Of a DNA stretch of 64,000 nt, positions 1 to 64,000 are shown in pieces. The notes below the pieces were generated by a model. That model was not told where the DNA came from. It was given only the letters and a program-made list of their open reading frames with translations, and ran no database searches. This DNA comes from Planctomycetota bacterium (lineage in GTDB: Bacteria; Planctomycetota; Planctomycetia; Planctomycetales; Planctomycetaceae): contig JAHZKX010000076.1 of assembly GCA_022600195.1 (NCBI GenBank), forward strand, positions 62,001-126,000, in the 5' to 3' direction. Every line of letters starts with the position of its first letter. The first letter of the stretch is position 1. The position numbers were made by a program, and so were the translations under genes.

Positions 1-495
1 GAGTTTCGAAACGCCTGCAGAATAATACGGAATAAATTGTGATCAACCCCCAGATGTAAGAAATCTACCATTTTCTTCTAATGTGAAATCCGTCCGAACT
101 ACAAAAATGTGAGAGCATCCTTTCATAAATCTCCTCGATCTCTCATTGTCCGTTTTACTCACTCAATACAAGTACGTATTTTGGGGAAGCCAACTAGAAC
201 TAAGAAAGTCAGTAAAATAGACAATTGGATCATTTCAAAAACGATCTATGTGTTTTTATGAAGGTTTCAATGCCATAAACTGCTCAGGCCACCTAATTCG
301 CAGGTTTTAATAAAAATCATAAATTCTCTGGAATAAAGCATTGGGAAAGTGGCTCTTATTAATAGGGTAGGGTAGTTTGTTCTTGAGAACAGACCTGAAT
401 AATAGGGTTTCCTTCAATCAATACTGAATCAAACCCGATTTGTGAAACTCTCAAACTTACAAATCTGATAATCACTTGAAAAATGGAGAACAGAG
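1..495. other. non-coding region upstream of the first lipoprotein gene
   Basis: I see no convincing gene here. The DNA is AT-rich and all frames are broken. It presumably carries the promoter of the lipoprotein gene starting at 496, but I could not identify a clear -35/-10 pair. The left end may also contain the 3' flank of a gene outside the window. Confidence 0.5.
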
Positions 496-771
496 ATGAA
501 ATTACTTTCGACCATGTTTGCACTGATGGCCCTTACATTATTCGTTACTGGTTGCACAAAAGCTGAGCCTGAGGCCAGCTCTACTGATGCACCTCCAGCA
601 ACTGAAGTTGATCCAGGCCCCTCAGCAGATCCTGCTGCAGACCCAGCTGATCCCGCCGCGGATCCAGCAAAGCCAGAAGCCGCCAAAAAGGATGAAGCAA
701 AGCCTGAAGCTGCCAAAAAGGACGAAGCTAAGCCTGAAGCTGCTAAAAAGGATGCTCCCAAGAAGCCATAA
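496..771 (+). CDS. small lipoprotein with Lys/Ala/Glu-rich tandem-repeat tail
   Basis: This is a 91-residue predicted lipoprotein of unknown function. The first 20 residues form a signal peptide ending in a lipobox (FVTGC), so Cys20 should be lipidated and the rest lies outside the inner membrane. The mature part has no folded-domain look: an acidic Asp/Pro/Ala stretch is followed by three copies of a ten-residue Lys/Ala/Glu repeat (KPEAAKKDEA) and a basic end. The start is supported by GGAGA about 7 bases before the ATG. A strong terminator follows at 811-843. The tail is probably an extended linker that contacts cell wall or another polyanion; that is inference. Confidence 0.75.
   Translation: MKLLSTMFALMALTLFVTGCTKAEPEASSTDAPPATEVDPGPSADPAADPADPAADPAKPEAAKKDEAKPEAAKKDEAKPEAAKKDAPKKP
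670..759 (+). repeat. three 30-bp tandem repeats inside the lipoprotein gene
   Basis: Three adjacent 30-bp units (670-699, 700-729, 730-759) encode KPEAAKKDEA, KPEAAKKDEA and KPEAAKKDAP. They differ almost only at third codon positions, which suggests duplication followed by selection on the protein. Confidence 0.85.
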
Positions 772-810
772 TTTGGGTTTCTGTCATCTCAGCATGGCAT
801 AAGAAAACAA

Positions 811-843
811 AAACTCTCCCGAACGTCGGGAGAGTTTTTTTTA
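811..843. terminator. bidirectional intrinsic terminator
   Basis: A perfect 12-bp stem (811-822 with 826-837) closes a 3-base loop and is followed by a run of T on the plus strand. The minus strand also has a T-rich tract after the stem. It therefore can end both the lipoprotein gene (plus) and folD (minus, ending at 895), which converge on it. Confidence 0.85.
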
Positions 844-894
844 TTTCTACTCTGATCAGAGAGAATGCCATCGATAGACAATTGAGCCCGCATT

Positions 895-1770
895 TCAATG
901 AGGGGCGATTCCTGAGAGAATTCGGGCGGCAGTCAGTGTATTTTTCAATAACATCGCGATTGTCATCGGCCCAACCCCTCCTGGAACAGGCGTAATCGCG
1001 GAAGCAACTTCTTTCACAGATTCAAAAGCGACATCACCAACCAGTTTGTCATTCACGCGATTAATTCCGACATCAATTACAACAGCACCAGGTTTCACCA
1101 TATCGGCTGTTACAAATTCCGGTTGACCGATGGCGGCTATGATAATATCTGCGGATCGCACGATCTGTTTCAAGTTTTGGGTTCTGCTATGACAAATGGT
1201 AACCGTGGCGTCAGCCCCCAATCCACGCTGTATCAACAACATGGCCATTGGTTTTCCAACGATCTCACTACGACCTAAAATCACAGCATGTTTTCCTGCT
1301 GTCTCCATTTGAGTCGAGAGGATCATCTGCTGAATTCCATAAGGAGTACAAGGCAAATATCGTGGGCGCCCTTGTACAATCAACCCCACATTTTCAGGAT
1401 GAAATGCGTCTACATCTTTCAAAGGATTCACGGCATCCAGAATTGCTGTTTCAGTAATATGCTTTGGCAAGGGAAGTTGGACCAAAATACCATGAACCCC
1501 CTGATCGGCATTCAGTTCTTCTACTAAATCAATTAGTTCTGCCTCAGAGGTATCAGCCGGTAAACGCTTCAGGGTACTTTGGATTCCCGCTTTTTCACAC
1601 GCACGCTGCTTGTTACGGACATACACAGCACTGGCAGGGTCATCACCAACCAAAACTGCAGTCAAATGTGGAACAACCTGAGATTCTGCTTTAAATTGAG
1701 CCACTTCCTGAGCAAGTTGCTCACGAAATGTGGCAGCCAGCGCTTTACCATTGATAATTTCTGCGGACAC
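895..1770 (-). CDS. folD: FolD: methylenetetrahydrofolate dehydrogenase/cyclohydrolase
   Basis: This bifunctional cytosolic enzyme oxidises 5,10-methylene-THF with NADP+ and hydrolyses methenyl-THF to 10-formyl-THF for purine and formyl-Met synthesis. Family motifs are present: YVRNKQRACEKAGI with the catalytic Tyr and Lys, QLPLPKH, and PGGVGPMT near the C-terminus. I chose a GTG start at 1770 (291 residues): AAGGA lies 9 bases upstream and the protein then starts with the usual SAEIINGK-like end. Frames open further to 1827, but only TTG or ATG codons without a ribosome binding site are found there. It lies downstream of pgpA on the same strand. Confidence 0.93.
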   Translation of the reverse strand: MSAEIINGKALAATFREQLAQEVAQFKAESQVVPHLTAVLVGDDPASAVYVRNKQRACEKAGIQSTLKRLPADTSEAELIDLVEELNADQGVHGILVQLPLPKHITETAILDAVNPLKDVDAFHPENVGLIVQGRPRYLPCTPYGIQQMILSTQMETAGKHAVILGRSEIVGKPMAMLLIQRGLGADATVTICHSRTQNLKQIVRSADIIIAAIGQPEFVTADMVKPGAVVIDVGINRVNDKLVGDVAFESVKEVASAITPVPGGVGPMTIAMLLKNTLTAARILSGIAPH

Positions 1771-1839
1771 TCTGCCAATTCCTTGAAAAGTTTCTGAAAT
1801 ATTCAACGTTGAGCACAACATAACCAATCAGCAGGGAAT

Positions 1840-2331
1840 CTAAAACCACCCTAAAAGAATTAATGTGGTGTAAAGACAAATCGCCGCATAAATGGCTGCT
1901 ACATAATCATCTGCCATAATTCCCCAGCCCCCATGAATCCGATCAAAATAACGAACCGGCCAGGGCTTCCAAATGTCAAATAAACGGAACCAGAGAAAGG
2001 AAATGAGTGAAATCCACAAAAACCTTCCATCGATAGACCGATTTAGCACCGGCAACATTACTACAGTGAATGCCGTGAATTCGTCGAACACGATACAACC
2101 CGGGTCGTCCAAACCCAGGATTTTTGCCGCGCGATCACAAATAAAAACGCCAACCAGAAATAAAACTACAGCGACCAGAAGATAAAAGGGCAACGTCAGA
2201 TTAAAACACAGCAGCCCCATGACCAATAGTGGACCTAACAGGCTGCCAAACGTTCCAGGAGCGCGAGGGAGATAACCTATGCCCAACCCAGTGGCCAACA
2301 GCAGAATACATTGCTCTTTGATCTGTTTCAT
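1840..2331 (-). CDS. pgpA: PgpA: phosphatidylglycerophosphatase A
   Basis: This 163-residue integral membrane phosphatase converts phosphatidylglycerophosphate to phosphatidylglycerol. It shows the family's N-terminal GxGYxPxAPGTxGS motif (residues about 17-31) and the DDPGCIVFDE segment, with several hydrophobic helices between and after. Its length matches the family. It is the upstream gene of a likely two-gene unit with folD, 69 bases ahead of the folD GTG. Confidence 0.88.
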   Translation of the reverse strand: MKQIKEQCILLLATGLGIGYLPRAPGTFGSLLGPLLVMGLLCFNLTLPFYLLVAVVLFLVGVFICDRAAKILGLDDPGCIVFDEFTAFTVVMLPVLNRSIDGRFLWISLISFLWFRLFDIWKPWPVRYFDRIHGGWGIMADDYVAAIYAAICLYTTLILLGWF

Positions 2332-2642
2332 TAAGAATCACCAGCAAATTCGCTGCTGTCAGGGGCGTTTAAAAAGTCACTATTCAAGATAATCGAAGTC
2401 GTTTATACTTTAACTGAGATTGATTTTCTCTGGTACAAATGAACAACCCGCGATTTCAATCACCAATATTAGACGAGATCTCCAGAAGCTTGAAAGATCT
2501 GATCTTCAATACCAGGAATCATATCTGAACAAACGCCTCTTGCCAATTGGACTCAAATTAAACCTACCCAGCCATTCAGAATCCCTTCCCGTGAAGCCTC
2601 TTTCTGAATGTCGTTTTGACTATATCAAACAGGATTGAATAT
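2332..2642. other. intergenic region between divergent pgpA and sulfite reductase
   Basis: The two flanking genes diverge, so both promoters should lie here. I found no clear promoter pair, riboswitch or strong hairpin. A frame open at 2420-2638 has no ribosome binding site and no family-like sequence, so I do not call it a gene. Confidence 0.5.
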
Positions 2643-4364
2643 ATGACATCTCCAGAAGTCCCCAAGCGTTCTAAACTGGAACTTCTTAAAGATGGTAGCC
2701 GACAACTTCGCGGAACCATTGCTGAAGAATTACTGAATGACAGTGACGAATTCACCGGTGATTCATGCCAACTTTTGAAACATCACGGATCCTACCAGCA
2801 GGATGACCGTGATCTCAGAAAGGCCAAGAATCCAGATGGAACCCGCAAGGGAAAAGCTTTTAGCTGCATGATCCGCACCAGAGTTCCGGGAGGAAAAGTA
2901 ACCGCAGAACAGTTTCTGGCAGAATTGGATTTGTGTGATCAATATGGCGATGGGACCGTTCGCCTGACGACACGTCAGGGGTTTCAGTTACATGGTGTAA
3001 TTAAAGGCAATCTGAAAGCGGCCATCAAAGGAATCAACGATTCCAAATTAACCACTCTGGCTGCCTGCGGAGACGTCAATCGAAACGTGATGGCGTGCCC
3101 TGCCCCTTATAAAAATAATGCGATCTTCGATTCCATGCAGGATATGGCCTACGCGCTGGCAGAGCATCTCAAACCCAAAACGACTTCGTATTTTGATTTA
3201 TGGATCACAGACGAGGCAGGCAATAAAACAAACGAAGCAGAGTTTCAGCCGGTTGAAGAACCAATCTACGGTAAAGTTTATCTTCCCAGAAAGTTCAAAA
3301 TCGGCATCGCCTTACCTGAAGACAATTGCGTCGATATCTATACACAAGACATAGGCCTGCTTGCGATTGTCGAAAACGAGGAAATCATCGGTTACAACTT
3401 CTATGTTGGTGGCGGTATGGGAGTCACTCCCAGTAATAAAAAAACCTACGCGGCGCTGGCCAAACCTCTAGGCTTCGTGGAAAATGATCAGGTACTCGCA
3501 GTCGCTGAAGCGGTTGTAAAAGTCCAGCGTGATTTTGGTAATCGTGAAGACCGAAAACAGGCCCGGATGAAATATCTGGTCAACAATCTGGGCATCGAAA
3601 AGTTCCGTGAAAAGGTATCAGAATACCTGGGAGGCCCTCTTATAGCTCCTCGCGATATTGAAGTCACCGGCATCGATGATCACATGGGATGGCACGATCA
3701 AGGTGATGGAAAATTATTTTTCGGCGTGAACATCGAAAATGGTCGCATCAAGGATGAGGGCGATCTCAGAATCAAAACTGGCCTGCGAAAGATTTTGGAG
3801 ACTTATCAATTTGATGCACGGATTACTGCTAAGCAGAGTGTTATTTTTTGTGATATTGATCCTGCTGATCGAGATGCCATCGAGCAAATACTTGTAGATC
3901 ATGGGATGAAAAAAGCAGATGAACTGACTCTGATTCGACGATTTTCGATGTCCTGTCCTGCTTTACCAATGTGTGGATTGTCGGTCACAGAATCTGAGCG
4001 GGTACTGCCAGACCTGATCACAGAATTCGAAGAAGAACTGACGCGCCAGGGACTTCAGGGTGAGCGAATCTCAGTCAACATGACTGGATGCCCCAACGGC
4101 TGTGCCCGCCCTTATATTCCGGATATTGGTCTGGTTGGAAAAGCCGTCGGCAAATATACACTTTTTCTCGGCGGAAATTCGCTCGGAAACCGATTAGCTT
4201 TTATCTATGATGACATGGTCCCGCTGGGTGAAATCACCAGCAGGCTTTCTCCTCTACTGGAATACTATAAAGAGGAACGTCAGACCGACGAATCGTTTGG
4301 CGATTTTTGTCATCGAAAGGGCAAAGAGTCACTTCAGGAAAAAGCCGGCCTGACTGCGAAATAA
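2643..4364 (+). CDS. cysI: assimilatory sulfite reductase, siroheme/4Fe-4S hemoprotein
   Basis: This 573-residue enzyme should reduce sulfite to sulfide in six electron steps for cysteine synthesis. The two-fold nitrite/sulfite reductase architecture is visible. The [4Fe-4S]-siroheme cysteines are C438-x5-C444 (CPALPMC) and C483-x3-C487 (CPNGC), followed by the typical ARPYIPDIG segment. The ATG at 2643 has AGGA 8 bases upstream; a TTG at 2616 in the same frame has no such site. No flavoprotein (cysJ) is adjacent, so the electron donor, ferredoxin or a distant CysJ, cannot be told. cysH lies 16 kb away. I use cysI as a family-level name. Confidence 0.9.
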   Translation: MTSPEVPKRSKLELLKDGSRQLRGTIAEELLNDSDEFTGDSCQLLKHHGSYQQDDRDLRKAKNPDGTRKGKAFSCMIRTRVPGGKVTAEQFLAELDLCDQYGDGTVRLTTRQGFQLHGVIKGNLKAAIKGINDSKLTTLAACGDVNRNVMACPAPYKNNAIFDSMQDMAYALAEHLKPKTTSYFDLWITDEAGNKTNEAEFQPVEEPIYGKVYLPRKFKIGIALPEDNCVDIYTQDIGLLAIVENEEIIGYNFYVGGGMGVTPSNKKTYAALAKPLGFVENDQVLAVAEAVVKVQRDFGNREDRKQARMKYLVNNLGIEKFREKVSEYLGGPLIAPRDIEVTGIDDHMGWHDQGDGKLFFGVNIENGRIKDEGDLRIKTGLRKILETYQFDARITAKQSVIFCDIDPADRDAIEQILVDHGMKKADELTLIRRFSMSCPALPMCGLSVTESERVLPDLITEFEEELTRQGLQGERISVNMTGCPNGCARPYIPDIGLVGKAVGKYTLFLGGNSLGNRLAFIYDDMVPLGEITSRLSPLLEYYKEERQTDESFGDFCHRKGKESLQEKAGLTAK

Positions 4365-4451
4365 CGTTCTGACTCAATTAATTACGTAATTTACCCGAAC
4401 CCCTGAGCAATGAGGCTGTCCTACATTTTATCAATTTCAATCCAGAACGGG

Positions 4452-4480
4452 TTGACCGTGATTGATAGAGTAGGTAGATT
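4452..4480 (+). promoter_or_regulatory. sigma70-type promoter of the leu leader
   Basis: TTGACC at 4452-4457 and TAGATT at 4475-4480 are separated by exactly 17 bases, a good match to the housekeeping consensus. The predicted start near 4487 puts it about 50 bases before the leader peptide at 4540. Confidence 0.65.
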
Positions 4481-4539
4481 ATTTGAACAAAAGGCAGTCA
4501 GACTACTAATAGTGATAAAAAGCAAAGCTAGATGACCTG

Positions 4540-4605
4540 ATGCAAACTCACAATCGACTCAACTTGAACCTACTATTAAACCAGCTTACCCAAGCCAGGT
4601 CTTAG
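4540..4605 (+). CDS. leuL: leucine-rich leader peptide of the leuA attenuator
   Basis: This is a 21-codon open frame, ATG to TAG. Six of its codons encode leucine: CTC, TTG, CTA, CTA, TTA and CTT, at positions 7, 9, 11, 12, 13 and 16. Three of them (CTA CTA TTA) are consecutive. It ends 34 bases before a terminator hairpin and 144 bases before leuA. This is the classic composition of a leu operon leader peptide, in which ribosome stalling at Leu codons reports Leu-tRNA shortage. The ribosome binding site is weak. The frame is closed 22 bases upstream by a stop, so no longer protein is possible. Confidence 0.8.
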   Translation: MQTHNRLNLNLLLNQLTQARS

Positions 4606-4671
4606 GTTCTTTGTACGATTGTTAATCAAAAACAGCGAAACCCTGAGACCAGATTGGCCTCAGGGTTTTTT
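4567..4671 (+). promoter_or_regulatory. leuA transcription attenuator: protector, antiterminator and terminator segments
   Basis: Four segments can pair in alternative ways. Segment 1 (AACCTA, 4567-4572, inside the Leu codons) pairs with the end of segment 2 (TAGGTT, 4603-4608). Segment 2 (GGTCTTAGGTT, 4598-4608) pairs with segment 3 (AACCCTGAGACC, 4639-4650), with one G-U pair and one bulged C, as an antiterminator. Segment 3 alternatively pairs with segment 4 (4659-4668) as the terminator. A ribosome stalled on the Leu codons would cover segment 1, free segment 2, and allow read-through into leuA. Confidence 0.78.
4639..4671 (+). terminator. attenuator terminator before leuA
   Basis: A perfect 10-bp stem (AACCCTGAG-type arm from 4639 with CTCAGGGTT-type arm to 4668) is followed by a run of six T. 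It lies 80 bases before the leuA ATG and not directly behind the preceding gene, which fits a conditional terminator. Confidence 0.85.
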
Positions 4672-4749
4672 ATTTAACCTGCTGGTACTATTCTGGTCTC
4701 TCATTAGCTCTCTTCGACGGGAGTGGAAATTGATTCATGGAGAAAACCA

Positions 4750-6273
4750 ATGTCCAACGACACAGTAAAGATATTTGACACCACCTTGAGAGACGGTGAA
4801 CAATCGCCTGGTTGTAGTATGACAACCTCCGAAAAGATGAAAGTAGCCAGAGAGCTTGTCGAGTTGGGTGTCGATATTATTGAGGCGGGCTTCCCGATCG
4901 CATCACCGGGTGATTTCGATGCGGTTCGCAAAATTGCCAATGAATTCGGCAGCCAGAGTACAATCTGCGCTTTGGCCCGCTGCCGCAATGATGACATTGA
5001 TCGTGCCTGGGAAGCCATAAAAGGGGCAGAGAATTCGCGCATCCATGTGTTCCTCGCTACGAGTTCGATCCACCGCGAACATAAATTAAAAATGAACAAG
5101 GAACAAATCGTGGAAGCAGCCGTGGAAATGGTCAAACGTGCCCGCGATTATTGCCCGGATATTGAATTCTCACCTGAAGATGCTGCCCGAACAGAGAAAG
5201 ACTTCCTTTGTGAAGTCGTCGAAAAAGCGATTGAAGCCGGCGCAACAACTGTGAATATTCCTGATACAGTCGGCTATGCGACTCCGGCTCACTACCATGA
5301 TGTGATCACAACGCTGAAAAATAATGTATCCAACATCGATAAAGCCATCATTAGCACACACTGTCATAACGATCTCGGATTGGCTGTAGCTAACAGTTTG
5401 GCGGCAGTGGACGCAGGCGCTAGACAGATAGAATGTACAATCAATGGCTTAGGCGAACGAGCTGGAAACTGTGCCTTGGAAGAAGTCGTGATGGCTTTGA
5501 AAACACGATTTGACTATTACGGCTTACAAACGAATATTAATACAAAACGTCTGTACCCAATCAGTCACCTTGTCTCGACAGTCACAGGCATGACCGTACA
5601 ACGTAATAAGGCAATTGTGGGAAAAAATGCGTTTGCTCATGAAGCTGGCATTCACCAGCATGGAATGCTGCAGGAGCGCTCGACCTATGAAATCATGCGT
5701 CCGGAAGATGTCGGCTACGTCGGCACCAATCTCGTACTGGGCAAACACAGTGGTCGGCATGCCTTTCGTGATCGTATTCATTCATTGGGACATACTCTGG
5801 ATGATGAAACATTCGAGCGGATCTTCAATGAATTCATCACGTTGGCAGACAAGAAAAAAGAGATCTATGATTCAGACATTGTTGCCTTGATCGAGAATCA
5901 GGTCACTGACACGCCTGAAAAATGGAAAATTGTCCGGTTCCACACCTCTGCAGGGACAGGCACGATTGCTACTGCGACGATAGAACTGACCGATGAGAAT
6001 GAAAAGATCCACTGCGATGCAGCGACTGGTGATGGCCCTGTTGATGCTGTTTTTCGTGCTTTAGAACGAATCTCAGGAATCCCCGGGGTGCTGGAACAAT
6101 ACCATGTAGGCAGCGTTTCCAGCGGTAAAGATGCACAGGGTGAGGTAAGAGTCGAAGTACGCATTAAAGGAGAATTGTTTACTGGGCGCAGTGTGAGCAC
6201 TGATATTATCGAATCGAGTGCCAAGGCCTATCTGCAGGCCATCAACAAAGCAATCGCACTACAGGAAAGTTGA
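4750..6273 (+). CDS. leuA: LeuA: 2-isopropylmalate synthase
   Basis: This 507-residue enzyme condenses acetyl-CoA with 2-ketoisovalerate, the first committed step of leucine synthesis. The N-terminal HMGL-like barrel carries DTTLRDGEQSPG (residues 10-21), the metal-binding HCHND motif and NGLGERAGN. The C-terminal third matches the LeuA allosteric domain that binds leucine. ATG 4750 has GGAG 7 bases upstream; a GTG at 4723 sits directly against its purine run and is unlikely. Control is expected at two levels: enzyme feedback (family knowledge) and the leader attenuator at 4540-4671 (seen in the sequence). No other leu genes follow. Confidence 0.95.
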   Translation: MSNDTVKIFDTTLRDGEQSPGCSMTTSEKMKVARELVELGVDIIEAGFPIASPGDFDAVRKIANEFGSQSTICALARCRNDDIDRAWEAIKGAENSRIHVFLATSSIHREHKLKMNKEQIVEAAVEMVKRARDYCPDIEFSPEDAARTEKDFLCEVVEKAIEAGATTVNIPDTVGYATPAHYHDVITTLKNNVSNIDKAIISTHCHNDLGLAVANSLAAVDAGARQIECTINGLGERAGNCALEEVVMALKTRFDYYGLQTNINTKRLYPISHLVSTVTGMTVQRNKAIVGKNAFAHEAGIHQHGMLQERSTYEIMRPEDVGYVGTNLVLGKHSGRHAFRDRIHSLGHTLDDETFERIFNEFITLADKKKEIYDSDIVALIENQVTDTPEKWKIVRFHTSAGTGTIATATIELTDENEKIHCDAATGDGPVDAVFRALERISGIPGVLEQYHVGSVSSGKDAQGEVRVEVRIKGELFTGRSVSTDIIESSAKAYLQAINKAIALQES

Positions 6274-6305
6274 AAGTCCTCTCATTTCGTAAAAATGAGT
6301 CATCT

Positions 6306-6746
6306 ATGACCATCGCAGATACTGAATCACAGACGAAATTGATCAGAGGCCGGACGATAGTCCTCGGCCTGTTAATCTTTGGGCTATTGATGTCGGGATC
6401 TTTGTATCTGTTTCAGGCAGTGAATACATTTCAATTTGCTGACACACAAAACGCATTGGCCAGAGAATTTCCTGATTCCCGTCCACGTGTTGAGGGAGGG
6501 CGACTGAAAGGGAAACAAATCAATCCAACTACGTTCCGTACGACCCTGGCAGTTCCCTTCAATCCGAACGACGATGATGTCCGCATCCAGAAAATGGCGG
6601 ATCGGATTCTGGAAATCGCTTCTGAAAATCTGAATCTCAACGAATACGAACAGGCAGAACTACATTTTTATCAAGCCGTTCCCGAACAAAAAATCATTCT
6701 CAGAGAAATCAAACGAGATATCAAAACGTGGCTCGCCCAGCATTAA
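6306..6746 (+). CDS. membrane-anchored hypothetical protein
   Basis: This 146-residue protein is not recognised. One hydrophobic segment near residues 16-36 acts as a signal anchor, leaving about 110 residues outside the membrane. The outer part ends in a hydrophilic helix-rich stretch. The ATG at 6306 is my choice; a TTG at 6270 overlapping the leuA stop would give 158 residues. It lies 32 bases behind leuA and may be cotranscribed with it. Confidence 0.6.
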   Translation: MTIADTESQTKLIRGRTIVLGLLIFGLLMSGSLYLFQAVNTFQFADTQNALAREFPDSRPRVEGGRLKGKQINPTTFRTTLAVPFNPNDDDVRIQKMADRILEIASENLNLNEYEQAELHFYQAVPEQKIILREIKRDIKTWLAQH

Positions 6747-6935
6747 TTGAGTATGAGCCCTGCGCGTCAATGATATCGCCTCCGAACCAAATTCTACATA
6801 GACCATAATTTATTTTATCCTGGTCTGGTCTCTTCCAGTACAAAATCTCTTCCGTGCCATACTGACTCTGGCTATTATCAATACGATATTCGTTCATTCA
6901 ACCCCTGCTCATTTTGAACCAGCGTCTGGATAGCT

Positions 6936-8693
6936 ATGGCATCGTTTCAGAATCTACTGCAAACAAGTAAGGGATTCTGGAGCATCATTGCTTCCATGTT
7001 GCTGATTCAATTCTGTCTGGGATTATATTCCGCTCAAAAATTGACCGTCACTCATGACGAATATTGGCATCTGCCTGTAGGATTACTTTCCCTGAAAACA
7101 GGAAAATTCGACTACGACAGGCTAAACCCTCCCTTAATTAGAACCTGGTCCGCAATCCCGCTCCTGTTTACTTCGGCTCAAACTGGCTCGCCTCCTCACT
7201 CGTCAGATCCAGCTGATTATGGTGACGCCTTCGTCAGGGCGAATCCGGAAAGTTATCACCATTATTATGTACTCGGTCGATGTTCGATTCTATTCCTCTC
7301 GGTTATCTCTGGAATTTTGTTAGCCATCTGGGCGCGAGAGCTGTTTGGTACATCAGCAGCCTGTCTAGCTGTTTTTCTTTGGAGTATGAGTCCGAATATA
7401 TTAGCTAATGCTGCATTGGGAACTCAGGACCTTGCTATTACCGGATTCTTTTTAGCGACCGTTTTCTGTGGCTGGAAATTTTCGAATCACCTTTCCTGGA
7501 AGTGGGCCGTGTTCACCGGAGTAGCTCTTGGTCTGGCTCAACTCACTAAATTTACTGCAATCCTGCTGATTCCAATTTTGATCATTCAATGGTTTCTGAT
7601 TCGCTACAAAAATACGGAAATCAAAAGTGAATTCTCTCAAAAAATGATACTGGCAAGATGGTTAACACTCCTATTGCTGAGTTGTTTTGTGTTGAATGTC
7701 GGCTTTTTGTTTCAAGATACAATCCAGCCAATCAGCAACTATCAATTCCAGAGTTCCGAATTAAAAACTCTAAACGAACTCCCTGCTCTCCTTCAGAACA
7801 TTCCATTACCGATCCCCCGTGATTATCTCATGGGCTTTGATCTGCAACGATTCATCATGCAACAAGATCATCCAACCTATCTGAACAACCAATGGGAGCT
7901 GCATGGTTTCCGCAGCTATTACCTTTATGCTCTGTTTTACAAGCTGCCACACTCAGTTCAATTTTTACTCCTGCTGGCGATTTATCAATGGTTCAAACTA
8001 CGAAACCAATACAGCTACTTGAAGCTCCGAACTCTAGGAATGCTGATCACACCTGTTATTTTATTAATGCTCATTGCCAGTTTTTCTAACAATCAATTGG
8101 GAGTTCGTTATATCCTGCCAGTCTTCCCGTTTTTCTTTCTTCTGATTGCCCCCCTGGCTGAAAACCTCGACTTTAATCAACGCAAGTTATTTTCCTACCT
8201 GGTCATTGTTGCAATCATATCACTCCCATTGTCATTACGATTTGCCCCTGCTCATTTAGCGTATTTTAATGAATTGTCCGGAGGTCCTGAAAATGGTGAC
8301 TTGCATTTGATTGATTCTAATCTCGATTGGGGGCAGGATTTGTATCACTTGAAAGAATATCTTCGTGACAACCAGATTGATGATTTAAAACTAGCTTATT
8401 TTGGAACGATTCCCCCTTCCACACTAGGTATCAAATACAATTTGCCTCTCGATTTCATCCCTGAGCCAGGACGCTATGCTATCAGTGCCAGCATTCTTCA
8501 GGGGCGCCCCTACTCTATCAGAAAACAAGATGGCAGCCGACATAACCTGGGTGCAGATGCATTAGGCTTTTTCCGGTTTTTCGAACCAAAGGCACAGCTG
8601 GGATATTCCATTAACTTGTATGAACTAAGTCCACAAGACGTTATTCGTTGGCAAACAGCCGTGAACAGGGCTAATCGAGGATTATTCCCATAG
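6936..8693 (+). CDS. GT39/ArnT-like membrane glycosyltransferase
   Basis: This 585-residue multi-spanning protein belongs to the dolichyl-phosphate-mannose protein mannosyltransferase/ArnT superfamily (GT-C fold), which moves sugars from polyprenyl phosphates onto lipid or protein acceptors outside the inner membrane. The first helix is followed by THDEYWH, containing the conserved catalytic Asp-Glu, and then NPPL, a usual motif of the first loop. About eleven to twelve hydrophobic helices follow and the C-terminal part is a soluble periplasmic stretch. A GGA 5 bases before the ATG is a modest ribosome binding site. The acceptor cannot be inferred from context. Confidence 0.78.
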   Translation: MASFQNLLQTSKGFWSIIASMLLIQFCLGLYSAQKLTVTHDEYWHLPVGLLSLKTGKFDYDRLNPPLIRTWSAIPLLFTSAQTGSPPHSSDPADYGDAFVRANPESYHHYYVLGRCSILFLSVISGILLAIWARELFGTSAACLAVFLWSMSPNILANAALGTQDLAITGFFLATVFCGWKFSNHLSWKWAVFTGVALGLAQLTKFTAILLIPILIIQWFLIRYKNTEIKSEFSQKMILARWLTLLLLSCFVLNVGFLFQDTIQPISNYQFQSSELKTLNELPALLQNIPLPIPRDYLMGFDLQRFIMQQDHPTYLNNQWELHGFRSYYLYALFYKLPHSVQFLLLLAIYQWFKLRNQYSYLKLRTLGMLITPVILLMLIASFSNNQLGVRYILPVFPFFFLLIAPLAENLDFNQRKLFSYLVIVAIISLPLSLRFAPAHLAYFNELSGGPENGDLHLIDSNLDWGQDLYHLKEYLRDNQIDDLKLAYFGTIPPSTLGIKYNLPLDFIPEPGRYAISASILQGRPYSIRKQDGSRHNLGADALGFFRFFEPKAQLGYSINLYELSPQDVIRWQTAVNRANRGLFP

Positions 8694-8736
8694 ATGATCA
8701 TTTTCTGGGGATTCCAGTACAGAGAATGGATTCGAG

Positions 8737-9381
8737 TTAGAAAGGCAATCTCGTTGCCTGTTCAAGCCCCGTTTCACGCAGGAGTTCAAAATACTGTTCT
8801 GGCGTATTAATATTCTGCAATCCCTGTAATTGTGGATCAACTTCACGTAGCTCCTCTGCATCGAGAAAACAGGCATTGACCTTGTTTGCCAGATCTATGG
8901 GACGTCGTTGATTTAAACTGATTAAATGCTGAATCGATTCCACCAGAGATGTCCGATAAACGGCCGCCAGAGGGTGATACCATTTTCCCTCTCGAACCAT
9001 AACCAGTTGATTCTCGGCTAACGCTGATATGATCTTTGAAATAAATGAAACGTGAATCAGAGGTGTATCACAGCCCGAGACAAATGCAGCATCGCATTGA
9101 TCTTGCAGAGCAGCCAGCCCATGACCAATTGCCGAGAGAGCCCCTGCCCCCGATTCTTTGTCATGGATGACTCTAACGAACTCGGGCAGCTCGGGTAACT
9201 TTTGTCCTTGTGCTGCAATAACCATTACGGGCGAGACGACAGAAGAAACAATTCGTACAACTCTTGGTAACATTAATTCAGTGCCCAAAGGTAACAACGC
9301 CTTGGGATAATTCATGCGGGAACTTTCACCGCCGCACAGAATGATTCCACCAATTTTCAATTCTTTGTTTGTGTTTGACAT
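8737..9381 (-). CDS. mobA: MobA-like molybdenum cofactor guanylyltransferase
   Basis: This 214-residue nucleotidyltransferase should attach GMP to molybdopterin. The N-terminal signature GGIILCGGESSRMNYPKALL matches the NTP-transfer loop, with Lys binding the triphosphate. GCDTP further on carries the metal-binding Asp. Length fits MobA (about 190-215). No other molybdenum cofactor gene is within the window, so MobA rather than another cofactor transferase such as MocA-type is assigned by motif only. It diverges from the YkgJ-type gene with 72 bases between. Confidence 0.78.
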   Translation of the reverse strand: MSNTNKELKIGGIILCGGESSRMNYPKALLPLGTELMLPRVVRIVSSVVSPVMVIAAQGQKLPELPEFVRVIHDKESGAGALSAIGHGLAALQDQCDAAFVSGCDTPLIHVSFISKIISALAENQLVMVREGKWYHPLAAVYRTSLVESIQHLISLNQRRPIDLANKVNACFLDAEELREVDPQLQGLQNINTPEQYFELLRETGLEQATRLPF

Positions 9382-9453
9382 AATGCCACAGGTAACTTAC
9401 AAAATGAAATTCAAAATGACAGTCTCATACAATACATAGAAACGATCTGGAAT

Positions 9454-9885
9454 ATGAGTGATCAGAATTCTGAACAAATTCCCTGGTATCAGGATGGTTT
9501 ACAATTTAGCTGTACTCAATGTGGTAATTGTTGTACTGGTGACCCGGGTGTTGTTTGGGTAGATGAGACAGAAATCGAAGCTATTTCAGAACTAACGGGA
9601 AAATCTACTGGCGAAATATTGTTAATGCACACGCGACTTTACGCGGGTCGACGATCATTAACTGAATTTGCAAATGGAGATTGTACTTTCTTCGACCCTG
9701 AAAAGAGAGGTTGCACAATTTATGAAGCGCGACCTAAGCAGTGCCGTACATGGCCTTTCTGGAGTTCGAATCTGGAAAGTAAAGCAAGTTGGGATGCACT
9801 TTCGCCTGAGTGTCCAGGTGCAGGAAAAGGAGCGTTTATCAGTTTAGAAGAGATTCAAAAACGTGTTGAGCAAACGGACTTATAA
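9454..9885 (+). CDS. YkgJ-family cysteine-cluster protein
   Basis: This 143-residue soluble protein has the family's CTQCGNCC cluster near residues 21-28, followed by the later Cys residues of the C-x-F-x(6)-C-x-IYExRPxxCRxWPFW pattern. Families with this pattern are thought to bind zinc or an iron-sulfur cluster, and their substrate is unknown. Its divergent neighbour is mobA, and coregulation from the 72-base gap is possible. The ribosome binding site is weak. Confidence 0.82.
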   Translation: MSDQNSEQIPWYQDGLQFSCTQCGNCCTGDPGVVWVDETEIEAISELTGKSTGEILLMHTRLYAGRRSLTEFANGDCTFFDPEKRGCTIYEARPKQCRTWPFWSSNLESKASWDALSPECPGAGKGAFISLEEIQKRVEQTDL

Positions 9886-10356
9886 GTTCTCTTCCAAAAC
9901 CTGTTAAAATCTTTCTGGCTCCGATTTGATTTTGCAAATCATTTATTGATTCAACTGATACGTCTCACGGTATCAAAAAGATTTCAGTGTTCTAATCCGT
10001 AGCTATGGCGACACATCTCAAACCAAAAGCGAATCAATTTCGTTTATTAAGTATCGATTTATAAAGGATTTGGAGCGCTCAATTACTTTAAAACCAGCTC
10101 TCCACCTCCCCTTTTCCAAATTTCGTTAGAAGTTTGTAAAAAAATCCTGAAAAACAGAATCAGTCCTTTTTAGACGACAATCATCGTTCAGATCTGATCT
10201 CTATACAACGCCTTTAATATCCTCTATCTCTTTAATAAGTATTGCCTTACAGCATTTCTATTTTAATCGATCCTGATCGAATATTCGATTGACCTGAAAT
10301 GTAAGACTTACTTTTTTCACATCAGATATTGCCTGAGAGCCTTCTGTTTAAGGCTT
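9886..10356. other. non-coding region upstream of the HU-like gene
   Basis: About 470 AT-rich bases without a credible open frame. I see no tRNA or ncRNA fold. It leads into the palindrome and promoter at 10357-10403. Confidence 0.5.
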
Positions 10357-10371
10357 CCGATCTAAGATCGG
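10357..10371. promoter_or_regulatory. 15-bp palindrome, possible operator of the HU-like gene
   Basis: CCGATCTAAGATCGG is a perfect 7-bp inverted repeat around one central base. It ends 2 bases before the -35 box of the promoter at 10374, a position typical of an activator or repressor site. The protein that would bind it is unknown. Confidence 0.5.
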
Positions 10372-10373
10372 TA

Positions 10374-10403
10374 TTGACTTACTGTTCAATTGTGGGAAAT
10401 AAT
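10374..10403 (+). promoter_or_regulatory. sigma70-type promoter of the HU-like gene
   Basis: TTGACT (10374-10379) and AATAAT (10398-10403) are separated by 18 bases. Transcription would start near 10410, giving a leader of about 100 bases before the GTG at 10512. That leader can form two small hairpins: TGTAA-CCCA-TTACA at 10423-10436 and CGGAC...GTCCG at 10462-10481. Confidence 0.6.
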
Positions 10404-10511
10404 CTACCATGACACTAAGTCGTGTAACCCATTACAGTTGAGACGGCTCTGTATTGCCCCACGGACGGGCGTAGCTGTCCGACGGCTTCTCAGAATTGGG
10501 AGAACCCAGTC

Positions 10512-10955
10512 GTGACGAAAAAAGAGATTGTCAAAGTGATTTCGGAAGAGATTGGTCTGACGCAACTCAAAACAAAAGAGATTGTGCAAAAAACGTTTGA
10601 TGCGATTGTTGATACCCTTGTCACAGACAAGCGCATCGAACTCCGCAACTTTGGCGTATTTGAAGTCAAAAAGCGGGCAGCTCGAAAGGCAAGGAATCCA
10701 CGCACAGGAGAGCGGGTCGATGTAGAAGAAAAATACGTCGTAACGTTTAAACCTGGAAAGGAAATGGAAAAACGAGTGCGCGACTTGGAAGAGGAAGCTG
10801 CCAGACTTAAGGCTGCTGCTTCACAACCACAGGCGGGTCCAGCTGCGTCACAAACGCAGCAAACTCCACCAGCGGCTTCTCAAGGTCCAGGTTCTACGAC
10901 AGGCTCTCCGCAAGTAGGAACTTATAATAACAGTTCCTATACTTCGGGACCGTAG
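10512..10955 (+). CDS. HU/IHF-family DNA-binding protein with long Ala/Gln/Pro tail
   Basis: The first ~90 residues match the histone-like HU/IHF fold: [10 protein letters not shown] start, the LRNFGVFEV beta segment, and the DNA-binding arm ARNPRTGE, which contains the conserved Pro that intercalates in bent DNA. HU proteins usually stop near 90-100 residues. This one has 147: a short charged helix (about residues 90-105) and a low-complexity Ala/Gln/Ser/Pro tail. GTG start with GGGAG 9 bases upstream. It likely shapes the nucleoid; the tail could drive self-association or protein contacts, which is inference. Confidence 0.88.
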
Positions 10956-11017
10956 CACTCTCCTTAAACCTGTTTCCTGAAGAGATTAATGTGATTAGAA
11001 CGGGTATAAACCTTCTC

Positions 11018-11063
11018 AGGGCCGGTCTGTTTTGAATGTACACAAACAGTCCGGCCTTTTTCT
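11018..11063 (+). terminator. intrinsic terminator after the HU-like gene
   Basis: A stem of about 14 pairs (arms from 11018 and from 11045, with one T-T mismatch) closes an 11-base loop and is followed by TTTTT. Confidence 0.82.
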
Positions 11064-11064
11064 C

Positions 11065-11412
11065 GTCTCGAAATACTCATTTCTCTTAAAGTGAACTTTT
11101 GTTCTGTAATTACTATGAATTGTTCTCGCTCATCTCTCGTAATCACACCCGATAAGTTGAATTATCAAAATAATTAGAATAATCCGCATTTTTTACCAAA
11201 GTCCCCTGATCTGATCGTCGATAAAACGATCTAGAGAAGATTAAATGCGGTGTTTATAATCCAGCCTCTTCAACCTCCTCTCTTGATTACATTTCAGCAC
11301 TTTAACCCCTTCGATATCGGTTTGATGCCTTTCATTCAATGGTTTGAATTAAGGGATCGATGCCTGGGATCAACACCAGCAAATATGGCACAACCATATC
11401 ATGGAGAAAAAA
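11065..11412. other. intergenic stretch without recognised elements
   Basis: No gene is supported here. The stretch holds the promoter region of the small lipoprotein gene, but I could not pick a reliable -35/-10 pair. Confidence 0.4.
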
Positions 11413-11631
11413 ATGCGTAAGTTCCTATTGGCCAGCATGTTAATCGCATTATCACTAACACAGGTCGGATGCGTGGTTCCCATCTATTCCTCATCGAGGG
11501 ATGATCGTGCTCGTCAATTGATATTCCAATCAGAAAGTATGCGACATATTCCCAAAATCTGGGAACGCATCTGGGGACTGGATATGCCAGATGTTGCAAC
11601 CCCCTATCGGACACACGGTGGAGTGATTTAA
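11413..11631 (+). CDS. very small lipoprotein with conserved-looking C-terminus
   Basis: This is a 72-residue predicted lipoprotein. The signal peptide ends in LTQVGC, so Cys20 should be lipidated. The mature part is only about 52 residues and ends in IWGLDMPDVATPYRTHGGVI. I recall similar endings in other planctomycete proteins but cannot verify it. ATG 11413 has GGAG 6-7 bases upstream; the ATG at 11401 is part of that ribosome binding region. The function is unknown. A strong terminator follows at 11716. Confidence 0.7.
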   Translation: MRKFLLASMLIALSLTQVGCVVPIYSSSRDDRARQLIFQSESMRHIPKIWERIWGLDMPDVATPYRTHGGVI

Positions 11632-11715
11632 TCACTCAGACTTGAATTCGATCACCATTTGGAAATAAATGGAATCCTGCGTTATATTGAAAATCGTAAA
11701 CAGTGAAGCATTCAT

Positions 11716-11755
11716 AAGCTGTCGAAATCACCATTTCGGCAGCTTTCTGCTTTTA
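11716..11755 (+). terminator. intrinsic terminator after the small lipoprotein gene
   Basis: A 13-pair stem (11716-11728 with 11732-11744, one G-U pair) with a 3- to 4-base loop is followed by a T-rich tail. It lies 85 bases behind the stop codon. Confidence 0.75.
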
Positions 11756-11957
11756 TCGATTCTGTTTCAATAGCACTCTTACTGGTTCTTGCAAAGTGTG
11801 CACGCTAAGATGAGATCCAGTGGATCCTGAGTGGTCTCTTCACAGTGCATTGAATCTGCGACCGACCTCAACGTTGCCGTAATGATTGCACTTCTTCCTG
11901 TTAGTACAATTGATATAACGAGCATGTGGCCTCCTGGCTACAACGGACGATACCCCG

Positions 11958-12899
11958 ATGAACGCCCCTACTCAAACGGATCTCTTAGCAGTTACGCTGA
12001 ACCGTCTGCATCTGAAAAACCCGATCCTAGTCGCATCTGGCACATTTGGATATGCTCGTGAGATGCAGCCATTTCTTGATTTTTCCAGGCTGGGTGGCAT
12101 TATCCCCAAGACGATTACCACAGAACCTCGAATCGGAAATCCCCCGCCACGAACGATTGAAACCAGCGCAGGACTGTTAAATTCGATCGGCCTGGATAAT
12201 GATGGAATTGATCTGTTTCTCGAGAAGCATCTTCATTACCTCGCTTCGCTTGATACGGCTTTAATTGTCAATATCGCAGGCCGTAACATCGATGAAATGG
12301 CAGAGATGGCATCCAGGCTCGATGCTTTTCAAAATCAGATTACCGCTCTGGAATTAAATATCTCATGCCCGAACGTCAGTGGAGGCGTTGATTACGGTAC
12401 ACAACCCGAGTTGACAGAAAAAATGATTCAACAAGTGACAGAGAGTTGTCAACTACCTGTAATCGCAAAATTGACACCTAATGTGACCAATGTCGTCGAG
12501 ATTGCTCAAGCTGCTTCACAAGGGGGAGCGGACGCTGTCTCGCTTATCAATACTGTTCAGGGCACAGCCATAGACTGGCGACGCAGAAAGCCTGTTTTAG
12601 GAGGAGTATTCGGCGGCCTGAGTGGTCCCGCTATTAAACCAGTCGCATTACGAGTCGTCTGTCAAGTTGCGCGAGAGGTAGATATTCCGATTATTGGTGT
12701 GGGTGGAATTTCCAATATCGATGATGTAATGGAATTCATAGTCGCAGGTGCCTCTGCCGTGCAAATTGGTACGGCAAATTTTTATAATCCTGGTCTGGCA
12801 ACACAATTAGTCGGAGAACTGGAACAGATTCTTCTTGAAGAAAAATGTTCACAAGTGAGTGAACTAGTGGGGTCTCTCGTCTATCCCAAAAAGAATTAA
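11958..12899 (+). CDS. pyrD: PyrD: dihydroorotate dehydrogenase, class 1B-like
   Basis: This 313-residue FMN enzyme oxidises dihydroorotate to orotate in pyrimidine synthesis. The barrel shows [13 protein letters not shown] near the N-terminus, the active-site loop [10 protein letters not shown] with the class 1 catalytic Cys, and IIGVGGI and QIGTANFY phosphate-binding segments at the C-terminal end. Sequence style and length match the cytosolic catalytic subunit that usually works with an electron-transfer subunit (PyrK), which is not adjacent. The next gene, trpS, follows after 76 bases on the same strand. Confidence 0.92.
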
Positions 12900-12975
12900 T
12901 CGCCAGACAGATCTCATTTTCACTGACTCACTTTCAATCAACAAAAGATTTTATCCAGATAAAGAGAACCGACTC

Positions 12976-13956
12976 ATGCGAGTGTTATCGGGAATACAAC
13001 CAACGGGCCGCTTTCACTGGGGCAATTACTTCGGCGCGATCAAACAATATATCGATCTGCAGGATAACGAGCAGGCCTTTTATTTCATCGCTGATTTACA
13101 CGCCTTAACCACAATTCGAAATGCAGATCGTCTGCGACAGAATACTCTGGAAGCCGCCATTGATCTGCTGGCTTTGGGGCTCGATCCCAAACAGGCAACC
13201 CTGTTCCGGCAATCTGATGTACCTGAAATCACAGATTTGACCTGGATTCTCATGACCATCACTCAAATGAGCCTCCTGGAAAAATGTCATGCTTACAAAG
13301 ACAAAAAAGAAAAAGGCATTGCCGCCGATGCAGGACTGTTTACTTACCCTGTTTTAATGGCGGCTGATATTTTGTTGTATGACAGTGACATGGTTCCCGT
13401 AGGACAAGACCAAATTCAACATGTGGAAGTCACGCGAGATTTGGCACAGCGATTCAACAACCTCTTTGGGGAAACGCTGACTCTCCCCAAATCAAGTGTC
13501 TTGGATACTTCCGCGAAAGTGCCAGGAATTGATGGCGAAAAAATGTCAAAGAGTTATCGCAATGTCATTGAAATTTTTGAAGATCCTAAGAAACAGCGCA
13601 AAAAGATCATGTCGATTAAAACAGATTCTGCAACGCTCGAAGATCCAAAAGACCCGGATTCCTGTTCGGTATTCGCCTTATACAAACTGTTTGCTGATGA
13701 AACCCAGCAAACAGAATTAGCAGCACGATACCGAGCGGGGGGAATGGGTTACGGGGAAGCGAAACAAGCCGTACATGATGCCGCACTGGAATACTTCGGT
13801 CCAGCCAGAGAACGCAGGACAGAACTGTCTTCAGACACTGACACCTTGAACGATATTCTTGCTGAAGGAGCACTCAAGGCCAGAGAAAAGGGCAAAGAAG
13901 TTCTCGAGCGTGTACAATCGGCCTGTGGTCTGGGAACGGCACGTCTCTCAAAGTGA
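12976..13956 (+). CDS. trpS: TrpS: tryptophanyl-tRNA synthetase
   Basis: This 326-residue class I synthetase charges tRNA-Trp. The HIGH-like signature is PTGRFHWGN (residues 9-17) and the KMSKS loop is [10 protein letters not shown]. Length matches the bacterial enzyme. No T-box or leader peptide is visible in the 76-base gap to pyrD. The next gene begins 10 bases downstream. Confidence 0.95.
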
Positions 13957-13966
13957 AACCAATCCC

Positions 13967-14626
13967 ATGACCGACCAACCTTCAGAGCTCAGTCCAAGCC
14001 CGTCGAATTTCAAAACCGGATACATTCAATGGCTGATTGTATCAGCGGTTCTCATCACTGCCCTGTCTCTCCTTGCCGTACATTTGCCCGAACGCCTGAA
14101 ACTGCTCCTTGTTTATGCAGTTGTGTACGGTTTAATTTCTGGTGGCGTATTGACAACCTTTGCAGTAAAGTTTGGATTATCTATCAATAAGACAATCATT
14201 CTGGCGATTGTTTGTTTAGTCATCTTAGGTCAATCTTTAATCTTGTATCTTTCGCACCAGAGATTCAAGGAAGCGACACTGAATCGATTTAAAACGGATC
14301 AGACTACGTTTGCCATTGATCGTATGTTTGCTACCGGAGAACCTCCGGAAGATCCCGAATCACGAAAAGAATTTGATCAGGTACTGAAACAGTATCAGGC
14401 GGCAAAGTTGGAACGCAAAGAGAAAGAACAAAATCTACTCAAGATTTCCTCTTATCTGCAACATCGCATTTCTAACATCACAAATCTGAAGACTCCCTGG
14501 CCTCAACTTTTCTGGATCATAGAATTATTATTCTGCTGTTTTTCAGCCATTTGGGCCAGCCGCCAGATAGAGCAATCTGAGTCTAAAAACAGTTCTTCAA
14601 GTGATAGCCCTGATGGAGAGAGTTGA
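13967..14626 (+). CDS. membrane protein of unknown function
   Basis: This 220-residue protein is not recognised. It has three hydrophobic segments in its first half (about residues 18-38, 43-62 and 72-90), a charged helical stretch of about 90 residues rich in Lys, Glu and Gln that could be a coiled coil, and a last hydrophobic segment near the C-terminus. I chose the ATG 10 bases after trpS; an earlier in-frame start would lie inside trpS. It is probably cotranscribed with trpS. Confidence 0.6.
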   Translation: MTDQPSELSPSPSNFKTGYIQWLIVSAVLITALSLLAVHLPERLKLLLVYAVVYGLISGGVLTTFAVKFGLSINKTIILAIVCLVILGQSLILYLSHQRFKEATLNRFKTDQTTFAIDRMFATGEPPEDPESRKEFDQVLKQYQAAKLERKEKEQNLLKISSYLQHRISNITNLKTPWPQLFWIIELLFCCFSAIWASRQIEQSESKNSSSSDSPDGES

Positions 14627-14713
14627 ACGAAGTCCGTTCTCTTGTTAGCTTGATATCTGGAGGGAATTTCGTTCCCTGACCTTCTACTGTCATAAAAGCC
14701 TAAAAAGGTTCTG

Positions 14714-17617
14714 ATGATGCCGGCTTCTTTTTTATATCAAACGGTCCTGTTTTTTCTGCTTCTATTTTCATTCGCGGGTTCAGCGAGCGCCAATGATTGG
14801 CCGATGTGGCGTCTGAATGCGCAGCGTTCCGCACACACAGAACAAAAGATTTCCGAATCGCTGCACGTTCAGTGGGTGCATCAATTACCTCGACTGGACC
14901 CTGCATTTAAAAATGCCCGTTTGCAATTTGACGCAGGCTATGAACCGATTGTCAAAAATGGATTCCTCTTTTATGGCTCATCCAGTACGAATTCTATCAC
15001 TGCCATTGATGTCAAAACCGGCAAGGAACGCTGGCGTTTCTTTACGAACGGTCCCATTCGTCTGGCTCCCGTGGCCTGGAAAAATTCCGTTCTGTTTGGA
15101 TCAGATGATGGCCATCTTTATTCGCTTTCTAGTCAAACTGGTGAACTGCAATGGAAATTCCAGGCGGTTCCTTCAAGTCGTCTGATTCTGGGAAATCGTC
15201 GTCTTGTCTCAGTCTGGCCTGTTCGGGGTGGTCCTGTGATTGAAGACGATACCATCTATTTTGCAGCAGGGGTCTGGCCTTTTGAGGGTGTCTTTATCTA
15301 TGCGCTCAATGCTGAATCTGGAGAGCAGCTCTGGGTGAATGATCGCCTGGGTTACCTTTACGGACAGCACCCCCATGCGGCGGAAGCCTTTGGTGGAGTA
15401 ACACCCCAGGGTTATCTACTCATCGCAGAAAAGGAATTAATTGTTCCTTGCGGGACAGCTTTTCCTGCCCGCCTCAATAAACAAACAGGAGAGCTCATTG
15501 AATTCAAACTCCCTAAAGCAGGTCGCAAACCGGGAGGTTGGTTCACCGCAGCAGGTAAGTCTGCACGACGAGGAGAAACAGAACTTTCCAAACCAGATTT
15601 GCAATTTGATCGCGACGTCAATTCTGCCCGACATGAGAATGGACTAAATTATGGCCCCGACGGGAAACGTGGTCTACGCCAACAGATTCAGGTGGGCCCC
15701 AGACAGATATCCTATCAAAGCCAACTCCCAGGAGTGGAGGGAACCATCTATTCTCTACTGGTGGCATCAAACCGCTTATTTGTGGTCACGCTCGAAGGAA
15801 ATCTCTACTGTCTGGGACCTGACAAAACTCAGCCTGCAACATATCAATCTCCTCTATTGAATCGCACGGAGGCGGTTCGCACTCAAGCTGCTGCTTCCAA
15901 AACAGCAACCGTGATTTCTGATCAAACGTCTGGAGGTGGTTATGTTTTTCTTGCCGGAATTCCCGATGAGAAGCTGATTGAAGATTTACTAACGAATAAA
16001 CATCTTCAAGTCATAGTTTTAGATACAGATTCAGACCAAATCGAGGAACTCCGCCAAACGTATTATGAAAAAGGATGGAATGCCTCTGAAATCTCTTTTC
16101 TGAATGGATCTTTGGCAGAATTCGAGCTACCTGCTTATTTTGCTCAACTGATGATTGCTCAGGAGCCACAACGAACAGGATTCGAATCAGTATCGCAACT
16201 GGTTTCAAAACTGTATCCCTCGATCAGGCCTTATGGAGGCGTTCTGCTAGTAAATTGCTCAGAATTATCGCATGCAAAACTGGCGAAGGAATTTCAAAAT
16301 TTATCTCAGGCTCAAATTTCACGCCGGGATGGTTACACGGTCATTAAAAAAGCTGGCCCCATCCCCGGTTCTACCAATTACACCGGAGGCTGGTCGAGCG
16401 CTGATGAACTGGTGAAAGCCCCCGTGGGCGTGCTGTGGTATGATGACAGTGTCGGACATTTCAAACGCGCTCCCCAACCTATGTTTGTCGACGGAGTCAT
16501 GATTTCACACTCGAAGTACTGGCAAGGGTACCCGGCTGGAATCCGTCCCCCCTACAAACTACTCGAAGCCCAGTTTTCCGATGTTTATACCGGTAGAACG
16601 CTCACTAAGAAACAAGCTCAAACGTGGGTGGATGAATTACCGACCAGAGACATCACAAAAAAACAACTCAGTCAATACCGGCCCCCTTATCAGAAAAATG
16701 ACTGGAGCCCCGCACCTCCTGTGATTGGAGAACGTACGAATCCCTTAACTGGTCAAACAGAACCTCGCGTCTTTCCCAAAAGTTATGGCTGTGATGGAGG
16801 CGTTGACTACAGCTATCTGTTTACAATGCGTTCCGGAACAGCCGCATTTTATGATAAACGTGTGGAGAGTGGTACGATTCATATCAGTGGCCCCCGCTCC
16901 GGCTGCACAAATAGTATTGTACCTGCGAACGGTTTGTTAAACGTACCCTACTATTTCCAGGGATGCACTTGCAGTTACCCGTTACCCGTGGGACTTTCCC
17001 TGATTTCAATGCCAGAAACGTACGAGCAATGGATGATCTGGGGCAAAAGTAACGTGAATAATATTCGGCGCGTCGGCTTGAACTTTGGTGCTCCCGGCGA
17101 TCGTAAAACAGATCGAGGTACACTCTGGCTGGATGTTCCCAGCGTGGGAGGCCCTTCGCCAAAACTCGATCTGGTCGTCAAACCCGAAACGATCCAACCA
17201 TTCTACCAGCATTCACTTTGGATTGAAGGGGGGCGTGGCTGGCCTTGGGTGGGTGCATCCGGAATTACCGGAGTCGAACGTATTTCACTGAAAAATGTGA
17301 AACCTGCTGAGTACACACTCAGACTCTATTTCAGTGAACCCGAATTTTCTGCTCCAGCACAACGTGTCTTCAGCGTCTCGATGAATGGCAAATCTCTGAT
17401 CAAAAATCTGGACATCTATCAGGAAGCACAATCTAGAAATCACATTATCGTGAGAGAATTTTCGCAAATCCCCCTTGATGGTAATCTCGATTTCACGTTT
17501 ACCCCTGGCACAGGAAAACCTCTGATTTGTGGTATCGAACTGATTGAGAAATCCCTTCCTCTGGATGACATCATCCAGCTAAGCATTCGTAAAGTGTCCG
17601 TTCATACAAAAGAATAA
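14714..17617 (+). CDS. secreted PQQ-propeller protein with inserted methyltransferase-like domain and malectin-like end
   Basis: This 967-residue protein has an N-terminal signal peptide and then PQQ-type beta-propeller repeats (for example WPMWRLNAQRS and GKERWRFFTNGPIRLAPVAW; blades to about residue 390). Residues about 400-545 look like a degenerate Rossmann-type SAM methyltransferase: a beta strand ending VLDTDSDQIEEL, then LNGSLAEFELPAYFAQL, then GGVLLVNCSEL. The propeller-type sequence resumes, and the last 130 residues resemble a malectin-like carbohydrate-binding domain (WIEGGRGWPWVGASGITGVER). AAGG lies 5 bases before the ATG. The role may be sensing or processing polysaccharide outside the cytoplasm; this is inference. 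Confidence 0.75.
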   Translation: MMPASFLYQTVLFFLLLFSFAGSASANDWPMWRLNAQRSAHTEQKISESLHVQWVHQLPRLDPAFKNARLQFDAGYEPIVKNGFLFYGSSSTNSITAIDVKTGKERWRFFTNGPIRLAPVAWKNSVLFGSDDGHLYSLSSQTGELQWKFQAVPSSRLILGNRRLVSVWPVRGGPVIEDDTIYFAAGVWPFEGVFIYALNAESGEQLWVNDRLGYLYGQHPHAAEAFGGVTPQGYLLIAEKELIVPCGTAFPARLNKQTGELIEFKLPKAGRKPGGWFTAAGKSARRGETELSKPDLQFDRDVNSARHENGLNYGPDGKRGLRQQIQVGPRQISYQSQLPGVEGTIYSLLVASNRLFVVTLEGNLYCLGPDKTQPATYQSPLLNRTEAVRTQAAASKTATVISDQTSGGGYVFLAGIPDEKLIEDLLTNKHLQVIVLDTDSDQIEELRQTYYEKGWNASEISFLNGSLAEFELPAYFAQLMIAQEPQRTGFESVSQLVSKLYPSIRPYGGVLLVNCSELSHAKLAKEFQNLSQAQISRRDGYTVIKKAGPIPGSTNYTGGWSSADELVKAPVGVLWYDDSVGHFKRAPQPMFVDGVMISHSKYWQGYPAGIRPPYKLLEAQFSDVYTGRTLTKKQAQTWVDELPTRDITKKQLSQYRPPYQKNDWSPAPPVIGERTNPLTGQTEPRVFPKSYGCDGGVDYSYLFTMRSGTAAFYDKRVESGTIHISGPRSGCTNSIVPANGLLNVPYYFQGCTCSYPLPVGLSLISMPETYEQWMIWGKSNVNNIRRVGLNFGAPGDRKTDRGTLWLDVPSVGGPSPKLDLVVKPETIQPFYQHSLWIEGGRGWPWVGASGITGVERISLKNVKPAEYTLRLYFSEPEFSAPAQRVFSVSMNGKSLIKNLDIYQEAQSRNHIIVREFSQIPLDGNLDFTFTPGTGKPLICGIELIEKSLPLDDIIQLSIRKVSVHTKE

Positions 17618-17629
17618 AACACACTCCCC

Positions 17630-19132
17630 TTAATAATCGCGGAACGGACCGCGTGGATCAGCCTTTGCCATCTCTTTTTTCCAGTTGGCAAAGTGCGCTT
17701 TCATTTCTTTCAACTTTTCAGGATGTGATTTTGAAAGATCATGCTTTTCGCTCACATCCTTTGAAAGATCAAACAGACCATTGCCCTTGACTGATTCCAC
17801 CCATTTCCAGTTACCTACACGAGCTGCTTTATCCGCCCGACGTTGCCAATACATTTCTTTACGTGGGGACTCGACCTGCGTCGTCAATGTAGGCAGCATA
17901 TCATACCCATCGAAGACAATGTCTTCTGGTAAAGGAATCTGAGCTTCTTTCAGGAAAGTGGGAACCAATTCCAGGGAAGTCAGCAGCTGCTCATTCACCG
18001 TGCCTGGTTTAATTTTTTTCGGATATCGCACAAGACAGGGAACTCGTATCCCCCCTTCGAACATCATTCCCTTTTTACCGGTGAGTGGTGAATTATCGGA
18101 ACCTCCGCCACCTCCATTGTCAGAGAAGAAAACGACTATCGTATTGTCTGCTATTTTGTATTGATCTAGCAGATCCAATACATTACCGATGGCGGCGTCC
18201 ATGCAAGTAATGGATGCAACATATTCCAGACGACGTTTGTTGGCCGAAACGACCTGTGTAATGACGGGCCCTTTTGGTTTCTCACGAAATTCGTAGCGCC
18301 CCGCCTTTTTCCGCGTGATGAGATTATCCTTCAAATGCGGATACATTTTTTTATATTTTGCAGGGGCCTGGGCACCACCTCGAATGCGGGGATCAAGGCT
18401 TGAAGCGCCATGCGGTGCGTTAAAAGGTAGATAAAGAAAAAATGGTTTCTGATGATTCTCTTTTAAAAAGCGAACCGCTTCGCGCTGAAACAGGTCGGTG
18501 CAATAAGTGCCTTTATCTTGCTCAGTCGCTTGATTATTACGAAACATGGAAGGGACGCCGTAACGTTCATGCGTAAAATAATCGATACCGGTGTTGGTGA
18601 ATCCATAAAAGTCATCAAAGCCTCGCGCTAGAGGTAGAAAGCGTTTGTGAACGCCTAAATCCCACTTTCCATAGATCCCACTGACATAACCAGCCTGCTT
18701 TAATAATCGGGGCAGTAACTTTTCACGAACATCCATACCACCAATTCGCTCGAAGGTCGCTTCGTATTCTGCAGGTTTGTATTGATAGCCGTAATCGGGT
18801 GCTTCATTCCGAATCATGTCGTAGACGCCATTCCGCTGTGGATAACGCCCCGTCAGTAAACTTCCACGACTGGGTGTACAGGCAGGCCAGGTCACATAAA
18901 AGTTGGTCAGTTTGGCACCTTCTTTAGCCAATCGATCCAAGTGAGGTGTAATCACTTCCTGACTCCCGAAGCAACCCAAATCGCGATAGCCCTGGTCATC
19001 ACTGACAATTACCACAATGTTGGGAGGCGTCTGTGCCGTCAAATGGTTTGTTGACGTCAGACAGAAAACTAATGTCATACACAAGATGCTGAAAACCTGA
19101 CGACGCCTTTTTTTGAAATGATTCAGATACAT
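17630..19132 (-). CDS. secreted sulfatase
   Basis: This 500-residue arylsulfatase-family enzyme should hydrolyse sulfate esters, probably on algal polysaccharides. The active-site motif CTPSRG (Cys85) is of the Cys type that a maturase converts to formylglycine. The metal ligands DD (45-46) sit in VIVSDDQGYRD. A further signature, FFSDNGG, appears later. The ATG at 19132 follows GAGAAG; the frame opens to a TTG at 19147 that I reject. A basic and hydrophobic N-terminus is a signal peptide. It converges on the PQQ-propeller gene with a 12-base gap. No maturase gene is present here. Confidence 0.9.
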   Translation of the reverse strand: MYLNHFKKRRRQVFSILCMTLVFCLTSTNHLTAQTPPNIVVIVSDDQGYRDLGCFGSQEVITPHLDRLAKEGAKLTNFYVTWPACTPSRGSLLTGRYPQRNGVYDMIRNEAPDYGYQYKPAEYEATFERIGGMDVREKLLPRLLKQAGYVSGIYGKWDLGVHKRFLPLARGFDDFYGFTNTGIDYFTHERYGVPSMFRNNQATEQDKGTYCTDLFQREAVRFLKENHQKPFFLYLPFNAPHGASSLDPRIRGGAQAPAKYKKMYPHLKDNLITRKKAGRYEFREKPKGPVITQVVSANKRRLEYVASITCMDAAIGNVLDLLDQYKIADNTIVVFFSDNGGGGGSDNSPLTGKKGMMFEGGIRVPCLVRYPKKIKPGTVNEQLLTSLELVPTFLKEAQIPLPEDIVFDGYDMLPTLTTQVESPRKEMYWQRRADKAARVGNWKWVESVKGNGLFDLSKDVSEKHDLSKSHPEKLKEMKAHFANWKKEMAKADPRGPFRDY

Positions 19133-19243
19133 GGCTTGTCTTCTCAAATTAAAATGGAATATACCTTAAGTACGACAACCTGATCATTTAGAATAACAAA
19201 AGCATCTAAGAATACACAATTCACTTTTCGGGGAATCAGCTGC

Positions 19244-20203
19244 ATGTTACGCTATTTGAATCTCTTCATTTCTCTCATCTTCGGCCTGTTTCTCATTCAA
19301 GACACGCAGCTCCACAGCGCTGAAGATACCGCTTTTGTAGCGTCTGATTTTCAACTCTATTACGGCGGAGACAACACTTTACTTGACAAGCTGCAACATC
19401 GAATGCGAAAAGGTCAGGTTGTAGTCATTGAATTACGAGGACTTGATCAGAAGCAAGTTTCTTTGTTAATAAAAAAAGCACATCAGACCGGTGCCAAAAT
19501 CATTGCCTATATCAGCATTGGAGAATTGGGCCAGTTAGAAAAAGATAACTTTGAAGCATTTCTTAAGCGACGCAAGAATGCGCCTGCTTTATCAAAGATG
19601 GTCCTGAGCAAGAATGAGACTTTTCAATCCTGGCACATTGATGTCAGCGAAAAAGCATGGCAAGATTTCCTTTTTCAAAGAATCAACCAGATCTATCAGC
19701 AGAACGTTGATGGGCTGTTTTTAGACACAATTGATTCCATTGATCTTTATATTAATGCACAAAAATGGCCAATTCCCCGCAGAGCTAAGAGCGTCAGCGC
19801 CATGATCAATCTGATACGTAAAATAAAAGCTCATTCACCAGATAAATTCATCATGCAAAACCGCGGGTTGAATCTGATTGGAAAATCAGTATTTGTAGGA
19901 GACGCGACTGGTATCTTCATTCCAGGTCTGAATCTGGCAAAATCACATCCAAATAATCCGGATGGCCTGCTTTGGGAAACAGCTTATGCTCATACGGGTA
20001 AGTGGATTGAAGGCAAAGAAAGAGAGATGATCCAGATTCAAAAAAATGGATTCACATCGGTATTCACTCTGGGATATTCCGACACGAAAGCAAATCAAAA
20101 ACAATTCTTTGAGCAAAGTCGGGCTGCTGGATTTATCCCCGCGTGGGCCAGCTCTTCGAAGAAATTACATACTGAGTTGACGCAGGGAATAACAGCAAAG
20201 TGA
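19244..20203 (+). CDS. GH114-like (endo alpha-1,4-polygalactosaminidase family) protein
   Basis: This 319-residue exported protein has a signal peptide of about 26 residues and a TIM-barrel pattern seen in the GH114/TM1410 family: KIIAYISIGE, VDGLFLDTIDS with its acidic residue, and LLWETAYAH near the end. Family members cleave galactosaminoglycan or act in exopolysaccharide turnover; the substrate here is unknown. Gene-start support is GGGGA 9-10 bases upstream of the ATG. It diverges from the sulfatase and converges on cysH with a 6-base gap. Confidence 0.72.
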   Translation: MLRYLNLFISLIFGLFLIQDTQLHSAEDTAFVASDFQLYYGGDNTLLDKLQHRMRKGQVVVIELRGLDQKQVSLLIKKAHQTGAKIIAYISIGELGQLEKDNFEAFLKRRKNAPALSKMVLSKNETFQSWHIDVSEKAWQDFLFQRINQIYQQNVDGLFLDTIDSIDLYINAQKWPIPRRAKSVSAMINLIRKIKAHSPDKFIMQNRGLNLIGKSVFVGDATGIFIPGLNLAKSHPNNPDGLLWETAYAHTGKWIEGKEREMIQIQKNGFTSVFTLGYSDTKANQKQFFEQSRAAGFIPAWASSSKKLHTELTQGITAK

Positions 20204-20209
20204 GAATGG

Positions 20210-21001
20210 CTAAATCATAAAGTCCGTTTCGCGTCCGAGAATTCGATCCACCAAATGCTGTGATAATTCGATGGCAGGTGCTTTTTTCCCGGAAACATCC
20301 GTCGGATTGATTCCACAATACTGTGACCAGGGACCTAAGTGCCTCCAGCGTCCCGCTCGATTTGGTTCGCTTTCCATGACAGGGGTCGTACAACGATTGC
20401 AGCCAATTGTGGGGAAACCCTGTTTGTGAAGCGGATTCGTGATGACCTGGTTGTCCTTGAGGTAATCCTGAAACTCTTCCTTGGAGAGACTGGCCAGAAT
20501 ATTCACTCTCAGACAGTTCATCGCCGGGTCAATCGCGAGAATCGGCACGTTGGCGCGCTGTCCTCCATCGGCACGACGCAAACTGCCAATCAGTGCATCA
20601 TATTGATCAGCAACCTGTAGCAGAGGTTGTGTCTTTCGCAAATCACAGCACTGTTCCTGACCTTCCACTGAAAGATACAATACTCCCAATTCTTCTGTTT
20701 GTTGCGCTATTGTCTTTTCAGGGTTCAAGGTGACAATATTCAAGCCGTACTCTTTGATCAACCGGTCTCGAGTCTCCAATGTTTCCTGGTATAAAACGCC
20801 GGTATCAACAAACAGAATGGGGATGTCAACTTTCATCTGACTCATCATGTGCCCTACAACGCAACCCGCTCTCTGCATGGAAGACAACGCTGCCAGTCGA
20901 GATCCAAACATTTCCTGCGCCCAATGAATCAATTCCGAGGGAGTTCGTTCCTCAAACGATTCGTTAAGATCTGATAAATCGGCCTGAGTCAGTCGTGCCA
21001 T
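20210..21001 (-). CDS. cysH: CysH: adenylylsulfate/phosphoadenylylsulfate reductase, 4Fe-4S type
   Basis: This 263-residue enzyme should reduce APS (or PAPS) to sulfite. The cluster cysteines Cys118-Cys119 and Cys201-x2-Cys204 (CC-x81-CxxC) are all present, which is characteristic of the [4Fe-4S] form that uses APS. The nucleotide-binding part is PILFVDTG. The catalytic Cys of the usual C-terminal ECGLH motif is Cys229 within QYCGIN, so its Glu and His neighbours are changed. AGGA lies 8 bases before the ATG. Together with the sulfite reductase at 2643 this gives the two reduction steps of sulfate assimilation. Confidence 0.87.
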
Positions 21002-21224
21002 TCAAGTATTCCTGTAGAGACCTTCTACCTGCAGTGCAGCAATAGGCAGTTCGCAAAATTAAAGTTGATCCTGTAAATTTCGTGAAATTTTACTTTCACC
21101 ACATTATTTTCAGGAATTGTAGCGTACCTTCAGAAATACCTCAATGCGCGCGGGAAAGCGTTCAGTGTCAATCAGAGTAAAATCACTCGAATAACAAGAG
21201 CATCACTACTAGACACTAAAATTT

Positions 21225-22040
21225 TCAGGCCAGCTGACGGTCAACCTGCGGGAAGCGGTCATTCTTCAACTGAAAGAAATTATCTTTGACCAGATCGGCA
21301 ATACTATCAACGACCAGATCTGGTTGATAGGCATAATTATCCAAATCAGCCAGTGATGTTCCTCCCGAAAGAACCAACACAGAACGATATCCCATCTCAA
21401 CTCCACCAAGAATATCCGTTTCCATCGTGTCGCCAATCATCGTGGTTTGAGCAGAAGAAATTCCTAATTCCTGACGGGCAGCACGCATCATAACTGGGCT
21501 TGGTTTTCCGACACTAAATGCTTTTTTCTTAGTGGCCGCTTCCAACATAGCAACTATTGCCCCGCAACCCGGTCGCAGACCATTTTGGGTTGGACAGTTA
21601 GGGTCCATGTTTGTGGCAATTAATTTTGCTCCATTTTCAATCATTCTTACCGCGGATTCGATCATCTCTAAGTTCATTGATCTTCCTTCACCCACCACGA
21701 CATAATCGGGATCATGGTCCACAATGGAATAACCATTTCGATGAAGCGCATGCAACAGGCCCCCTTCTCCAATTACATAAGCGGTACCATTTGGCTTACT
21801 CTGCGCCAAAAAACGAGCAGTTGCCATCGCACACGTAAAAATGTGTTCTTCGCCAACGATAATCCCCATCCGCAGTAGCTTTGTCACTACGTCTCGACGA
21901 GTTCGTTGACTGTTATTCGTTAAAAAAATGAAAGGCAGATCTCTCTTTTTTAGCTCGTTGATAAATTCGACTGCCCCCTCTATCAGGTCAATCCCTCTAT
22001 AAATGACACCATCCATGTCAATTAAGTATCCTGGTAACAT
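21225..22040 (-). CDS. HAD-superfamily (NagD/IIA type) phosphatase
   Basis: This 271-residue cytosolic hydrolase carries HAD motif 1 as DMDGVI (nucleophile Asp8, acid Asp10), motif 2 as FLTNNSQR, and motif 4 as MIGDTMETDI. These are features of subfamily IIA phosphatases such as NagD and p-nitrophenyl phosphatase-like proteins, whose natural substrates are small phosphorylated metabolites. AAGGA lies 9 bases before the ATG. It is monocistronic by context, with cysH 223 bases downstream. Confidence 0.87.
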   Translation of the reverse strand: MLPGYLIDMDGVIYRGIDLIEGAVEFINELKKRDLPFIFLTNNSQRTRRDVVTKLLRMGIIVGEEHIFTCAMATARFLAQSKPNGTAYVIGEGGLLHALHRNGYSIVDHDPDYVVVGEGRSMNLEMIESAVRMIENGAKLIATNMDPNCPTQNGLRPGCGAIVAMLEAATKKKAFSVGKPSPVMMRAARQELGISSAQTTMIGDTMETDILGGVEMGYRSVLVLSGGTSLADLDNYAYQPDLVVDSIADLVKDNFFQLKNDRFPQVDRQLA

Positions 22041-22344
22041 TGCTTTCGGTCCTTGAATGATATATTGAGTTCTGACTCAATTAAAAAATCTTTAGCTAGC
22101 AGCGCATAGAAACATACGGGTAAACACATGGCAATTGTTGTGCCGTACCACATGAGACAAATCAAATAATTGAAAATCCGGAAGATGATAACTTCTTACC
22201 TTATCTAGATTTTCATCATTTCTCTGAGATCATCACGGTTTAAAAAACTACGTATTCTTAATCAAGAACTCACACAGAAATTTTTGAGCGACTTAGAATT
22301 TAAGCGAAGTTGCCCAGCAAATAGACATGGCACGTTTTAGATAT

Positions 22345-22383
22345 AAAAAAACCCCGATTGGTTTTCCACAAACCAATCGGGGC
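22345..22383 (-). terminator. intrinsic terminator of hsp20
   Basis: A perfect 13-bp stem (22352-22364 with 22370-22382) with a 5-base loop is followed by a T run on the minus strand. It stands about 45 bases behind the hsp20 stop at 22427. Confidence 0.88.
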
Positions 22384-22426
22384 CGCAACAAACAAATTTT
22401 TGACTAAGCGAAATACCATATACTCG

Positions 22427-22864
22427 TTATTCAGATTTTGAGAGATCCTTTATCTCAATTTTTCTGGGCTGCATTTCCAGTTTTTTATTTAGAACAACCG
22501 TCAATACACCCGCGTCAAGTGTCGCATTGATGGCAACAGGATCGACCCAGTCAGGAAGCTGGACAACTCGCTTAAATTTGCCATAGCTCCGTTCATGATG
22601 CAGATATTCACGGTTTTCCTCAGTGGTCCGTTCGCCAGTCAGGATGAGATGTCCTGCCTGAATATCCAAAGAAAGATCTTCCTTACTCATACCTGGAACA
22701 TCCAGGGCAACGTGATATTTACCTTCTTCTTCCCAAACCGAGAGAGGTGAATAAGCTCCTTCCAGCCCGGAGACTGATTTCCCAAACATTTGGCTGAACG
22801 CATCATTCAATTCTGAACGCAGGCTTGCAGAGAAAGGAAAACCGACTTTGTGTGTACTTAACAT
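22427..22864 (-). CDS. Hsp20/alpha-crystallin small heat-shock protein
   Basis: This 145-residue chaperone should hold unfolding proteins in the cytoplasm. The alpha-crystallin domain spans about residues 40-135: VALDVPGMSKEDLSLDI, the RSYGKFKRVVQLP strand, and AGVLTVVLNK, which carries the conserved Gly-Val-Leu. The short C-terminal MQPRKIEI contains the usual I-x-I motif for oligomer assembly. AAGGAG is 8 bases before the ATG. A palindrome lies upstream at 22906. Confidence 0.92.
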   Translation of the reverse strand: MLSTHKVGFPFSASLRSELNDAFSQMFGKSVSGLEGAYSPLSVWEEEGKYHVALDVPGMSKEDLSLDIQAGHLILTGERTTEENREYLHHERSYGKFKRVVQLPDWVDPVAINATLDAGVLTVVLNKKLEMQPRKIEIKDLSKSE

Positions 22865-22905
22865 CAGATTTGCTCCTTAAAAGACATACCCTATTATTGA
22901 TTTCG

Positions 22906-22920
22906 GAACCATAATGGTTC
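22906..22920. promoter_or_regulatory. 15-bp palindrome in the hsp20 leader
   Basis: GAACCATAATGGTTC is a perfect 7-bp inverted repeat around one base, 42 bases before the hsp20 start. It could be a repressor operator. It is not CIRCE-like. In RNA it would form a tiny hairpin, so a role in heat control of translation is less likely. Confidence 0.45.
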
Positions 22921-23121
22921 ACATGAATTCAACTTTTAACAGTACATAACATTGCACAGAGCATGCCAAACAAGACACAAAAACGGCACAGCGCACTTAA
23001 TCCATTTATAATTAAGCACTTACAACCAAGAATCATCCGACCAAAATAAATTTCAATCACCAAAAAACTGCCATATTGACACCACGTCTAGTTCGCCATT
23101 TTGGCAGACCCTCGTTGAATA

Positions 23122-23160
23122 AAAAAACTCGCAGTAAACCTGGTGATTTACTGCGAGTTT
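23122..23160 (-). terminator. intrinsic terminator of glnA
   Basis: A perfect 14-bp stem (23125-23138 with 23147-23160), an 8-base loop and a run of T on the minus strand, ending about 40 bases past the glnA stop. Confidence 0.88.
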
Positions 23161-23198
23161 ATCTCAATCGTTACTCAATTACAGAATCCACTAAACAC

Positions 23199-24611
23199 TT
23201 ACGCGTTATAGTAGAGATCGAATTCGAAAGGATGAGGTCGCAAACGAATGGGATCCAATTCTTCGGTCCGCTTGTGCTCGATGAAGGATTTGATCAAATC
23301 TTCGCTGAACACATCGCCGGCTGTCAGGAAGTCGCTATCTTCTTCCAATGCAATCAATGCTTCTTCCAGAGATTTGGGAGCAACATTGGTTTCAGCCAGT
23401 TCTTCTGGAGTCATGTCATAAATATCACGATCCAATGGTTCGCCGGGATCAACCTTGTTCTGAATCCCATCAATCATGGCCATCATCAAAGCGGTAAAGC
23501 TGAGATAACCGTTGGCAGTCGGATCTGGACAACGGAATTCAACTCGTTTCGCCTTCGGGCTGCCAGAATACATCGGAATTCGGCACGCAGCAGATCGGTT
23601 ACGTTGGCTCATTGCCAGTGTAACAGGAGCTTCAAAGCCGGGTACCAATCGATGGAAACTGTTAGCAGTCGGGTTCGACAAGGCGATCAAAGCACGACCG
23701 TGTTTGATAATCCCGCCAATCGCATGCAAAGCCATTTCACTCATGCCTGCATAACCATCGCCGGCCATCAATGTATCTCCATCCTTCCAGAGAGAGATAT
23801 GAGTGTGCATACCAGAACCATTGTCTTCAAACACTGGTTTTGGCATAAATGTAACGGTCTTACCGGCTCGCTTAGCAACGTTTTTAATCACGTACTTGTA
23901 CCACATGAACTGGTCAGCCATCTGCATTAGGGGTGCGAATTCCATATCAATTTCGCACTGCCCGGCTGTCGCAACTTCATGGTGATGTGCTTCAACAACA
24001 ATCCCCACGTTCTGCAGTTCTTCAACCATTTCAGCACGCAGGTCGCCATAGCTGTCGATAGGAGAAACAGGGAAATATCCCCCTTTATAACCTACTTTAT
24101 GACCTAGGTTGCCCTCTTCTGATTTACCAGTATTCCAGGCGGCTTCAGAAGAATCGATCTCGTACATGGCTCCTCTTTGATTCGAGAGGTAACGCACATC
24201 ATCAAAGATGAAAAATTCTGGTTCAGGACCAATAAAACAAGAGTCTGCGATACCTGTCTGTTTCAGATAAGCCAACCCTTTTTTCGCGACACCACGCGGA
24301 TCTTTATTGTAATCCTCTTTTGTAATCGGATCCACAATATCTGCCAGAACACTGACTGTGGGTGCCTTGAAAAAATGATCCATTTTCACGGTCGAGGCGT
24401 CAGGCACGGCGAGCATGTCTGAACTGTCAATCGGTTGCCAACCACGAATGGAAGAACCGTCAAAACCAACACCGTCTTCAAAAGTACCTTCGTCCCAGGT
24501 ACTAATGGGGTACGAACAATGCTGCCAGGTGCCAAAGATATCGGTAAACTTTAAATCTACCATCTTAGCGCCATTTTTTTCTGCAAATGCAAAAAAGTCT
24601 TTGGGAGTCAT
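23199..24611 (-). CDS. glnA: GlnA: type I glutamine synthetase
   Basis: This 470-residue enzyme makes glutamine from glutamate, ammonia and ATP. It has the GSI signature GFDGSSI near the N-terminus, the [14 protein letters not shown] metal-binding segment, and [16 protein letters not shown] (the active-site region). Tyr398 in [10 protein letters not shown] corresponds to the residue adenylylated in GSI-beta enzymes, so control by a GlnE-type enzyme is likely. GAGGAG is 9 bases before the ATG. A 666-base upstream gap contains no recognised promoter; a sigma54 site was looked for and not found. Confidence 0.96.
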
Positions 24612-25277
24612 CGCAAATTGCTCCTCTTTTAACTGAGTGAAACTGCAGGTCTAGAGCCCCGTCTTGCTCTCACCTGCGAAGAACCGATCATATCCACAAT
24701 AAGTCTAGGCAAAGCGCGCCACAGGCTGTTCTCAACTTGCCTGACCACCGAAAAAGCAAGCCCTTTGCAAAACGGGAACCGTTGCCACATTGGGTTACTT
24801 TTTCCTTTGCTTATCTTCGTGTGAGCCAGCCTGGACCTTTTAATCATCCAAATGATTTCAAGAACGCTGCTCACATTTCCCTGGTTACTTAAGTTCATCA
24901 TGAAAATAAGTAGATCGGCTGGAACAAAAGCGATTGCAGGAGCTCGCAACCATACCGAAACCCATAGGCACAAGATACAAATACGCTCGATGTTGACGGA
25001 AACTTCAGGTGATGTATCTTGCTTGATAGCTGACTAACGTAACGAAACAATCATCAGAAATCTACTGTCAGACACTAGTTCTCTGGTAATTCCCTGCCGG
25101 ATTTGAAATTTCTTAACTCCTGATATGCAAATGGACTTTGACGCAAATAACGATCCCCCGCTTCAGAGAATCAGGGCACCTTAGATCGGTCAATTGCCGA
25201 AAAAATGAAAGGAGATTGCATAAAAGAGTAGCTCATGCAGCTTTTCTGCTGCTTTTGCATTGATTTATAGTTCCAGC
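24612..25277. other. long non-coding region upstream of glnA
   Basis: About 660 bases lie between the pdxJ stop and the glnA start. Frames here have no ribosome binding site and odd composition, so I call no gene. A weak hairpin (25237-25252) with a downstream T tract on the minus strand may end pdxJ transcription. Confidence 0.4.
25237..25252 (-). terminator. possible weak terminator of pdxJ
   Basis: GCAGC (25237-25241) and GCTGC (25248-25252) form a 5-bp stem with a 6-base loop on the minus strand, followed after several bases by CTCTTTT. The stem is short and the T run offset. Confidence 0.3.
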
Positions 25278-25994
25278 CTAAATACTGACCAGAGCTTTCA
25301 TCTCGCGTACCGCCTGCTCCATTCCGACCAGTACTGCCCGGGAAATAATACTGTGACCGATATTGAGCTCACTTACATGAGGGATGGAAGCGATTCTTGA
25401 AACATTGCGATATGTTAAACCGTGCCCCATATGTAGCTTCAGTCCCTGTTCTATCGTAAATTCGGACACATTGACCAGCGTTTCATACTCCGTCTGCTGA
25501 TCCCCTGCCGAGGTCGCATCTGCATAACGCCCCGTGTGTATCTCAACTGCGTGGACCCCTGCATTTTTTGAGGCTGCAATCTGTTCCCGATCAGGATCAA
25601 TAAACAGACTTACCTCTATTCCAGCATTTTGAAGCTGAACAACACACTGTTTGACCCGGTCAAAATTCGCGATGACATCCAACCCCCCTTCGGTCGTCAA
25701 TTCCTCGCGTTTCTCCGGAACTAACGAAACCTGATCGGGACGCACATCCAGGGCAATCCGGGTCATCTCCTCTTCCGCAGCCATTTCCAGATTCAATTTC
25801 ACCTGAACCGTTTTCTTCATCGTATAAAGATCATGGTCCTGAATATGCCGCCGGTCTTCCCGCAGATGTAAAGTAATTCCGTCCGCACCGCCCAGTTCTG
25901 ACAGCACTGCAGCCCAAACGGGGTCTGGCTCATAGGTTAAGCGAGCCTGACGAACGGTGGCTACATGATCGATATTCACACCTAATGCCGGCAT
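25278..25994 (-). CDS. pdxJ: PdxJ: pyridoxine 5'-phosphate synthase
   Basis: This 238-residue enzyme condenses 1-deoxyxylulose 5-phosphate with 3-amino-2-oxopropyl phosphate to form vitamin B6. The barrel begins with [14 protein letters not shown], with active-site His and Arg, and carries [14 protein letters not shown] and LHMGHGLTY motifs. Length matches the family. It is not in an operon with pdxA. Confidence 0.94.
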
Positions 25995-26238
25995 AGTGAG
26001 ATTACTTTCTATTTACAGAAAATGACAGATCGAATTGAGTAATCAAACCATGATCACAATTCACAATACTCAAACTGACAAGTGAAGTGGGGATTAAGTT
26101 CTCTCCCATTTCACTTTCGCTCCCCTATATTATAGGTTTGACACAGAATATCCAGAAACGAGATCCCGGATTCTCCCAGGATCTTATCAATTCACTGAAT
26201 ATTTCACTGATCATACTCACGGTCAAAATCGAGATTTT

Positions 26239-27048
26239 TCAGTTCGCTGATCGATAATGATCGGTCGGCAGTTGAAGATGCTCGGCATGTTCATCAGAAG
26301 CAGGACTTCCCAGATAAACAGTATCGCCAAGTTCTGCGAGTCGCTCCATCATCAGTGTCGTCACTTCTTCAAGAACTTCTCTCGACGCGCGACGATCATA
26401 CCAGGCAGTAAGGTCAATCGGCTCTCCATACACAAGTGAAGTCTCTGCGCGCGAATAGAAAGGCGCAATCATATTCTTCCCACGCGGCGAATTATTGATA
26501 TAGACCGGATACACGGGAGCCTTCGAACGAAGCGCCAGAAAGGCAATGCCAGAATTGGATTCTCCAATCGGTCGCGTATCCTGAATTCCCCCCTCTGGAA
26601 AGACGCCGATCAAGTCTCCCTGCTTTAGTTTGCGGAGCGCTTCACGAACGGGTACCACATCGCGTCCATCACGATCTACGGGAATCGAATGCATGGCCCG
26701 TGCAATCCAACCGACTAATCCGGGCAGTTCGTAATATTCACGTGCCATCAAAAAAGAGATACAGCGCATCGTTTTCTCTGGATTTCCCAAATGGGAGTTA
26801 CACCACAAAATCAGAGGGTCGGCTGGACTGCGATGGTTGGCAATAATAATCGCAGCAGAGTCTCCTGGAAAAGGACACCGCCGATTGGCTTTGATTCCCC
26901 AGAGACCAGGACCATACACGCGCGCAATCACAAACAAAATCCAGGCGCGCCAGCCATCAGGAAGTTTGACGGCTTGATAGACCATGATCGATAACGCGAC
27001 AGAAGCGTATAAAACAAGCGTCAGGATACCGGCGATTTCTGGATTCAT
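26239..27048 (-). CDS. PlsC-type 1-acylglycerol-3-phosphate acyltransferase
   Basis: This 269-residue membrane-bound enzyme should transfer an acyl group to lysophosphatidic acid. The catalytic motif NHRSPAD gives H72-x4-D77. FPEGGIQD is the glycerol phosphate-binding motif. One N-terminal hydrophobic helix anchors it. I use ATG 27048; the frame continues to a TTG at 27054 with no ribosome binding site. Other acyl acceptors cannot be excluded, so plsC is a family-level call. Confidence 0.85.
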   Translation of the reverse strand: MNPEIAGILTLVLYASVALSIMVYQAVKLPDGWRAWILFVIARVYGPGLWGIKANRRCPFPGDSAAIIIANHRSPADPLILWCNSHLGNPEKTMRCISFLMAREYYELPGLVGWIARAMHSIPVDRDGRDVVPVREALRKLKQGDLIGVFPEGGIQDTRPIGESNSGIAFLALRSKAPVYPVYINNSPRGKNMIAPFYSRAETSLVYGEPIDLTAWYDRRASREVLEEVTTLMMERLAELGDTVYLGSPASDEHAEHLQLPTDHYRSAN

Positions 27049-27174
27049 GATCAATATTCATACAAAACAAAACTGTAATATACGAAACATACTACACTCT
27101 CGCAGAGTTCCCAAATTATAGCCGGAATAAAAAAAGGAAGGCAAGATGAACCCTGAACAATGGCGCTGAAATCT

Positions 27175-28290
27175 CTACGCCTCAATAGCAGAAACGATCG
27201 TATTTGTGATCCGGGCCAGAAATTCTCCTCGTGGCTCCTGAGGTTCGGTCGTCAGGATGATGGCAGACGCATCGAGTTTCGGATCAACCCATAACAGTGT
27301 ACCTGTGGCACCACCATGTCCGTACGAACCGGGAGACAGCAAATCTCCAAAATAATCACTGTTCGCCCCCGTCACAATCTGCCATCCCAGGCCCCAGCCT
27401 TTTCCTTCGCGCGCAGCCACAGATAAACCAGTTATTTTCTTCAGCTGATCGCGGGTCGCCTCTTGTATCATCCGAGTCGACAATATTTGCTGACCTTCAT
27501 AAACTCCCCCCTGCCTCAACATCTGGACCAGCTTCCCCAAATCAGCAGGTGTCGTCAACAACCCTCCCCAGGGTGCGCCAAATCCTCGCCAGTAAGAACT
27601 GTTCCAATCCCAATGAGGTTCAATCTCCAGCTCCTCTGGAATCCGAAGTTCAACGATGCGGTTTACCTTGGATTCATCGCCCTGATACCATTCATCTGGA
27701 ACGCCGAGTACCGTGTCCGTCATTCCCAATGGCGCAAACAGAACCTGCTTCAAATACTCGGCACAAGGCTGACCGGTGATCCGCTGAATGACTTCACTGA
27801 GAATGGCAATCCCCGTACTCTGATATTGCACAATTCGTCCCGGCGGTTCATCCGGCTGGAGTTCGCAAATCTGTTTGACAAATTCGGAAAGCGGAGCATT
27901 AGCAGAACGAAGTTCTCGATTATTTGGCAGCATATCAGGCAGACCGGAAGTGTGAGTCATCAGATGCCGCAGAGTGATTCCATGTTTTCCAGCACATCCA
28001 AATTCGGGCAAGTATTGTTTCACCCGATCTCCCAGAAGTAATTCCCCCTGCTCTAACAGCTTGAGGACTCCCATCACAACAATCGGCTTCGTAATCGATG
28101 CGATTAAAAAAATGGCATCCTGTCGCAGGGTGTTTTCGTCATCGTTGATTCTCTGACGTCCTTTATAATAACGTCGCGCCTCTTCGCCCACACTCACCTG
28201 CAAGGCTAACGCAGGCAATTGCTTCGAATCACAAAGATGATCAACCAGATTTTCAACAACGCGCCAACGTTTGGCATTGATTCGAGACAT
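27175..28290 (-). CDS. beta-lactamase-like serine hydrolase
   Basis: This 371-residue protein is of the class C beta-lactamase/D-Ala-D-Ala carboxypeptidase/esterase family. The nucleophile motif is S65-I-T-K68, and the Tyr of motif 2 is in QYQS. The third motif may be YGHGG near the end. No signal peptide is seen, so it may act in the cytoplasm as an esterase instead of on peptidoglycan. Weak ribosome binding site. Confidence 0.83.
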   Translation of the reverse strand: MSRINAKRWRVVENLVDHLCDSKQLPALALQVSVGEEARRYYKGRQRINDDENTLRQDAIFLIASITKPIVVMGVLKLLEQGELLLGDRVKQYLPEFGCAGKHGITLRHLMTHTSGLPDMLPNNRELRSANAPLSEFVKQICELQPDEPPGRIVQYQSTGIAILSEVIQRITGQPCAEYLKQVLFAPLGMTDTVLGVPDEWYQGDESKVNRIVELRIPEELEIEPHWDWNSSYWRGFGAPWGGLLTTPADLGKLVQMLRQGGVYEGQQILSTRMIQEATRDQLKKITGLSVAAREGKGWGLGWQIVTGANSDYFGDLLSPGSYGHGGATGTLLWVDPKLDASAIILTTEPQEPRGEFLARITNTIVSAIEA

Positions 28291-28464
28291 GCTTCCAACC
28301 GTGATGAGTTCGAGAGAATAGAATGAATAACGTCTCTTTCCAGATTACTGATTCGTCTGGCATATGGGAAGCTGTCCGTCTCGCAGGCTATAAAAAAAGC
28401 GAAAGCCGATGGGATCGACTCACGCTTCAATAAATGACTCGGTATTTTTTTACCCGTAATTTCT

Positions 28465-28803
28465 TTAATAGGGTATTTCCACATCATGCAGCTGCATAAA
28501 TTGATTCAGTTTGGTAATCTCCAACACTTCCCGAATATCCTCAGAGGGATTATAGAGATGAATTTCAAGATTGAGATCGCGCATGGAAGCCAGCAGACCA
28601 AGCATGCCACTGGGAAGCAGTTTGACGCCCGTTAAATCAATGGCGAGAGTTTCACAGTTGTTGGTTTTAACCAGTTCGAGCAATTCCTCACGAACATCAT
28701 TCACACTGAAAGTATCAACAATGTCTCTACCACCAAATCCCGCCACACAAAGTGGCCCTGCATGATAAACCTGGAGGATTCCCCCCAGTTGAACCGCCGA
28801 CAT
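28465..28803 (-). CDS. STAS-domain protein (anti-sigma antagonist type)
   Basis: This 112-residue single STAS domain resembles anti-sigma factor antagonists. The strand-loop signature AIDLTGVKLLPSGMLGLL contains the Ser at which partner kinases usually phosphorylate. GGGAG is 5 bases before the ATG. No kinase or sigma factor gene is adjacent, so its partner is unknown. Confidence 0.83.
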   Translation of the reverse strand: MSAVQLGGILQVYHAGPLCVAGFGGRDIVDTFSVNDVREELLELVKTNNCETLAIDLTGVKLLPSGMLGLLASMRDLNLEIHLYNPSEDIREVLEITKLNQFMQLHDVEIPY

Positions 28804-29350
28804 GATTTCTCCCTTTCAATCAGGAAATCGAAGCAAAGCAAATATGAAAAATAACAGAGTCCAAAAAGAAATTTCGTAATTCGTTTTCTATTCAGTGCAC
28901 TTATATCTATCGGCAATTTATGTGCCAATGAAGACATCGATACTCAACATTTCCACCTAATCCACAAATCATCACGAACGTAACAATAAACTATGATGGG
29001 AAAGTAACTTATGAATTGTTAATTTCTCGTGACACATCTCGTAAAATGTGCTCTCCTTACAGCCGGGTGTTGTAAAACACGCCATTCTGTTGAAAAATGA
29101 AACAGCATCACTTTCCACTCTGCAATTTCTACAGGCACCCGCCCCTGTTTTCTCCCCCCGTTGCACCAGTGAAAAAACTGAACTTGATGTCCTCTCGCCC
29201 TTCGCGAATATGCGTTATAAGCGTCGCGCGCGAGTGAGACAGACATCCACTGAGAAAAACAACAGACATTCAAATTCAGCACTTTAAAAGTCCCTCGTTT
29301 CAGAAAAATGGATGTCAACGTCTTTTGAAGTCCTTCCCAATGATCACCAC

Positions 29351-29434
29351 TTATCGACCCTCTTCGGTTGCGTATCAACCGCCTATGGACTCGTTTCAAA
29401 CACATATCGTCGCCTATCAACCAACTATCGCACA
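29351..29434 (+). repeat. four diverged 21-bp tandem repeats
   Basis: Units 29351-29371, 29372-29392, 29393-29413 and 29414-29434 align without gaps to a consensus near NTATCAACCNCCTATCGNCNC. In one plus-strand frame they encode heptads such as VSTAYGL and LSTNYRT, which suggests they derive from coding or a length-preserving process. Confidence 0.65.
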
Positions 29435-29650
29435 AAAAACATTGACTTCCCGACGCCGTTCCACAAAATGATTCACAGTCAACAGTCAACCGAAACCTGG
29501 CAGCAAAATCATGGAGGACAATCCAAAGCTTAAAGTAGGGCGCGGACCCATGAGTCCGCCTGCTGGAGTAAAAAACGTACCACACATTGGATAGTTCCAA
29601 ATAAAATTCGATCCGGGCACTGCGAGAAGAAAACGGTATGAAGTGCAAAG

Positions 29651-29675
29651 TCTTTCGTGATTTTCGTGGTAGAAA
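29651..29675 (+). repeat. dispersed intergenic repeat, copy 1
   Basis: Contains TTTCGTGATTTTCGTGGTAG, closely matching copies at 31160 and 32319, all in the same orientation and all between genes. Confidence 0.65.
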
Positions 29676-30017
29676 TACAATGAACAATCACATCGGCACA
29701 ACCAACACACATGCAGAGATTCTACCTGATAGCAACAAAACGCCCGAGCTGAATATCCGGAAGTGCATATACTTCACACCAAAACCGATGTTGCCTGACG
29801 ACTTTGATTTCGCCACCTTTGATTCCTTCAGACAATTTTCCGTGACTGATATTTCGTCCCATTTTTGAAATCAGAGTTTGTTTTATTTTTCTATGGTCAG
29901 ATCGGATTATCTGACTATAATTCGATCGGTGACACATTATCTCTCCTGCCTCAACTCGTGCCATCACTCCTTACCATCCTGTCTCCCCTAAAACCCTGTC
30001 GTGGATTAAATATACCG

Positions 30018-31079
30018 ATGCTGTTTCCTGGCAGACTGCTGAGTTTTGTACTCATTTTGTTCTGTTTTCAGATGAATGTTCGTGCACAGACAAATCTAAA
30101 CCCTGTTGATTCAGGCCCTTTGTCAGAGGAGTCCGGGTACGTCGCCTTGCTTCCCACGGACCAGTTTTTAAGAAACAGCACTGAACCCCCTCTCAATGAG
30201 CAATTCCCCTCTGATATCGCTTCTGAAAGTCGATTTGATGCCCCGGTTGCGGACCAGGGACAGAGCCCGGAACTTCCAAGAGATCTGAAGTCGTTAATGA
30301 AACCCAGGTTTGACTTCGCTGCAGAATGGGAACCTGAAGCGGGAGGAGTTGGGATCAGTTCCTATGATCTCTCGATGAAATTGCCGCTTTACCCAATCTT
30401 CGGGCCTCCCCCTCCGTTCCTGACAGCCGGTTATTCTTTTACACAAATCGAAGCGCTTCCCGCATTCGATTTACCAGAAAATCTGCATCAGTTTACATTG
30501 GGAATGTCATGGATGAGACGGATCAATGAAAAGTGGATGACAAGAACCATGCTCAATGGAGTATTTGCATCGGATCTGAATAACACAGGTAGTATGGCAT
30601 GGCAGTTCCGAGGCGGCTTTTTTGCCATCTATCGTCCTAATGATACCTGGAATATTGCCATAGGTGCCTTGGCAACAGGTCAGGAGGATATCCCCGTCAT
30701 CCCCGTACTCGGTGCCATCTGGGAACCGAACCCAAGGCTCAAAATCAACTTGATGCTGCCAAACCCACGTGTTTCATTTTTGTTATCCGAATCTGAACGA
30801 CGCCAGCACTGGGGATATGTAGGCGGCGGAATGTCAGGAGGTAACTGGGCCTACCAGCGCAACGATGGTTCCCCGGAGCAATTGAACTATCGTGAATGGC
30901 GTTTCGTTCTGGGATGGGAATCAATGCCACCCAAAAAACCGGGCAGTTTTGGTTCTACTGGCAAAAAGTTTCTGATGGAACTTGGTTACGTCTTCGGCAG
31001 GAAATTTGAACTCGAGAGAAATGCAACGGACATCAAAATCGAGAACACGCTACTCCTGCATAGCGGTCTCAGTTTCTAA
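30018..31079 (+). CDS. outer-membrane beta-barrel protein, DUF6268-like
   Basis: This 353-residue exported protein has a signal peptide (cleavage near VRAQ), a disordered Pro/Ser-rich linker of about 80 residues, and a C-terminal region with alternating hydrophobic strands typical of an outer-membrane barrel, ending in an aromatic (SGLSF). Pieces such as GFFAIYRPNDTW and LGYVFGR fit the DUF6268 barrel family as I recall it. ATG 30018 gives a clean signal peptide; the frame opens to 29865 but reads as non-coding there. Confidence 0.68.
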   Translation: MLFPGRLLSFVLILFCFQMNVRAQTNLNPVDSGPLSEESGYVALLPTDQFLRNSTEPPLNEQFPSDIASESRFDAPVADQGQSPELPRDLKSLMKPRFDFAAEWEPEAGGVGISSYDLSMKLPLYPIFGPPPPFLTAGYSFTQIEALPAFDLPENLHQFTLGMSWMRRINEKWMTRTMLNGVFASDLNNTGSMAWQFRGGFFAIYRPNDTWNIAIGALATGQEDIPVIPVLGAIWEPNPRLKINLMLPNPRVSFLLSESERRQHWGYVGGGMSGGNWAYQRNDGSPEQLNYREWRFVLGWESMPPKKPGSFGSTGKKFLMELGYVFGRKFELERNATDIKIENTLLLHSGLSF

Positions 31080-31159
31080 TTCACATCCGCGCGTTTCTGT
31101 AGGATAGAAAAGGACTCAGGTCGAGAAATCACCCTCTTCCAACAATCACGCACAAAACA

Positions 31160-31184
31160 TTTCGTGTCTTTCGTGGTAGAAAAA
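31160..31184 (+). repeat. dispersed intergenic repeat, copy 2
   Basis: TTTCGTGTCTTTCGTGGTAG followed by A-rich bases, 18 bases before the convergent hydrolase gene end. Confidence 0.7.
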
Positions 31185-31201
31185 CAGAATCAGAGCGAAC
31201 C

Positions 31202-32161
31202 CTACTTCCATAACCAGACGTCGGCTGCCTTCAGCTTGGAATCGGTCAGCGGTTTTTTCGATTGCAGCCACTGACGTTTCGCTTTGTCATCCCGTAAATA
31301 GGCGTCCCAGAAATATAAACTGATCTTCTGGATGGCGGGATGATGATCGGGATCGCGTCCACGCGTCCGGAAGCCTTTCGAATCTCCAAACGTGAAATGG
31401 TGACCACCGTCAAAGACCAACTCAAACTTATCCCCTGCGGGCAATGCCTGATAGACTTCGCGCCGCGTTTCGGGGGTCACACGCTTGTTGATCGGACTGT
31501 CGTCCTTCGTACCCGTCATACACAAAAACGGCGAGGTAATGTGACCTAAAGCACGCGAGGCAGACATTCCTTTGCCTGGCTGCGGACTCATGGCGAAGAA
31601 CGCATCAATCCGCTCCTCGCCAAAACTCTTGCCAAAGGGATACTTGCGACCGCTGACATCCAAAGTCGTGACCGCTCCAAAACTGTGTCCGCTCATGCCG
31701 ATATGATCCAGATCCACTTTGCCCTGCAGCGGATGGCCTTTTTCCTGATTCCATTTCTCTAACTGATCAATCACAAACGACACGTCCTGCATTCGATCGA
31801 GTGTACTCTTTCCACTCGCAGCATTCTTGAGAGCCGCCATGCGATCCGATAATTTCACGGCCCGCCAGACTTCCCGATCGCTACCGGCGTGCTGCATAAA
31901 CACACAAACATAACCGGCGGCCGCCCAATGCTTGCCAAGATAGGAATTGTTTTCGCGCGAGCCCCCCAGCCCATGTGAAAACAGTACCACCGGTTCAGCG
32001 GACTTGACTTCGCCAAGATAAACCCGAACCGGCACCACGCGGTCGCGTTTTGTATCCCGCGGCTCAAAGTCCAGGTGCTTCACCGACGACTGCTCCGCGG
32101 CAGAAACGGGAAGTGCCAGAGCGAAACAGACCAACGACAGAAAACAGGTTTTAAGAATCAC
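31202..32161 (-). CDS. secreted alpha/beta hydrolase
   Basis: This 319-residue exported hydrolase has a signal peptide, an oxyanion-type segment SHGLGGSR, a nucleophile elbow GHSFG (Ser160), an acid in TGTKDDSP and the catalytic His in GGHHFTFG. The overall pattern resembles dienelactone-hydrolase, chlorophyllase or PET-hydrolase-like enzymes; the substrate is unknown. The start is a GTG, firmly set by GAGGAG 7 bases upstream. It is convergent with the barrel-protein gene. Confidence 0.82.
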   Translation of the reverse strand: MILKTCFLSLVCFALALPVSAAEQSSVKHLDFEPRDTKRDRVVPVRVYLGEVKSAEPVVLFSHGLGGSRENNSYLGKHWAAAGYVCVFMQHAGSDREVWRAVKLSDRMAALKNAASGKSTLDRMQDVSFVIDQLEKWNQEKGHPLQGKVDLDHIGMSGHSFGAVTTLDVSGRKYPFGKSFGEERIDAFFAMSPQPGKGMSASRALGHITSPFLCMTGTKDDSPINKRVTPETRREVYQALPAGDKFELVFDGGHHFTFGDSKGFRTRGRDPDHHPAIQKISLYFWDAYLRDDKAKRQWLQSKKPLTDSKLKAADVWLWK

Positions 32162-32318
32162 GCGAATGCTCCTCTATATTTCTCACTGCCAACGATCACG
32201 AAAACCATTCTTGGAGAGACATCATCGCCTGTTAGTTATACCCCACAGACGCCGAAAAGTTTCGATGCAAACACAAAACACCTCAATTTTTGACAATAAT
32301 CCCCACAATCTCTCGTGC

Positions 32319-32342
32319 TTTTCGTGTCTTTCGTGGTAGAAG
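32319..32342 (+). repeat. dispersed intergenic repeat, copy 3
   Basis: TTTTCGTGTCTTTCGTGGTA plus flank, nearly identical to copy 2, in the gap between the CBM9-like gene and the alpha/beta hydrolase gene. Confidence 0.7.
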
Positions 32343-32402
32343 CATTTAAAAAGAGATCGGGTCCATTTAGATCTTCCTGATCGAACCAGAGCTTGAACGA
32401 TT

Positions 32403-33167
32403 CTATTCAGCATCACGTTTTGTGACTGGTACCTTAGAAAAGGTCACGCGACCAAATCGGTGTGGCGTATGGAAGGCGGGGGCGGGTGTATCTGCTTTCG
32501 ACCAGGAACTATATTGCAGATTGGTATCGCCGCCATGGCGGTTGAGATTCAGATTCCATTGATAACCCGACCGAGGCGGTGTTTGCGTTGCAACGTCCTC
32601 AAAGTTCTTAAACGGAATGGCAACTTCCACAATCCACTTCTGATCAACATTGGTATCATCATTCAGGGTCCCGACATAGTTTCCTGCCACCCGAACACCA
32701 CTCGCATCCCAGGCGTGCTTCTTTTTCTGAGCCCGGTGACCGTCTACATAGGCACCCAGCACGTTCCACTCGATATTGAAGTAATTCGTCGGCTTTTTGA
32801 TATTGGGGGCGATCATGACTTCAAAGCAATCGTCGCGTGAAACGGGCCCGTCATGTTCTTTACAACGAGCGGTAATCCACGAGTCTTTACAGACATGAGC
32901 GACATAAAGGTATTGGTCATCCCAAAGGAGTTTAGCGATGCTGGATTCTTTCTTTCCACTTTTCCACCAGGGAAATTGAAAGCCCTTGATTTCCGGCGCA
33001 GACTTCCAGGCTTCCTCATCAAGCATTCCATTGATTACGATCGGAGTATCGGCACGATAAATCACATATTCGGGCCGCTTGAATTCTTCCGTGGGATCTG
33101 CTCCTGACACATCCGACACGACAAAGAAAAGAATCAAAAATACTGTAATATCAGTCCATCTCATCAT
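32403..33167 (-). CDS. secreted CBM9-like carbohydrate-binding protein
   Basis: This 254-residue protein has a signal peptide of about 22 residues and a single domain of the CBM9/DOMON-like type: INGMLDEEAWKSAP near the start, SIAKLLWDDQYLYVAHVCKD, DDCFEVMIAP with its metal or ligand positions, and VAIPFKNF. Such proteins bind sugars outside the cell and are abundant in planctomycetes. GAGG lies 5 bases before the ATG. It is followed by the hydrolase on the same strand. Confidence 0.82.
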   Translation of the reverse strand: MMRWTDITVFLILFFVVSDVSGADPTEEFKRPEYVIYRADTPIVINGMLDEEAWKSAPEIKGFQFPWWKSGKKESSIAKLLWDDQYLYVAHVCKDSWITARCKEHDGPVSRDDCFEVMIAPNIKKPTNYFNIEWNVLGAYVDGHRAQKKKHAWDASGVRVAGNYVGTLNDDTNVDQKWIVEVAIPFKNFEDVATQTPPRSGYQWNLNLNRHGGDTNLQYSSWSKADTPAPAFHTPHRFGRVTFSKVPVTKRDAE

Positions 33168-33420
33168 GACATCCTCAATTCACATCTGAAATCATCGGGG
33201 AAGTTATTGAACTTTCATGTTACACAGGACTCCCAACATTTACTATTCTATTGGAAACTCTGAGAGGAAAATCAACACACCGATCAAACGGCAAGTTCTG
33301 TCTTTCTTGACAGAACCAAAAGTCGGCTCGTGTCTGTTAGAATTTTAAGGAGTCTGGTCTCGTTTATTTGAGGCGATCCCTTCACTTTTATAGTAGCTTC
33401 ACCCAAATACATGCCACACC

Positions 33421-33462
33421 AAAAAAATAAGCCCGCTATACTAATTTAGTATAACGGGCTTG
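33421..33462 (-). terminator. intrinsic terminator of the DUF11 gene
   Basis: A stem of about 15 pairs with one mismatch (33429-33444 with 33445-33462) is followed on the minus strand by TTATTTTTTT. The remaining bases between 33168 and 33512 hold no gene that I can see. Confidence 0.82.
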
Positions 33463-33512
33463 GGATTCGCGGGAATCCACATGTTTTCAGAGTGTTCTTA
33501 TTCAGTGAGATT

Positions 33513-34769
33513 TTATCGGACGCGAGCCTGGAAGGTGACGGTGCCCCCTTCGTGGCCGACGACGGTTTCATCGACTTCAAAGGTCAGAATCAAACTGCCT
33601 TCCTGATTATCTTCCACAACCAGACGCCCCTTACGATCAGAGGTCGCACTGTCGTTGACATACTCCAGGCGTGGAGTCAGGTTGTCTACAATTTTGATTC
33701 CGTCGACATCGAAGTCGCCGATATTTTGATATTTGATGGTGAAGGTAATCACATCGCCGGGCTCTGCATTTTTCTTATCAGCCAGTTTGATGAGTTTCAG
33801 ATTGCCTTCTGTTTTTCGTTTGTCTTCTACGCCGATATATTCTTCCGGCTTGACCGCTCGCTTGGACTCATGAGCAGACCGTGCCCGAATCGCGATAACC
33901 GGGAACTGTGTTCGAGACCAGATTGCTGCCGCCTGTATCTGATAGCCAATCCGTGCTTCATCAGACTGTTGAAACTGTCCGGTGGATTTTGTCCCGGTGT
34001 CCTGGAAAAGGTTGCTGAGTTTGGTATGGCCACTGATAAAGGCTGACTGATCGACTGCACCCTGTCTCTGTTCAGTTTCGACACCACTTGCCCGCGAACG
34101 CATACGAATGCCTTCTAACTGTTCACGTTGCTTGTGCTGGGTAATGACGGTGCGTGCTGCCAGCCCGACACCATGAATTGTATCTTCGGTTTTTGCCAGA
34201 CTGTCAACGGATGTGCCGGCGATTGGTGAGCTGGCCGAACGGATCGCAGCAAACCGTGGTGCATAGACGGCAACCCGGTTTGATTTCTTCACTTCCTGTT
34301 TCCCTTTGTGGGTTTGATATTCCACAATTGTATCTTCGGTATCCAGCCCCAGACGACTGTAATCATCATAGTGAACCGGATGCTCCCGGTCTCCACCATC
34401 GAAAAGATATTCGTCTGGGTACATCTGCACGACAGCTGGATCATTGCCCGCCGGCAAAACGTAGTCTCTCTTCATAGCAGGAGAGAATTCGCAATAAGGG
34501 GGTCTCTGCGGTGGTGCAACGGGAGTGGGTTGATAATAGGCCACCTGTTGCACAGCGGAAGCAGGATTTGCATTTTTAGCAGGAGCAGAAAGATGGACGG
34601 CCCCGACTTTGGTATCAAAGTCCGCATGCTGAACTGCAGGCGACTGTTCTTTGGTTGGTTCTGGGATTTGTTTTTGCCAGGGAAGAGAAACGGTGATGGG
34701 TGAGAAACTGGCGCATCCACTACAGACACAAACCAGCAGCATCGCAACCGCAGAGCAGATACGCTGCAT
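33513..34769 (-). CDS. lipoprotein with C-terminal DUF11-type repeat domain
   Basis: This 418-residue predicted lipoprotein begins with a signal peptide and lipobox (VCSGC, start ATG 34769 with GAGGGG 8 bases upstream). About residues 20-300 are disordered-looking with Pro/Gln/Ala linkers, and residues about 325-418 form a DUF11 domain: GDVITFTIKYQNIGDFD then IKIVDNLTPRLEYV, GRLVVED, and VTFQARV. DUF11 domains are immunoglobulin-like surface modules. It follows two related secreted-protein genes on the same strand and may belong to the same envelope unit. Confidence 0.8.
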   Translation of the reverse strand: MQRICSAVAMLLVCVCSGCASFSPITVSLPWQKQIPEPTKEQSPAVQHADFDTKVGAVHLSAPAKNANPASAVQQVAYYQPTPVAPPQRPPYCEFSPAMKRDYVLPAGNDPAVVQMYPDEYLFDGGDREHPVHYDDYSRLGLDTEDTIVEYQTHKGKQEVKKSNRVAVYAPRFAAIRSASSPIAGTSVDSLAKTEDTIHGVGLAARTVITQHKQREQLEGIRMRSRASGVETEQRQGAVDQSAFISGHTKLSNLFQDTGTKSTGQFQQSDEARIGYQIQAAAIWSRTQFPVIAIRARSAHESKRAVKPEEYIGVEDKRKTEGNLKLIKLADKKNAEPGDVITFTIKYQNIGDFDVDGIKIVDNLTPRLEYVNDSATSDRKGRLVVEDNQEGSLILTFEVDETVVGHEGGTVTFQARVR

Positions 34770-34836
34770 TTGCGAAGCCCCTCTCTTTTTTCGGCACGAT
34801 AAATTCACCACGAGATATTCCTCAATCAGCAAAGGA

Positions 34837-35583
34837 TCAGTTTTGAGTACGATTGTTTTTCAGTTCCACAACGGGTGCCCCGCTTCCGAAAAAAGCCGGA
34901 TCATCTCCCCGCGTTGAAGGCAGACGACCACCCATTCGGATAATTGCCATCGGACGTCCCAGCAAATCCGCCTCTGCAATCAGATTCTTCTTAGCAGTAA
35001 TGGCGAGTGTGGGTTGTCTTTCAAATTTTGCAGGGACGGCTGTTTGGGGCCGTTCCAGATAAACGACTTTGGTAACCATTCTTCCTGAAAGTGCCAGCTC
35101 AATATCTTCGGGATTGAGACTGACAGGAACCGGATAGGTTTCTGCTAAGCCGGCAGGAGGATGCAAACGGTCAATTAATTCAATCGTCGGGTAGAGTTCG
35201 ACTCCCGGAAATTCCGGCATACCGCTGATTTTGATACGATAGACATAGCCGACAGAAAAACCGATGGGAGCAGGAGAGGCTTTCTGAATCTTCCGATCCA
35301 CACTGCCTGCATAGAAAGTCACAACACCCTTTGATGGCAGAGAAACTTGCATTGGTTGTATGTAACCAGCTTGAACCTGACCAGAAATTGCAGCCCATTG
35401 ACCGGCGACTCCGGGTGGCGTGCGTTGATTGAGGGGATGGTAGAATTGATTTCCCGAATTGTATTTTCGGCCTCCCACCATCTGTTGAGACCAGGCAGAA
35501 GGTAGCTCAATAGCAAAAGCGATCATGGCCATTAACAGCATCGTTAATAAACGTGATCGATTTTGATGTTTAAAAATGGTCAT
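34837..35583 (-). CDS. secreted protein, paralogue of the next gene upstream
   Basis: This 248-residue exported protein is of unknown function. A signal peptide of about 30 residues is followed by a domain that shares a pattern with the gene at 35744: YRIKISGMPEFPGVELYPTI, then PEDIELALSGRMVTKVVYLE, then ADLLGRPMAIIRMGG. The order and spacing of these three blocks is the same. It probably acts at the cell surface together with the neighbouring lipoproteins. Confidence 0.72.
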   Translation of the reverse strand: MTIFKHQNRSRLLTMLLMAMIAFAIELPSAWSQQMVGGRKYNSGNQFYHPLNQRTPPGVAGQWAAISGQVQAGYIQPMQVSLPSKGVVTFYAGSVDRKIQKASPAPIGFSVGYVYRIKISGMPEFPGVELYPTIELIDRLHPPAGLAETYPVPVSLNPEDIELALSGRMVTKVVYLERPQTAVPAKFERQPTLAITAKKNLIAEADLLGRPMAIIRMGGRLPSTRGDDPAFFGSGAPVVELKNNRTQN

Positions 35584-35675
35584 GACTAAGAAATTCTACG
35601 ATCAAATGTCCTGGAGGATGACAGAAGATAATTTAGCCGCGTGAGGTAAGACAGAGATGAGCAGAAGTGAGATTC

Positions 35676-35726
35676 TTTAAAAAAGACAAGGGACGGCACT
35701 TCCTGATCTAAGAGCAGGAAGTGCCG
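35676..35726 (-). terminator. intrinsic terminator between the two paralogous genes
   Basis: A perfect 12-bp stem (35694-35705 with 35715-35726) with a 9-base loop is followed on the minus strand by a T-rich tract after about 9 bases. Confidence 0.7.
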
Positions 35727-35743
35727 CGTGGGTCCTGAGTCTT

Positions 35744-36880
35744 TTAGTATCCTGGTCCCGGTGCCATGGTTCTTGGATAAGAAACCTGACCGGGTGAATG
35801 AACCGGGTGGGTTTCCGAGTATTGGACATACTTCACAGGCTTCGGCAAGCTTGGTGCCGGATTCTGTTTGACATCCACCAGGAAGTGATCCACTGGTTTT
35901 GGTAAATTTACTTTCGATCGATTTCGAATTGTATGAGACTTCAAGCTGGCTGGTCCACCTAATGGCAGGTGAGGAGGGCCGGGAAGTCCGATGGGTGTTC
36001 CTGTTGAGGTCATACCCCAGGCAGGCGTTGGTCCCATGCCGGCAATCGGATTGTACGCTGGTTGCCCAGGTGCTCCCATTCCACCAACCATGGAAGGAAC
36101 TGGCACACCAGTAGAAACACCAATCATATTTCCAGGAATAGGCATGGGAGGCATGTGTGCTCCCGCGTCACCATCGTAGGAAACTTGTGAGACCTTTTCA
36201 TTCCCTGGATTTCCAGATGGCATTTCCAGATCCATGTTACCCATTCGCATCACAGCCATAATCGTACCACGACGATCTGCTTCGGCGACAGGATCAACAC
36301 CAGGATCCAGACGAGTTGAAACCAGAGTTTCCACACCGGCAATCGCCAGTTCCTGGAATTTTTCATCTGGTAGATAGATGACTTTGGTGACAAAGTTATT
36401 GCTTTCCACCTGATCCAGATCTTCTGGAGTGATCTCCAGAGGGATACTGTTATGAGTGAGATAAGCATCCGTTGTCGGGTGTGATGGATACACCTGCAAC
36501 GAAGGATACAATGCCGGAATGGAACGCCCCGGGATATTAGACAGTTTTAACCGGTAGGTTGCCCCCTGGTTAAAATTGTAACGTCCAGGTGCAGTAATCT
36601 GGTTTTCGGCGTAGCCCTCAGGCACCTGCCAACCAACCTTCATACCTGCTGGCCCTACGAATCGCACTTGTGATTTGCGAGCGGCGAAGGCACTCGCTGG
36701 GGGTGGAGCCAGCATTTGCAAAACGCCGGGACCAGGCCCATCTACCATTGGCCCCGGTCGCTGCATCATTGCAGCCGGTGGAGCATGATAATTACCTTTG
36801 TCAATAACCTGTTGCCCGTCGGCTGCACAGCCAACGCAAACAACAACTAATGTGCCTAAAGCCAGGAAGTAGTACTTCAT
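35744..36880 (-). CDS. secreted Pro/Met/Gly-rich lipoprotein, paralogue of the gene at 34837
   Basis: This 378-residue protein has a signal peptide with a lipobox (VCVGC). After a Pro/Met-rich linker comes the shared domain: [20 protein letters not shown], then [19 protein letters not shown], then [15 protein letters not shown]. The last 130 residues are Gly/Pro/Met-rich and disordered. The start is ATG 36880 (AAGGGG 5 bases upstream); an ATG one codon earlier is possible. The function is unknown, and an envelope role is inferred. Confidence 0.72.
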
Positions 36881-37207
36881 CATGACCCCTTGTTCGGATA
36901 CCCCGCGACGAATTATGCGACTTGCTAAGTGAAGAACCGTTCATCGCAAACTAAGACACTGATCCATAAGAAATGGGAACAGTCGACGTTCGGTTCAAAA
37001 AAGACTCAGTATTCAGGTCGACCCCATGCCCGAAATATCGTTAAAATACAGACAGTGCCATATTTCACTGATAAACTCAGTGCGAAAAGGTCTGCAGACT
37101 GGTACACACCAGCCAGCAAGAGGCAATTTGATGGCCTCATACATCTGTTTTCGGATCATTGTGGTCTGAATCTTTGGTAAATTCGTTTTTTTCCGAACAA
37201 TTAGAAC
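36881..37207. other. divergent intergenic region
   Basis: It separates the minus-strand lipoprotein gene from the plus-strand LolA-like gene and should hold both promoters. I see no clear consensus pair and no gene. Confidence 0.45.
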
Positions 37208-38182
37208 ATGTTACGCATCTTAACTTTCTCAGCTTGTCTCCTGCTTGTGGCAGGCTTGAATGACTTTTTTTCCATCTCCTCCTGGGCTGATTTGTCGCAA
37301 GACAAGCCAGACAATAAGGATACAACGAGTGTCACTGAACCCCCGTTGGACAAGGCTGCGCAGGAACCAGAGAAATCTGACGCCGTAAAGTCACAAAATG
37401 AACCTCAAAGAAATTTGAAAAAAAATCCGGCTCAAGCGACATCCTTACTCAAAAAGTCACGTGAAAAGCTATTGAGCTACAGCTCTATCAGGGCGCAAAT
37501 TACAGAAACGGTTCAAATCGGCCCCAAACCCTTTGTCATCAGCGGAAGTTATCTTCAAGGTAACAATTTGAAACTGAGGCTGGAATTTCAGGTCCAGAGT
37601 CATAAGAAAAACGGAAAACCTGTCGGTACTCTCGTAGAAATTTGCGATGGGCAGGTACTTTGGACTGAACACACAATAAAAGGTACTTCGCGAGTCACCC
37701 GCCGCGATGTCCAGGCAATCTTGAAACATGCCGAATTGAACCCCAATTCTCGCCCGAATATGCTGGTAGCCGAGTTGGGACTAGGTGGACTCCCCGGATT
37801 ACTGGCGGCGATCCAAAAAAACATGACATTTCAAAGTGTGGCTGAAAAAACAGTCAACGGTAAGACATTGACTGTTTTAAATGGATCCTGGAGTGACCAG
37901 TTCCTCGCACAATGGAATGGGGGAAATGCCAACGCCGCCGTGCAACTTCCTCCTTATGTTCCGGATGCAATCAGAATTTACCTCGATCCACAAACGCTCT
38001 TTCCGCGAAGAATCGTGTATTTGAAAAAGAATAACAACACCCTGGAAAGCATTGTGACTCTCAATTTCTCCAAAGTCACACTGAATGCCCCCATTAACAA
38101 AGCAGAATTCGCCTATGAACCACCGGATGGCGTCTTTCCCGTTGATATCACCAATCAATACCTTAAACAGATAACGCAATAA
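37208..38182 (+). CDS. secreted protein with LolA/LolB-like fold
   Basis: This 324-residue exported protein has a signal peptide and a disordered Lys/Pro/Glu-rich spacer of about 55 residues. The rest resembles outer-membrane lipoprotein-sorting (LolA-like) proteins: SIRAQITETV, FVISGSYLQGNNLKLRLEFQ, LVEICDGQVLW, RIYLDPQTLFPRRIVYLKK and a final AEFAYEPPDGVF. Only the fold family is supported. It may be transcribed with the following VWA gene. Confidence 0.66.
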   Translation: MLRILTFSACLLLVAGLNDFFSISSWADLSQDKPDNKDTTSVTEPPLDKAAQEPEKSDAVKSQNEPQRNLKKNPAQATSLLKKSREKLLSYSSIRAQITETVQIGPKPFVISGSYLQGNNLKLRLEFQVQSHKKNGKPVGTLVEICDGQVLWTEHTIKGTSRVTRRDVQAILKHAELNPNSRPNMLVAELGLGGLPGLLAAIQKNMTFQSVAEKTVNGKTLTVLNGSWSDQFLAQWNGGNANAAVQLPPYVPDAIRIYLDPQTLFPRRIVYLKKNNNTLESIVTLNFSKVTLNAPINKAEFAYEPPDGVFPVDITNQYLKQITQ

Positions 38183-38360
38183 AGACGTAAGAGAATAAAG
38201 CACCCTGGCTCAATTTGGGAATGAAAAACGATCTGGCGACACATCACAGAGGGAACCTCGATGTTTGAGGTCTATCTCGATCCCTTAAACCCCTATAATA
38301 GAATAACTTAACAAATCGACTCGTTTTAGTTTGCATCATGTCTCTGCTGAAACGCAATTA

Positions 38361-39401
38361 ATGGATGTTAATCAAATGCCGGCAGTCTTCACAAAACTGG
38401 AACACGATACTCCACAATGGCAGAAAAATTCTCCTCTGCTTGTGGTTCCCAGTTGGGCTGCCTCCCTTGCCATTCACTCACTGATATTACTGATCCTCAT
38501 CTCGAGCTTGAATCGTTGTGATAGTGGTCAGACTGGAGGCGAGGATGGTGAATTACGAAGTGTCGGTATTTATCTTAAACAGTCGCCCGATGCAGAACAA
38601 ACTGATGAACCAGATCAGGAATTACAGGAACCAACTCAAAATCAGCAGGCTTTGCAATCTCAGGAGCAGCTGAAAGAAGTAATGGATCAGCCACCGGTGA
38701 CACCCCTGCTACCGGAGTTGAATTCAAAACTGCTGGGAGCCGGCCCGTTACAGACACCGAATATCCCCAGCGCACCAACGACAGATTTGACAACAGATAC
38801 GTTAATGTCACCCCAAACGGCACTCGCTCCTCCCGTCATGGGAACCGGAGAGGTGAACTTTTTTGATGCCGTTGACTCTGGAAAGCGATTTGTCTTTGTC
38901 CTCGACAGCTCTGGGAGCATGGCGGCACCACAGGGAGCCCCCATACGAAAAGCCCGCAAAGAATTAATAGCCAGCCTGGAAGGATTAACGCACCACCAGC
39001 AGTTTCAAATCATTTTTTATAATACGGAAACACGAGCCATGAAATATCGGGGCAAGCCGACCGAAATGCTTTATGCCACTGATATTAACCGGACCCTGGC
39101 CCGTCAGTTTATCCAGAGTATTGACCCGGATGGGGGCACCGCACATACTCCCGCTTTAAAAAGAGCTTTAAGTTTTCGACCAGATGTCATATTCTTTCTG
39201 ACTGACGCCAAGCATCCACAATTATCCAGCGCAGATTTGAATGAAATTCGTGTATTAAATAATGGTAAAGCCAAGATTCACTGTATTGAGTTCGGTGAAG
39301 GTTTCCCGGTCAAAGAAGGAAATTCACTCGACAAACTGGCACGTCAAAATCGAGGCAGCTATCGTTATTTTAATGTCCGCAAGTTTATCATAAATCGCTG
39401 A
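38361..39401 (+). CDS. VWA-domain protein with TonB-like membrane anchor
   Basis: This 346-residue protein has one membrane helix (about residues 31-50, SWAASLAIHSLILLILISSL). S35-x3-H39 within it matches the Ser-x3-His motif of TonB. A Gln/Pro-rich spacer of about 110 residues follows. The VWA domain starts near 175: MIDAS residues DSSGS (182-186), the Thr within GGTAHTP and the Asp in LTDA are all present. ExbB- and two ExbD-like genes follow in the same direction. The start is uncertain: a TTG at 38331 is also possible. Confidence 0.74.
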   Translation: MDVNQMPAVFTKLEHDTPQWQKNSPLLVVPSWAASLAIHSLILLILISSLNRCDSGQTGGEDGELRSVGIYLKQSPDAEQTDEPDQELQEPTQNQQALQSQEQLKEVMDQPPVTPLLPELNSKLLGAGPLQTPNIPSAPTTDLTTDTLMSPQTALAPPVMGTGEVNFFDAVDSGKRFVFVLDSSGSMAAPQGAPIRKARKELIASLEGLTHHQQFQIIFYNTETRAMKYRGKPTEMLYATDINRTLARQFIQSIDPDGGTAHTPALKRALSFRPDVIFFLTDAKHPQLSSADLNEIRVLNNGKAKIHCIEFGEGFPVKEGNSLDKLARQNRGSYRYFNVRKFIINR

Positions 39402-39460
39402 AACATTACTGACCATAAAAAATTGATTCCGAATCAACCATCTCAGAAAGTCCATGATTC

Positions 39461-40048
39461 ATGTCTTCGAGGGTATCCAAAGCAACTCGCTATACACTGC
39501 TCTTTGCCTGTTTAGTGTTTTGCGTCGGCTGTGATCAGTACACAAAAAAAATCGCCGTCGAAAAACTCAAATTTGAACCACCCATCACCTATTTCAATAA
39601 CACGCTGAGAATGGAATACGCAGAAAATACAGGTGCGTTTCTGAGTGTCGGAAGCCGACTGTCGAAACCAGTTCGATTTTTCCTGCTGGTGATCGCCAAT
39701 GCTGCTTTTTTAATCATCGTGACAGGTATGCTCGTTTTTCGCTGGCAAATGCCGCTCGTTCAATTCATTGCACTTTCTCTCCTGCTGGCTGGCGGTATTG
39801 GGAATCTAATTGATCGCGTCTTTCTGAATGGGATTGTGATTGATTTTCTCAATATTGGCTTCGGTCCGTTAAGAACAGGTATTTTTAATGTCGCTGATAT
39901 GGCAATTACCGGCGGTGCCATCTTGATGCTGGTTTCCTGGTTTTTCACGAAGGAAACAAAGACACAGGAACAGGAACAGGAACAGGAATCGACTTCAACC
40001 GAAACAATCACGCCTTCAAACGCAGAAAATTTAACGGTGGAGAACTAA
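39461..40048 (+). CDS. lspA: LspA: signal peptidase II
   Basis: This 195-residue membrane protease cleaves prolipoproteins at the lipobox Cys. The catalytic pair is Asp118 (GNLIDR) and Asp146 (FNVADMAI), with ENTGAFLS in between and four helices. The tail after residue 165 is a Glu/Gln/Thr repeat. It processes the several lipoproteins of this window; the context with ExbBD genes may be for envelope assembly. Confidence 0.93.
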   Translation: MSSRVSKATRYTLLFACLVFCVGCDQYTKKIAVEKLKFEPPITYFNNTLRMEYAENTGAFLSVGSRLSKPVRFFLLVIANAAFLIIVTGMLVFRWQMPLVQFIALSLLLAGGIGNLIDRVFLNGIVIDFLNIGFGPLRTGIFNVADMAITGGAILMLVSWFFTKETKTQEQEQEQESTSTETITPSNAENLTVEN

Positions 40049-40075
40049 ACACTGGCTGATCTGGGAAGAATCATC

Positions 40076-41134
40076 ATGCGAACGGTTTCACTGGCAATTT
40101 TGGCTGGCATCTGCTGCTTCATGCAGACGCTTCCCGTCTCTGCTCAGGATAAGATCGAAATTCGCCCGGATCATCATGTCGGCCAGGCAACCCTTCCCTG
40201 TACGATTCTGAATTTCACGCATTCTGAAATCAAAGTCAAACTGCTACCCAGTGGTACCGTGCGTACTTACCCCAGTTCGCAAATCATCAAAGTTCACACA
40301 CCTCAAACGGAACATTACCAGCAAGGACTCAAAGAACTAAAGGCAAGTCAGTTTTCTAAAGCCATCGAGTCATTCAGTGAAGCCTTAAATATTGAAAATC
40401 GGTCCTGGGTCCGTCGTGAAATTCTCGCATTAATGACCAAAGCCGCTCTGAGCCAGGGGGATTTGCTCAAGGCAGCTTTACGCTTTCAGATGATGGTGGA
40501 AAATGAACCAGACTCCCGCCATTTTGAACTCATTCCTCTGGACTGGACCATCCGGGAATCAATCTCGCCTGTGCGTAACTCCGCACACCGATGGTTGAAA
40601 ATGAAAGATGAAGTCAAACAGCTCATGGGCGCCAGCATTCTACTCACAACGCCCGACTACCGCGCACAGGCGGAAGCCGCACTACGCTCTCTGGCAACGA
40701 GCCCCAATATTAACGTGCAACAACTGGCTCGGACGCAACTCTGGCGCATTCGCTTAAGAGCAGGCGATCTGAATCATCTTGAACTACAGCGCTGGGAACG
40801 AAATCTGAACCAGGTCCCGAAACATTTAAAAGCAGGTCCCTATTACCTGCTTGGAACCGGATACGCTCTTCTCGAACGACACGATCAGGCAACTGCATCG
40901 TTTCTCTGGGCTCCCCTGGCCTATGATTCCAATCCACAATTATCGGCTATGGCAAATCTGAAAGCCGCTGACTCCTTGCTGGCACTGGGACAAACGGCGA
41001 ATGCTCTCCGCCTTTATCAGGAAACCGTAGTACGCTATCCGCATTCCACGTCCCGACAAATCGCGCAACAAATGATGGATCAGCTTCAGAAACGCAACGA
41101 CATAGATCCGAAACCGGCGACTCAACCCAATTGA
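40076..41134 (+). CDS. secreted TPR protein
   Basis: This 352-residue exported protein has a signal peptide (cleavage after VSAQ), a small beta domain and tetratricopeptide-like repeats: QQGLKELKASQFSKAIESF, ALMTKAALSQGDLLKAALRF and QTANALRLYQETVVRYP. GGAAG 7 bases before the ATG. It sits between lspA and the ExbB-like gene with short gaps and should be part of that operon, perhaps as a periplasmic scaffold. Confidence 0.78.
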   Translation: MRTVSLAILAGICCFMQTLPVSAQDKIEIRPDHHVGQATLPCTILNFTHSEIKVKLLPSGTVRTYPSSQIIKVHTPQTEHYQQGLKELKASQFSKAIESFSEALNIENRSWVRREILALMTKAALSQGDLLKAALRFQMMVENEPDSRHFELIPLDWTIRESISPVRNSAHRWLKMKDEVKQLMGASILLTTPDYRAQAEAALRSLATSPNINVQQLARTQLWRIRLRAGDLNHLELQRWERNLNQVPKHLKAGPYYLLGTGYALLERHDQATASFLWAPLAYDSNPQLSAMANLKAADSLLALGQTANALRLYQETVVRYPHSTSRQIAQQMMDQLQKRNDIDPKPATQPN

Positions 41135-41167
41135 TTTTTATCAACCACTCAGGAAAAGAAAACTTTG

Positions 41168-42031
41168 ATGGATCGTATGAAACCACTTTTAAAAATCGTC
41201 TGGATTGGTTTAGTCCTCTGCGCCGTTTTACTGACAACTCCATTGCTCTGCCTGGCCGCCGATGATTCTGCCGATGCCACTGGTGCAGGCATCGCCAAAG
41301 TCGATTTTCGTCAGTTAGTAGATGATGCCGGAACCATTGGAATTATCATTGCCGTTCTGAGCGTGGCAATGGTCGCCCTCATCGTCGAACATATCATCAG
41401 CATCCGCAGCAATTCACTCATGCCCCCGGGAATGGCGGAGGAAGTTCATTCATTGATTGCCCAGCAACAATATCGAAGTGCCGACTCCGTCTGTAAGTCA
41501 CGTCCCAGTTTTTTATCTTACATACTCTCTGCGGGATTAGCAGAAGTTCAAATGGGCTATGGCGCCGTTGAAAAAGCAATGGAAGATGCCGCCATGCAGC
41601 AGTCTGCTCGATTGAATCGAAAAATTGAATATCTGTCAGTCATCGGAACCCTCTCCCCGATGCTCGGTTTATTGGGAACCGTCTGGGGTATGATTCTGGC
41701 GTTCTCCGAATTCACAGCCAAAGCCAACCCCGATGTTGCAGAACTGGCGCCGGGAATTTCCAAAGCCCTGATTACGACTCTCTTCGGATTGAGTGTCACA
41801 GTTCCGGCACTTGCCAGCTTTGCTTTCTTTCGTAATCGAATTGACGAACTTGTTGCGCAATCTTCATTATTGGCGGAACATGTCTTTGCCGACTTTAAGA
41901 GATCCGTTCCCTCGCCCGCAAAACAAACCGGAAAACCAGTACGTAAACGACCGGAAGACGAACTGGCAGAACGTATCGCCAATCAGCAGGCTTCTCGACC
42001 GGCTCCCCCGCCAGGGGGACAGCAATCGTGA
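41168..42031 (+). CDS. ExbB/TolQ/MotA-family proton channel subunit
   Basis: This 287-residue inner-membrane protein has the three-helix ExbB topology after an N-terminal hydrophobic region: GIIIAVLSVAMVALIVEHI, then after a cytoplasmic loop SPMLGLLGTVWGMILAF, then ALITTLFGLSVTVPALASF. These segments include the conserved Gly/Thr/Pro signature. The stop overlaps the next start by 4 bases, which is usual for exbBD-type units. The C-terminal tail is Pro/Gln-rich. ATG 41168 chosen over TTG 41165. Confidence 0.88.
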   Translation: MDRMKPLLKIVWIGLVLCAVLLTTPLLCLAADDSADATGAGIAKVDFRQLVDDAGTIGIIIAVLSVAMVALIVEHIISIRSNSLMPPGMAEEVHSLIAQQQYRSADSVCKSRPSFLSYILSAGLAEVQMGYGAVEKAMEDAAMQQSARLNRKIEYLSVIGTLSPMLGLLGTVWGMILAFSEFTAKANPDVAELAPGISKALITTLFGLSVTVPALASFAFFRNRIDELVAQSSLLAEHVFADFKRSVPSPAKQTGKPVRKRPEDELAERIANQQASRPAPPPGGQQS

Positions 42032-42444
42032 GAATCCCGACACGCCCGCGCCAACCTGGAATCCGGTTTAACATTACACCCCTGATCGATATCGTGTTTC
42101 TTCTGGTTGTGTTCTTCCTTGCAGCAACACATTTGACCCAAAATGATAAACTGGAAGCCGTCGAACTTCCCGAAGCCTCACAGCATGAAAGAGAACCGGA
42201 TGAAGCCCCCCGACGGATTATTGTGACCATCACCTTAGATGAAAAACTCTATGTGCGCGGGAATGAAATCTCGCCGGAAGAACTGGACGCCAGGCTGTTG
42301 TCAATCGATGAATCCAAACGGAAAGAAACAGAAGTGCGTATTCGTGGCGACCGCCGGATTCCTTATCGCATCATTGAGCGTGTACTCATCAGTTGTGCCC
42401 GAGCGGGTATCTCAAATGTCCCCTTTGTTGTTCTGAACGAGTAA
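42028..42444 (+). CDS. ExbD/TolR-family protein, first copy
   Basis: This 138-residue protein has the ExbD layout: short cytoplasmic end, a single helix beginning ITPLIDIVFLLVVFF with the proton-path Asp, and a periplasmic domain ending with VSCARAGISNVPFVV-like residues. GTG start with a GGGGGA purine run 8 bases upstream and a 4-base overlap with the ExbB-like gene, so translation is probably coupled. Confidence 0.88.
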   Translation: MRIPTRPRQPGIRFNITPLIDIVFLLVVFFLAATHLTQNDKLEAVELPEASQHEREPDEAPRRIIVTITLDEKLYVRGNEISPEELDARLLSIDESKRKETEVRIRGDRRIPYRIIERVLISCARAGISNVPFVVLNE

Positions 42445-42456
42445 GCCTGTTCTGCC

Positions 42457-42939
42457 ATGAAAATTCCATCTCATCATAGTACCCGGCGCGACATTCAGGA
42501 TCAGGCAACCATGACGCCTATGATCGATGTGGTTTTTCTCCTCTTGATTTTCTTTATCAGCGCCTCGGCGAACCAGATTCGAGAATTCCTGCTGCCTACC
42601 GAACTGGCTACGGGCAGTATCGAATCAACGGAAACTGTGCCACAGGAGAAACCATTAGGTGAAGTCTGGTTAAAACTCAAACGGCAGGGCAACCAGACCA
42701 TTGTAGAATTGAATGAGCGTGAGTATGCTCAGTTTGATCAACTGAAACAGACGTTGACCGAACTGGCGAGTCTGGCACCGGAAATCCCAGTCATACTGGA
42801 TATCGAAGAGAATGTGTCACTGGGCGAAATGATTCGTGTCTACGACACCAGCCTGGCTGCCGGCTTCTATTCCATTCATTTTGCTACGGATGCAAATAAG
42901 GTCACCCCGAAAAAGAAACCCATTACCTCCCCCAACTGA
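42457..42939 (+). CDS. ExbD/TolR-family protein, second copy
   Basis: This 160-residue protein has the ExbD signature TPMIDVVFLLLIFFI with the proton-path Asp and a periplasmic domain. It is diverged from the first copy and about 20 residues longer. Two ExbD-like subunits with one ExbB-like subunit are seen in many Bacteroidetes and planctomycete loci. The gap to the previous gene is 12 bases. Confidence 0.87.
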   Translation: MKIPSHHSTRRDIQDQATMTPMIDVVFLLLIFFISASANQIREFLLPTELATGSIESTETVPQEKPLGEVWLKLKRQGNQTIVELNEREYAQFDQLKQTLTELASLAPEIPVILDIEENVSLGEMIRVYDTSLAAGFYSIHFATDANKVTPKKKPITSPN

Positions 42940-42952
42940 AATCCCTGACTAT

Positions 42953-43044
42953 CTAGAGCGCGTCCAATTTAACCATAGCGGCTTCAATACTATTTAACTT
43001 GATCCAAATGGATCTGGAGACGCTACAATAAACCTGGATACAGG
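42953..43044 (+). repeat. 92-bp intergenic repeat, copy A
   Basis: Starts CTAGAGCGCGTCCAATTTAA and ends ACCTGGATACAGG. It is directly followed by copy B with a period of 92 bases. No protein coding is evident. Confidence 0.8.
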
Positions 43045-43137
43045 CTAGAGCGAATCCCAATTAACCATCGCGTCTTTCATTCGATTATACACGTTTCAAA
43101 TGGACTTGGAGATGCTACCGTAAACCCGGACACAGGC
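43045..43137 (+). repeat. 92-bp intergenic repeat, copy B
   Basis: Starts CTAGAGCGAATCCCAATTAA and ends ACCCGGACACAGGC, 2 bases before the tatD ATG. It is diverged from copy A but the start, middle (AATGGA..TGGAGA.GCTACCG) and end blocks align. Confidence 0.8.
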
Positions 43138-43139
43138 TG

Positions 43140-43913
43140 ATGAAATTATTTGATACCCATGCCCATCTCGATGAAGAAGCCTTTCATCCGGACCGGGCAG
43201 AAACAGTACGACGTGCGATCGAAACAGGCGTAGAAACGATTCTCACAATCGGAACGACGGCTGAAAGCAGTCAACGCGCCGTTGATCTCGCTGCCACCTT
43301 TCCCAACGTTTATGCAGTCGTCGGCATTCAACCTAACTATGTCGCGCAAATGAAACCCAATGACTGGGAGCTCATTGAAACACTCTCCACCGCTGATAAA
43401 GTCGTCGGAATCGGCGAGACCGGCCTGGATCGCTATTGGGATTACGCTCCCATCGAATTACAACGCACCTATTTCAGTAAACACATTCAACTCTCGCAAA
43501 AATTGAACCTGCCCTTTGTCGTTCACTGTCGCGAAGCGGAAGCCGACGTTGTTCAATTATTACAGCAGGAAGCAGCAGACGCCCCTCTCAAAGGCATCAT
43601 GCACTCGTTTTGTGGCAACCCCGAAACTGCAGCCGCTTGTCTTGAACTGGGACTTTACATCTCTTTTGCCGGAATGTTAACGTTTAAGAAAAATGAGGAA
43701 CTGCGCGAGACCGCGCGTCAGATACCCCTGGATCGTCTGCTGGTGGAAACCGATGCACCCTACCTCGCACCAGTACCACAGCGAGGCAAACGGAATGAAC
43801 CTGCGTTCGTAAAGCACACGTGTGCCTGTCTGGCTGAACTTCATCAAAAATCTCCTGAAGAGATGGCAGACATCACAACAACAAATGCCAAAACTCTCTT
43901 CAACATCGGCTGA
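43140..43913 (+). CDS. tatD: TatD-family metal-dependent deoxyribonuclease
   Basis: This 257-residue hydrolase has the family metal ligands THAHLD (His7, His9), GIGETGLD with Glu, VVHCREAEAD, HSFCG and VETDAPYL. TatD proteins are 3'-5' nucleases in DNA quality control. The gene is preceded directly by two 92-bp repeats, so no normal spacing to a ribosome binding site exists; a weak ACAGG is 3 bases from the ATG. Confidence 0.92.
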   Translation: MKLFDTHAHLDEEAFHPDRAETVRRAIETGVETILTIGTTAESSQRAVDLAATFPNVYAVVGIQPNYVAQMKPNDWELIETLSTADKVVGIGETGLDRYWDYAPIELQRTYFSKHIQLSQKLNLPFVVHCREAEADVVQLLQQEAADAPLKGIMHSFCGNPETAAACLELGLYISFAGMLTFKKNEELRETARQIPLDRLLVETDAPYLAPVPQRGKRNEPAFVKHTCACLAELHQKSPEEMADITTTNAKTLFNIG

Positions 43914-44174
43914 GTACAAATCTCAAGTGCCGTGATTCTGCTCTGAAATCCACGTAAGTCGGATTCTTTGGGAATCTGCATTTCTTCAAAGAGGATGCTT
44001 TCATTTTTATCCAATCCTGCTATTGTTACACATAATCCGAAGTCGGGTTAATGATAGAGTTTCAGAGTGGTTCAGCCCACTTGGCACAGAGTATCTGTTG
44101 CTTTCGTTTTGTTGAATCCATTCCGGAACAACTTTAAGATTTACTTGCGTCAAGCGAACACACAGCAGGTATCT

Positions 44175-44267
44175 CTAGAGCGCGTCTCATTTAACGATAG
44201 CATCATCCATGGCATGATACTTGATCCGAATGGCCCTGGTGAAGCTACAAAAAACCTGGATACAAGC
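44175..44267 (+). repeat. 92-bp intergenic repeat, copy C
   Basis: Starts CTAGAGCGCGTCTCATTTAA and ends ACCTGGATACAAGC, aligned with copies A and B over its length. It ends 10 bases before the ATG of the next gene. The adjoining 44268-44277 gives the ribosome binding site. Confidence 0.8.
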
Positions 44268-44277
44268 TAGGATGGTA

Positions 44278-44670
44278 ATGATCAAAGAGTGGCTCGCGCA
44301 TGCCTTCGCGGTGGAACGCCCTGAAGATTTTACTCCCACAGAAGAGCAACAACAGATTGCCGACCGCATCTGCCGGGAAATTATCCGGCGAGATATGGTC
44401 ACACTGGCCATTCTCTCGCTGGAAACCTGCCGCCCGTTGAACTATATCGGCTCACAGGCCATTCACTTTTTCTCCCCATTTATTTCCTTCCTCGTTGAAC
44501 CAAAATCGCAAAAGATTTTCGCCGACTTTCTGGAAAAAAGAGGATCGATCGAATGGTTGTGCCAACGTCTGGAAACGCTCAGCGCCCCATCCTCTGACGA
44601 GCAAAGTGAGCATCCCACGGGAATACAAAACCCATTGAACCCGGAAACGATCAAGAAGGATGATTCTTGA
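44278..44670 (+). CDS. small protein of unknown function, first gene of the GlmL-like cluster
   Basis: This 130-residue protein is not recognised. It is helical: a charged N-terminal half (FTPTEEQQQIADRICREIIRR), a hydrophobic stretch (HFFSPFISFLVEP) and a final low-complexity tail. ATG 44278 with AGGA 5 bases upstream. It lies 51 bases before the GlmL-like gene and could be its partner, but it is not a GlmS or GlmE homologue by eye. Confidence 0.55.
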   Translation: MIKEWLAHAFAVERPEDFTPTEEQQQIADRICREIIRRDMVTLAILSLETCRPLNYIGSQAIHFFSPFISFLVEPKSQKIFADFLEKRGSIEWLCQRLETLSAPSSDEQSEHPTGIQNPLNPETIKKDDS

Positions 44671-44721
44671 CGACACTGAACCCATTCGGAACGGACCTGA
44701 TCTGCTTTCATATTTACACGG

Positions 44722-46569
44722 ATGACAAATCAAAATATGAACTCCACAACAGTCAAACAATTAGACCCTGTTCAACTCAATGTAATTCTGGCTACCGATT
44801 GTGGCAGCACTACAACCAAAGCCATTCTGATCGAGAAAATCAATGGCGAATACCGACAGACCTTCCGCGGCGAAGCACCAACAACAGTGGAAGAACCAGC
44901 CGCTGATGTCACCGTGGGCGTCGTCAATGCCGTCACGGAAGTTGGTGAATTAGCGGGTCGAAAACTCATAGACGAAAATGGCGAAATCATCCGACCTGCA
45001 AAGGGTAACACAGGCTGTGATATTTATATCTCCACGTCCAGTGCCGGAGGCGGATTACAAATGATGGTCGCGGGGGTCGTCCGCGAAATGTCGGCAGCCA
45101 GCGCCAAACGTGCCGCGTTAGGCGCCGGTGCAATCGTCATGGACACGATTTGCTCGAACGACAAACGCCTGCCTCACGAACAAATTCAACGCATCCGGGA
45201 ATTAAGACCCGATATGATCTTGCTCGCCGGGGGCACTGATGGTGGCACGCAAAAACACGTTGTCGAATTGGCAGAATTAATCGCACCGGCCAAACCTCAG
45301 CCTCGGTTTGGAGGCACTTATAAAATGCCGATCATCTATGCAGGCAATCAGGAAGCTACAGAATTTGTCGAAGAAGCCTTTGATGACGATGTGAAGCTCT
45401 CGACGGTAGCGAATGTCCGCCCGATATTAGAAAGAGAAAACCTGGCCCCTGCCCGAGATGCCATTCATGATCTGTTTCTGGAACATGTCATGGCGCATGC
45501 CCCTGGTTACAATAAACTGATCTCCTGGGCCGATGCTCCCATCATGCCAACTCCCGGAGCCGTCGGAAACATTCTGCAGACTATTGCCGAACGACAGGGA
45601 ATCAATGCACTGGGTGTCGACATCGGTGGTGCGACGACCGATGTGTTCAGTGTCTTCGATGGCACGTTTAATCGTACGGTGAGTGCCAATCTGGGATTGA
45701 GCTATTCCATCTCCAACGTATGTGCCTCTGCCACTCTGCCTATGATATTACGCTGGGTTCATCTGGATATGGATCCGCGCGAACTGCAGAATCATATCAA
45801 AAATAAAATGATTCGCCCCACAACAATTCCCCAGACCAGAGAAGCTTTGGTCTTCGAACAAGCGGTCGCCCGTGAAGCCCTCCGACTGGCGTATATTCAA
45901 CATAAAGAATTTGCCACCACCCTGAAAGGTGTACAACAACAAAGAACGGTCGGGGATACCTTCAGTCAAAATACCAGCGGCCAATCCATCGTGGACAATA
46001 TGAAACTGAATCTGCTGGTCGGTTCGGGAGGCGTGCTTTCACACGCGCCGAATATGAATCAGACCGCTGCCATGATGATTGATGCATTCGAGCCGGAGGG
46101 TATGACGGTACTTGCGAAAGACAGCATTTTCATGATGCCTCATCTCGGAGTACTGGCTCAGGTTCATCCTCAAGCCGCATTACAGGTCTTCGAGCGCGAC
46201 TGCCTGATCTATCTGGGAACCTGCATCGCACCGCGTGGCTTTTACCGTTCTGGAAAAACCTGCTTCAAGTATCATATCTCTGGAAATTCACTCAATCAAT
46301 CGGGTGAGATGCTCTGTGGTCAGATGAAACGAATTCCACTTGGCTTTGAGGAATGGGCAAAGGTGATAGTGGAACCGAAACGCGGTTATGATTTTGGTGC
46401 CGGTTCCGGGAAACGAAAAGAATTCAAAGTACGCGGTGGTACAGTCGGACTGATTCTCGACGCGCGTGGCAGACCCTTAATGGTGCCAGCCGACGAAAAT
46501 AACTATCTGGCTGAATTAACCAGTTGGGTCCAGGAATTGGATTTATTCCCTGAAAATCATTCGAAGTAA
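44722..46569 (+). CDS. GlmL/MutL-family ASKHA ATPase with C-terminal extension
   Basis: This 615-residue protein matches the methylaspartate-mutase accessory (GlmL/MutL) family of ASKHA ATPases: phosphate-1 loop ATDCGSTTTKAIL (residues 24-36), STSSAGGGLQMMV, second phosphate loop GVDIGGATTDVF (298-309), and the adenosine motif VGSGGVLSHAPN. The family usually is about 460 residues; from about 496 an extension ends in GGTVGLILDARGRPL. No glutamate mutase genes (glmS/glmE) lie in the window, so an unrelated role for a linked operon is more likely. Gene spacing with the next gene is 31 bases. Confidence 0.82.
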   Translation: MTNQNMNSTTVKQLDPVQLNVILATDCGSTTTKAILIEKINGEYRQTFRGEAPTTVEEPAADVTVGVVNAVTEVGELAGRKLIDENGEIIRPAKGNTGCDIYISTSSAGGGLQMMVAGVVREMSAASAKRAALGAGAIVMDTICSNDKRLPHEQIQRIRELRPDMILLAGGTDGGTQKHVVELAELIAPAKPQPRFGGTYKMPIIYAGNQEATEFVEEAFDDDVKLSTVANVRPILERENLAPARDAIHDLFLEHVMAHAPGYNKLISWADAPIMPTPGAVGNILQTIAERQGINALGVDIGGATTDVFSVFDGTFNRTVSANLGLSYSISNVCASATLPMILRWVHLDMDPRELQNHIKNKMIRPTTIPQTREALVFEQAVAREALRLAYIQHKEFATTLKGVQQQRTVGDTFSQNTSGQSIVDNMKLNLLVGSGGVLSHAPNMNQTAAMMIDAFEPEGMTVLAKDSIFMMPHLGVLAQVHPQAALQVFERDCLIYLGTCIAPRGFYRSGKTCFKYHISGNSLNQSGEMLCGQMKRIPLGFEEWAKVIVEPKRGYDFGAGSGKRKEFKVRGGTVGLILDARGRPLMVPADENNYLAELTSWVQELDLFPENHSK

Positions 46570-46600
46570 GCACGACACAACTCATAGAGAATTGACAATT

Positions 46601-47737
46601 ATGGCAAAGGCATATTCACCAGGATTACAAATTAGCCAGCGAGTGCTGCATTCCAGCCGGCGCATCCTCCCGATTCCCGGTGATGTCCTGGTCAAAGTCG
46701 GTGAAACAGTTTCGGCGCAACAAATTGTGGCCCAGACTTTCATGCCCGGTGACGTGACTCCCATTAATGTCGCCAATCAGATTTCCGTCGCCCCCGCAGA
46801 GGTTCCAGATTGTATGCTGGTCTCTGTCGGAGAGGAAATTCAGGCTGGAGATCTGCTGGCACGCAGTAAAGGCATTTTTGGTTTTTTCAAAGCAGAAATG
46901 ACAGCCAAAACATCAGGCACGATTGAATCAATTTCACATGTTACCGGCCAGGTTATCCTGCGAGGTGACCCACTACCCATTCAGGTTCGCGCATATCAGT
47001 CGGGCACAATCAAAGAAGTCATCCCCCAACAGGGTGTCGTGATTGAATCGGAAGTCACTTTTTTACAGGGAATTCTGGGCATTGGTGGTGAAGCGTACGG
47101 GAAGATTCAGTTCGCCTGTCAAAAGGAAGATGAGCCGTTAGTTGATTCCCAATTAAACGAATCCATGCGAGGAAACATTGTTATAGGCGGCGCCCGCATG
47201 ACCGGAAAAGCAGTCAAACGGGGTATCGAAATCGGCGTCGCGGCAATAATTTCCGGAGGCATGGATGATGAAGATCTGAAAGAAATTCTAGGCTATGATC
47301 TGGGTGTTGCTGTCACCGGATCAGAACATATCGGCACAACCCTGATCATCACGGAAGGTTTTGGTGATATCGCCATGGCAGCGCGAACTTTTCGACTGCT
47401 CAAAGAACGAGAGGGAGCAGAAGCTGCCGTAAATGGAACAACACAAATTCGCGCTGGTGTGTTACGGCCCGAAATTGTAATCCCGCTAGACAAAAACAGT
47501 CAGGCTGATGCCGAATCTCATCTCAAACAAGAGAACGCGTTGGGTGTTTTGGAAGTCGGAGTTCCTGTCCGAATTATTCGAGATCCCTACTTTGGCCTGC
47601 TCGGTCAGGTGGGAGACATGCCAACAGAACTCCAAACACTGGAATCCGGTTCAGAATCAAGAGTTCTGGAAGTCGCCCTCGATTCCGGAGAAACGGTTGT
47701 GGTCCCCCGAGCTAATGTGGAACTCATCGAAGGATAA
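46601..47737 (+). CDS. barrel-sandwich and KOW-type cytoplasmic protein
   Basis: This 378-residue soluble protein has lipoyl/RnfC-like barrel-sandwich segments in its first 140 residues (PIPGDVLVKVGETV; EEIQAGDLLAR; TSGTIESISHVTGQVILRG). Next comes a Rossmann-like stretch (GNIVIGGARMTGKAVKRG, then GVAAIISGGMDD). The C-terminus reads as a KOW-type beta module: VRIIRDPYFGLLGQVGDM, then LEVALDSGETVVVPRANVEL. The ATG at 46601 is preceded by AGAGA. It is in the operon between the ATPase and the DUF6754 protein and may be the cytoplasmic adaptor. Confidence 0.7.
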   Translation: MAKAYSPGLQISQRVLHSSRRILPIPGDVLVKVGETVSAQQIVAQTFMPGDVTPINVANQISVAPAEVPDCMLVSVGEEIQAGDLLARSKGIFGFFKAEMTAKTSGTIESISHVTGQVILRGDPLPIQVRAYQSGTIKEVIPQQGVVIESEVTFLQGILGIGGEAYGKIQFACQKEDEPLVDSQLNESMRGNIVIGGARMTGKAVKRGIEIGVAAIISGGMDDEDLKEILGYDLGVAVTGSEHIGTTLIITEGFGDIAMAARTFRLLKEREGAEAAVNGTTQIRAGVLRPEIVIPLDKNSQADAESHLKQENALGVLEVGVPVRIIRDPYFGLLGQVGDMPTELQTLESGSESRVLEVALDSGETVVVPRANVELIEG

Positions 47738-47743
47738 TTATTC

Positions 47744-49072
47744 ATGCATTTAAGGAAAAATGTAGTCATCGAACGACTGATGATTCCGCTTCTCTGCTTT
47801 GCTGCAGGCATGGCGCAATCTCGGGCAGATGAACCACCCCAAGCGAAACAACTGGCACCGCCCACTCAGTTTCGAGCAGAAGATGTAGATGGCGATGCAG
47901 GGACGGCGATTGACCTGTTCTGGACGCTTTCACCCGATGACGAGGAAGACACAAAGCCACGCAAAGTGTTGCGTTATGTCATCTCTCGTAAACAGATCGG
48001 GGGGAGCGAAGAGGCTGTCGTCTTAGAATCTGGATCTCCATTTGTCTTTGAAGTTGAAGAGAAAAAACCGGAGTTCGAAGAGATTGGTGAAGCCACTTAT
48101 CGCAAGGATACATTCCGAGATTCAAACTGCGAAACGGGTGTGCCTTATCTGTATCGCATTCAGGCCTTTGGTCCAGATAATGCAACCTCTCCAGCTGTGG
48201 AAATCAAAGAGCCCGTAATCGCGACACTTCAGTGGTTTAATCTGCAACGCAGCTGGTTTGCCGTTTTCGTCTTTTTGATCTGTGGTTCGGTGATCGTATT
48301 CATTGAAATGGCACGCCAGGGAAAAACGCTGAAAATTCGTAAAATCGCGGGCCTCGAAGCCATTAAAGACGCAGTCGGACGGGCTACCGAAATGGGCAGG
48401 TCCTGTTTGTTCGTTCCCGGAATTCAGGATATCAATGACATTCAGACCGTCGCAGGTATCACAATTCTTTCACAAGTCGCGAAAACCACCGCCGATTACC
48501 GTGCGACGTTGGAAGTCCCGACTTCCCGCTCACTGGTAATGACCACCGCCCGCGACACGGTCGAAGCCGCCTATCTCCAAGCGGGTCGCCCTGATGAATA
48601 TAACGAAGATGACATCTACTATATTACTGACGAACAGTTCGGCTACGTCGCCAGTGTCACCGGGAAAATGGTCCGCGATAAACCGGCGGCCTGTTTTTAT
48701 ATGGGTGCCTTTTACGCCGAATCTTTAATTCTGGCTGAGACGGGCAATTCCGTCGGTGCCATTCAAGTCGCGGGAACGGCAATGCCCACACAGTTGCCTT
48801 TCTTCGTAGCCGCCTGTGATTTTACTCTCATCGGCGAAGAGTTCTTTGCTGCTTCGGCTTATCTTTCAGGAGAACCTCAACAGTTGGGCAGCCTCAAGGG
48901 ACAAGACTTCGGTAAATTAATTGGTGGCATATTACTTCTCGCAGGATGCCTCATCATGACCATCTCTGCTTTTGAATCCCGGGGAGAACCTCCAGCCGAA
49001 GACAAGGAGACATTTCTCCAATCGGCCCAGATCTATCTTAAAGAGAATATCCTCGGTAAGGGAGGTTTTTAA
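47744..49072 (+). CDS. DUF6754-family membrane protein
   Basis: This 442-residue protein has a signal peptide, an FN3-like or beta-rich outer region to about residue 165 and a membrane helix near 171-190. The cytoplasmic domain (about 195-390) resembles what I recall as DUF6754: IKDAVGRATEMGRSCLFVPG, SLVMTTARDTVEAAYLQAGR, DPEDIYY-like NEDDIYYITDEQ, and ETGNSVGAIQVAGT. A last helix is near 391-410. AAGGA lies 9-10 bases before the ATG. Function not established. Confidence 0.72.
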   Translation: MHLRKNVVIERLMIPLLCFAAGMAQSRADEPPQAKQLAPPTQFRAEDVDGDAGTAIDLFWTLSPDDEEDTKPRKVLRYVISRKQIGGSEEAVVLESGSPFVFEVEEKKPEFEEIGEATYRKDTFRDSNCETGVPYLYRIQAFGPDNATSPAVEIKEPVIATLQWFNLQRSWFAVFVFLICGSVIVFIEMARQGKTLKIRKIAGLEAIKDAVGRATEMGRSCLFVPGIQDINDIQTVAGITILSQVAKTTADYRATLEVPTSRSLVMTTARDTVEAAYLQAGRPDEYNEDDIYYITDEQFGYVASVTGKMVRDKPAACFYMGAFYAESLILAETGNSVGAIQVAGTAMPTQLPFFVAACDFTLIGEEFFAASAYLSGEPQQLGSLKGQDFGKLIGGILLLAGCLIMTISAFESRGEPPAEDKETFLQSAQIYLKENILGKGGF

Positions 49073-49074
49073 TA

Positions 49075-49803
49075 ATGAAACGCACGGTCCCCTTGTTAAT
49101 CTCGGCGGTGACAGGATTTGTCCTGATCGGCACCGCGTTCATTCCCATGTTTGAGGAGTGGGGTAACGACGCGATGGCCTGGTTCAATCTCCTGGCTGCA
49201 TTTGCGTTCATCCTCGGTGGTGGCAACCTGCTGAAAATGCAACTTCAGAAAATTTCCGCTCAGCAGGCAGGCTGGGGCTATGCCGCCGTCACTCTCATCG
49301 CGTTTTTCGTCACTTTATTTGTCGGTCTTGCAAAAGTGGGCGTCCATCCCAATGCAAAGTTCCCCGAATATTCCTGGTCGGGAAATTACCTCGAAGAAGG
49401 CGGCGCCTTCTGGTGGTTCTTTGAGTATATCTTTACTCCCCTCTCGGCAACCATGTTTGCTTTGCTGGCATTTTATATTTCTTCAGCCGCCTTTCGCGCC
49501 TTCCGTGCGAAAAATACAGAAGCCACGATTCTATTGATCATCGCTGTCATCGTATTACTGGGAAGAACCTATGCCAGCGAATGGCTAACCGGCGGGTTCC
49601 CAAATGAACCAATATTTGGAGAAGGCGGCATTACCTATAGCGATTTTAAATTAGACCACTTATCACAAATTATCATGGACGACTTCACAACCCCCGGCAT
49701 GCGGGCAATCAAAATCGGCATTGCACTTGGGGTGGCCTCGACTTCGCTGAAAGTCTTATTAGGCGTTGACCGTTCCTACCTTGGCTCAGATCAGGAGGCG
49801 TAA
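49075..49803 (+). CDS. multi-spanning membrane protein of the same operon
   Basis: This 242-residue protein has about six hydrophobic helices with short loops (for example ISAVTGFVLIGTAFIPMF; LIAFFVTLFVGLAKVG; ATILLIIAVIVLLGRTYA). I do not recognise the family. GGAGG is 9 bases before the ATG, and the gene starts 2 bases after the previous stop, so translation is tightly linked. Confidence 0.68.
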   Translation: MKRTVPLLISAVTGFVLIGTAFIPMFEEWGNDAMAWFNLLAAFAFILGGGNLLKMQLQKISAQQAGWGYAAVTLIAFFVTLFVGLAKVGVHPNAKFPEYSWSGNYLEEGGAFWWFFEYIFTPLSATMFALLAFYISSAAFRAFRAKNTEATILLIIAVIVLLGRTYASEWLTGGFPNEPIFGEGGITYSDFKLDHLSQIIMDDFTTPGMRAIKIGIALGVASTSLKVLLGVDRSYLGSDQEA

Positions 49804-49806
49804 AGG

Positions 49807-50667
49807 ATGCTGAAAATACTGCAAAACCTGGATCGTCGGTGGATCTTTTTAACGATGTTTGTCGCCGTTTCGGTGCCCCTCATTATGGGAACCACGTTTC
49901 CTGAAACGCCCTCCGATCAGGTACTGGCCGTCTTCGATGCCGTCGATAATCTGCCCGACGGTTCGAATATCGTCATGGCTCTGGATTATGACCCTGCCAG
50001 TGCGGGAGAACTGCAACCGATGGCCTCGGCATTCACGCGACACTGTGCCTTGAAAAAACACAACATCTATTTCATGACACTCTGGCCACAAGGCATTAAC
50101 ATGATTCAGGGTTCAATTGACATACTGAATGATGAATACCCAGAGACTTACAAAGGAAAATATGGAACCAAATATGTGAATCTGGGTTTCCGTGCTGGCA
50201 ATGAAGGGGTGATCAAGCTGGTTGTGGAAGATTTGAAAAAATCATACACCACTGATATTCATGGAACGAATCTCGATAATATTCCTCTCACAAAAAATCT
50301 CAAGAATATTCAACAGGTCGACCTGTTAGCGAATGTAAGTGCCGGCTATCCCGGATCGCAGGAATGGGTACTCTACGGTTCCTCTCCCTTTGATATTCCG
50401 ACGGTCGTCGGTTGCACCGGAGTCCAGGCACCCATCATGTTGCCTTATATTCCGGATCAACTGACAGGCATACTGGCTGCAATCAAAGGGGCAGCCGAGT
50501 ACGAGCAGGCCATAATCAACCACTATCCGGATCTGGCAGAAAACCCAAAAGCAAAAGAAGGACTGATACGTATGGGTCCCCAGTTGGTCGCACATGTGCT
50601 GCTGATCAGTCTGATAGTTTTAGGTAATGTGATTTATTTCATGGAACGAAGACAGGGAACGGCTTAA
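49807..50667 (+). CDS. bitopic membrane protein with extracytoplasmic domain
   Basis: This 286-residue protein has one N-terminal helix (about 12-29), a soluble domain of about 215 residues starting with VFDAVDNLPDGSNIVMALDY, and one C-terminal helix (about 260-280). The domain has alternating alpha/beta elements, for example YVNLGFRAGNEGVIKLVVED and VVGCTGVQAPIMLPYI. I do not recognise it. AGGAGG is 8 bases before the ATG. Confidence 0.68.
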   Translation: MLKILQNLDRRWIFLTMFVAVSVPLIMGTTFPETPSDQVLAVFDAVDNLPDGSNIVMALDYDPASAGELQPMASAFTRHCALKKHNIYFMTLWPQGINMIQGSIDILNDEYPETYKGKYGTKYVNLGFRAGNEGVIKLVVEDLKKSYTTDIHGTNLDNIPLTKNLKNIQQVDLLANVSAGYPGSQEWVLYGSSPFDIPTVVGCTGVQAPIMLPYIPDQLTGILAAIKGAAEYEQAIINHYPDLAENPKAKEGLIRMGPQLVAHVLLISLIVLGNVIYFMERRQGTA

Positions 50668-51563
50668 TGAAACAGTCAACAATCATCTGGACTTTACTGA
50701 TGGTATTTGGTGGATTGGGCCTGATCTCCGTTCAACTCTTCAGGGGCAAAGGCGAAGTTTACGTTCGTGAGGTTCCCGTTGAAGCCAAATCATCCTCGAA
50801 AACGTCTCCGGAACAGACCTACCGCTGGTCCACGTATCAGGAAGTTTCTGCTAAAGAAAAAGATGATCCGGGTATCAGTTTTAGTTTCTCTCGCACGCTT
50901 GGATTATGGGTCGCTGCCTTTTGTACGCTCGCCATTTTTTCTTTCCTGTATGGTGATAACCCACTCTACAAATTTACGGAAGCTGTCTTTGTGGGTGTCT
51001 CGGCGGCGTATGCTATGGTGGTCGGGTTCTGGACGGAAATTGTGACAAATCTTTATGCCAAACTTCTACCCGAACTGGCTCGCATGAGCTTTTTTCCCGA
51101 TATGGAAAGTGACGTTCATTCTGACCTGCTCTATCTGATCCCCCTGGTGTTGAGTGTCTTGCTGTTATGGCGTCTGGCGCCGAAAGGAAACTGGATTGCA
51201 CGCTGGCCTTTAGCATTTTTTATTGGGGCCACAGCCGGTATCAGACTCATCAGTTATCTGGAAACCGATTTCATCGGCCAACTTCAAAGCACCGTCATGC
51301 CCTTCATTGTCTTTTCAGCCGATGGTTCCATGCTCTGGTTCAAATCGTTGAAGAATACGGTTGTGATTGTGGGTGTCACTTCCTGCATGGTTTATTTCTT
51401 TTTCTCAGTCGAGCATGAAGGAATAGTCAAATATATCTCGCGACTGGGAATCTGGTTTTTAATGGTGACATTCGGCGCCAGCTTTGCCTACACCGTCATG
51501 GGACGCATTGCCTTGTTAAGTGGCCGTCTCGATTTCCTGTTCAACGAATGGCTGGGAATTTGA
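50667..51563 (+). CDS. multi-spanning membrane protein, last gene of the operon
   Basis: This 298-residue protein begins with a signal-anchor-like helix, an acidic loop of about 50 residues, and about six helices (for example LGLWVAAFCTLAIFSFLYG; LPLVLSVLLLWRLAPKG). The start overlaps the previous stop (TAATG). I do not recognise the family, but the helical loop FWTEIVTNLYAKLLPE looks amphipathic. It probably forms a complex with the upstream membrane proteins. Confidence 0.68.
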   Translation: MKQSTIIWTLLMVFGGLGLISVQLFRGKGEVYVREVPVEAKSSSKTSPEQTYRWSTYQEVSAKEKDDPGISFSFSRTLGLWVAAFCTLAIFSFLYGDNPLYKFTEAVFVGVSAAYAMVVGFWTEIVTNLYAKLLPELARMSFFPDMESDVHSDLLYLIPLVLSVLLLWRLAPKGNWIARWPLAFFIGATAGIRLISYLETDFIGQLQSTVMPFIVFSADGSMLWFKSLKNTVVIVGVTSCMVYFFFSVEHEGIVKYISRLGIWFLMVTFGASFAYTVMGRIALLSGRLDFLFNEWLGI

Positions 51564-51768
51564 CAAAATAGTATTCTTCTCAAAACGTACGATTTGGATG
51601 AAAGAATCATTCCATTTCATGAGGAATACGTGAAGATAAGAGTTTTGTCTCATCCAATTTCTCAGTACGCTACGCCCGCGTCTCCTCATCTGCTATAGTG
51701 GATCCCAACCCACCGGTCGCCCGTTCCGTGCTGACTGATTTTATATATCCAGGGAAGAAATACCAGAA

Positions 51769-53130
51769 ATGAATTCGCAGTCTCCGCTGGCCAATGCGGA
51801 ACCTAGCAACGCAGAAGAAGGAGCCGCGCCTACCAGTCATAAGTATTTTCCTGGCTGGACGATGCTTGGTATTGCTGCGACAACACAATATCTCTCCGCT
51901 CCGGGACAATCATTTTCCATCGCGATCTTCAAAGACCCCATGCGGGCCACACTCGACTTAACGGAGACTCAATATTCTCTGGCCTACGCTGCTGCCACAA
52001 TCGTCAGTGCCTGCCTGTTACCCTTTATTGGCCACCTGCTTGATTACTGGGGCGCGCGAATTCTTTTACCATTGACGGCCACAGGTTTGGCCATCGCCTG
52101 CTTTTTCATGTCACAGATCGAGACGCTGACAGGGCTCTATATCGGCTTCAGCTTATTACGGAGTCTCGGTCAAGGCGCACTCACACTCATTTCGGTCTGG
52201 ATGGTGGGAGAATGGTTTGAACGAAAACGGGGGCGTGCCACTGCACTTGCCGGCTTTGGTAGTGCGTTTTCCGTAATGACAATACCGTTTATCAATAACT
52301 GGCTGATTACTCATTATGGCTGGCAAAACGGCTGGATTTTCTATGCTGCGACCGTTGCCGTTTGTCTGATTCTACCGGGTATTTTCCTCGTCAGAAACCG
52401 TCCGGAAGATCTGGGATTGCACCCGGATGGAATCGACCCCAATCAAAAACCGATAAATGATGGGATAGGTTCGACAAAGAAATTTAAAGGCCCTGTGATC
52501 ACAACCACGATTGAATCATGGACGGTCCGACAAGTGCTGCGTGATCCGACATTCTGGAAATTATTGTCCGTGATTACCACGCATTCTCTGGTAGGAACAG
52601 GTTTGGTTTTTCATCAAATCTCATTATTGGGCAGCCATGGTGTGCCTCATAACTGGGCCATCAGAATGATGTCGTTTCAGGCAATCTGTGCTACCATTTT
52701 AATGTTTCCGGCGGGCTGGATCACAGATCGATTTCCCAGCCGTTACATCCTGTTTTTTTCCATGATCTGTTTATCGTTAGCCAATTTGATCATCCTGGTA
52801 TTGCCGGCCGTCTGGGTGGTTGTGTTTTATGCTTTTTTTCTCGGTTTGACGGGCAGCATTTTTCGCAGCACGGCGACTGTCGTCTGGATCAACTATTACG
52901 GGCGAATGAATCAGGGCGCGGTCCGAGGCGTTGCCTGGTCGATGATGATCCTGGCTTCCGCTCTGGGTCCTTTACCGGTGGCTATCTCAGTCGATTTTTT
53001 TGGATCCTATAACCCGGTTCTGATTCTATTCTCAATCATGCCACTGTTTGCAGCAGCAGCCGTCTGGTCTGCTCATCCCCCTCGCCTGTTTAAAAAACAG
53101 ACTGAAACGGAATCAGAACCCGTCGAATAG
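51769..53130 (+). CDS. MFS transporter
   Basis: This 453-residue permease has twelve predicted helices, a central cytoplasmic loop near residues 210-245, and MFS-type loop motifs, for example GHLLDYWGAR between helices 2 and 3. It resembles the monocarboxylate/oxalate-formate antiporter branch. The substrate is unknown. The gene is alone between the membrane operon and the VWA genes. Confidence 0.87.
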   Translation: MNSQSPLANAEPSNAEEGAAPTSHKYFPGWTMLGIAATTQYLSAPGQSFSIAIFKDPMRATLDLTETQYSLAYAAATIVSACLLPFIGHLLDYWGARILLPLTATGLAIACFFMSQIETLTGLYIGFSLLRSLGQGALTLISVWMVGEWFERKRGRATALAGFGSAFSVMTIPFINNWLITHYGWQNGWIFYAATVAVCLILPGIFLVRNRPEDLGLHPDGIDPNQKPINDGIGSTKKFKGPVITTTIESWTVRQVLRDPTFWKLLSVITTHSLVGTGLVFHQISLLGSHGVPHNWAIRMMSFQAICATILMFPAGWITDRFPSRYILFFSMICLSLANLIILVLPAVWVVVFYAFFLGLTGSIFRSTATVVWINYYGRMNQGAVRGVAWSMMILASALGPLPVAISVDFFGSYNPVLILFSIMPLFAAAAVWSAHPPRLFKKQTETESEPVE

Positions 53131-53174
53131 AATGCAAACGAAGAAACCCTAAAATTATCCGTACTCTTTTCGTT

Positions 53175-55466
53175 CTAGGACTTCGACTTTTCTTCGATCT
53201 GATACCATTGTGGACCCACTTGTAGAATCACATTGCCCAGCGAAAGATACTTGGCCAATCTCTGATCCTGCTTCAATAAATCGAAGTATTCACGCGAACC
53301 AACTTCAACCGTTTTGAGATCCTTATGTTGACTGGGATCGTATAAACTTTCATTCCAGAAGATCCCTTTCGATTTATAGAATGTCCGATTGCCAATATAG
53401 CGAATGGACTGTAACGCAGACCCCTTCTTACCGATTTTTTTCATTTCCCGTTCTGCCTGAAAGTAATACCGAGAGGCATTACCACTTTTCCCGGCTGCAT
53501 TCCGATCATGGTTCGAGCTTTGTGCATCGAGAATTTCACTTTGTCGAAGGCGACCACTGGTGTTCGGTGCAGATTGATCTGCTTTCAACTTTTCTTCGAG
53601 ATTCCATTTCAGTTGGTTACGTTCTCGAGCTAATCTCGATTGACCACGATATGCCTGAAGTGCAGGTAGCGGAGAATTACCCATTACCGTGTCATCAGCC
53701 ATCAGAAAACTCGTATAAGGCGTCACAATCCCGTGCCGTTTAGCCAGAAAAGTAATCTCATTGATCAGTTCATGATCGGGCTGTTTTGTGTGATTTTTAC
53801 GAATTTCTTCGAGCAGAAAATCTACTTTTTGACCTGCCCAGAGCCGGGGCACAAAACAGTTGCGATCATCCGTCGATTCTGCTGGAAAATCCAATTTGTA
53901 AGAAAGTGTTGTTTTGGCGCCATTAATCATTCCTGAGATCTGAATCGTTTTGGGACCCGATCCGGTATATCGACCGTAAACCAGTAACTGTTCGCCTTTG
54001 AAGATGTCTCGAATTTGTCGCGGATAAACGTCTGTCACACCTGCTGCATCAAAATCAAACGACACATCAGTCATCACAGGGCTGCCAACCCGATCAAAAA
54101 ACTGGCTGATCTTTTGGGTAATGTCTTCTTTAGGAAGAATATAATCTGCTTCTCCACGATGATCGAGGGCCAGGAAATCGAGCAACTTGGTATTCACGTT
54201 ATAACCTTCACCGAAGACGAACAATCTTACGTTTTCCGTATTTTTTTGGGAGATCGTTTTCAATATTTTCTGAGCATCGCGTTCGCCGATCGTAGGCAGT
54301 CCATCTGTGGAGAAGACAATCATTTTCAATCGCTGCTTGGTTGAAGCACTATCGCCCTCTGATTCAAGATGCTTTAAGGAAAGCAACAATGCCTCTTCAA
54401 TGGCGGTTCCACCGCGGGCTGACATGGCGTCTGCATAATTCAAGGCTTTCTGCCTTGTCTCATCGTTGAAATCGATGAGACCCTGTTTGTCAAAATGGCG
54501 CGCCGTTGTACTGAAATCAATAATATTAAATCGGTCACCCGGACGCAGATGATTCAAACAGTACTTCAATGCCTCACGTGCCTGAGTGATCTTGTGGTTC
54601 TCCAGCATGGAACCTGATGTATCGACGCAGAACACCACATCTTTGGAGAGTATCTGTTGCTCGGTCAGCTTCCCGATTCCCTGCCCCTGAGTGGGAGAAA
54701 GCATCATCATGAAATAACCAGGCTCCCCTTTTTCCCGATGCGCAACAAGACTCGCACCAACCTTATCGGGTGATGTCTGATAATAGAGCACGAAAGGATG
54801 TTGGGGTAGATAATTTTTCTGCTTCCATTCCACAGAGATATCCCAGTCTTTTTTCTCAACAAGTTTTACCTGATGCGTAGGACTGTAAATATTCTTGATC
54901 GGTTCCGAGCTGCGAATATTCACGGTCACCGATGCCTCTTTGAGCGGTTGCATCAATGCTTTGGGGTTGGTGTTGAGCATCTGTAAGCGGATCAGATCAC
55001 CTCGTTTTTTCAGAACGGTCGTATAAGTCAGTTTGACCATCACTGTTTTTCCCGCTTCGACCCGCGGAATTTTCGTTTGAATCAACTGATTTCCATAATA
55101 TTCGAGTAACGCAGGCGAGCCCCCTTTTCGCACGATTTCCTGAAAAACCTGGTTGGCTTTATCGACCCCAAGAATTTCCGCGTGCATTTCTTTACCATCC
55201 ACGAGGACCGACATGTTATCGACCTGCGTCCCCGGTTCCAGTTCCATGTAACAGGTTCCGCCCACAATGGCTCTGCCATTCGGATTGCGAAAGGCACAAC
55301 GATAGGTTTTCACAGCCACCTGATCGGTAATATCAACGTTGATATGATCCAACCAGACCTGAACGGGCTGCGCCGCCCGCATGAAACAGGCTTGTGTTAT
55401 GGTGCCCGCGCTCAGCAGAATCAGAAAGGCAGAAGCGATTCCTAAAAACAGTCGAATGGCTTTCAT
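53175..55466 (-). CDS. secreted VIT- and VWA-domain protein
   Basis: This 763-residue exported protein carries a signal peptide (start ATG 55466 with GGGAG 8 bases upstream; the frame continues to 55538 in a way that would hide it). A VIT domain (about 40-170) is followed by a VWA domain (about 270-430) with MIDAS DTSGSML, and a C-terminal tail with low complexity. The family has similarity to inter-alpha-trypsin inhibitor heavy chains; function in planctomycetes is not established. It overlaps the upstream VWA gene's stop only if the longer frame is used. Confidence 0.84.
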   Translation of the reverse strand: MKAIRLFLGIASAFLILLSAGTITQACFMRAAQPVQVWLDHINVDITDQVAVKTYRCAFRNPNGRAIVGGTCYMELEPGTQVDNMSVLVDGKEMHAEILGVDKANQVFQEIVRKGGSPALLEYYGNQLIQTKIPRVEAGKTVMVKLTYTTVLKKRGDLIRLQMLNTNPKALMQPLKEASVTVNIRSSEPIKNIYSPTHQVKLVEKKDWDISVEWKQKNYLPQHPFVLYYQTSPDKVGASLVAHREKGEPGYFMMMLSPTQGQGIGKLTEQQILSKDVVFCVDTSGSMLENHKITQAREALKYCLNHLRPGDRFNIIDFSTTARHFDKQGLIDFNDETRQKALNYADAMSARGGTAIEEALLLSLKHLESEGDSASTKQRLKMIVFSTDGLPTIGERDAQKILKTISQKNTENVRLFVFGEGYNVNTKLLDFLALDHRGEADYILPKEDITQKISQFFDRVGSPVMTDVSFDFDAAGVTDVYPRQIRDIFKGEQLLVYGRYTGSGPKTIQISGMINGAKTTLSYKLDFPAESTDDRNCFVPRLWAGQKVDFLLEEIRKNHTKQPDHELINEITFLAKRHGIVTPYTSFLMADDTVMGNSPLPALQAYRGQSRLARERNQLKWNLEEKLKADQSAPNTSGRLRQSEILDAQSSNHDRNAAGKSGNASRYYFQAEREMKKIGKKGSALQSIRYIGNRTFYKSKGIFWNESLYDPSQHKDLKTVEVGSREYFDLLKQDQRLAKYLSLGNVILQVGPQWYQIEEKSKS

Positions 55467-55534
55467 AACAGGGCTCCCGTATTGGCTTTGACGTTGGGTA
55501 GAAGAAACGTAAAGTTCGAATAAATCTTGCTGAC

Positions 55535-56689
55535 TCATTCCGACTGAAACTGGAAATTCTTTTTCACAGCCTGCGATTTCAAAGCTTTAATCACAGCGGT
55601 ATCAAACGTGCTACTCTGATTCTTGTTTTTCTTCTTCATTTCTTCCGCAATAAACTGATTGCGTTTTTTTGTGAGTTGCTGAATCTGAAGCTGAATTGCT
55701 TTTCGTTCTTTCTGTTTTTTCTCAACGTAAATAACCTGTTCTTTTTTAGACAGTTTTTTCAACTCCGCTGGCAGTTCTGCTTCTTTCAGTTCTTCCAGTT
55801 TGACCTTCTTGCCGACAATGGCATCGAGTAAATCTGCTTTGGCGCGATAGCGTCCCGATCCCTTGAAGGAAGCACGATCGGCTTCTGAAGCAGGGCTGGA
55901 ACTGCCGGCTAACTTATCAGCGGACTGCTGGCTGACAGTTGATTCGCTCTGCGCTTTCTGCGATCCATAAAACAGGTAGGTCTTATTGATATTTCGACTT
56001 AATTCACTCAGTTTCTTGTCGTAAGGTGTTTTAGGCGTCACCACTCTGACCCCTTGATTGATACTCAAATAGGAGCCATCAGCCAATAATGCGCCCTCTT
56101 TCCAACCGGTTTGAATTCCCGTTTGTTCGGGTCCACAAAATATGGTATTGATGGCGATTCCTTTTTTAATGGCGGCCGGGCACGCAACTTTATAATCGAC
56201 CTTGCCCTGAGTAAACGGCTCATTGCCAGCGATAAAAATCAGTTTCAAACTTTCATCCGAATCACTCCAGTTCAAGCCGTTGGTGGCTGCCTGAATGACC
56301 TGCCCGCAATATTCCTCACCCCCATTAGTCTTTAATGCAAACAGCTCTTCGGAAAGCTGATCCAAATTTTCCGTGAGAGGCATAATTTGCCTCAGGTAGC
56401 CTTCGCTGGCAGGCAGACTGCTTTTTCCATATTCGTAAAGCGCCACTTTCATTACCGGAACTTTTCCATTTTGCCTGGCTGTCGCCAGTTCGTTCACAAT
56501 TTTCCAGAGTTGGGACCGCGCCTGATTAATCAAGCCTTCCATACTGCCACTCGTATCCAGCAGAATGGCTAACTCAATCGAAGACTGTCTGGCTTCCGCA
56601 GGTTGCGGTTTTTCCTTGGCTTGACTTGTTTGTTGAATCAGTCCGAATGAAATCAAAGCTAACAGTGTGACGTGAATAAACTTGCGCAT
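55535..56689 (-). CDS. secreted VWA-domain protein
   Basis: This 384-residue exported protein has a signal peptide (cleavage after SQAK) and one VWA domain with MIDAS LLDTSGSME. The C-terminal 130 residues are Lys/Gln-rich and probably coiled coil. ATG 56689 has AGGAG 8 bases upstream; the open frame to 56938 has no start signal and reads as non-coding. It is just upstream of the VIT-VWA gene on the same strand, so the two are probably cotranscribed. Confidence 0.82.
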   Translation of the reverse strand: MRKFIHVTLLALISFGLIQQTSQAKEKPQPAEARQSSIELAILLDTSGSMEGLINQARSQLWKIVNELATARQNGKVPVMKVALYEYGKSSLPASEGYLRQIMPLTENLDQLSEELFALKTNGGEEYCGQVIQAATNGLNWSDSDESLKLIFIAGNEPFTQGKVDYKVACPAAIKKGIAINTIFCGPEQTGIQTGWKEGALLADGSYLSINQGVRVVTPKTPYDKKLSELSRNINKTYLFYGSQKAQSESTVSQQSADKLAGSSSPASEADRASFKGSGRYRAKADLLDAIVGKKVKLEELKEAELPAELKKLSKKEQVIYVEKKQKERKAIQLQIQQLTKKRNQFIAEEMKKKNKNQSSTFDTAVIKALKSQAVKKNFQFQSE

Positions 56690-56843
56690 CGAAACATCTC
56701 CTGGTGATATCAGGATTTTGGTTGAAATGAAGTGCATCTCGCTGGCACAGGGGATTGGACGGCAGGCGCAAAAAAGAAGTTCCCGGAATCTGAATGATTT
56801 CAGGAACTTTCTCAATTTGGTCGACAAATACGTATTTTTTCCG

Positions 56844-57704
56844 CTAGAGATGCGATCCGCAAAACTTACAGAAGGTCGCATCCGGATCATGACCTTCGCG
56901 CATACACTCCGGGCAGACCTGCGTTGTGATGATACCACTCTTCAGTTTGTTTCCCGCATGCGCCAACTCAGCCGTCACAATGCCCGTGGGAACAATAATC
57001 AGACTGTAGCCTAAAATCATGATTATCGAAGCCAGACACTTCCCCAGAGGTGTTTCCGGTGTCACATCACCGTAACCCACCGTGGTCATCGTCACAATCG
57101 CCCAATACATACCTTCAGGAATCGAACTGAATCCAGGATTTTCAGGGCCCTCAATTAAATGCAGCGCGGCTCCTTCAATCACAACCGCAATCACGACTGT
57201 CGCCAGAAATACAGTGATCTTGGAACGAGTTGCCCAAAGTGCTGCTCGTAGTTCGGCTGCTCCGGACAACATGTGTCCTAACTTGAAGATTCGGAAAGCT
57301 CGTAACAGACGGACTGCCCGAATCACAGCTAAACGATGAATTTGATCAGAGTCTTGATAATAAAACGAGATCAGGTAAGTCGGTAAGATCGAAAGTAAAT
57401 CCACCACACCATAAAAACTGAAAATATATCGCAACGGTCGACGCGCGCTTATAATGCGTGCCCCATATTCAATGGTAAACAGAATCGTAAAAAACCATTC
57501 GGCGAATCCGAACTGTTTCGCATACCTGGATTCGATCGAATCCACACTCTCCAGCATGATGACCAGCACACTCAACAGGATGGTAATCAGCAGACAGATA
57601 TCAAAGACCTTCCCGGCAGGAGTGTCGGCTTCAAAGATGATCTCGTATAAATGTTCGCGCCAGGTAATCGCTTTTGTCTCTTGGGCAGGAATCGAATCAG
57701 GCAT
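56844..57704 (-). CDS. voltage-gated-type K+ channel with C-terminal zinc ribbon
   Basis: This 286-residue channel has six helices. The fourth (S4) carries four Arg at every third position (129, 132, 135, 138), as in voltage sensors. The selectivity filter is TVGYGD (208-213). The last 30 residues contain CPEC and CKFC, a zinc ribbon uncommon in this family. I start at ATG 57704. A 13-bp tandem repeat lies 59 bases upstream (57763-57788). It is the only channel gene in the window. Confidence 0.85.
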   Translation of the reverse strand: MPDSIPAQETKAITWREHLYEIIFEADTPAGKVFDICLLITILLSVLVIMLESVDSIESRYAKQFGFAEWFFTILFTIEYGARIISARRPLRYIFSFYGVVDLLSILPTYLISFYYQDSDQIHRLAVIRAVRLLRAFRIFKLGHMLSGAAELRAALWATRSKITVFLATVVIAVVIEGAALHLIEGPENPGFSSIPEGMYWAIVTMTTVGYGDVTPETPLGKCLASIIMILGYSLIIVPTGIVTAELAHAGNKLKSGIITTQVCPECMREGHDPDATFCKFCGSHL

Positions 57705-57762
57705 CAGAAAACTTTCAATGACTGGGTAACGGTCAGTGTAATGCAGACTGAATGGGAATCCA

Positions 57763-57788
57763 GTGTTGCATCCACGTGTTGCATCCAC
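57763..57788. repeat. perfect 13-bp direct tandem repeat
   Basis: GTGTTGCATCCAC occurs twice with no gap (57763-57775 and 57776-57788) in the 310-base divergent region between the K+ channel and the DUF1592 gene. It could be a regulator half-site pair. I see nothing else in that region. Confidence 0.6.
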
Positions 57789-58014
57789 AAAGACGAATTA
57801 TGTGCGAAAATCCATTTTCAGGTCAACACGACTACTCTCACAGACTCTTTTTACAGAATCAGTCCATCATATATGCTATACGTACACGCAATGTTAGCGG
57901 ATCAATGCTTTTCTCCAGTTCTTTGACCCTCTATAATGAAACCCGTTCAATCCGGGAGAGATCCCTGCACCCTGCCTCTAAGAAACCAGCTTCCAGCCTG
58001 AAACAGGTCTGAAT

Positions 58015-60282
58015 ATGCGTATCGTCACCTCGTGCATGCTTTCTTTCCTGATCACAGAAAGCCTCTGTGCTGCTTCGCCGGAACCGGCAGACTATTTTGA
58101 AAAATCGGTTCGACCTGTGCTGGTCAAGTATTGTGCCGATTGTCACGAACCGGACGATTCCAAAAACGACGTGAAGTTATTAAAGGCCCGAACTGCTGAT
58201 GAGATTTCTCAATCGAGCAAAATCTGGTTCAGCGCTTCTCATCAATTAAGAAACCGAACCATGCCTCCCGCGGATGAACCCCAGCCCACGGAAGCAGAAC
58301 GATTGCAGATTGCCAATTGGATTGAAACCTATCTACGTGAAACGGCCTGTGATCGAGGCCCCTATGCAGGTCGCATCTTGCCGCGGCGATTGAATCGAAC
58401 GGAATATGATAACACCATTCGGGATCTCTTTGGTTTAAACCTGAAGTTTTCCGAAACGTTTCCCAATGATGGCGCGGGTGGCGAAGGATTTGACAACAAT
58501 GGTGAAACCCTGTTTCTACCGCCGATCTTAATGGAACGGTATCTGGAAGCAGCGCAGCAGATTCTAGATGGCGCCATTATCACACCTCCGCTTATGAAAA
58601 CATACACAGCCTCTGATTTTTTACCTGCCAAATCATTAACACTACCAGAGGCACGCAGCATCAACCCCGGCCAGGATATTTCCATCATCGAAAGTATTTA
58701 CCTCACCAATGACTATAGTGTAAAAGTAAAACTGCAAGTTCCCCAGAAAAAAAACGCGATACTGCTAGTAAAGATCGATGGCATCAAAGCCCATCGTTTC
58801 AAACTTAGTGATCAAGCAGACCAGACTGTAACAACAGACGTACGTCTCACGCGCGGCTTACACTCGATTACTCTGGCGGTCCCCAAACCACAGTCGAAAG
58901 TCAATATCTTGTCAATGGAATTGGTAGAAAAACGGGGTACAACATTTCATGAGAAGAAAGCACTTCATCAACGAATTTTTCAGGTTGCCGGAAAAAACAA
59001 ACCACAAGACAGAGATTCCGCACAAGCGATCATTCGTCACATTGCAAGGAAAGCATACCGGCGTTCTGTTAAGGATCAGGAACTCTCACAACTGATGAAA
59101 CTCTATGACCGTGCCGCCGCGCGAGACGATCCCTACGAAGAACGCATAAAACTCGCACTCAAAGCGGTTTTGGTTTCGCCTCACTTTTTGTTTCGTACTG
59201 AATCAAACAGCGCGCAGCCTGGCATGTATCCCATTTCCGATTATGAACTCGCTACTCGACTTTCTTATTTCTTCTGGGCCAGTACACCGGATGACGAACT
59301 ATTGCGTCTGGCCGACAAAAGTCAATTGCACAAACAATCGGTACTCAATCAACAGATCACAAGGATGTTGGCTGATCCGAAAGCACATGCATTATCAAAA
59401 CTGTTTACCGAGCAATGGCTGGGAACCAAAGATGTGGGAGGACGCGTAGCGCCGGTGAGTGGGAACTTTCGTGAAATCTATTCCACGGAGCTGGCGCTGG
59501 ATTTTCGCGAAGAGGCGATCCAGATGATGGATTACATTTTTCAAAGCAATCGCAGTCTGCTGGAAATCATTGATGCAGACTACGCCTTTTTAAACCAGCG
59601 TCTGGCAAAACATTACGACGTGGATGGAGTCAAGGGTCGCAAATTTCGCAAGGTTTCCATTACCGATGGCAGACGCGGAGGCGTACTCGGCTTGGGAGGC
59701 GTGCATATGCTGACTTCCTATCCCAAACGTACCAGTCCTGTTTTAAGAGGTGCCTGGGTCCTGGAAACCTTATTAGGAACACCGGTTCCTCCTCCCCCTC
59801 CCGGTGTTCCCGCCCTTAAAGAAAAAAGTAAAAAAAATACAAAACGTTCGATTCGACAGATCCTGGAAGCCCATCGTGAACATGCCACCTGCGCAGCCTG
59901 CCATGATATTATCGATCCGATCGGATTCGGACTTGAAAATTACGATCTGTTTGGTCGATGGAGAGAAAAGGAACGCGATCAACGAGTCGATGCCACTGGA
60001 ACGTTTCCCTCGGGGGAAACATTTTCTGGACCCGCCGAGTTGAAGAAAATTCTCCTCAAACGAAAAGATGAACTTACAAGGCATTTCACCACCAAGATGC
60101 TGGGCTATGCATTGGGCAGAAGTTTAGAAGACGCGGATGCCTGCACGATTGAAACGATCGCCAAAAAACTGGAACAAAATGGCTATCGATCCCAGACACT
60201 GATTCGGGAAATCGTCTTCAGCAAGCCATTTCTCTATCGCGATGGGACAGCGACTGAGGTAAAATTGCCGAAAACGAAATGA
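58015..60282 (+). CDS. planctomycete cytochrome-type DUF1587/1592/1588 protein
   Basis: This 755-residue exported protein has a signal peptide and a haem-binding CADCHE (near residue 42). Its domains in order: DUF1587-like (RILPRRLNRTEYDNTIRDLF), DUF1595-like (ARKAYRRSVKDQELSQL), DUF1592-like (ATRLSYFFWASTPDDELLRL), DUF1588-like (VHMLTSYPKRTSPVLRG, with a second CxxCH-type CAACHD) and DUF1585-like end. It is typical of planctomycetes and verrucomicrobia; its role is unknown but may be redox at the cell surface. The DUF1552 gene follows after 50 bases. Confidence 0.93.
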   Translation: MRIVTSCMLSFLITESLCAASPEPADYFEKSVRPVLVKYCADCHEPDDSKNDVKLLKARTADEISQSSKIWFSASHQLRNRTMPPADEPQPTEAERLQIANWIETYLRETACDRGPYAGRILPRRLNRTEYDNTIRDLFGLNLKFSETFPNDGAGGEGFDNNGETLFLPPILMERYLEAAQQILDGAIITPPLMKTYTASDFLPAKSLTLPEARSINPGQDISIIESIYLTNDYSVKVKLQVPQKKNAILLVKIDGIKAHRFKLSDQADQTVTTDVRLTRGLHSITLAVPKPQSKVNILSMELVEKRGTTFHEKKALHQRIFQVAGKNKPQDRDSAQAIIRHIARKAYRRSVKDQELSQLMKLYDRAAARDDPYEERIKLALKAVLVSPHFLFRTESNSAQPGMYPISDYELATRLSYFFWASTPDDELLRLADKSQLHKQSVLNQQITRMLADPKAHALSKLFTEQWLGTKDVGGRVAPVSGNFREIYSTELALDFREEAIQMMDYIFQSNRSLLEIIDADYAFLNQRLAKHYDVDGVKGRKFRKVSITDGRRGGVLGLGGVHMLTSYPKRTSPVLRGAWVLETLLGTPVPPPPPGVPALKEKSKKNTKRSIRQILEAHREHATCAACHDIIDPIGFGLENYDLFGRWREKERDQRVDATGTFPSGETFSGPAELKKILLKRKDELTRHFTTKMLGYALGRSLEDADACTIETIAKKLEQNGYRSQTLIREIVFSKPFLYRDGTATEVKLPKTK

Positions 60283-60332
60283 CACTCCGTTCGATTTTTA
60301 ATCTGTCCGGACAAAAACAGGAAGGATGAGAG

Positions 60333-61709
60333 ATGGCTCGACCAATCTCAAGACGAACTGTATTACAAGGGATGGGAGCGGCACTGGCGTTACCCTGGCT
60401 GGATGCGATGAGATCGACTAGTGCCGCTGCAGAATCGCTCTCCAAGCCACCCGTGCGTACCGCCTTTCTCTTTATGCCGAATGGCGTCGTCCCCAAACAC
60501 TGGGATCCTGCTCAAAAAGAAAACGATCAATTCGATCTGACACCCATGCTCAAACCATTGGCGGGCGTCAAAGAAGAATTCCTGCTTCTGGAAAATCTCT
60601 GGAACAAGCAGACGGTCGGACGAAATGGACATTGGCCAAAAGTCCCTGCATTTCTTTCCGGCGGTTTTGTCGTCCGCACTTCAGGCCGTGATATGGATAC
60701 AGGTGGCACTTCGCTGGATCAGGTCATGGCGCGGAAGATTGGTAATCGTACTCCGTTACCGACCTTTGAATTAGGTGTCGATCCTGCTCGAAATGGCATC
60801 GACAATATTGGCGGTGGATTCACTCGCATCTATGGTTCCCACATCGCCTGGCGTGATCCTCATTCACCGGTCCCCAAAGAAATTATCCCGCAACTTGCCT
60901 TTGATCGCCTGTTTCGTACCAGTTCAGCTGGCCCGGTTGTTTCCGGCTTCAATCCAAATCAACCTCAAGTCGTCAAATCTCTGCAACGGGATGATACCAG
61001 CGTGCTCGATCTGGTACTTGAAGATGCGAAATCTCTTCAACGAAAAGTGGGCGTCAATGATCGTGCCAAGATCGATGAATATCTGGATTCGGTGCGGTCA
61101 GTCGAACGACGGATTGAATCGGCCATGAAACCGCAAAAACGATGGATTAACGCAGGACGTTTCGATGTGCCTCGTCCCGGACCGGGCATTCCCGGGAACC
61201 ATGAAGAACACGTGCGCCTGATGCTGGATATCATGGTGCTGGCGTTCTGGACTGACTCCACACGCATTTCCACATTCATGTTCGGGAATGCACAAACGGG
61301 GCGTAATTTTTCTTTCCTGGATGGTGTGAAAGGGAGTTTCCATCAATTGTCACATCATCGCGAACAGAAAAAAGAACGCGATATGTACGAAAGCATCGGA
61401 ACCTGGCACATTAAACAATTGGCCTATGTGATTGATAAAATGCGTTCGTTAAGCGAAGGGGAGTCTACGCTGCTCGACAACTCCATGCTGCTGTTTGGCT
61501 CTACCATCAAAGATGGTAACCGACACGATGAACACAACCTGCCAGTCATTCTCGCAGGTAAAGGGGGAGGCACGATCCGACCGAACCGTCGTTTGACGGC
61601 TCCCAAAGATACACCTTTATGCAATCTTTACGTTTCGATGTTGAATCGGATGGGCATTAAAGCCGATCAGTTCGGCGACAGTACTGGTAAATTAAAAGGA
61701 CTGATCTGA
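60333..61709 (+). CDS. DUF1552-family Tat-exported protein
   Basis: This 458-residue protein starts with a twin-arginine export signal (SRRTVLQGMG, then a hydrophobic run). The body matches DUF1552: FLFMPNGVVPKHWDP, GNRTPLPTFELG, RTSTFM-like ISTFMFGNAQTGR, and MLLFGSTIKDGNRHDEHNLP. It is the standard partner of the DUF1592-type protein. AGGA with good spacing precedes the ATG. It ends 1 base before the convergent next gene's stop. Confidence 0.93.
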   Translation: MARPISRRTVLQGMGAALALPWLDAMRSTSAAAESLSKPPVRTAFLFMPNGVVPKHWDPAQKENDQFDLTPMLKPLAGVKEEFLLLENLWNKQTVGRNGHWPKVPAFLSGGFVVRTSGRDMDTGGTSLDQVMARKIGNRTPLPTFELGVDPARNGIDNIGGGFTRIYGSHIAWRDPHSPVPKEIIPQLAFDRLFRTSSAGPVVSGFNPNQPQVVKSLQRDDTSVLDLVLEDAKSLQRKVGVNDRAKIDEYLDSVRSVERRIESAMKPQKRWINAGRFDVPRPGPGIPGNHEEHVRLMLDIMVLAFWTDSTRISTFMFGNAQTGRNFSFLDGVKGSFHQLSHHREQKKERDMYESIGTWHIKQLAYVIDKMRSLSEGESTLLDNSMLLFGSTIKDGNRHDEHNLPVILAGKGGGTIRPNRRLTAPKDTPLCNLYVSMLNRMGIKADQFGDSTGKLKGLI

Positions 61710-61710
61710 T

Positions 61711-63243
61711 TCACTTCTGAAACTGAAATGAATACAGGTCGGCGTCTTTGAGTTGAACACGCAGACGAACCGGTTTGCCTTGCAGGCTGCTGACATCTGC
61801 TTTTTCATTCCAGGTCACCTTACGGTCGACCGTGTCACCAAACAGTTCTGCACACTCTGTCAGAGTAAAGCCGGGAATCGCTTTTCCCTCGGCGGACTGA
61901 ATTTCAACACGGATGCCGCCAGCTGCAGAAGTAGCGAAATTGAGGGATAACTTTGAACCATCAAAGATGATCGGCTTAGTCAGGAGTTCTCCCCCCTTCA
62001 TCGAAGCATGGACCGATGTAAAACCATCGAGCCGGAGCGTGTATCTCCTGAGCGATCCCCCTTTGCCATGCCAATAATCTTCGGCTGCGTAAATCGAAAG
62101 TTCATCGGGAGCACCGCGAAGTGCAGACTTGGTTTCAACAACATGCTCAGCGATAAATTGATGCCCGTATTGCCATGTGCCCGTACGTTCGATTCCCGGT
62201 CTGAGGAATGCTTCATTCCAACGTTTGAAATGCACACCATCACGACTGACCATCAACAGCCCTTCACTGATTGCAGTTCCATACCGTTCAACGGAAGACG
62301 CCCTCATCTTGCGACGTTTCGGGTCGGGAAGCGCCCTCATGGATTCAGACCAGCCACGTTCAATATAACGGGCAGGAAACCCGATGCGAAGATGTGGTGC
62401 CCGATGATAGGGTTTGACCTGATTCGTATAAAGTTGCTCGCTGGGAGAGTCTTCATAAGTCAGATCCACTTCGTTTTTCCAATTAATAAAATCATCAGAG
62501 GTTGCCGTTCTGATCGCACGGTCTCCCTCGGGTTTCCATTCCTTGGCTGTGGTAACGCCTTTCGTAAAAATACGAAAATAAGTCCGGTATGTCTTCTGAT
62601 CAGAATCCCAGAACGCCAGATTTTGTGAATCGAAGGCGCCTTTGGTGATGACCGGTTTTTCCTGCATCAGCTTCCAGTGAATTCCATCTGCTGACTGAAA
62701 TGCGAACAGCCCCCCTTCGTGTTGCAGACCTGCTAGAGCCTTGTACCTGGCATCCGGTTTGCAATCCGGATTTTCATCTTTAAAGGGCGCGAAATTATGA
62801 CTACCTCGCCCCTCAAGAATAATGTTGTTTTTCTTAGAGCCCTTGAACTCTACAATATTCAACTCAGGACGGGTCCAATGGATGCCGTCTTTGCTTTCCG
62901 CATAACAGTAAACTGTTTTATGACTGCCAGTATTCAGCTTCCCTTCAGATACAATAATGTGTGAACCACGATAATACAGACGGTAAAGATCTCCATCCTG
63001 AATAATCGTGTGATATCCGGAGCTGCTGCCTTCCCATGGTTTGTCAAATTTAAAAACGACTTCTTGTGGAGTAGGATGTTGCAGCCGAATATCGACTTGC
63101 CCGGACAGACTGTCAACGAGGCCTTTATCAATAAATAATTCCCGTCGATCACCAATTTTCAGTGGTGCCTCTGCCAGGAGAGATTGCGAAGAAATCAACA
63201 AGAGCGAAATCAAAAGTGTCAAGCGAAGAAAACGGGCAGGCAT
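61711..63243 (-). CDS. secreted beta-propeller glycoside-hydrolase-like protein
   Basis: This 510-residue exported protein has a signal peptide (about 24 residues) and repeating beta-propeller blades (for example YCYAESKDGIHWTRPELN; VSRDGVHFKRWNEAFLRPG) that resemble GH32/GH43-type or DUF377-like five-bladed proteins, with a beta-sandwich-like C-terminus. I see no assured catalytic triad, so 'glycoside hydrolase-like' is used loosely. AGGAG is 8 bases before the ATG. It converges on the DUF1552 gene. Confidence 0.7.
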   Translation of the reverse strand: MPARFLRLTLLISLLLISSQSLLAEAPLKIGDRRELFIDKGLVDSLSGQVDIRLQHPTPQEVVFKFDKPWEGSSSGYHTIIQDGDLYRLYYRGSHIIVSEGKLNTGSHKTVYCYAESKDGIHWTRPELNIVEFKGSKKNNIILEGRGSHNFAPFKDENPDCKPDARYKALAGLQHEGGLFAFQSADGIHWKLMQEKPVITKGAFDSQNLAFWDSDQKTYRTYFRIFTKGVTTAKEWKPEGDRAIRTATSDDFINWKNEVDLTYEDSPSEQLYTNQVKPYHRAPHLRIGFPARYIERGWSESMRALPDPKRRKMRASSVERYGTAISEGLLMVSRDGVHFKRWNEAFLRPGIERTGTWQYGHQFIAEHVVETKSALRGAPDELSIYAAEDYWHGKGGSLRRYTLRLDGFTSVHASMKGGELLTKPIIFDGSKLSLNFATSAAGGIRVEIQSAEGKAIPGFTLTECAELFGDTVDRKVTWNEKADVSSLQGKPVRLRVQLKDADLYSFQFQK

Positions 63244-63320
63244 GGTGATGGCTCCTGGTAGGGTTAAATTGGGAGAGTTTTACGATAACAAAATTTGCAG
63301 CGAAATGTAAACTCAGCACA

Positions 63321-63360
63321 AAAAAAAAGCCGATTGGCTCGTGATGAACCAATCGGCTTT
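63321..63360 (-). terminator. intrinsic terminator of the Gfo/Idh/MocA gene
   Basis: A perfect 12-bp stem (63326-63337 with 63349-63360) with an 11-base loop and a run of eight T on the minus strand, 21 bases behind the stop. Its core CCGATTGG/CCAATCGG is the same as in the hsp20 terminator. Confidence 0.85.
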
Positions 63361-63381
63361 GAATAACAATGATTATCGATT

Positions 63382-64000
63382 TTAGAGTACGTTTGACACA
63401 CCTGGTGTAGGAATCGGGTAGAAACCGTTTTCATCAGGAACTGTCACGGGAGTTGCTTCCCAGGAAAATTCTTTGGGCATCAGATCAACCTTTGATGCCA
63501 TTGCCTGATCCCAGGTCACAGGTTTACCACTGTAGGTTGCCAAACGGCCCAGAATGGAAGTCATGGTTGATTTGGCACCATACTCCGCTTCGTTGTAGGG
63601 GGTTCCTTTCCGAATCGCAGCGAACAGATCATCGTGCTCAACCTGATAGGGATTGGGTTTCGCATCACGGTATTTCCATTTGTAACCAGCGGTGGTTTCG
63701 TACTTGGCGCCACTGATATCACAAGAACCTTTGGAACCCTGAGCATGCTCTGTCACACTATTCCAGCAGTTGCGAATGTGTCGGCACTGGCTATACATCC
63801 GAGTGCCGTTGGCATATTCGTATTCCACAGCAAAGTGGTCGTAAATTTCACCATACTTCTTGTCGTTACGAACCTGGCGTCCCCCCATGCCGTGAGCTTT
63901 GACAGGGAAATCTTCCATCAACCAGTTGCAGACATCGATATTGTGAATGTGCTGTTCGTTGATATGATCGCCACACAGCCAGTTATAGTAATACCAGTTT
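63382..64000 (-). CDS. Gfo/Idh/MocA-family oxidoreductase, 5' end outside the window
   Basis: About 206 C-terminal residues are visible; the frame is open to the window edge. The leading part shows WYYYNWLCGDHINEQHIHNID, a typical segment of the substrate-binding half, then YANGTRMYSQCRH and PVTWDQAMASKV. Members bind NAD(P) and act on sugars or inositol; here a Tat signal and the substrate cannot be seen. Confidence 0.83.
   Translation of the reverse strand, partial: NWYYYNWLCGDHINEQHIHNIDVCNWLMEDFPVKAHGMGGRQVRNDKKYGEIYDHFAVEYEYANGTRMYSQCRHIRNCWNSVTEHAQGSKGSCDISGAKYETTAGYKWKYRDAKPNPYQVEHDDLFAAIRKGTPYNEAEYGAKSTMTSILGRLATYSGKPVTWDQAMASKVDLMPKEFSWEATPVTVPDENGFYPIPTPGVSNVL

Follow-up and report, generated by a model that had tools for sequence, protein, structure and literature searches.

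Does the short leucine-rich frame ahead of a planctomycete leuA gene belong to a transcription attenuator, as an earlier note on the same DNA had proposed? The frame lies in the 64,000-nucleotide stretch that was analyzed here, which is called the window throughout, and the features discussed are collected in Table 1. The gene that the leader was said to precede is identified as leuA, for 2-isopropylmalate synthase, by two profile matches (TIGR00973, 743 bits; NF002086, 781 bits); its product serves the synthesis of leucine, the amino acid that would be sensed, and leuA is presumed to be the gene under control. The start common to the genus alignment is the ATG at 4750, not the GTG at 4723 given in the list of open reading frames. 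A sulfite reductase gene, co-directional with leuA, ends upstream at 4364, and leuC sits on a different contig of the same genome, so that the locus seems not to be part of a leuABCD operon. The promoter with 17-bp spacing was found exactly where it had been placed. Taken alone, a match of this quality is not above chance (two sites versus 1.9 expected); the pattern TTGACC-N17-TA[AG]ATT is conserved in 17 of 17 members of the genus Gimesia. Its distance to the leader is 87-90 nt in 16 of them and 180 nt in one, locus L013 of genome G010, where an insertion of some 90 nt has moved the promoter away from the leader.

Table 1. Features of the leuA leader region (positions in the window).
Feature	Positions	Strand	Basis
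Sigma70-type promoter, TTGACC (4452-4457), 17 nt, TAGATT (4475-4480)	4452-4480	+	9 of 12 consensus matches
Leader peptide frame MQTHNRLNLNLLLNQLTQARS, 21 codons + stop, six Leu codons	4540-4605	+	sequence; genus alignment
Segment 1, ACAATCG (4550-4556) and AACCTA (4567-4572), pairable with segment 2 and its 3' flank	4550-4572	+	folds
Presumed control codons CTA CTA TTA	4570-4578	+	genus comparison; role inferred
Segment 2, antiterminator 5' strand, overlapping the leader stop TAG (4603-4605)	4598-4608	+	folds; swap tests
CGATTGT, outer 3' strand of the 1:2 helix, genus-conserved	4616-4622	+	alignment; fold
Intrinsic terminator, hairpin (4637-4669) and T-run (4666-4671)	4637-4671	+	fold, -19.1 kcal/mol
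Segment 3, antiterminator 3' strand and terminator 5' strand	4639-4650	+	folds; covariation
Genus-conserved element between terminator and leuA	4682-4703	+	genus alignment
leuA, 2-isopropylmalate synthase, 507 codons + stop	4750-6273	+	TIGR00973 and NF002086 above cut-off

The leader frame reads as it had been described, with six Leu codons (CTC, TTG, CTA, CTA, TTA and CTT, in this order), three of them consecutive. Within Gimesia, the Leu codons are exchanged mainly for other Leu codons, except at codons 6, 13, 15 and 17; codon 12 is CTA in all 17 members, and codon 13 is Arg in nine of the 17. The choice among synonymous codons is strongly skewed, with CTA accounting for 63 of 305 leader Leu codons across 48 genera versus 1 of 950 in 29 leuA genes of the family, and for 60 of 132 in the Gimesia leaders versus 67 of 1439 in a set of 35 long window frames that may include non-genes. 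Since the CTA at 4573-4575 falls outside the AACCTA pairing described below, that pairing does not account for it. Most leaders have no Shine-Dalgarno motif before them (present in 11 of 48), compared with 280 of 2400 random windows and 28 of 42 leuA starts. In one Gimesia genome (G011; locus L014, also L213), the leader MHIHNLLNLSLLRNLLL ends four codons early, and segment 2 then follows the stop, as it does in genera with short leaders.

The terminator that had been claimed downstream of the leader is present, its hairpin being followed by a T-run of six T. When leaders were collected with a looser cut (at least four Leu codons, within 700 nt upstream of leuA), 110 of 112 had a terminator within 170 nt, at a median of 33 nt past the stop, and 107 of these 110 terminators were below -15 kcal/mol, versus 22 of 1100 shuffles. 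In an alignment of 31 genera, 93.5% of the cells of the terminator helix are paired, with double changes in 8 of its 12 base pairs, and the helix covaries, as 32 cells are doubly changed versus 8.7 after shuffling and none of 500 shuffles reached as high a number. The stretch from the leader stop to the terminator (4606-4636) is near-invariant in the genus, which the outer pairs of the 1:2 helix explain only in part; outside the genus, little is conserved between segment 2 and the terminator. Between terminator and leuA, a further element, CTGGTACTATTCTGGTCTCTCA, is near-invariant across the 17 genus members. Within it, TGGTACTAT looks like an extended -10 sequence, and CTGGTCTC (4693-4700) is the exact complement of GAGACCAG (4645-4652) in segment 3; judging from these letters, the element could be a second promoter or take part in a fold that forms after the terminator.

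An attenuator also requires an antiterminator, and the earlier note had paired a segment beginning at 4598 with one beginning at 4639. The pairing itself stands, as GGTCTTAGG (4598-4606) forms nine pairs with CCTGAGACC (4642-4650), whereas the detail of the fold differs: the partner lies at 4642-4650, and beyond the nine pairs the prediction gives a two-base bulge and then three more pairs. The RNA from 4590 to 4656, which represents the transcript before segment 4 exists, is predicted to fold as 2:3 (-17.7); once segment 4 is added, the terminator wins. With 33 genera aligned on the TAG stop, the antiterminator helix proved to be kept, 266 of its 297 cells being paired; a group of 10 with short leaders is left out of this count. 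Pairwise covariation was absent in these 33 genera (2304 of 5000 permutations as good) and again in a second test on 31 genera (180 of 500 shuffles as high), where the antiterminator pairing of 93.5% arises partly by construction because the genera were picked by their segment 2 motif. The evidence for matched partners comes from swap tests, the permutations of which ignore relatedness between loci. Across 48 genera, segments 2 and 3 pair better with their own partners than with swapped ones (z -4.7; 0 of 20000 permutations), the effect per locus being modest (mean -13.9 versus -12.3 kcal/mol). Among 59 leaders from outside the family, a set in which three leaders come from beyond the class, some are nearly identical to one another and one (L283) is an odd frame containing N, the test gave z -8.6 (0 of 20000 permutations; own -15.9 versus swapped -13.1), the own partner having a median rank of 12 of 59 and being best in 5 of 59. 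The kept helix and the swap tests together point to a pairing potential by which the antiterminator would be able to exclude the terminator. Segment 2 spans the leader stop codon in most genera; in the others, where the leader is shorter, it begins about 5 nt past the stop. A ribosome that has reached the stop could cover segment 2 in either placement.

The third pairing, AACCTA (4567-4572) opposite TAGGTT (4603-4608), is located as the earlier note had it. Own partners for segments 1 and 2 again beat swapped ones across 48 genera (z -4.2; 0 of 20000 permutations). Compared with synonymous recodings of the leader, the mean z of the 1:2 helix is -0.52, with 33 of the 48 genera beating the mean of their own recodings and six doing so at the 0.05 level. 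In the window, the helix is weaker than in most synonymous recodings (a fraction of 0.84 of 200 being as good or better); a long helix between segments 1 and 2 is still predicted by folding (-18.6 kcal/mol, z -2.66).

How far does this arrangement extend? All 17 Gimesia genomes combine a leuA orthologue with a Leu-rich leader, the sequence of segment 2 and a terminator, the leader stop lying inside segment 2 in 16 of them, with L014 as the exception. A search pattern that joins segment 2 to the terminator arm has a single match in each of the 17 genomes. In the genome set used, the order of the window is represented by its family alone (170 genomes), from which 116 upstream regions were taken and two (L040 and L049) were dropped for truncated flanks, leaving 114. 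At least five Leu in 10 codons within 350 nt of leuA were found in 105 of these 114 regions, nine falling below the cut, versus 109 of 2280 dinucleotide shuffles. The signal is specific to leucine: Ser reaches five in 4 of 114 regions (5 of 114 in shuffles), Thr, Asn and Arg in one each and none of the other residues at all, so that none of the 19 non-Leu residues is in excess. It is also specific in place, a Leu-rich frame occurring on the reverse strand in 1 of 114 regions and at 350-700 nt upstream in 2 of 112. Under a joint criterion of at least five Leu in 10 codons and a nearby intrinsic terminator (at least five T in six) within 400 nt, 105 of 114 family regions qualify, versus 3 of 912 shuffles. 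Of 54 family genera with leuA, 51 were fetched and 49 examined, and 48 of the 49 have a leader and a terminator at the looser cut of four Leu; genera g25 and g2 are weak in this respect, and g55 is without.

Outside the family, the class contributed 59 genomes, of which 57 were examined, from ten other families. One locus, L166, was dropped. The Leu cut is passed by 45 of the 57 regions and the joint cut by 33 (24 fail it), versus 16 and 0 of 855 shuffles. In loci drawn from named records, leader and terminator are present in 66 of 78 usable ones (2 of 80 being too short), a set that overlaps with the other genomes and hence is not independent; carriers include Thalassoglobus neptunius, Adhaeretor mobilis, Lacipirellula limnantheis, Fuerstiella, Planctomicrobium and Rhodopirellula, and Paludisphaera soli has the leader and, by the rule applied, no terminator. 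Judged by these sequence signatures, the attenuator is not confined to Gimesia and is widespread in the class. Among regions from outside the class, 5 of 17 pass the Leu cut and 3 of 17 the joint cut, versus 22 and 3 of 680 shuffles, and absence there is weakly tested because leuA was found in only 18 of 73 genomes at an E value of at most 1e-120. Four loci whose records are titled Kuenenia stuttgartiensis, Nealsonbacteria or Vicinamibacteria (L228, L235, L252 and L269) carry a planctomycete-type leuA with 62-71% identity and are perhaps mislabelled or misbinned assemblies. One family of the class, f3, was called Gemmataceae-like because a GGCCCCGG hairpin is common to it and to locus L275 (Gemmataceae), and a terminator by the rule applied was found in 6 of its 16 loci. 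For genus g60 of this family, the Leu cut is passed by 5 of 7 loci and the terminator rule by 1 of 7; in all seven (L195, L197, L203, L207, L345, L346 and L347), a very strong GGCCCCGG hairpin is followed by a T-tract that is weak, for example TTTCTGTTTC. Termination at the g60 leaders may depend on a factor or be of another type.

The runs of Leu codons that the earlier note expected upstream of leuA in relatives are thus present, and the covarying stems are present in part: the terminator helix covaries, and the antiterminator, which does not do so pair by pair, is supported by the swap tests instead. Its reading of the locus as a ribosome-mediated attenuator gains from the Leu-rich leaders, the covariation of the terminator, the matched segments 2 and 3, the codon bias and the lack of a conserved counterpart before the other genes compared in the genus. 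We consider it highly probable that leuA is controlled by a ribosome-mediated transcription attenuator that senses charged leucyl-tRNA. RNA polymerase would start near 4487, and a ribosome would then begin the 21-codon leader. With plentiful leucine, the ribosome would pass the Leu codons, reach the stop inside segment 2 and cover that segment, leaving segment 3 to pair with segment 4, and transcription would end at the T-run. If charged Leu-tRNA were scarce, perhaps most of all the reader of CTA, the ribosome would be expected to stall at codons 7 to 13, on segment 1; with segment 1 occupied, segment 2 would be free to pair with segment 3, no terminator would form, and leuA would be transcribed. 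If the leader were not translated, segments 1 and 2 would be expected to pair and the terminator to act. From this arrangement we infer where the transcript starts, that the leader is translated, that the ribosome stalls and in which direction leucine acts. The combination of leader and switchable terminator suggests, on the sequence evidence, that leucine is sensed through how fast the ribosome follows RNA polymerase.

Other roles can be imagined for the same elements. The leader might act on translation or mRNA stability, ribosome stalling altering access to the leuA start or cleavage by an RNase, with the hairpin serving as a processing or stability element rather than as a terminator. The g60 loci, with their strong hairpins and weak T-tracts, would fit such a role, as would the ability of the Gimesia element between hairpin and leuA to pair with segment 3. 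Against it stands the regular presence of a hairpin with a T-run after the leader in the 105 of 114 family regions; nor does the hairpin cover the leuA start, given that the two are 78 nt apart in the window. We regard control of translation or stability as unlikely. It is also conceivable, given the position of the hairpin between co-directional genes and about 270 nt past the upstream stop, that it terminates the sulfite reductase subunit gene and that the frame arose by chance. Leader and terminator, however, persist in other genera, a conserved promoter lies between the two genes and the Leu enrichment is far above that of shuffles. That the hairpin is simply the terminator of the upstream gene was rejected because this gene was not found upstream in 19 of 19 loci from other genera (searched up to 1400 nt, two with shorter flanks), and so little weight is left for this origin that it can hardly be credited.

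A conserved RNA structure before an amino acid biosynthesis gene could likewise indicate an RNA that binds leucine or tRNA directly, as a riboswitch or T-box does, the short frame being incidental; T-boxes have been reported before leuA in two Proteobacteria (PMC2494555, excerpt). In the same excerpt, the single planctomycete genome covered has 0 T-boxes, and the low conservation from segment 2 to the terminator outside the genus likewise speaks against such an RNA. No Rfam family reached its gathering threshold anywhere in the window, and a search of 4400-4800 with E up to 10 gave six hits, none of which reached its cut-off or belonged to a leader peptide or T-box family. The best of them, NrrF (E 0.0037), was dismissed, being on the minus strand and scoring 25.8 bits against a cut-off of 60. 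A direct sensor of this kind thus seems very improbable.

Similar leaders were sought at other amino acid genes in the genus loci, within 450 nt upstream and without a shuffle control, and no conserved cognate leader with a terminator was seen before ilvB, leuC or trpE. At trpE, 15 loci have at most one Trp in 10 codons, and at a second trpE-like gene, four loci have at most two. Four of 16 leuC loci have five or six Leu, one of them (L316) with a weak hairpin nearby (-10.0). With Leu, Ile and Val pooled, 9 of 16 ilvB loci reach five, and a hairpin below -8 is found in two (L301, -11.0; L303, -13.1). L303, the ilvB region of the genome of the window, has seven such residues in 10 codons with its hairpin downstream, an arrangement that is not conserved in the other 15. 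A leuA paralogue with 43% identity reaches five Leu in 0 of 13 upstream regions.

The element resembles the leu attenuator of Salmonella and E. coli in its short leader, in its Leu codons that include CUA and in the competition between antiterminator and terminator. The enterobacterial leu leader has an Rfam family of its own. The planctomycete element, in contrast, has no Rfam match, and its segment 2 overlaps the leader stop in most genera. The preference for CTA appears common to the Salmonella and the planctomycete leaders, and replacement of three CUA by CUG in the S. typhimurium leader reduced its sensitivity (Carter et al. 1986, as cited in the excerpt of PMC1183508). The ilv-leu attenuator of Staphylococcus aureus, compared by description only, is alike in its Leu-rich leader and intrinsic terminator and differs in preceding ilvD and a whole operon, in a member of the Firmicutes; a rise in expression upon leucine depletion has been reported there (PMC5794164, excerpt). 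The actinobacterial LEU element shares a run of Leu codons in a short frame before leuA, but it contains a pseudoknot and a stem that involves the Shine-Dalgarno box of leuA, and mutations of the Streptomyces element did not fit classical attenuation (PMC1262725, excerpt); the planctomycete locus has an intrinsic terminator.

The earlier note knew of no description of such an attenuator in a planctomycete, which agrees with our literature search of titles and the beginnings of abstracts (PMC2965389 and PMC8632094 among them), where no planctomycete leucine attenuator was found; supplements and the one relevant survey, that of Lopatovskaya et al. 2010 (doi 10.1134/S0026893310010164), lay outside its reach, and the survey might hold planctomycete predictions. 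In the portion available, PMC2864571 mentions Planctomycetes once, concerning a different RNA, and Korolev et al. 2016 (PMC4833913) treat planctomycete leader genes by distance statistics, with leucine absent from the part of the main text available. The planctomycete element thus appears to be a classical leu attenuator by kind and new by place, a probable leucine attenuator spread over much of a class of another phylum.

Classical attenuation depends on a ribosome that translates the nascent RNA close behind the polymerase, and a working attenuator would make the coupling of transcription and translation testable by a simple reporter; we estimate that the switch demands a ribosome within some 60 to 100 nt of the polymerase. 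Transcription and translation have been reported to be physically separated in Gemmata obscuriglobus (Gottshall 2014, as cited in excerpts of PMC6212462 and PMC5394234), and the cell model behind that claim is disputed (PMC6554331, excerpt). We lean, with some reserve, towards the view that leucine attenuation is ancestral to Planctomycetia, including the Gemmataceae-like families, and that the ribosome is accordingly close enough to RNA polymerase on leuA to pick between nascent folds. If the attenuators work, leuA at least would be transcribed and translated together, and the attenuator would then report genetically on coupling in bacteria that have been proposed to keep the two processes apart in a nucleus-like manner.
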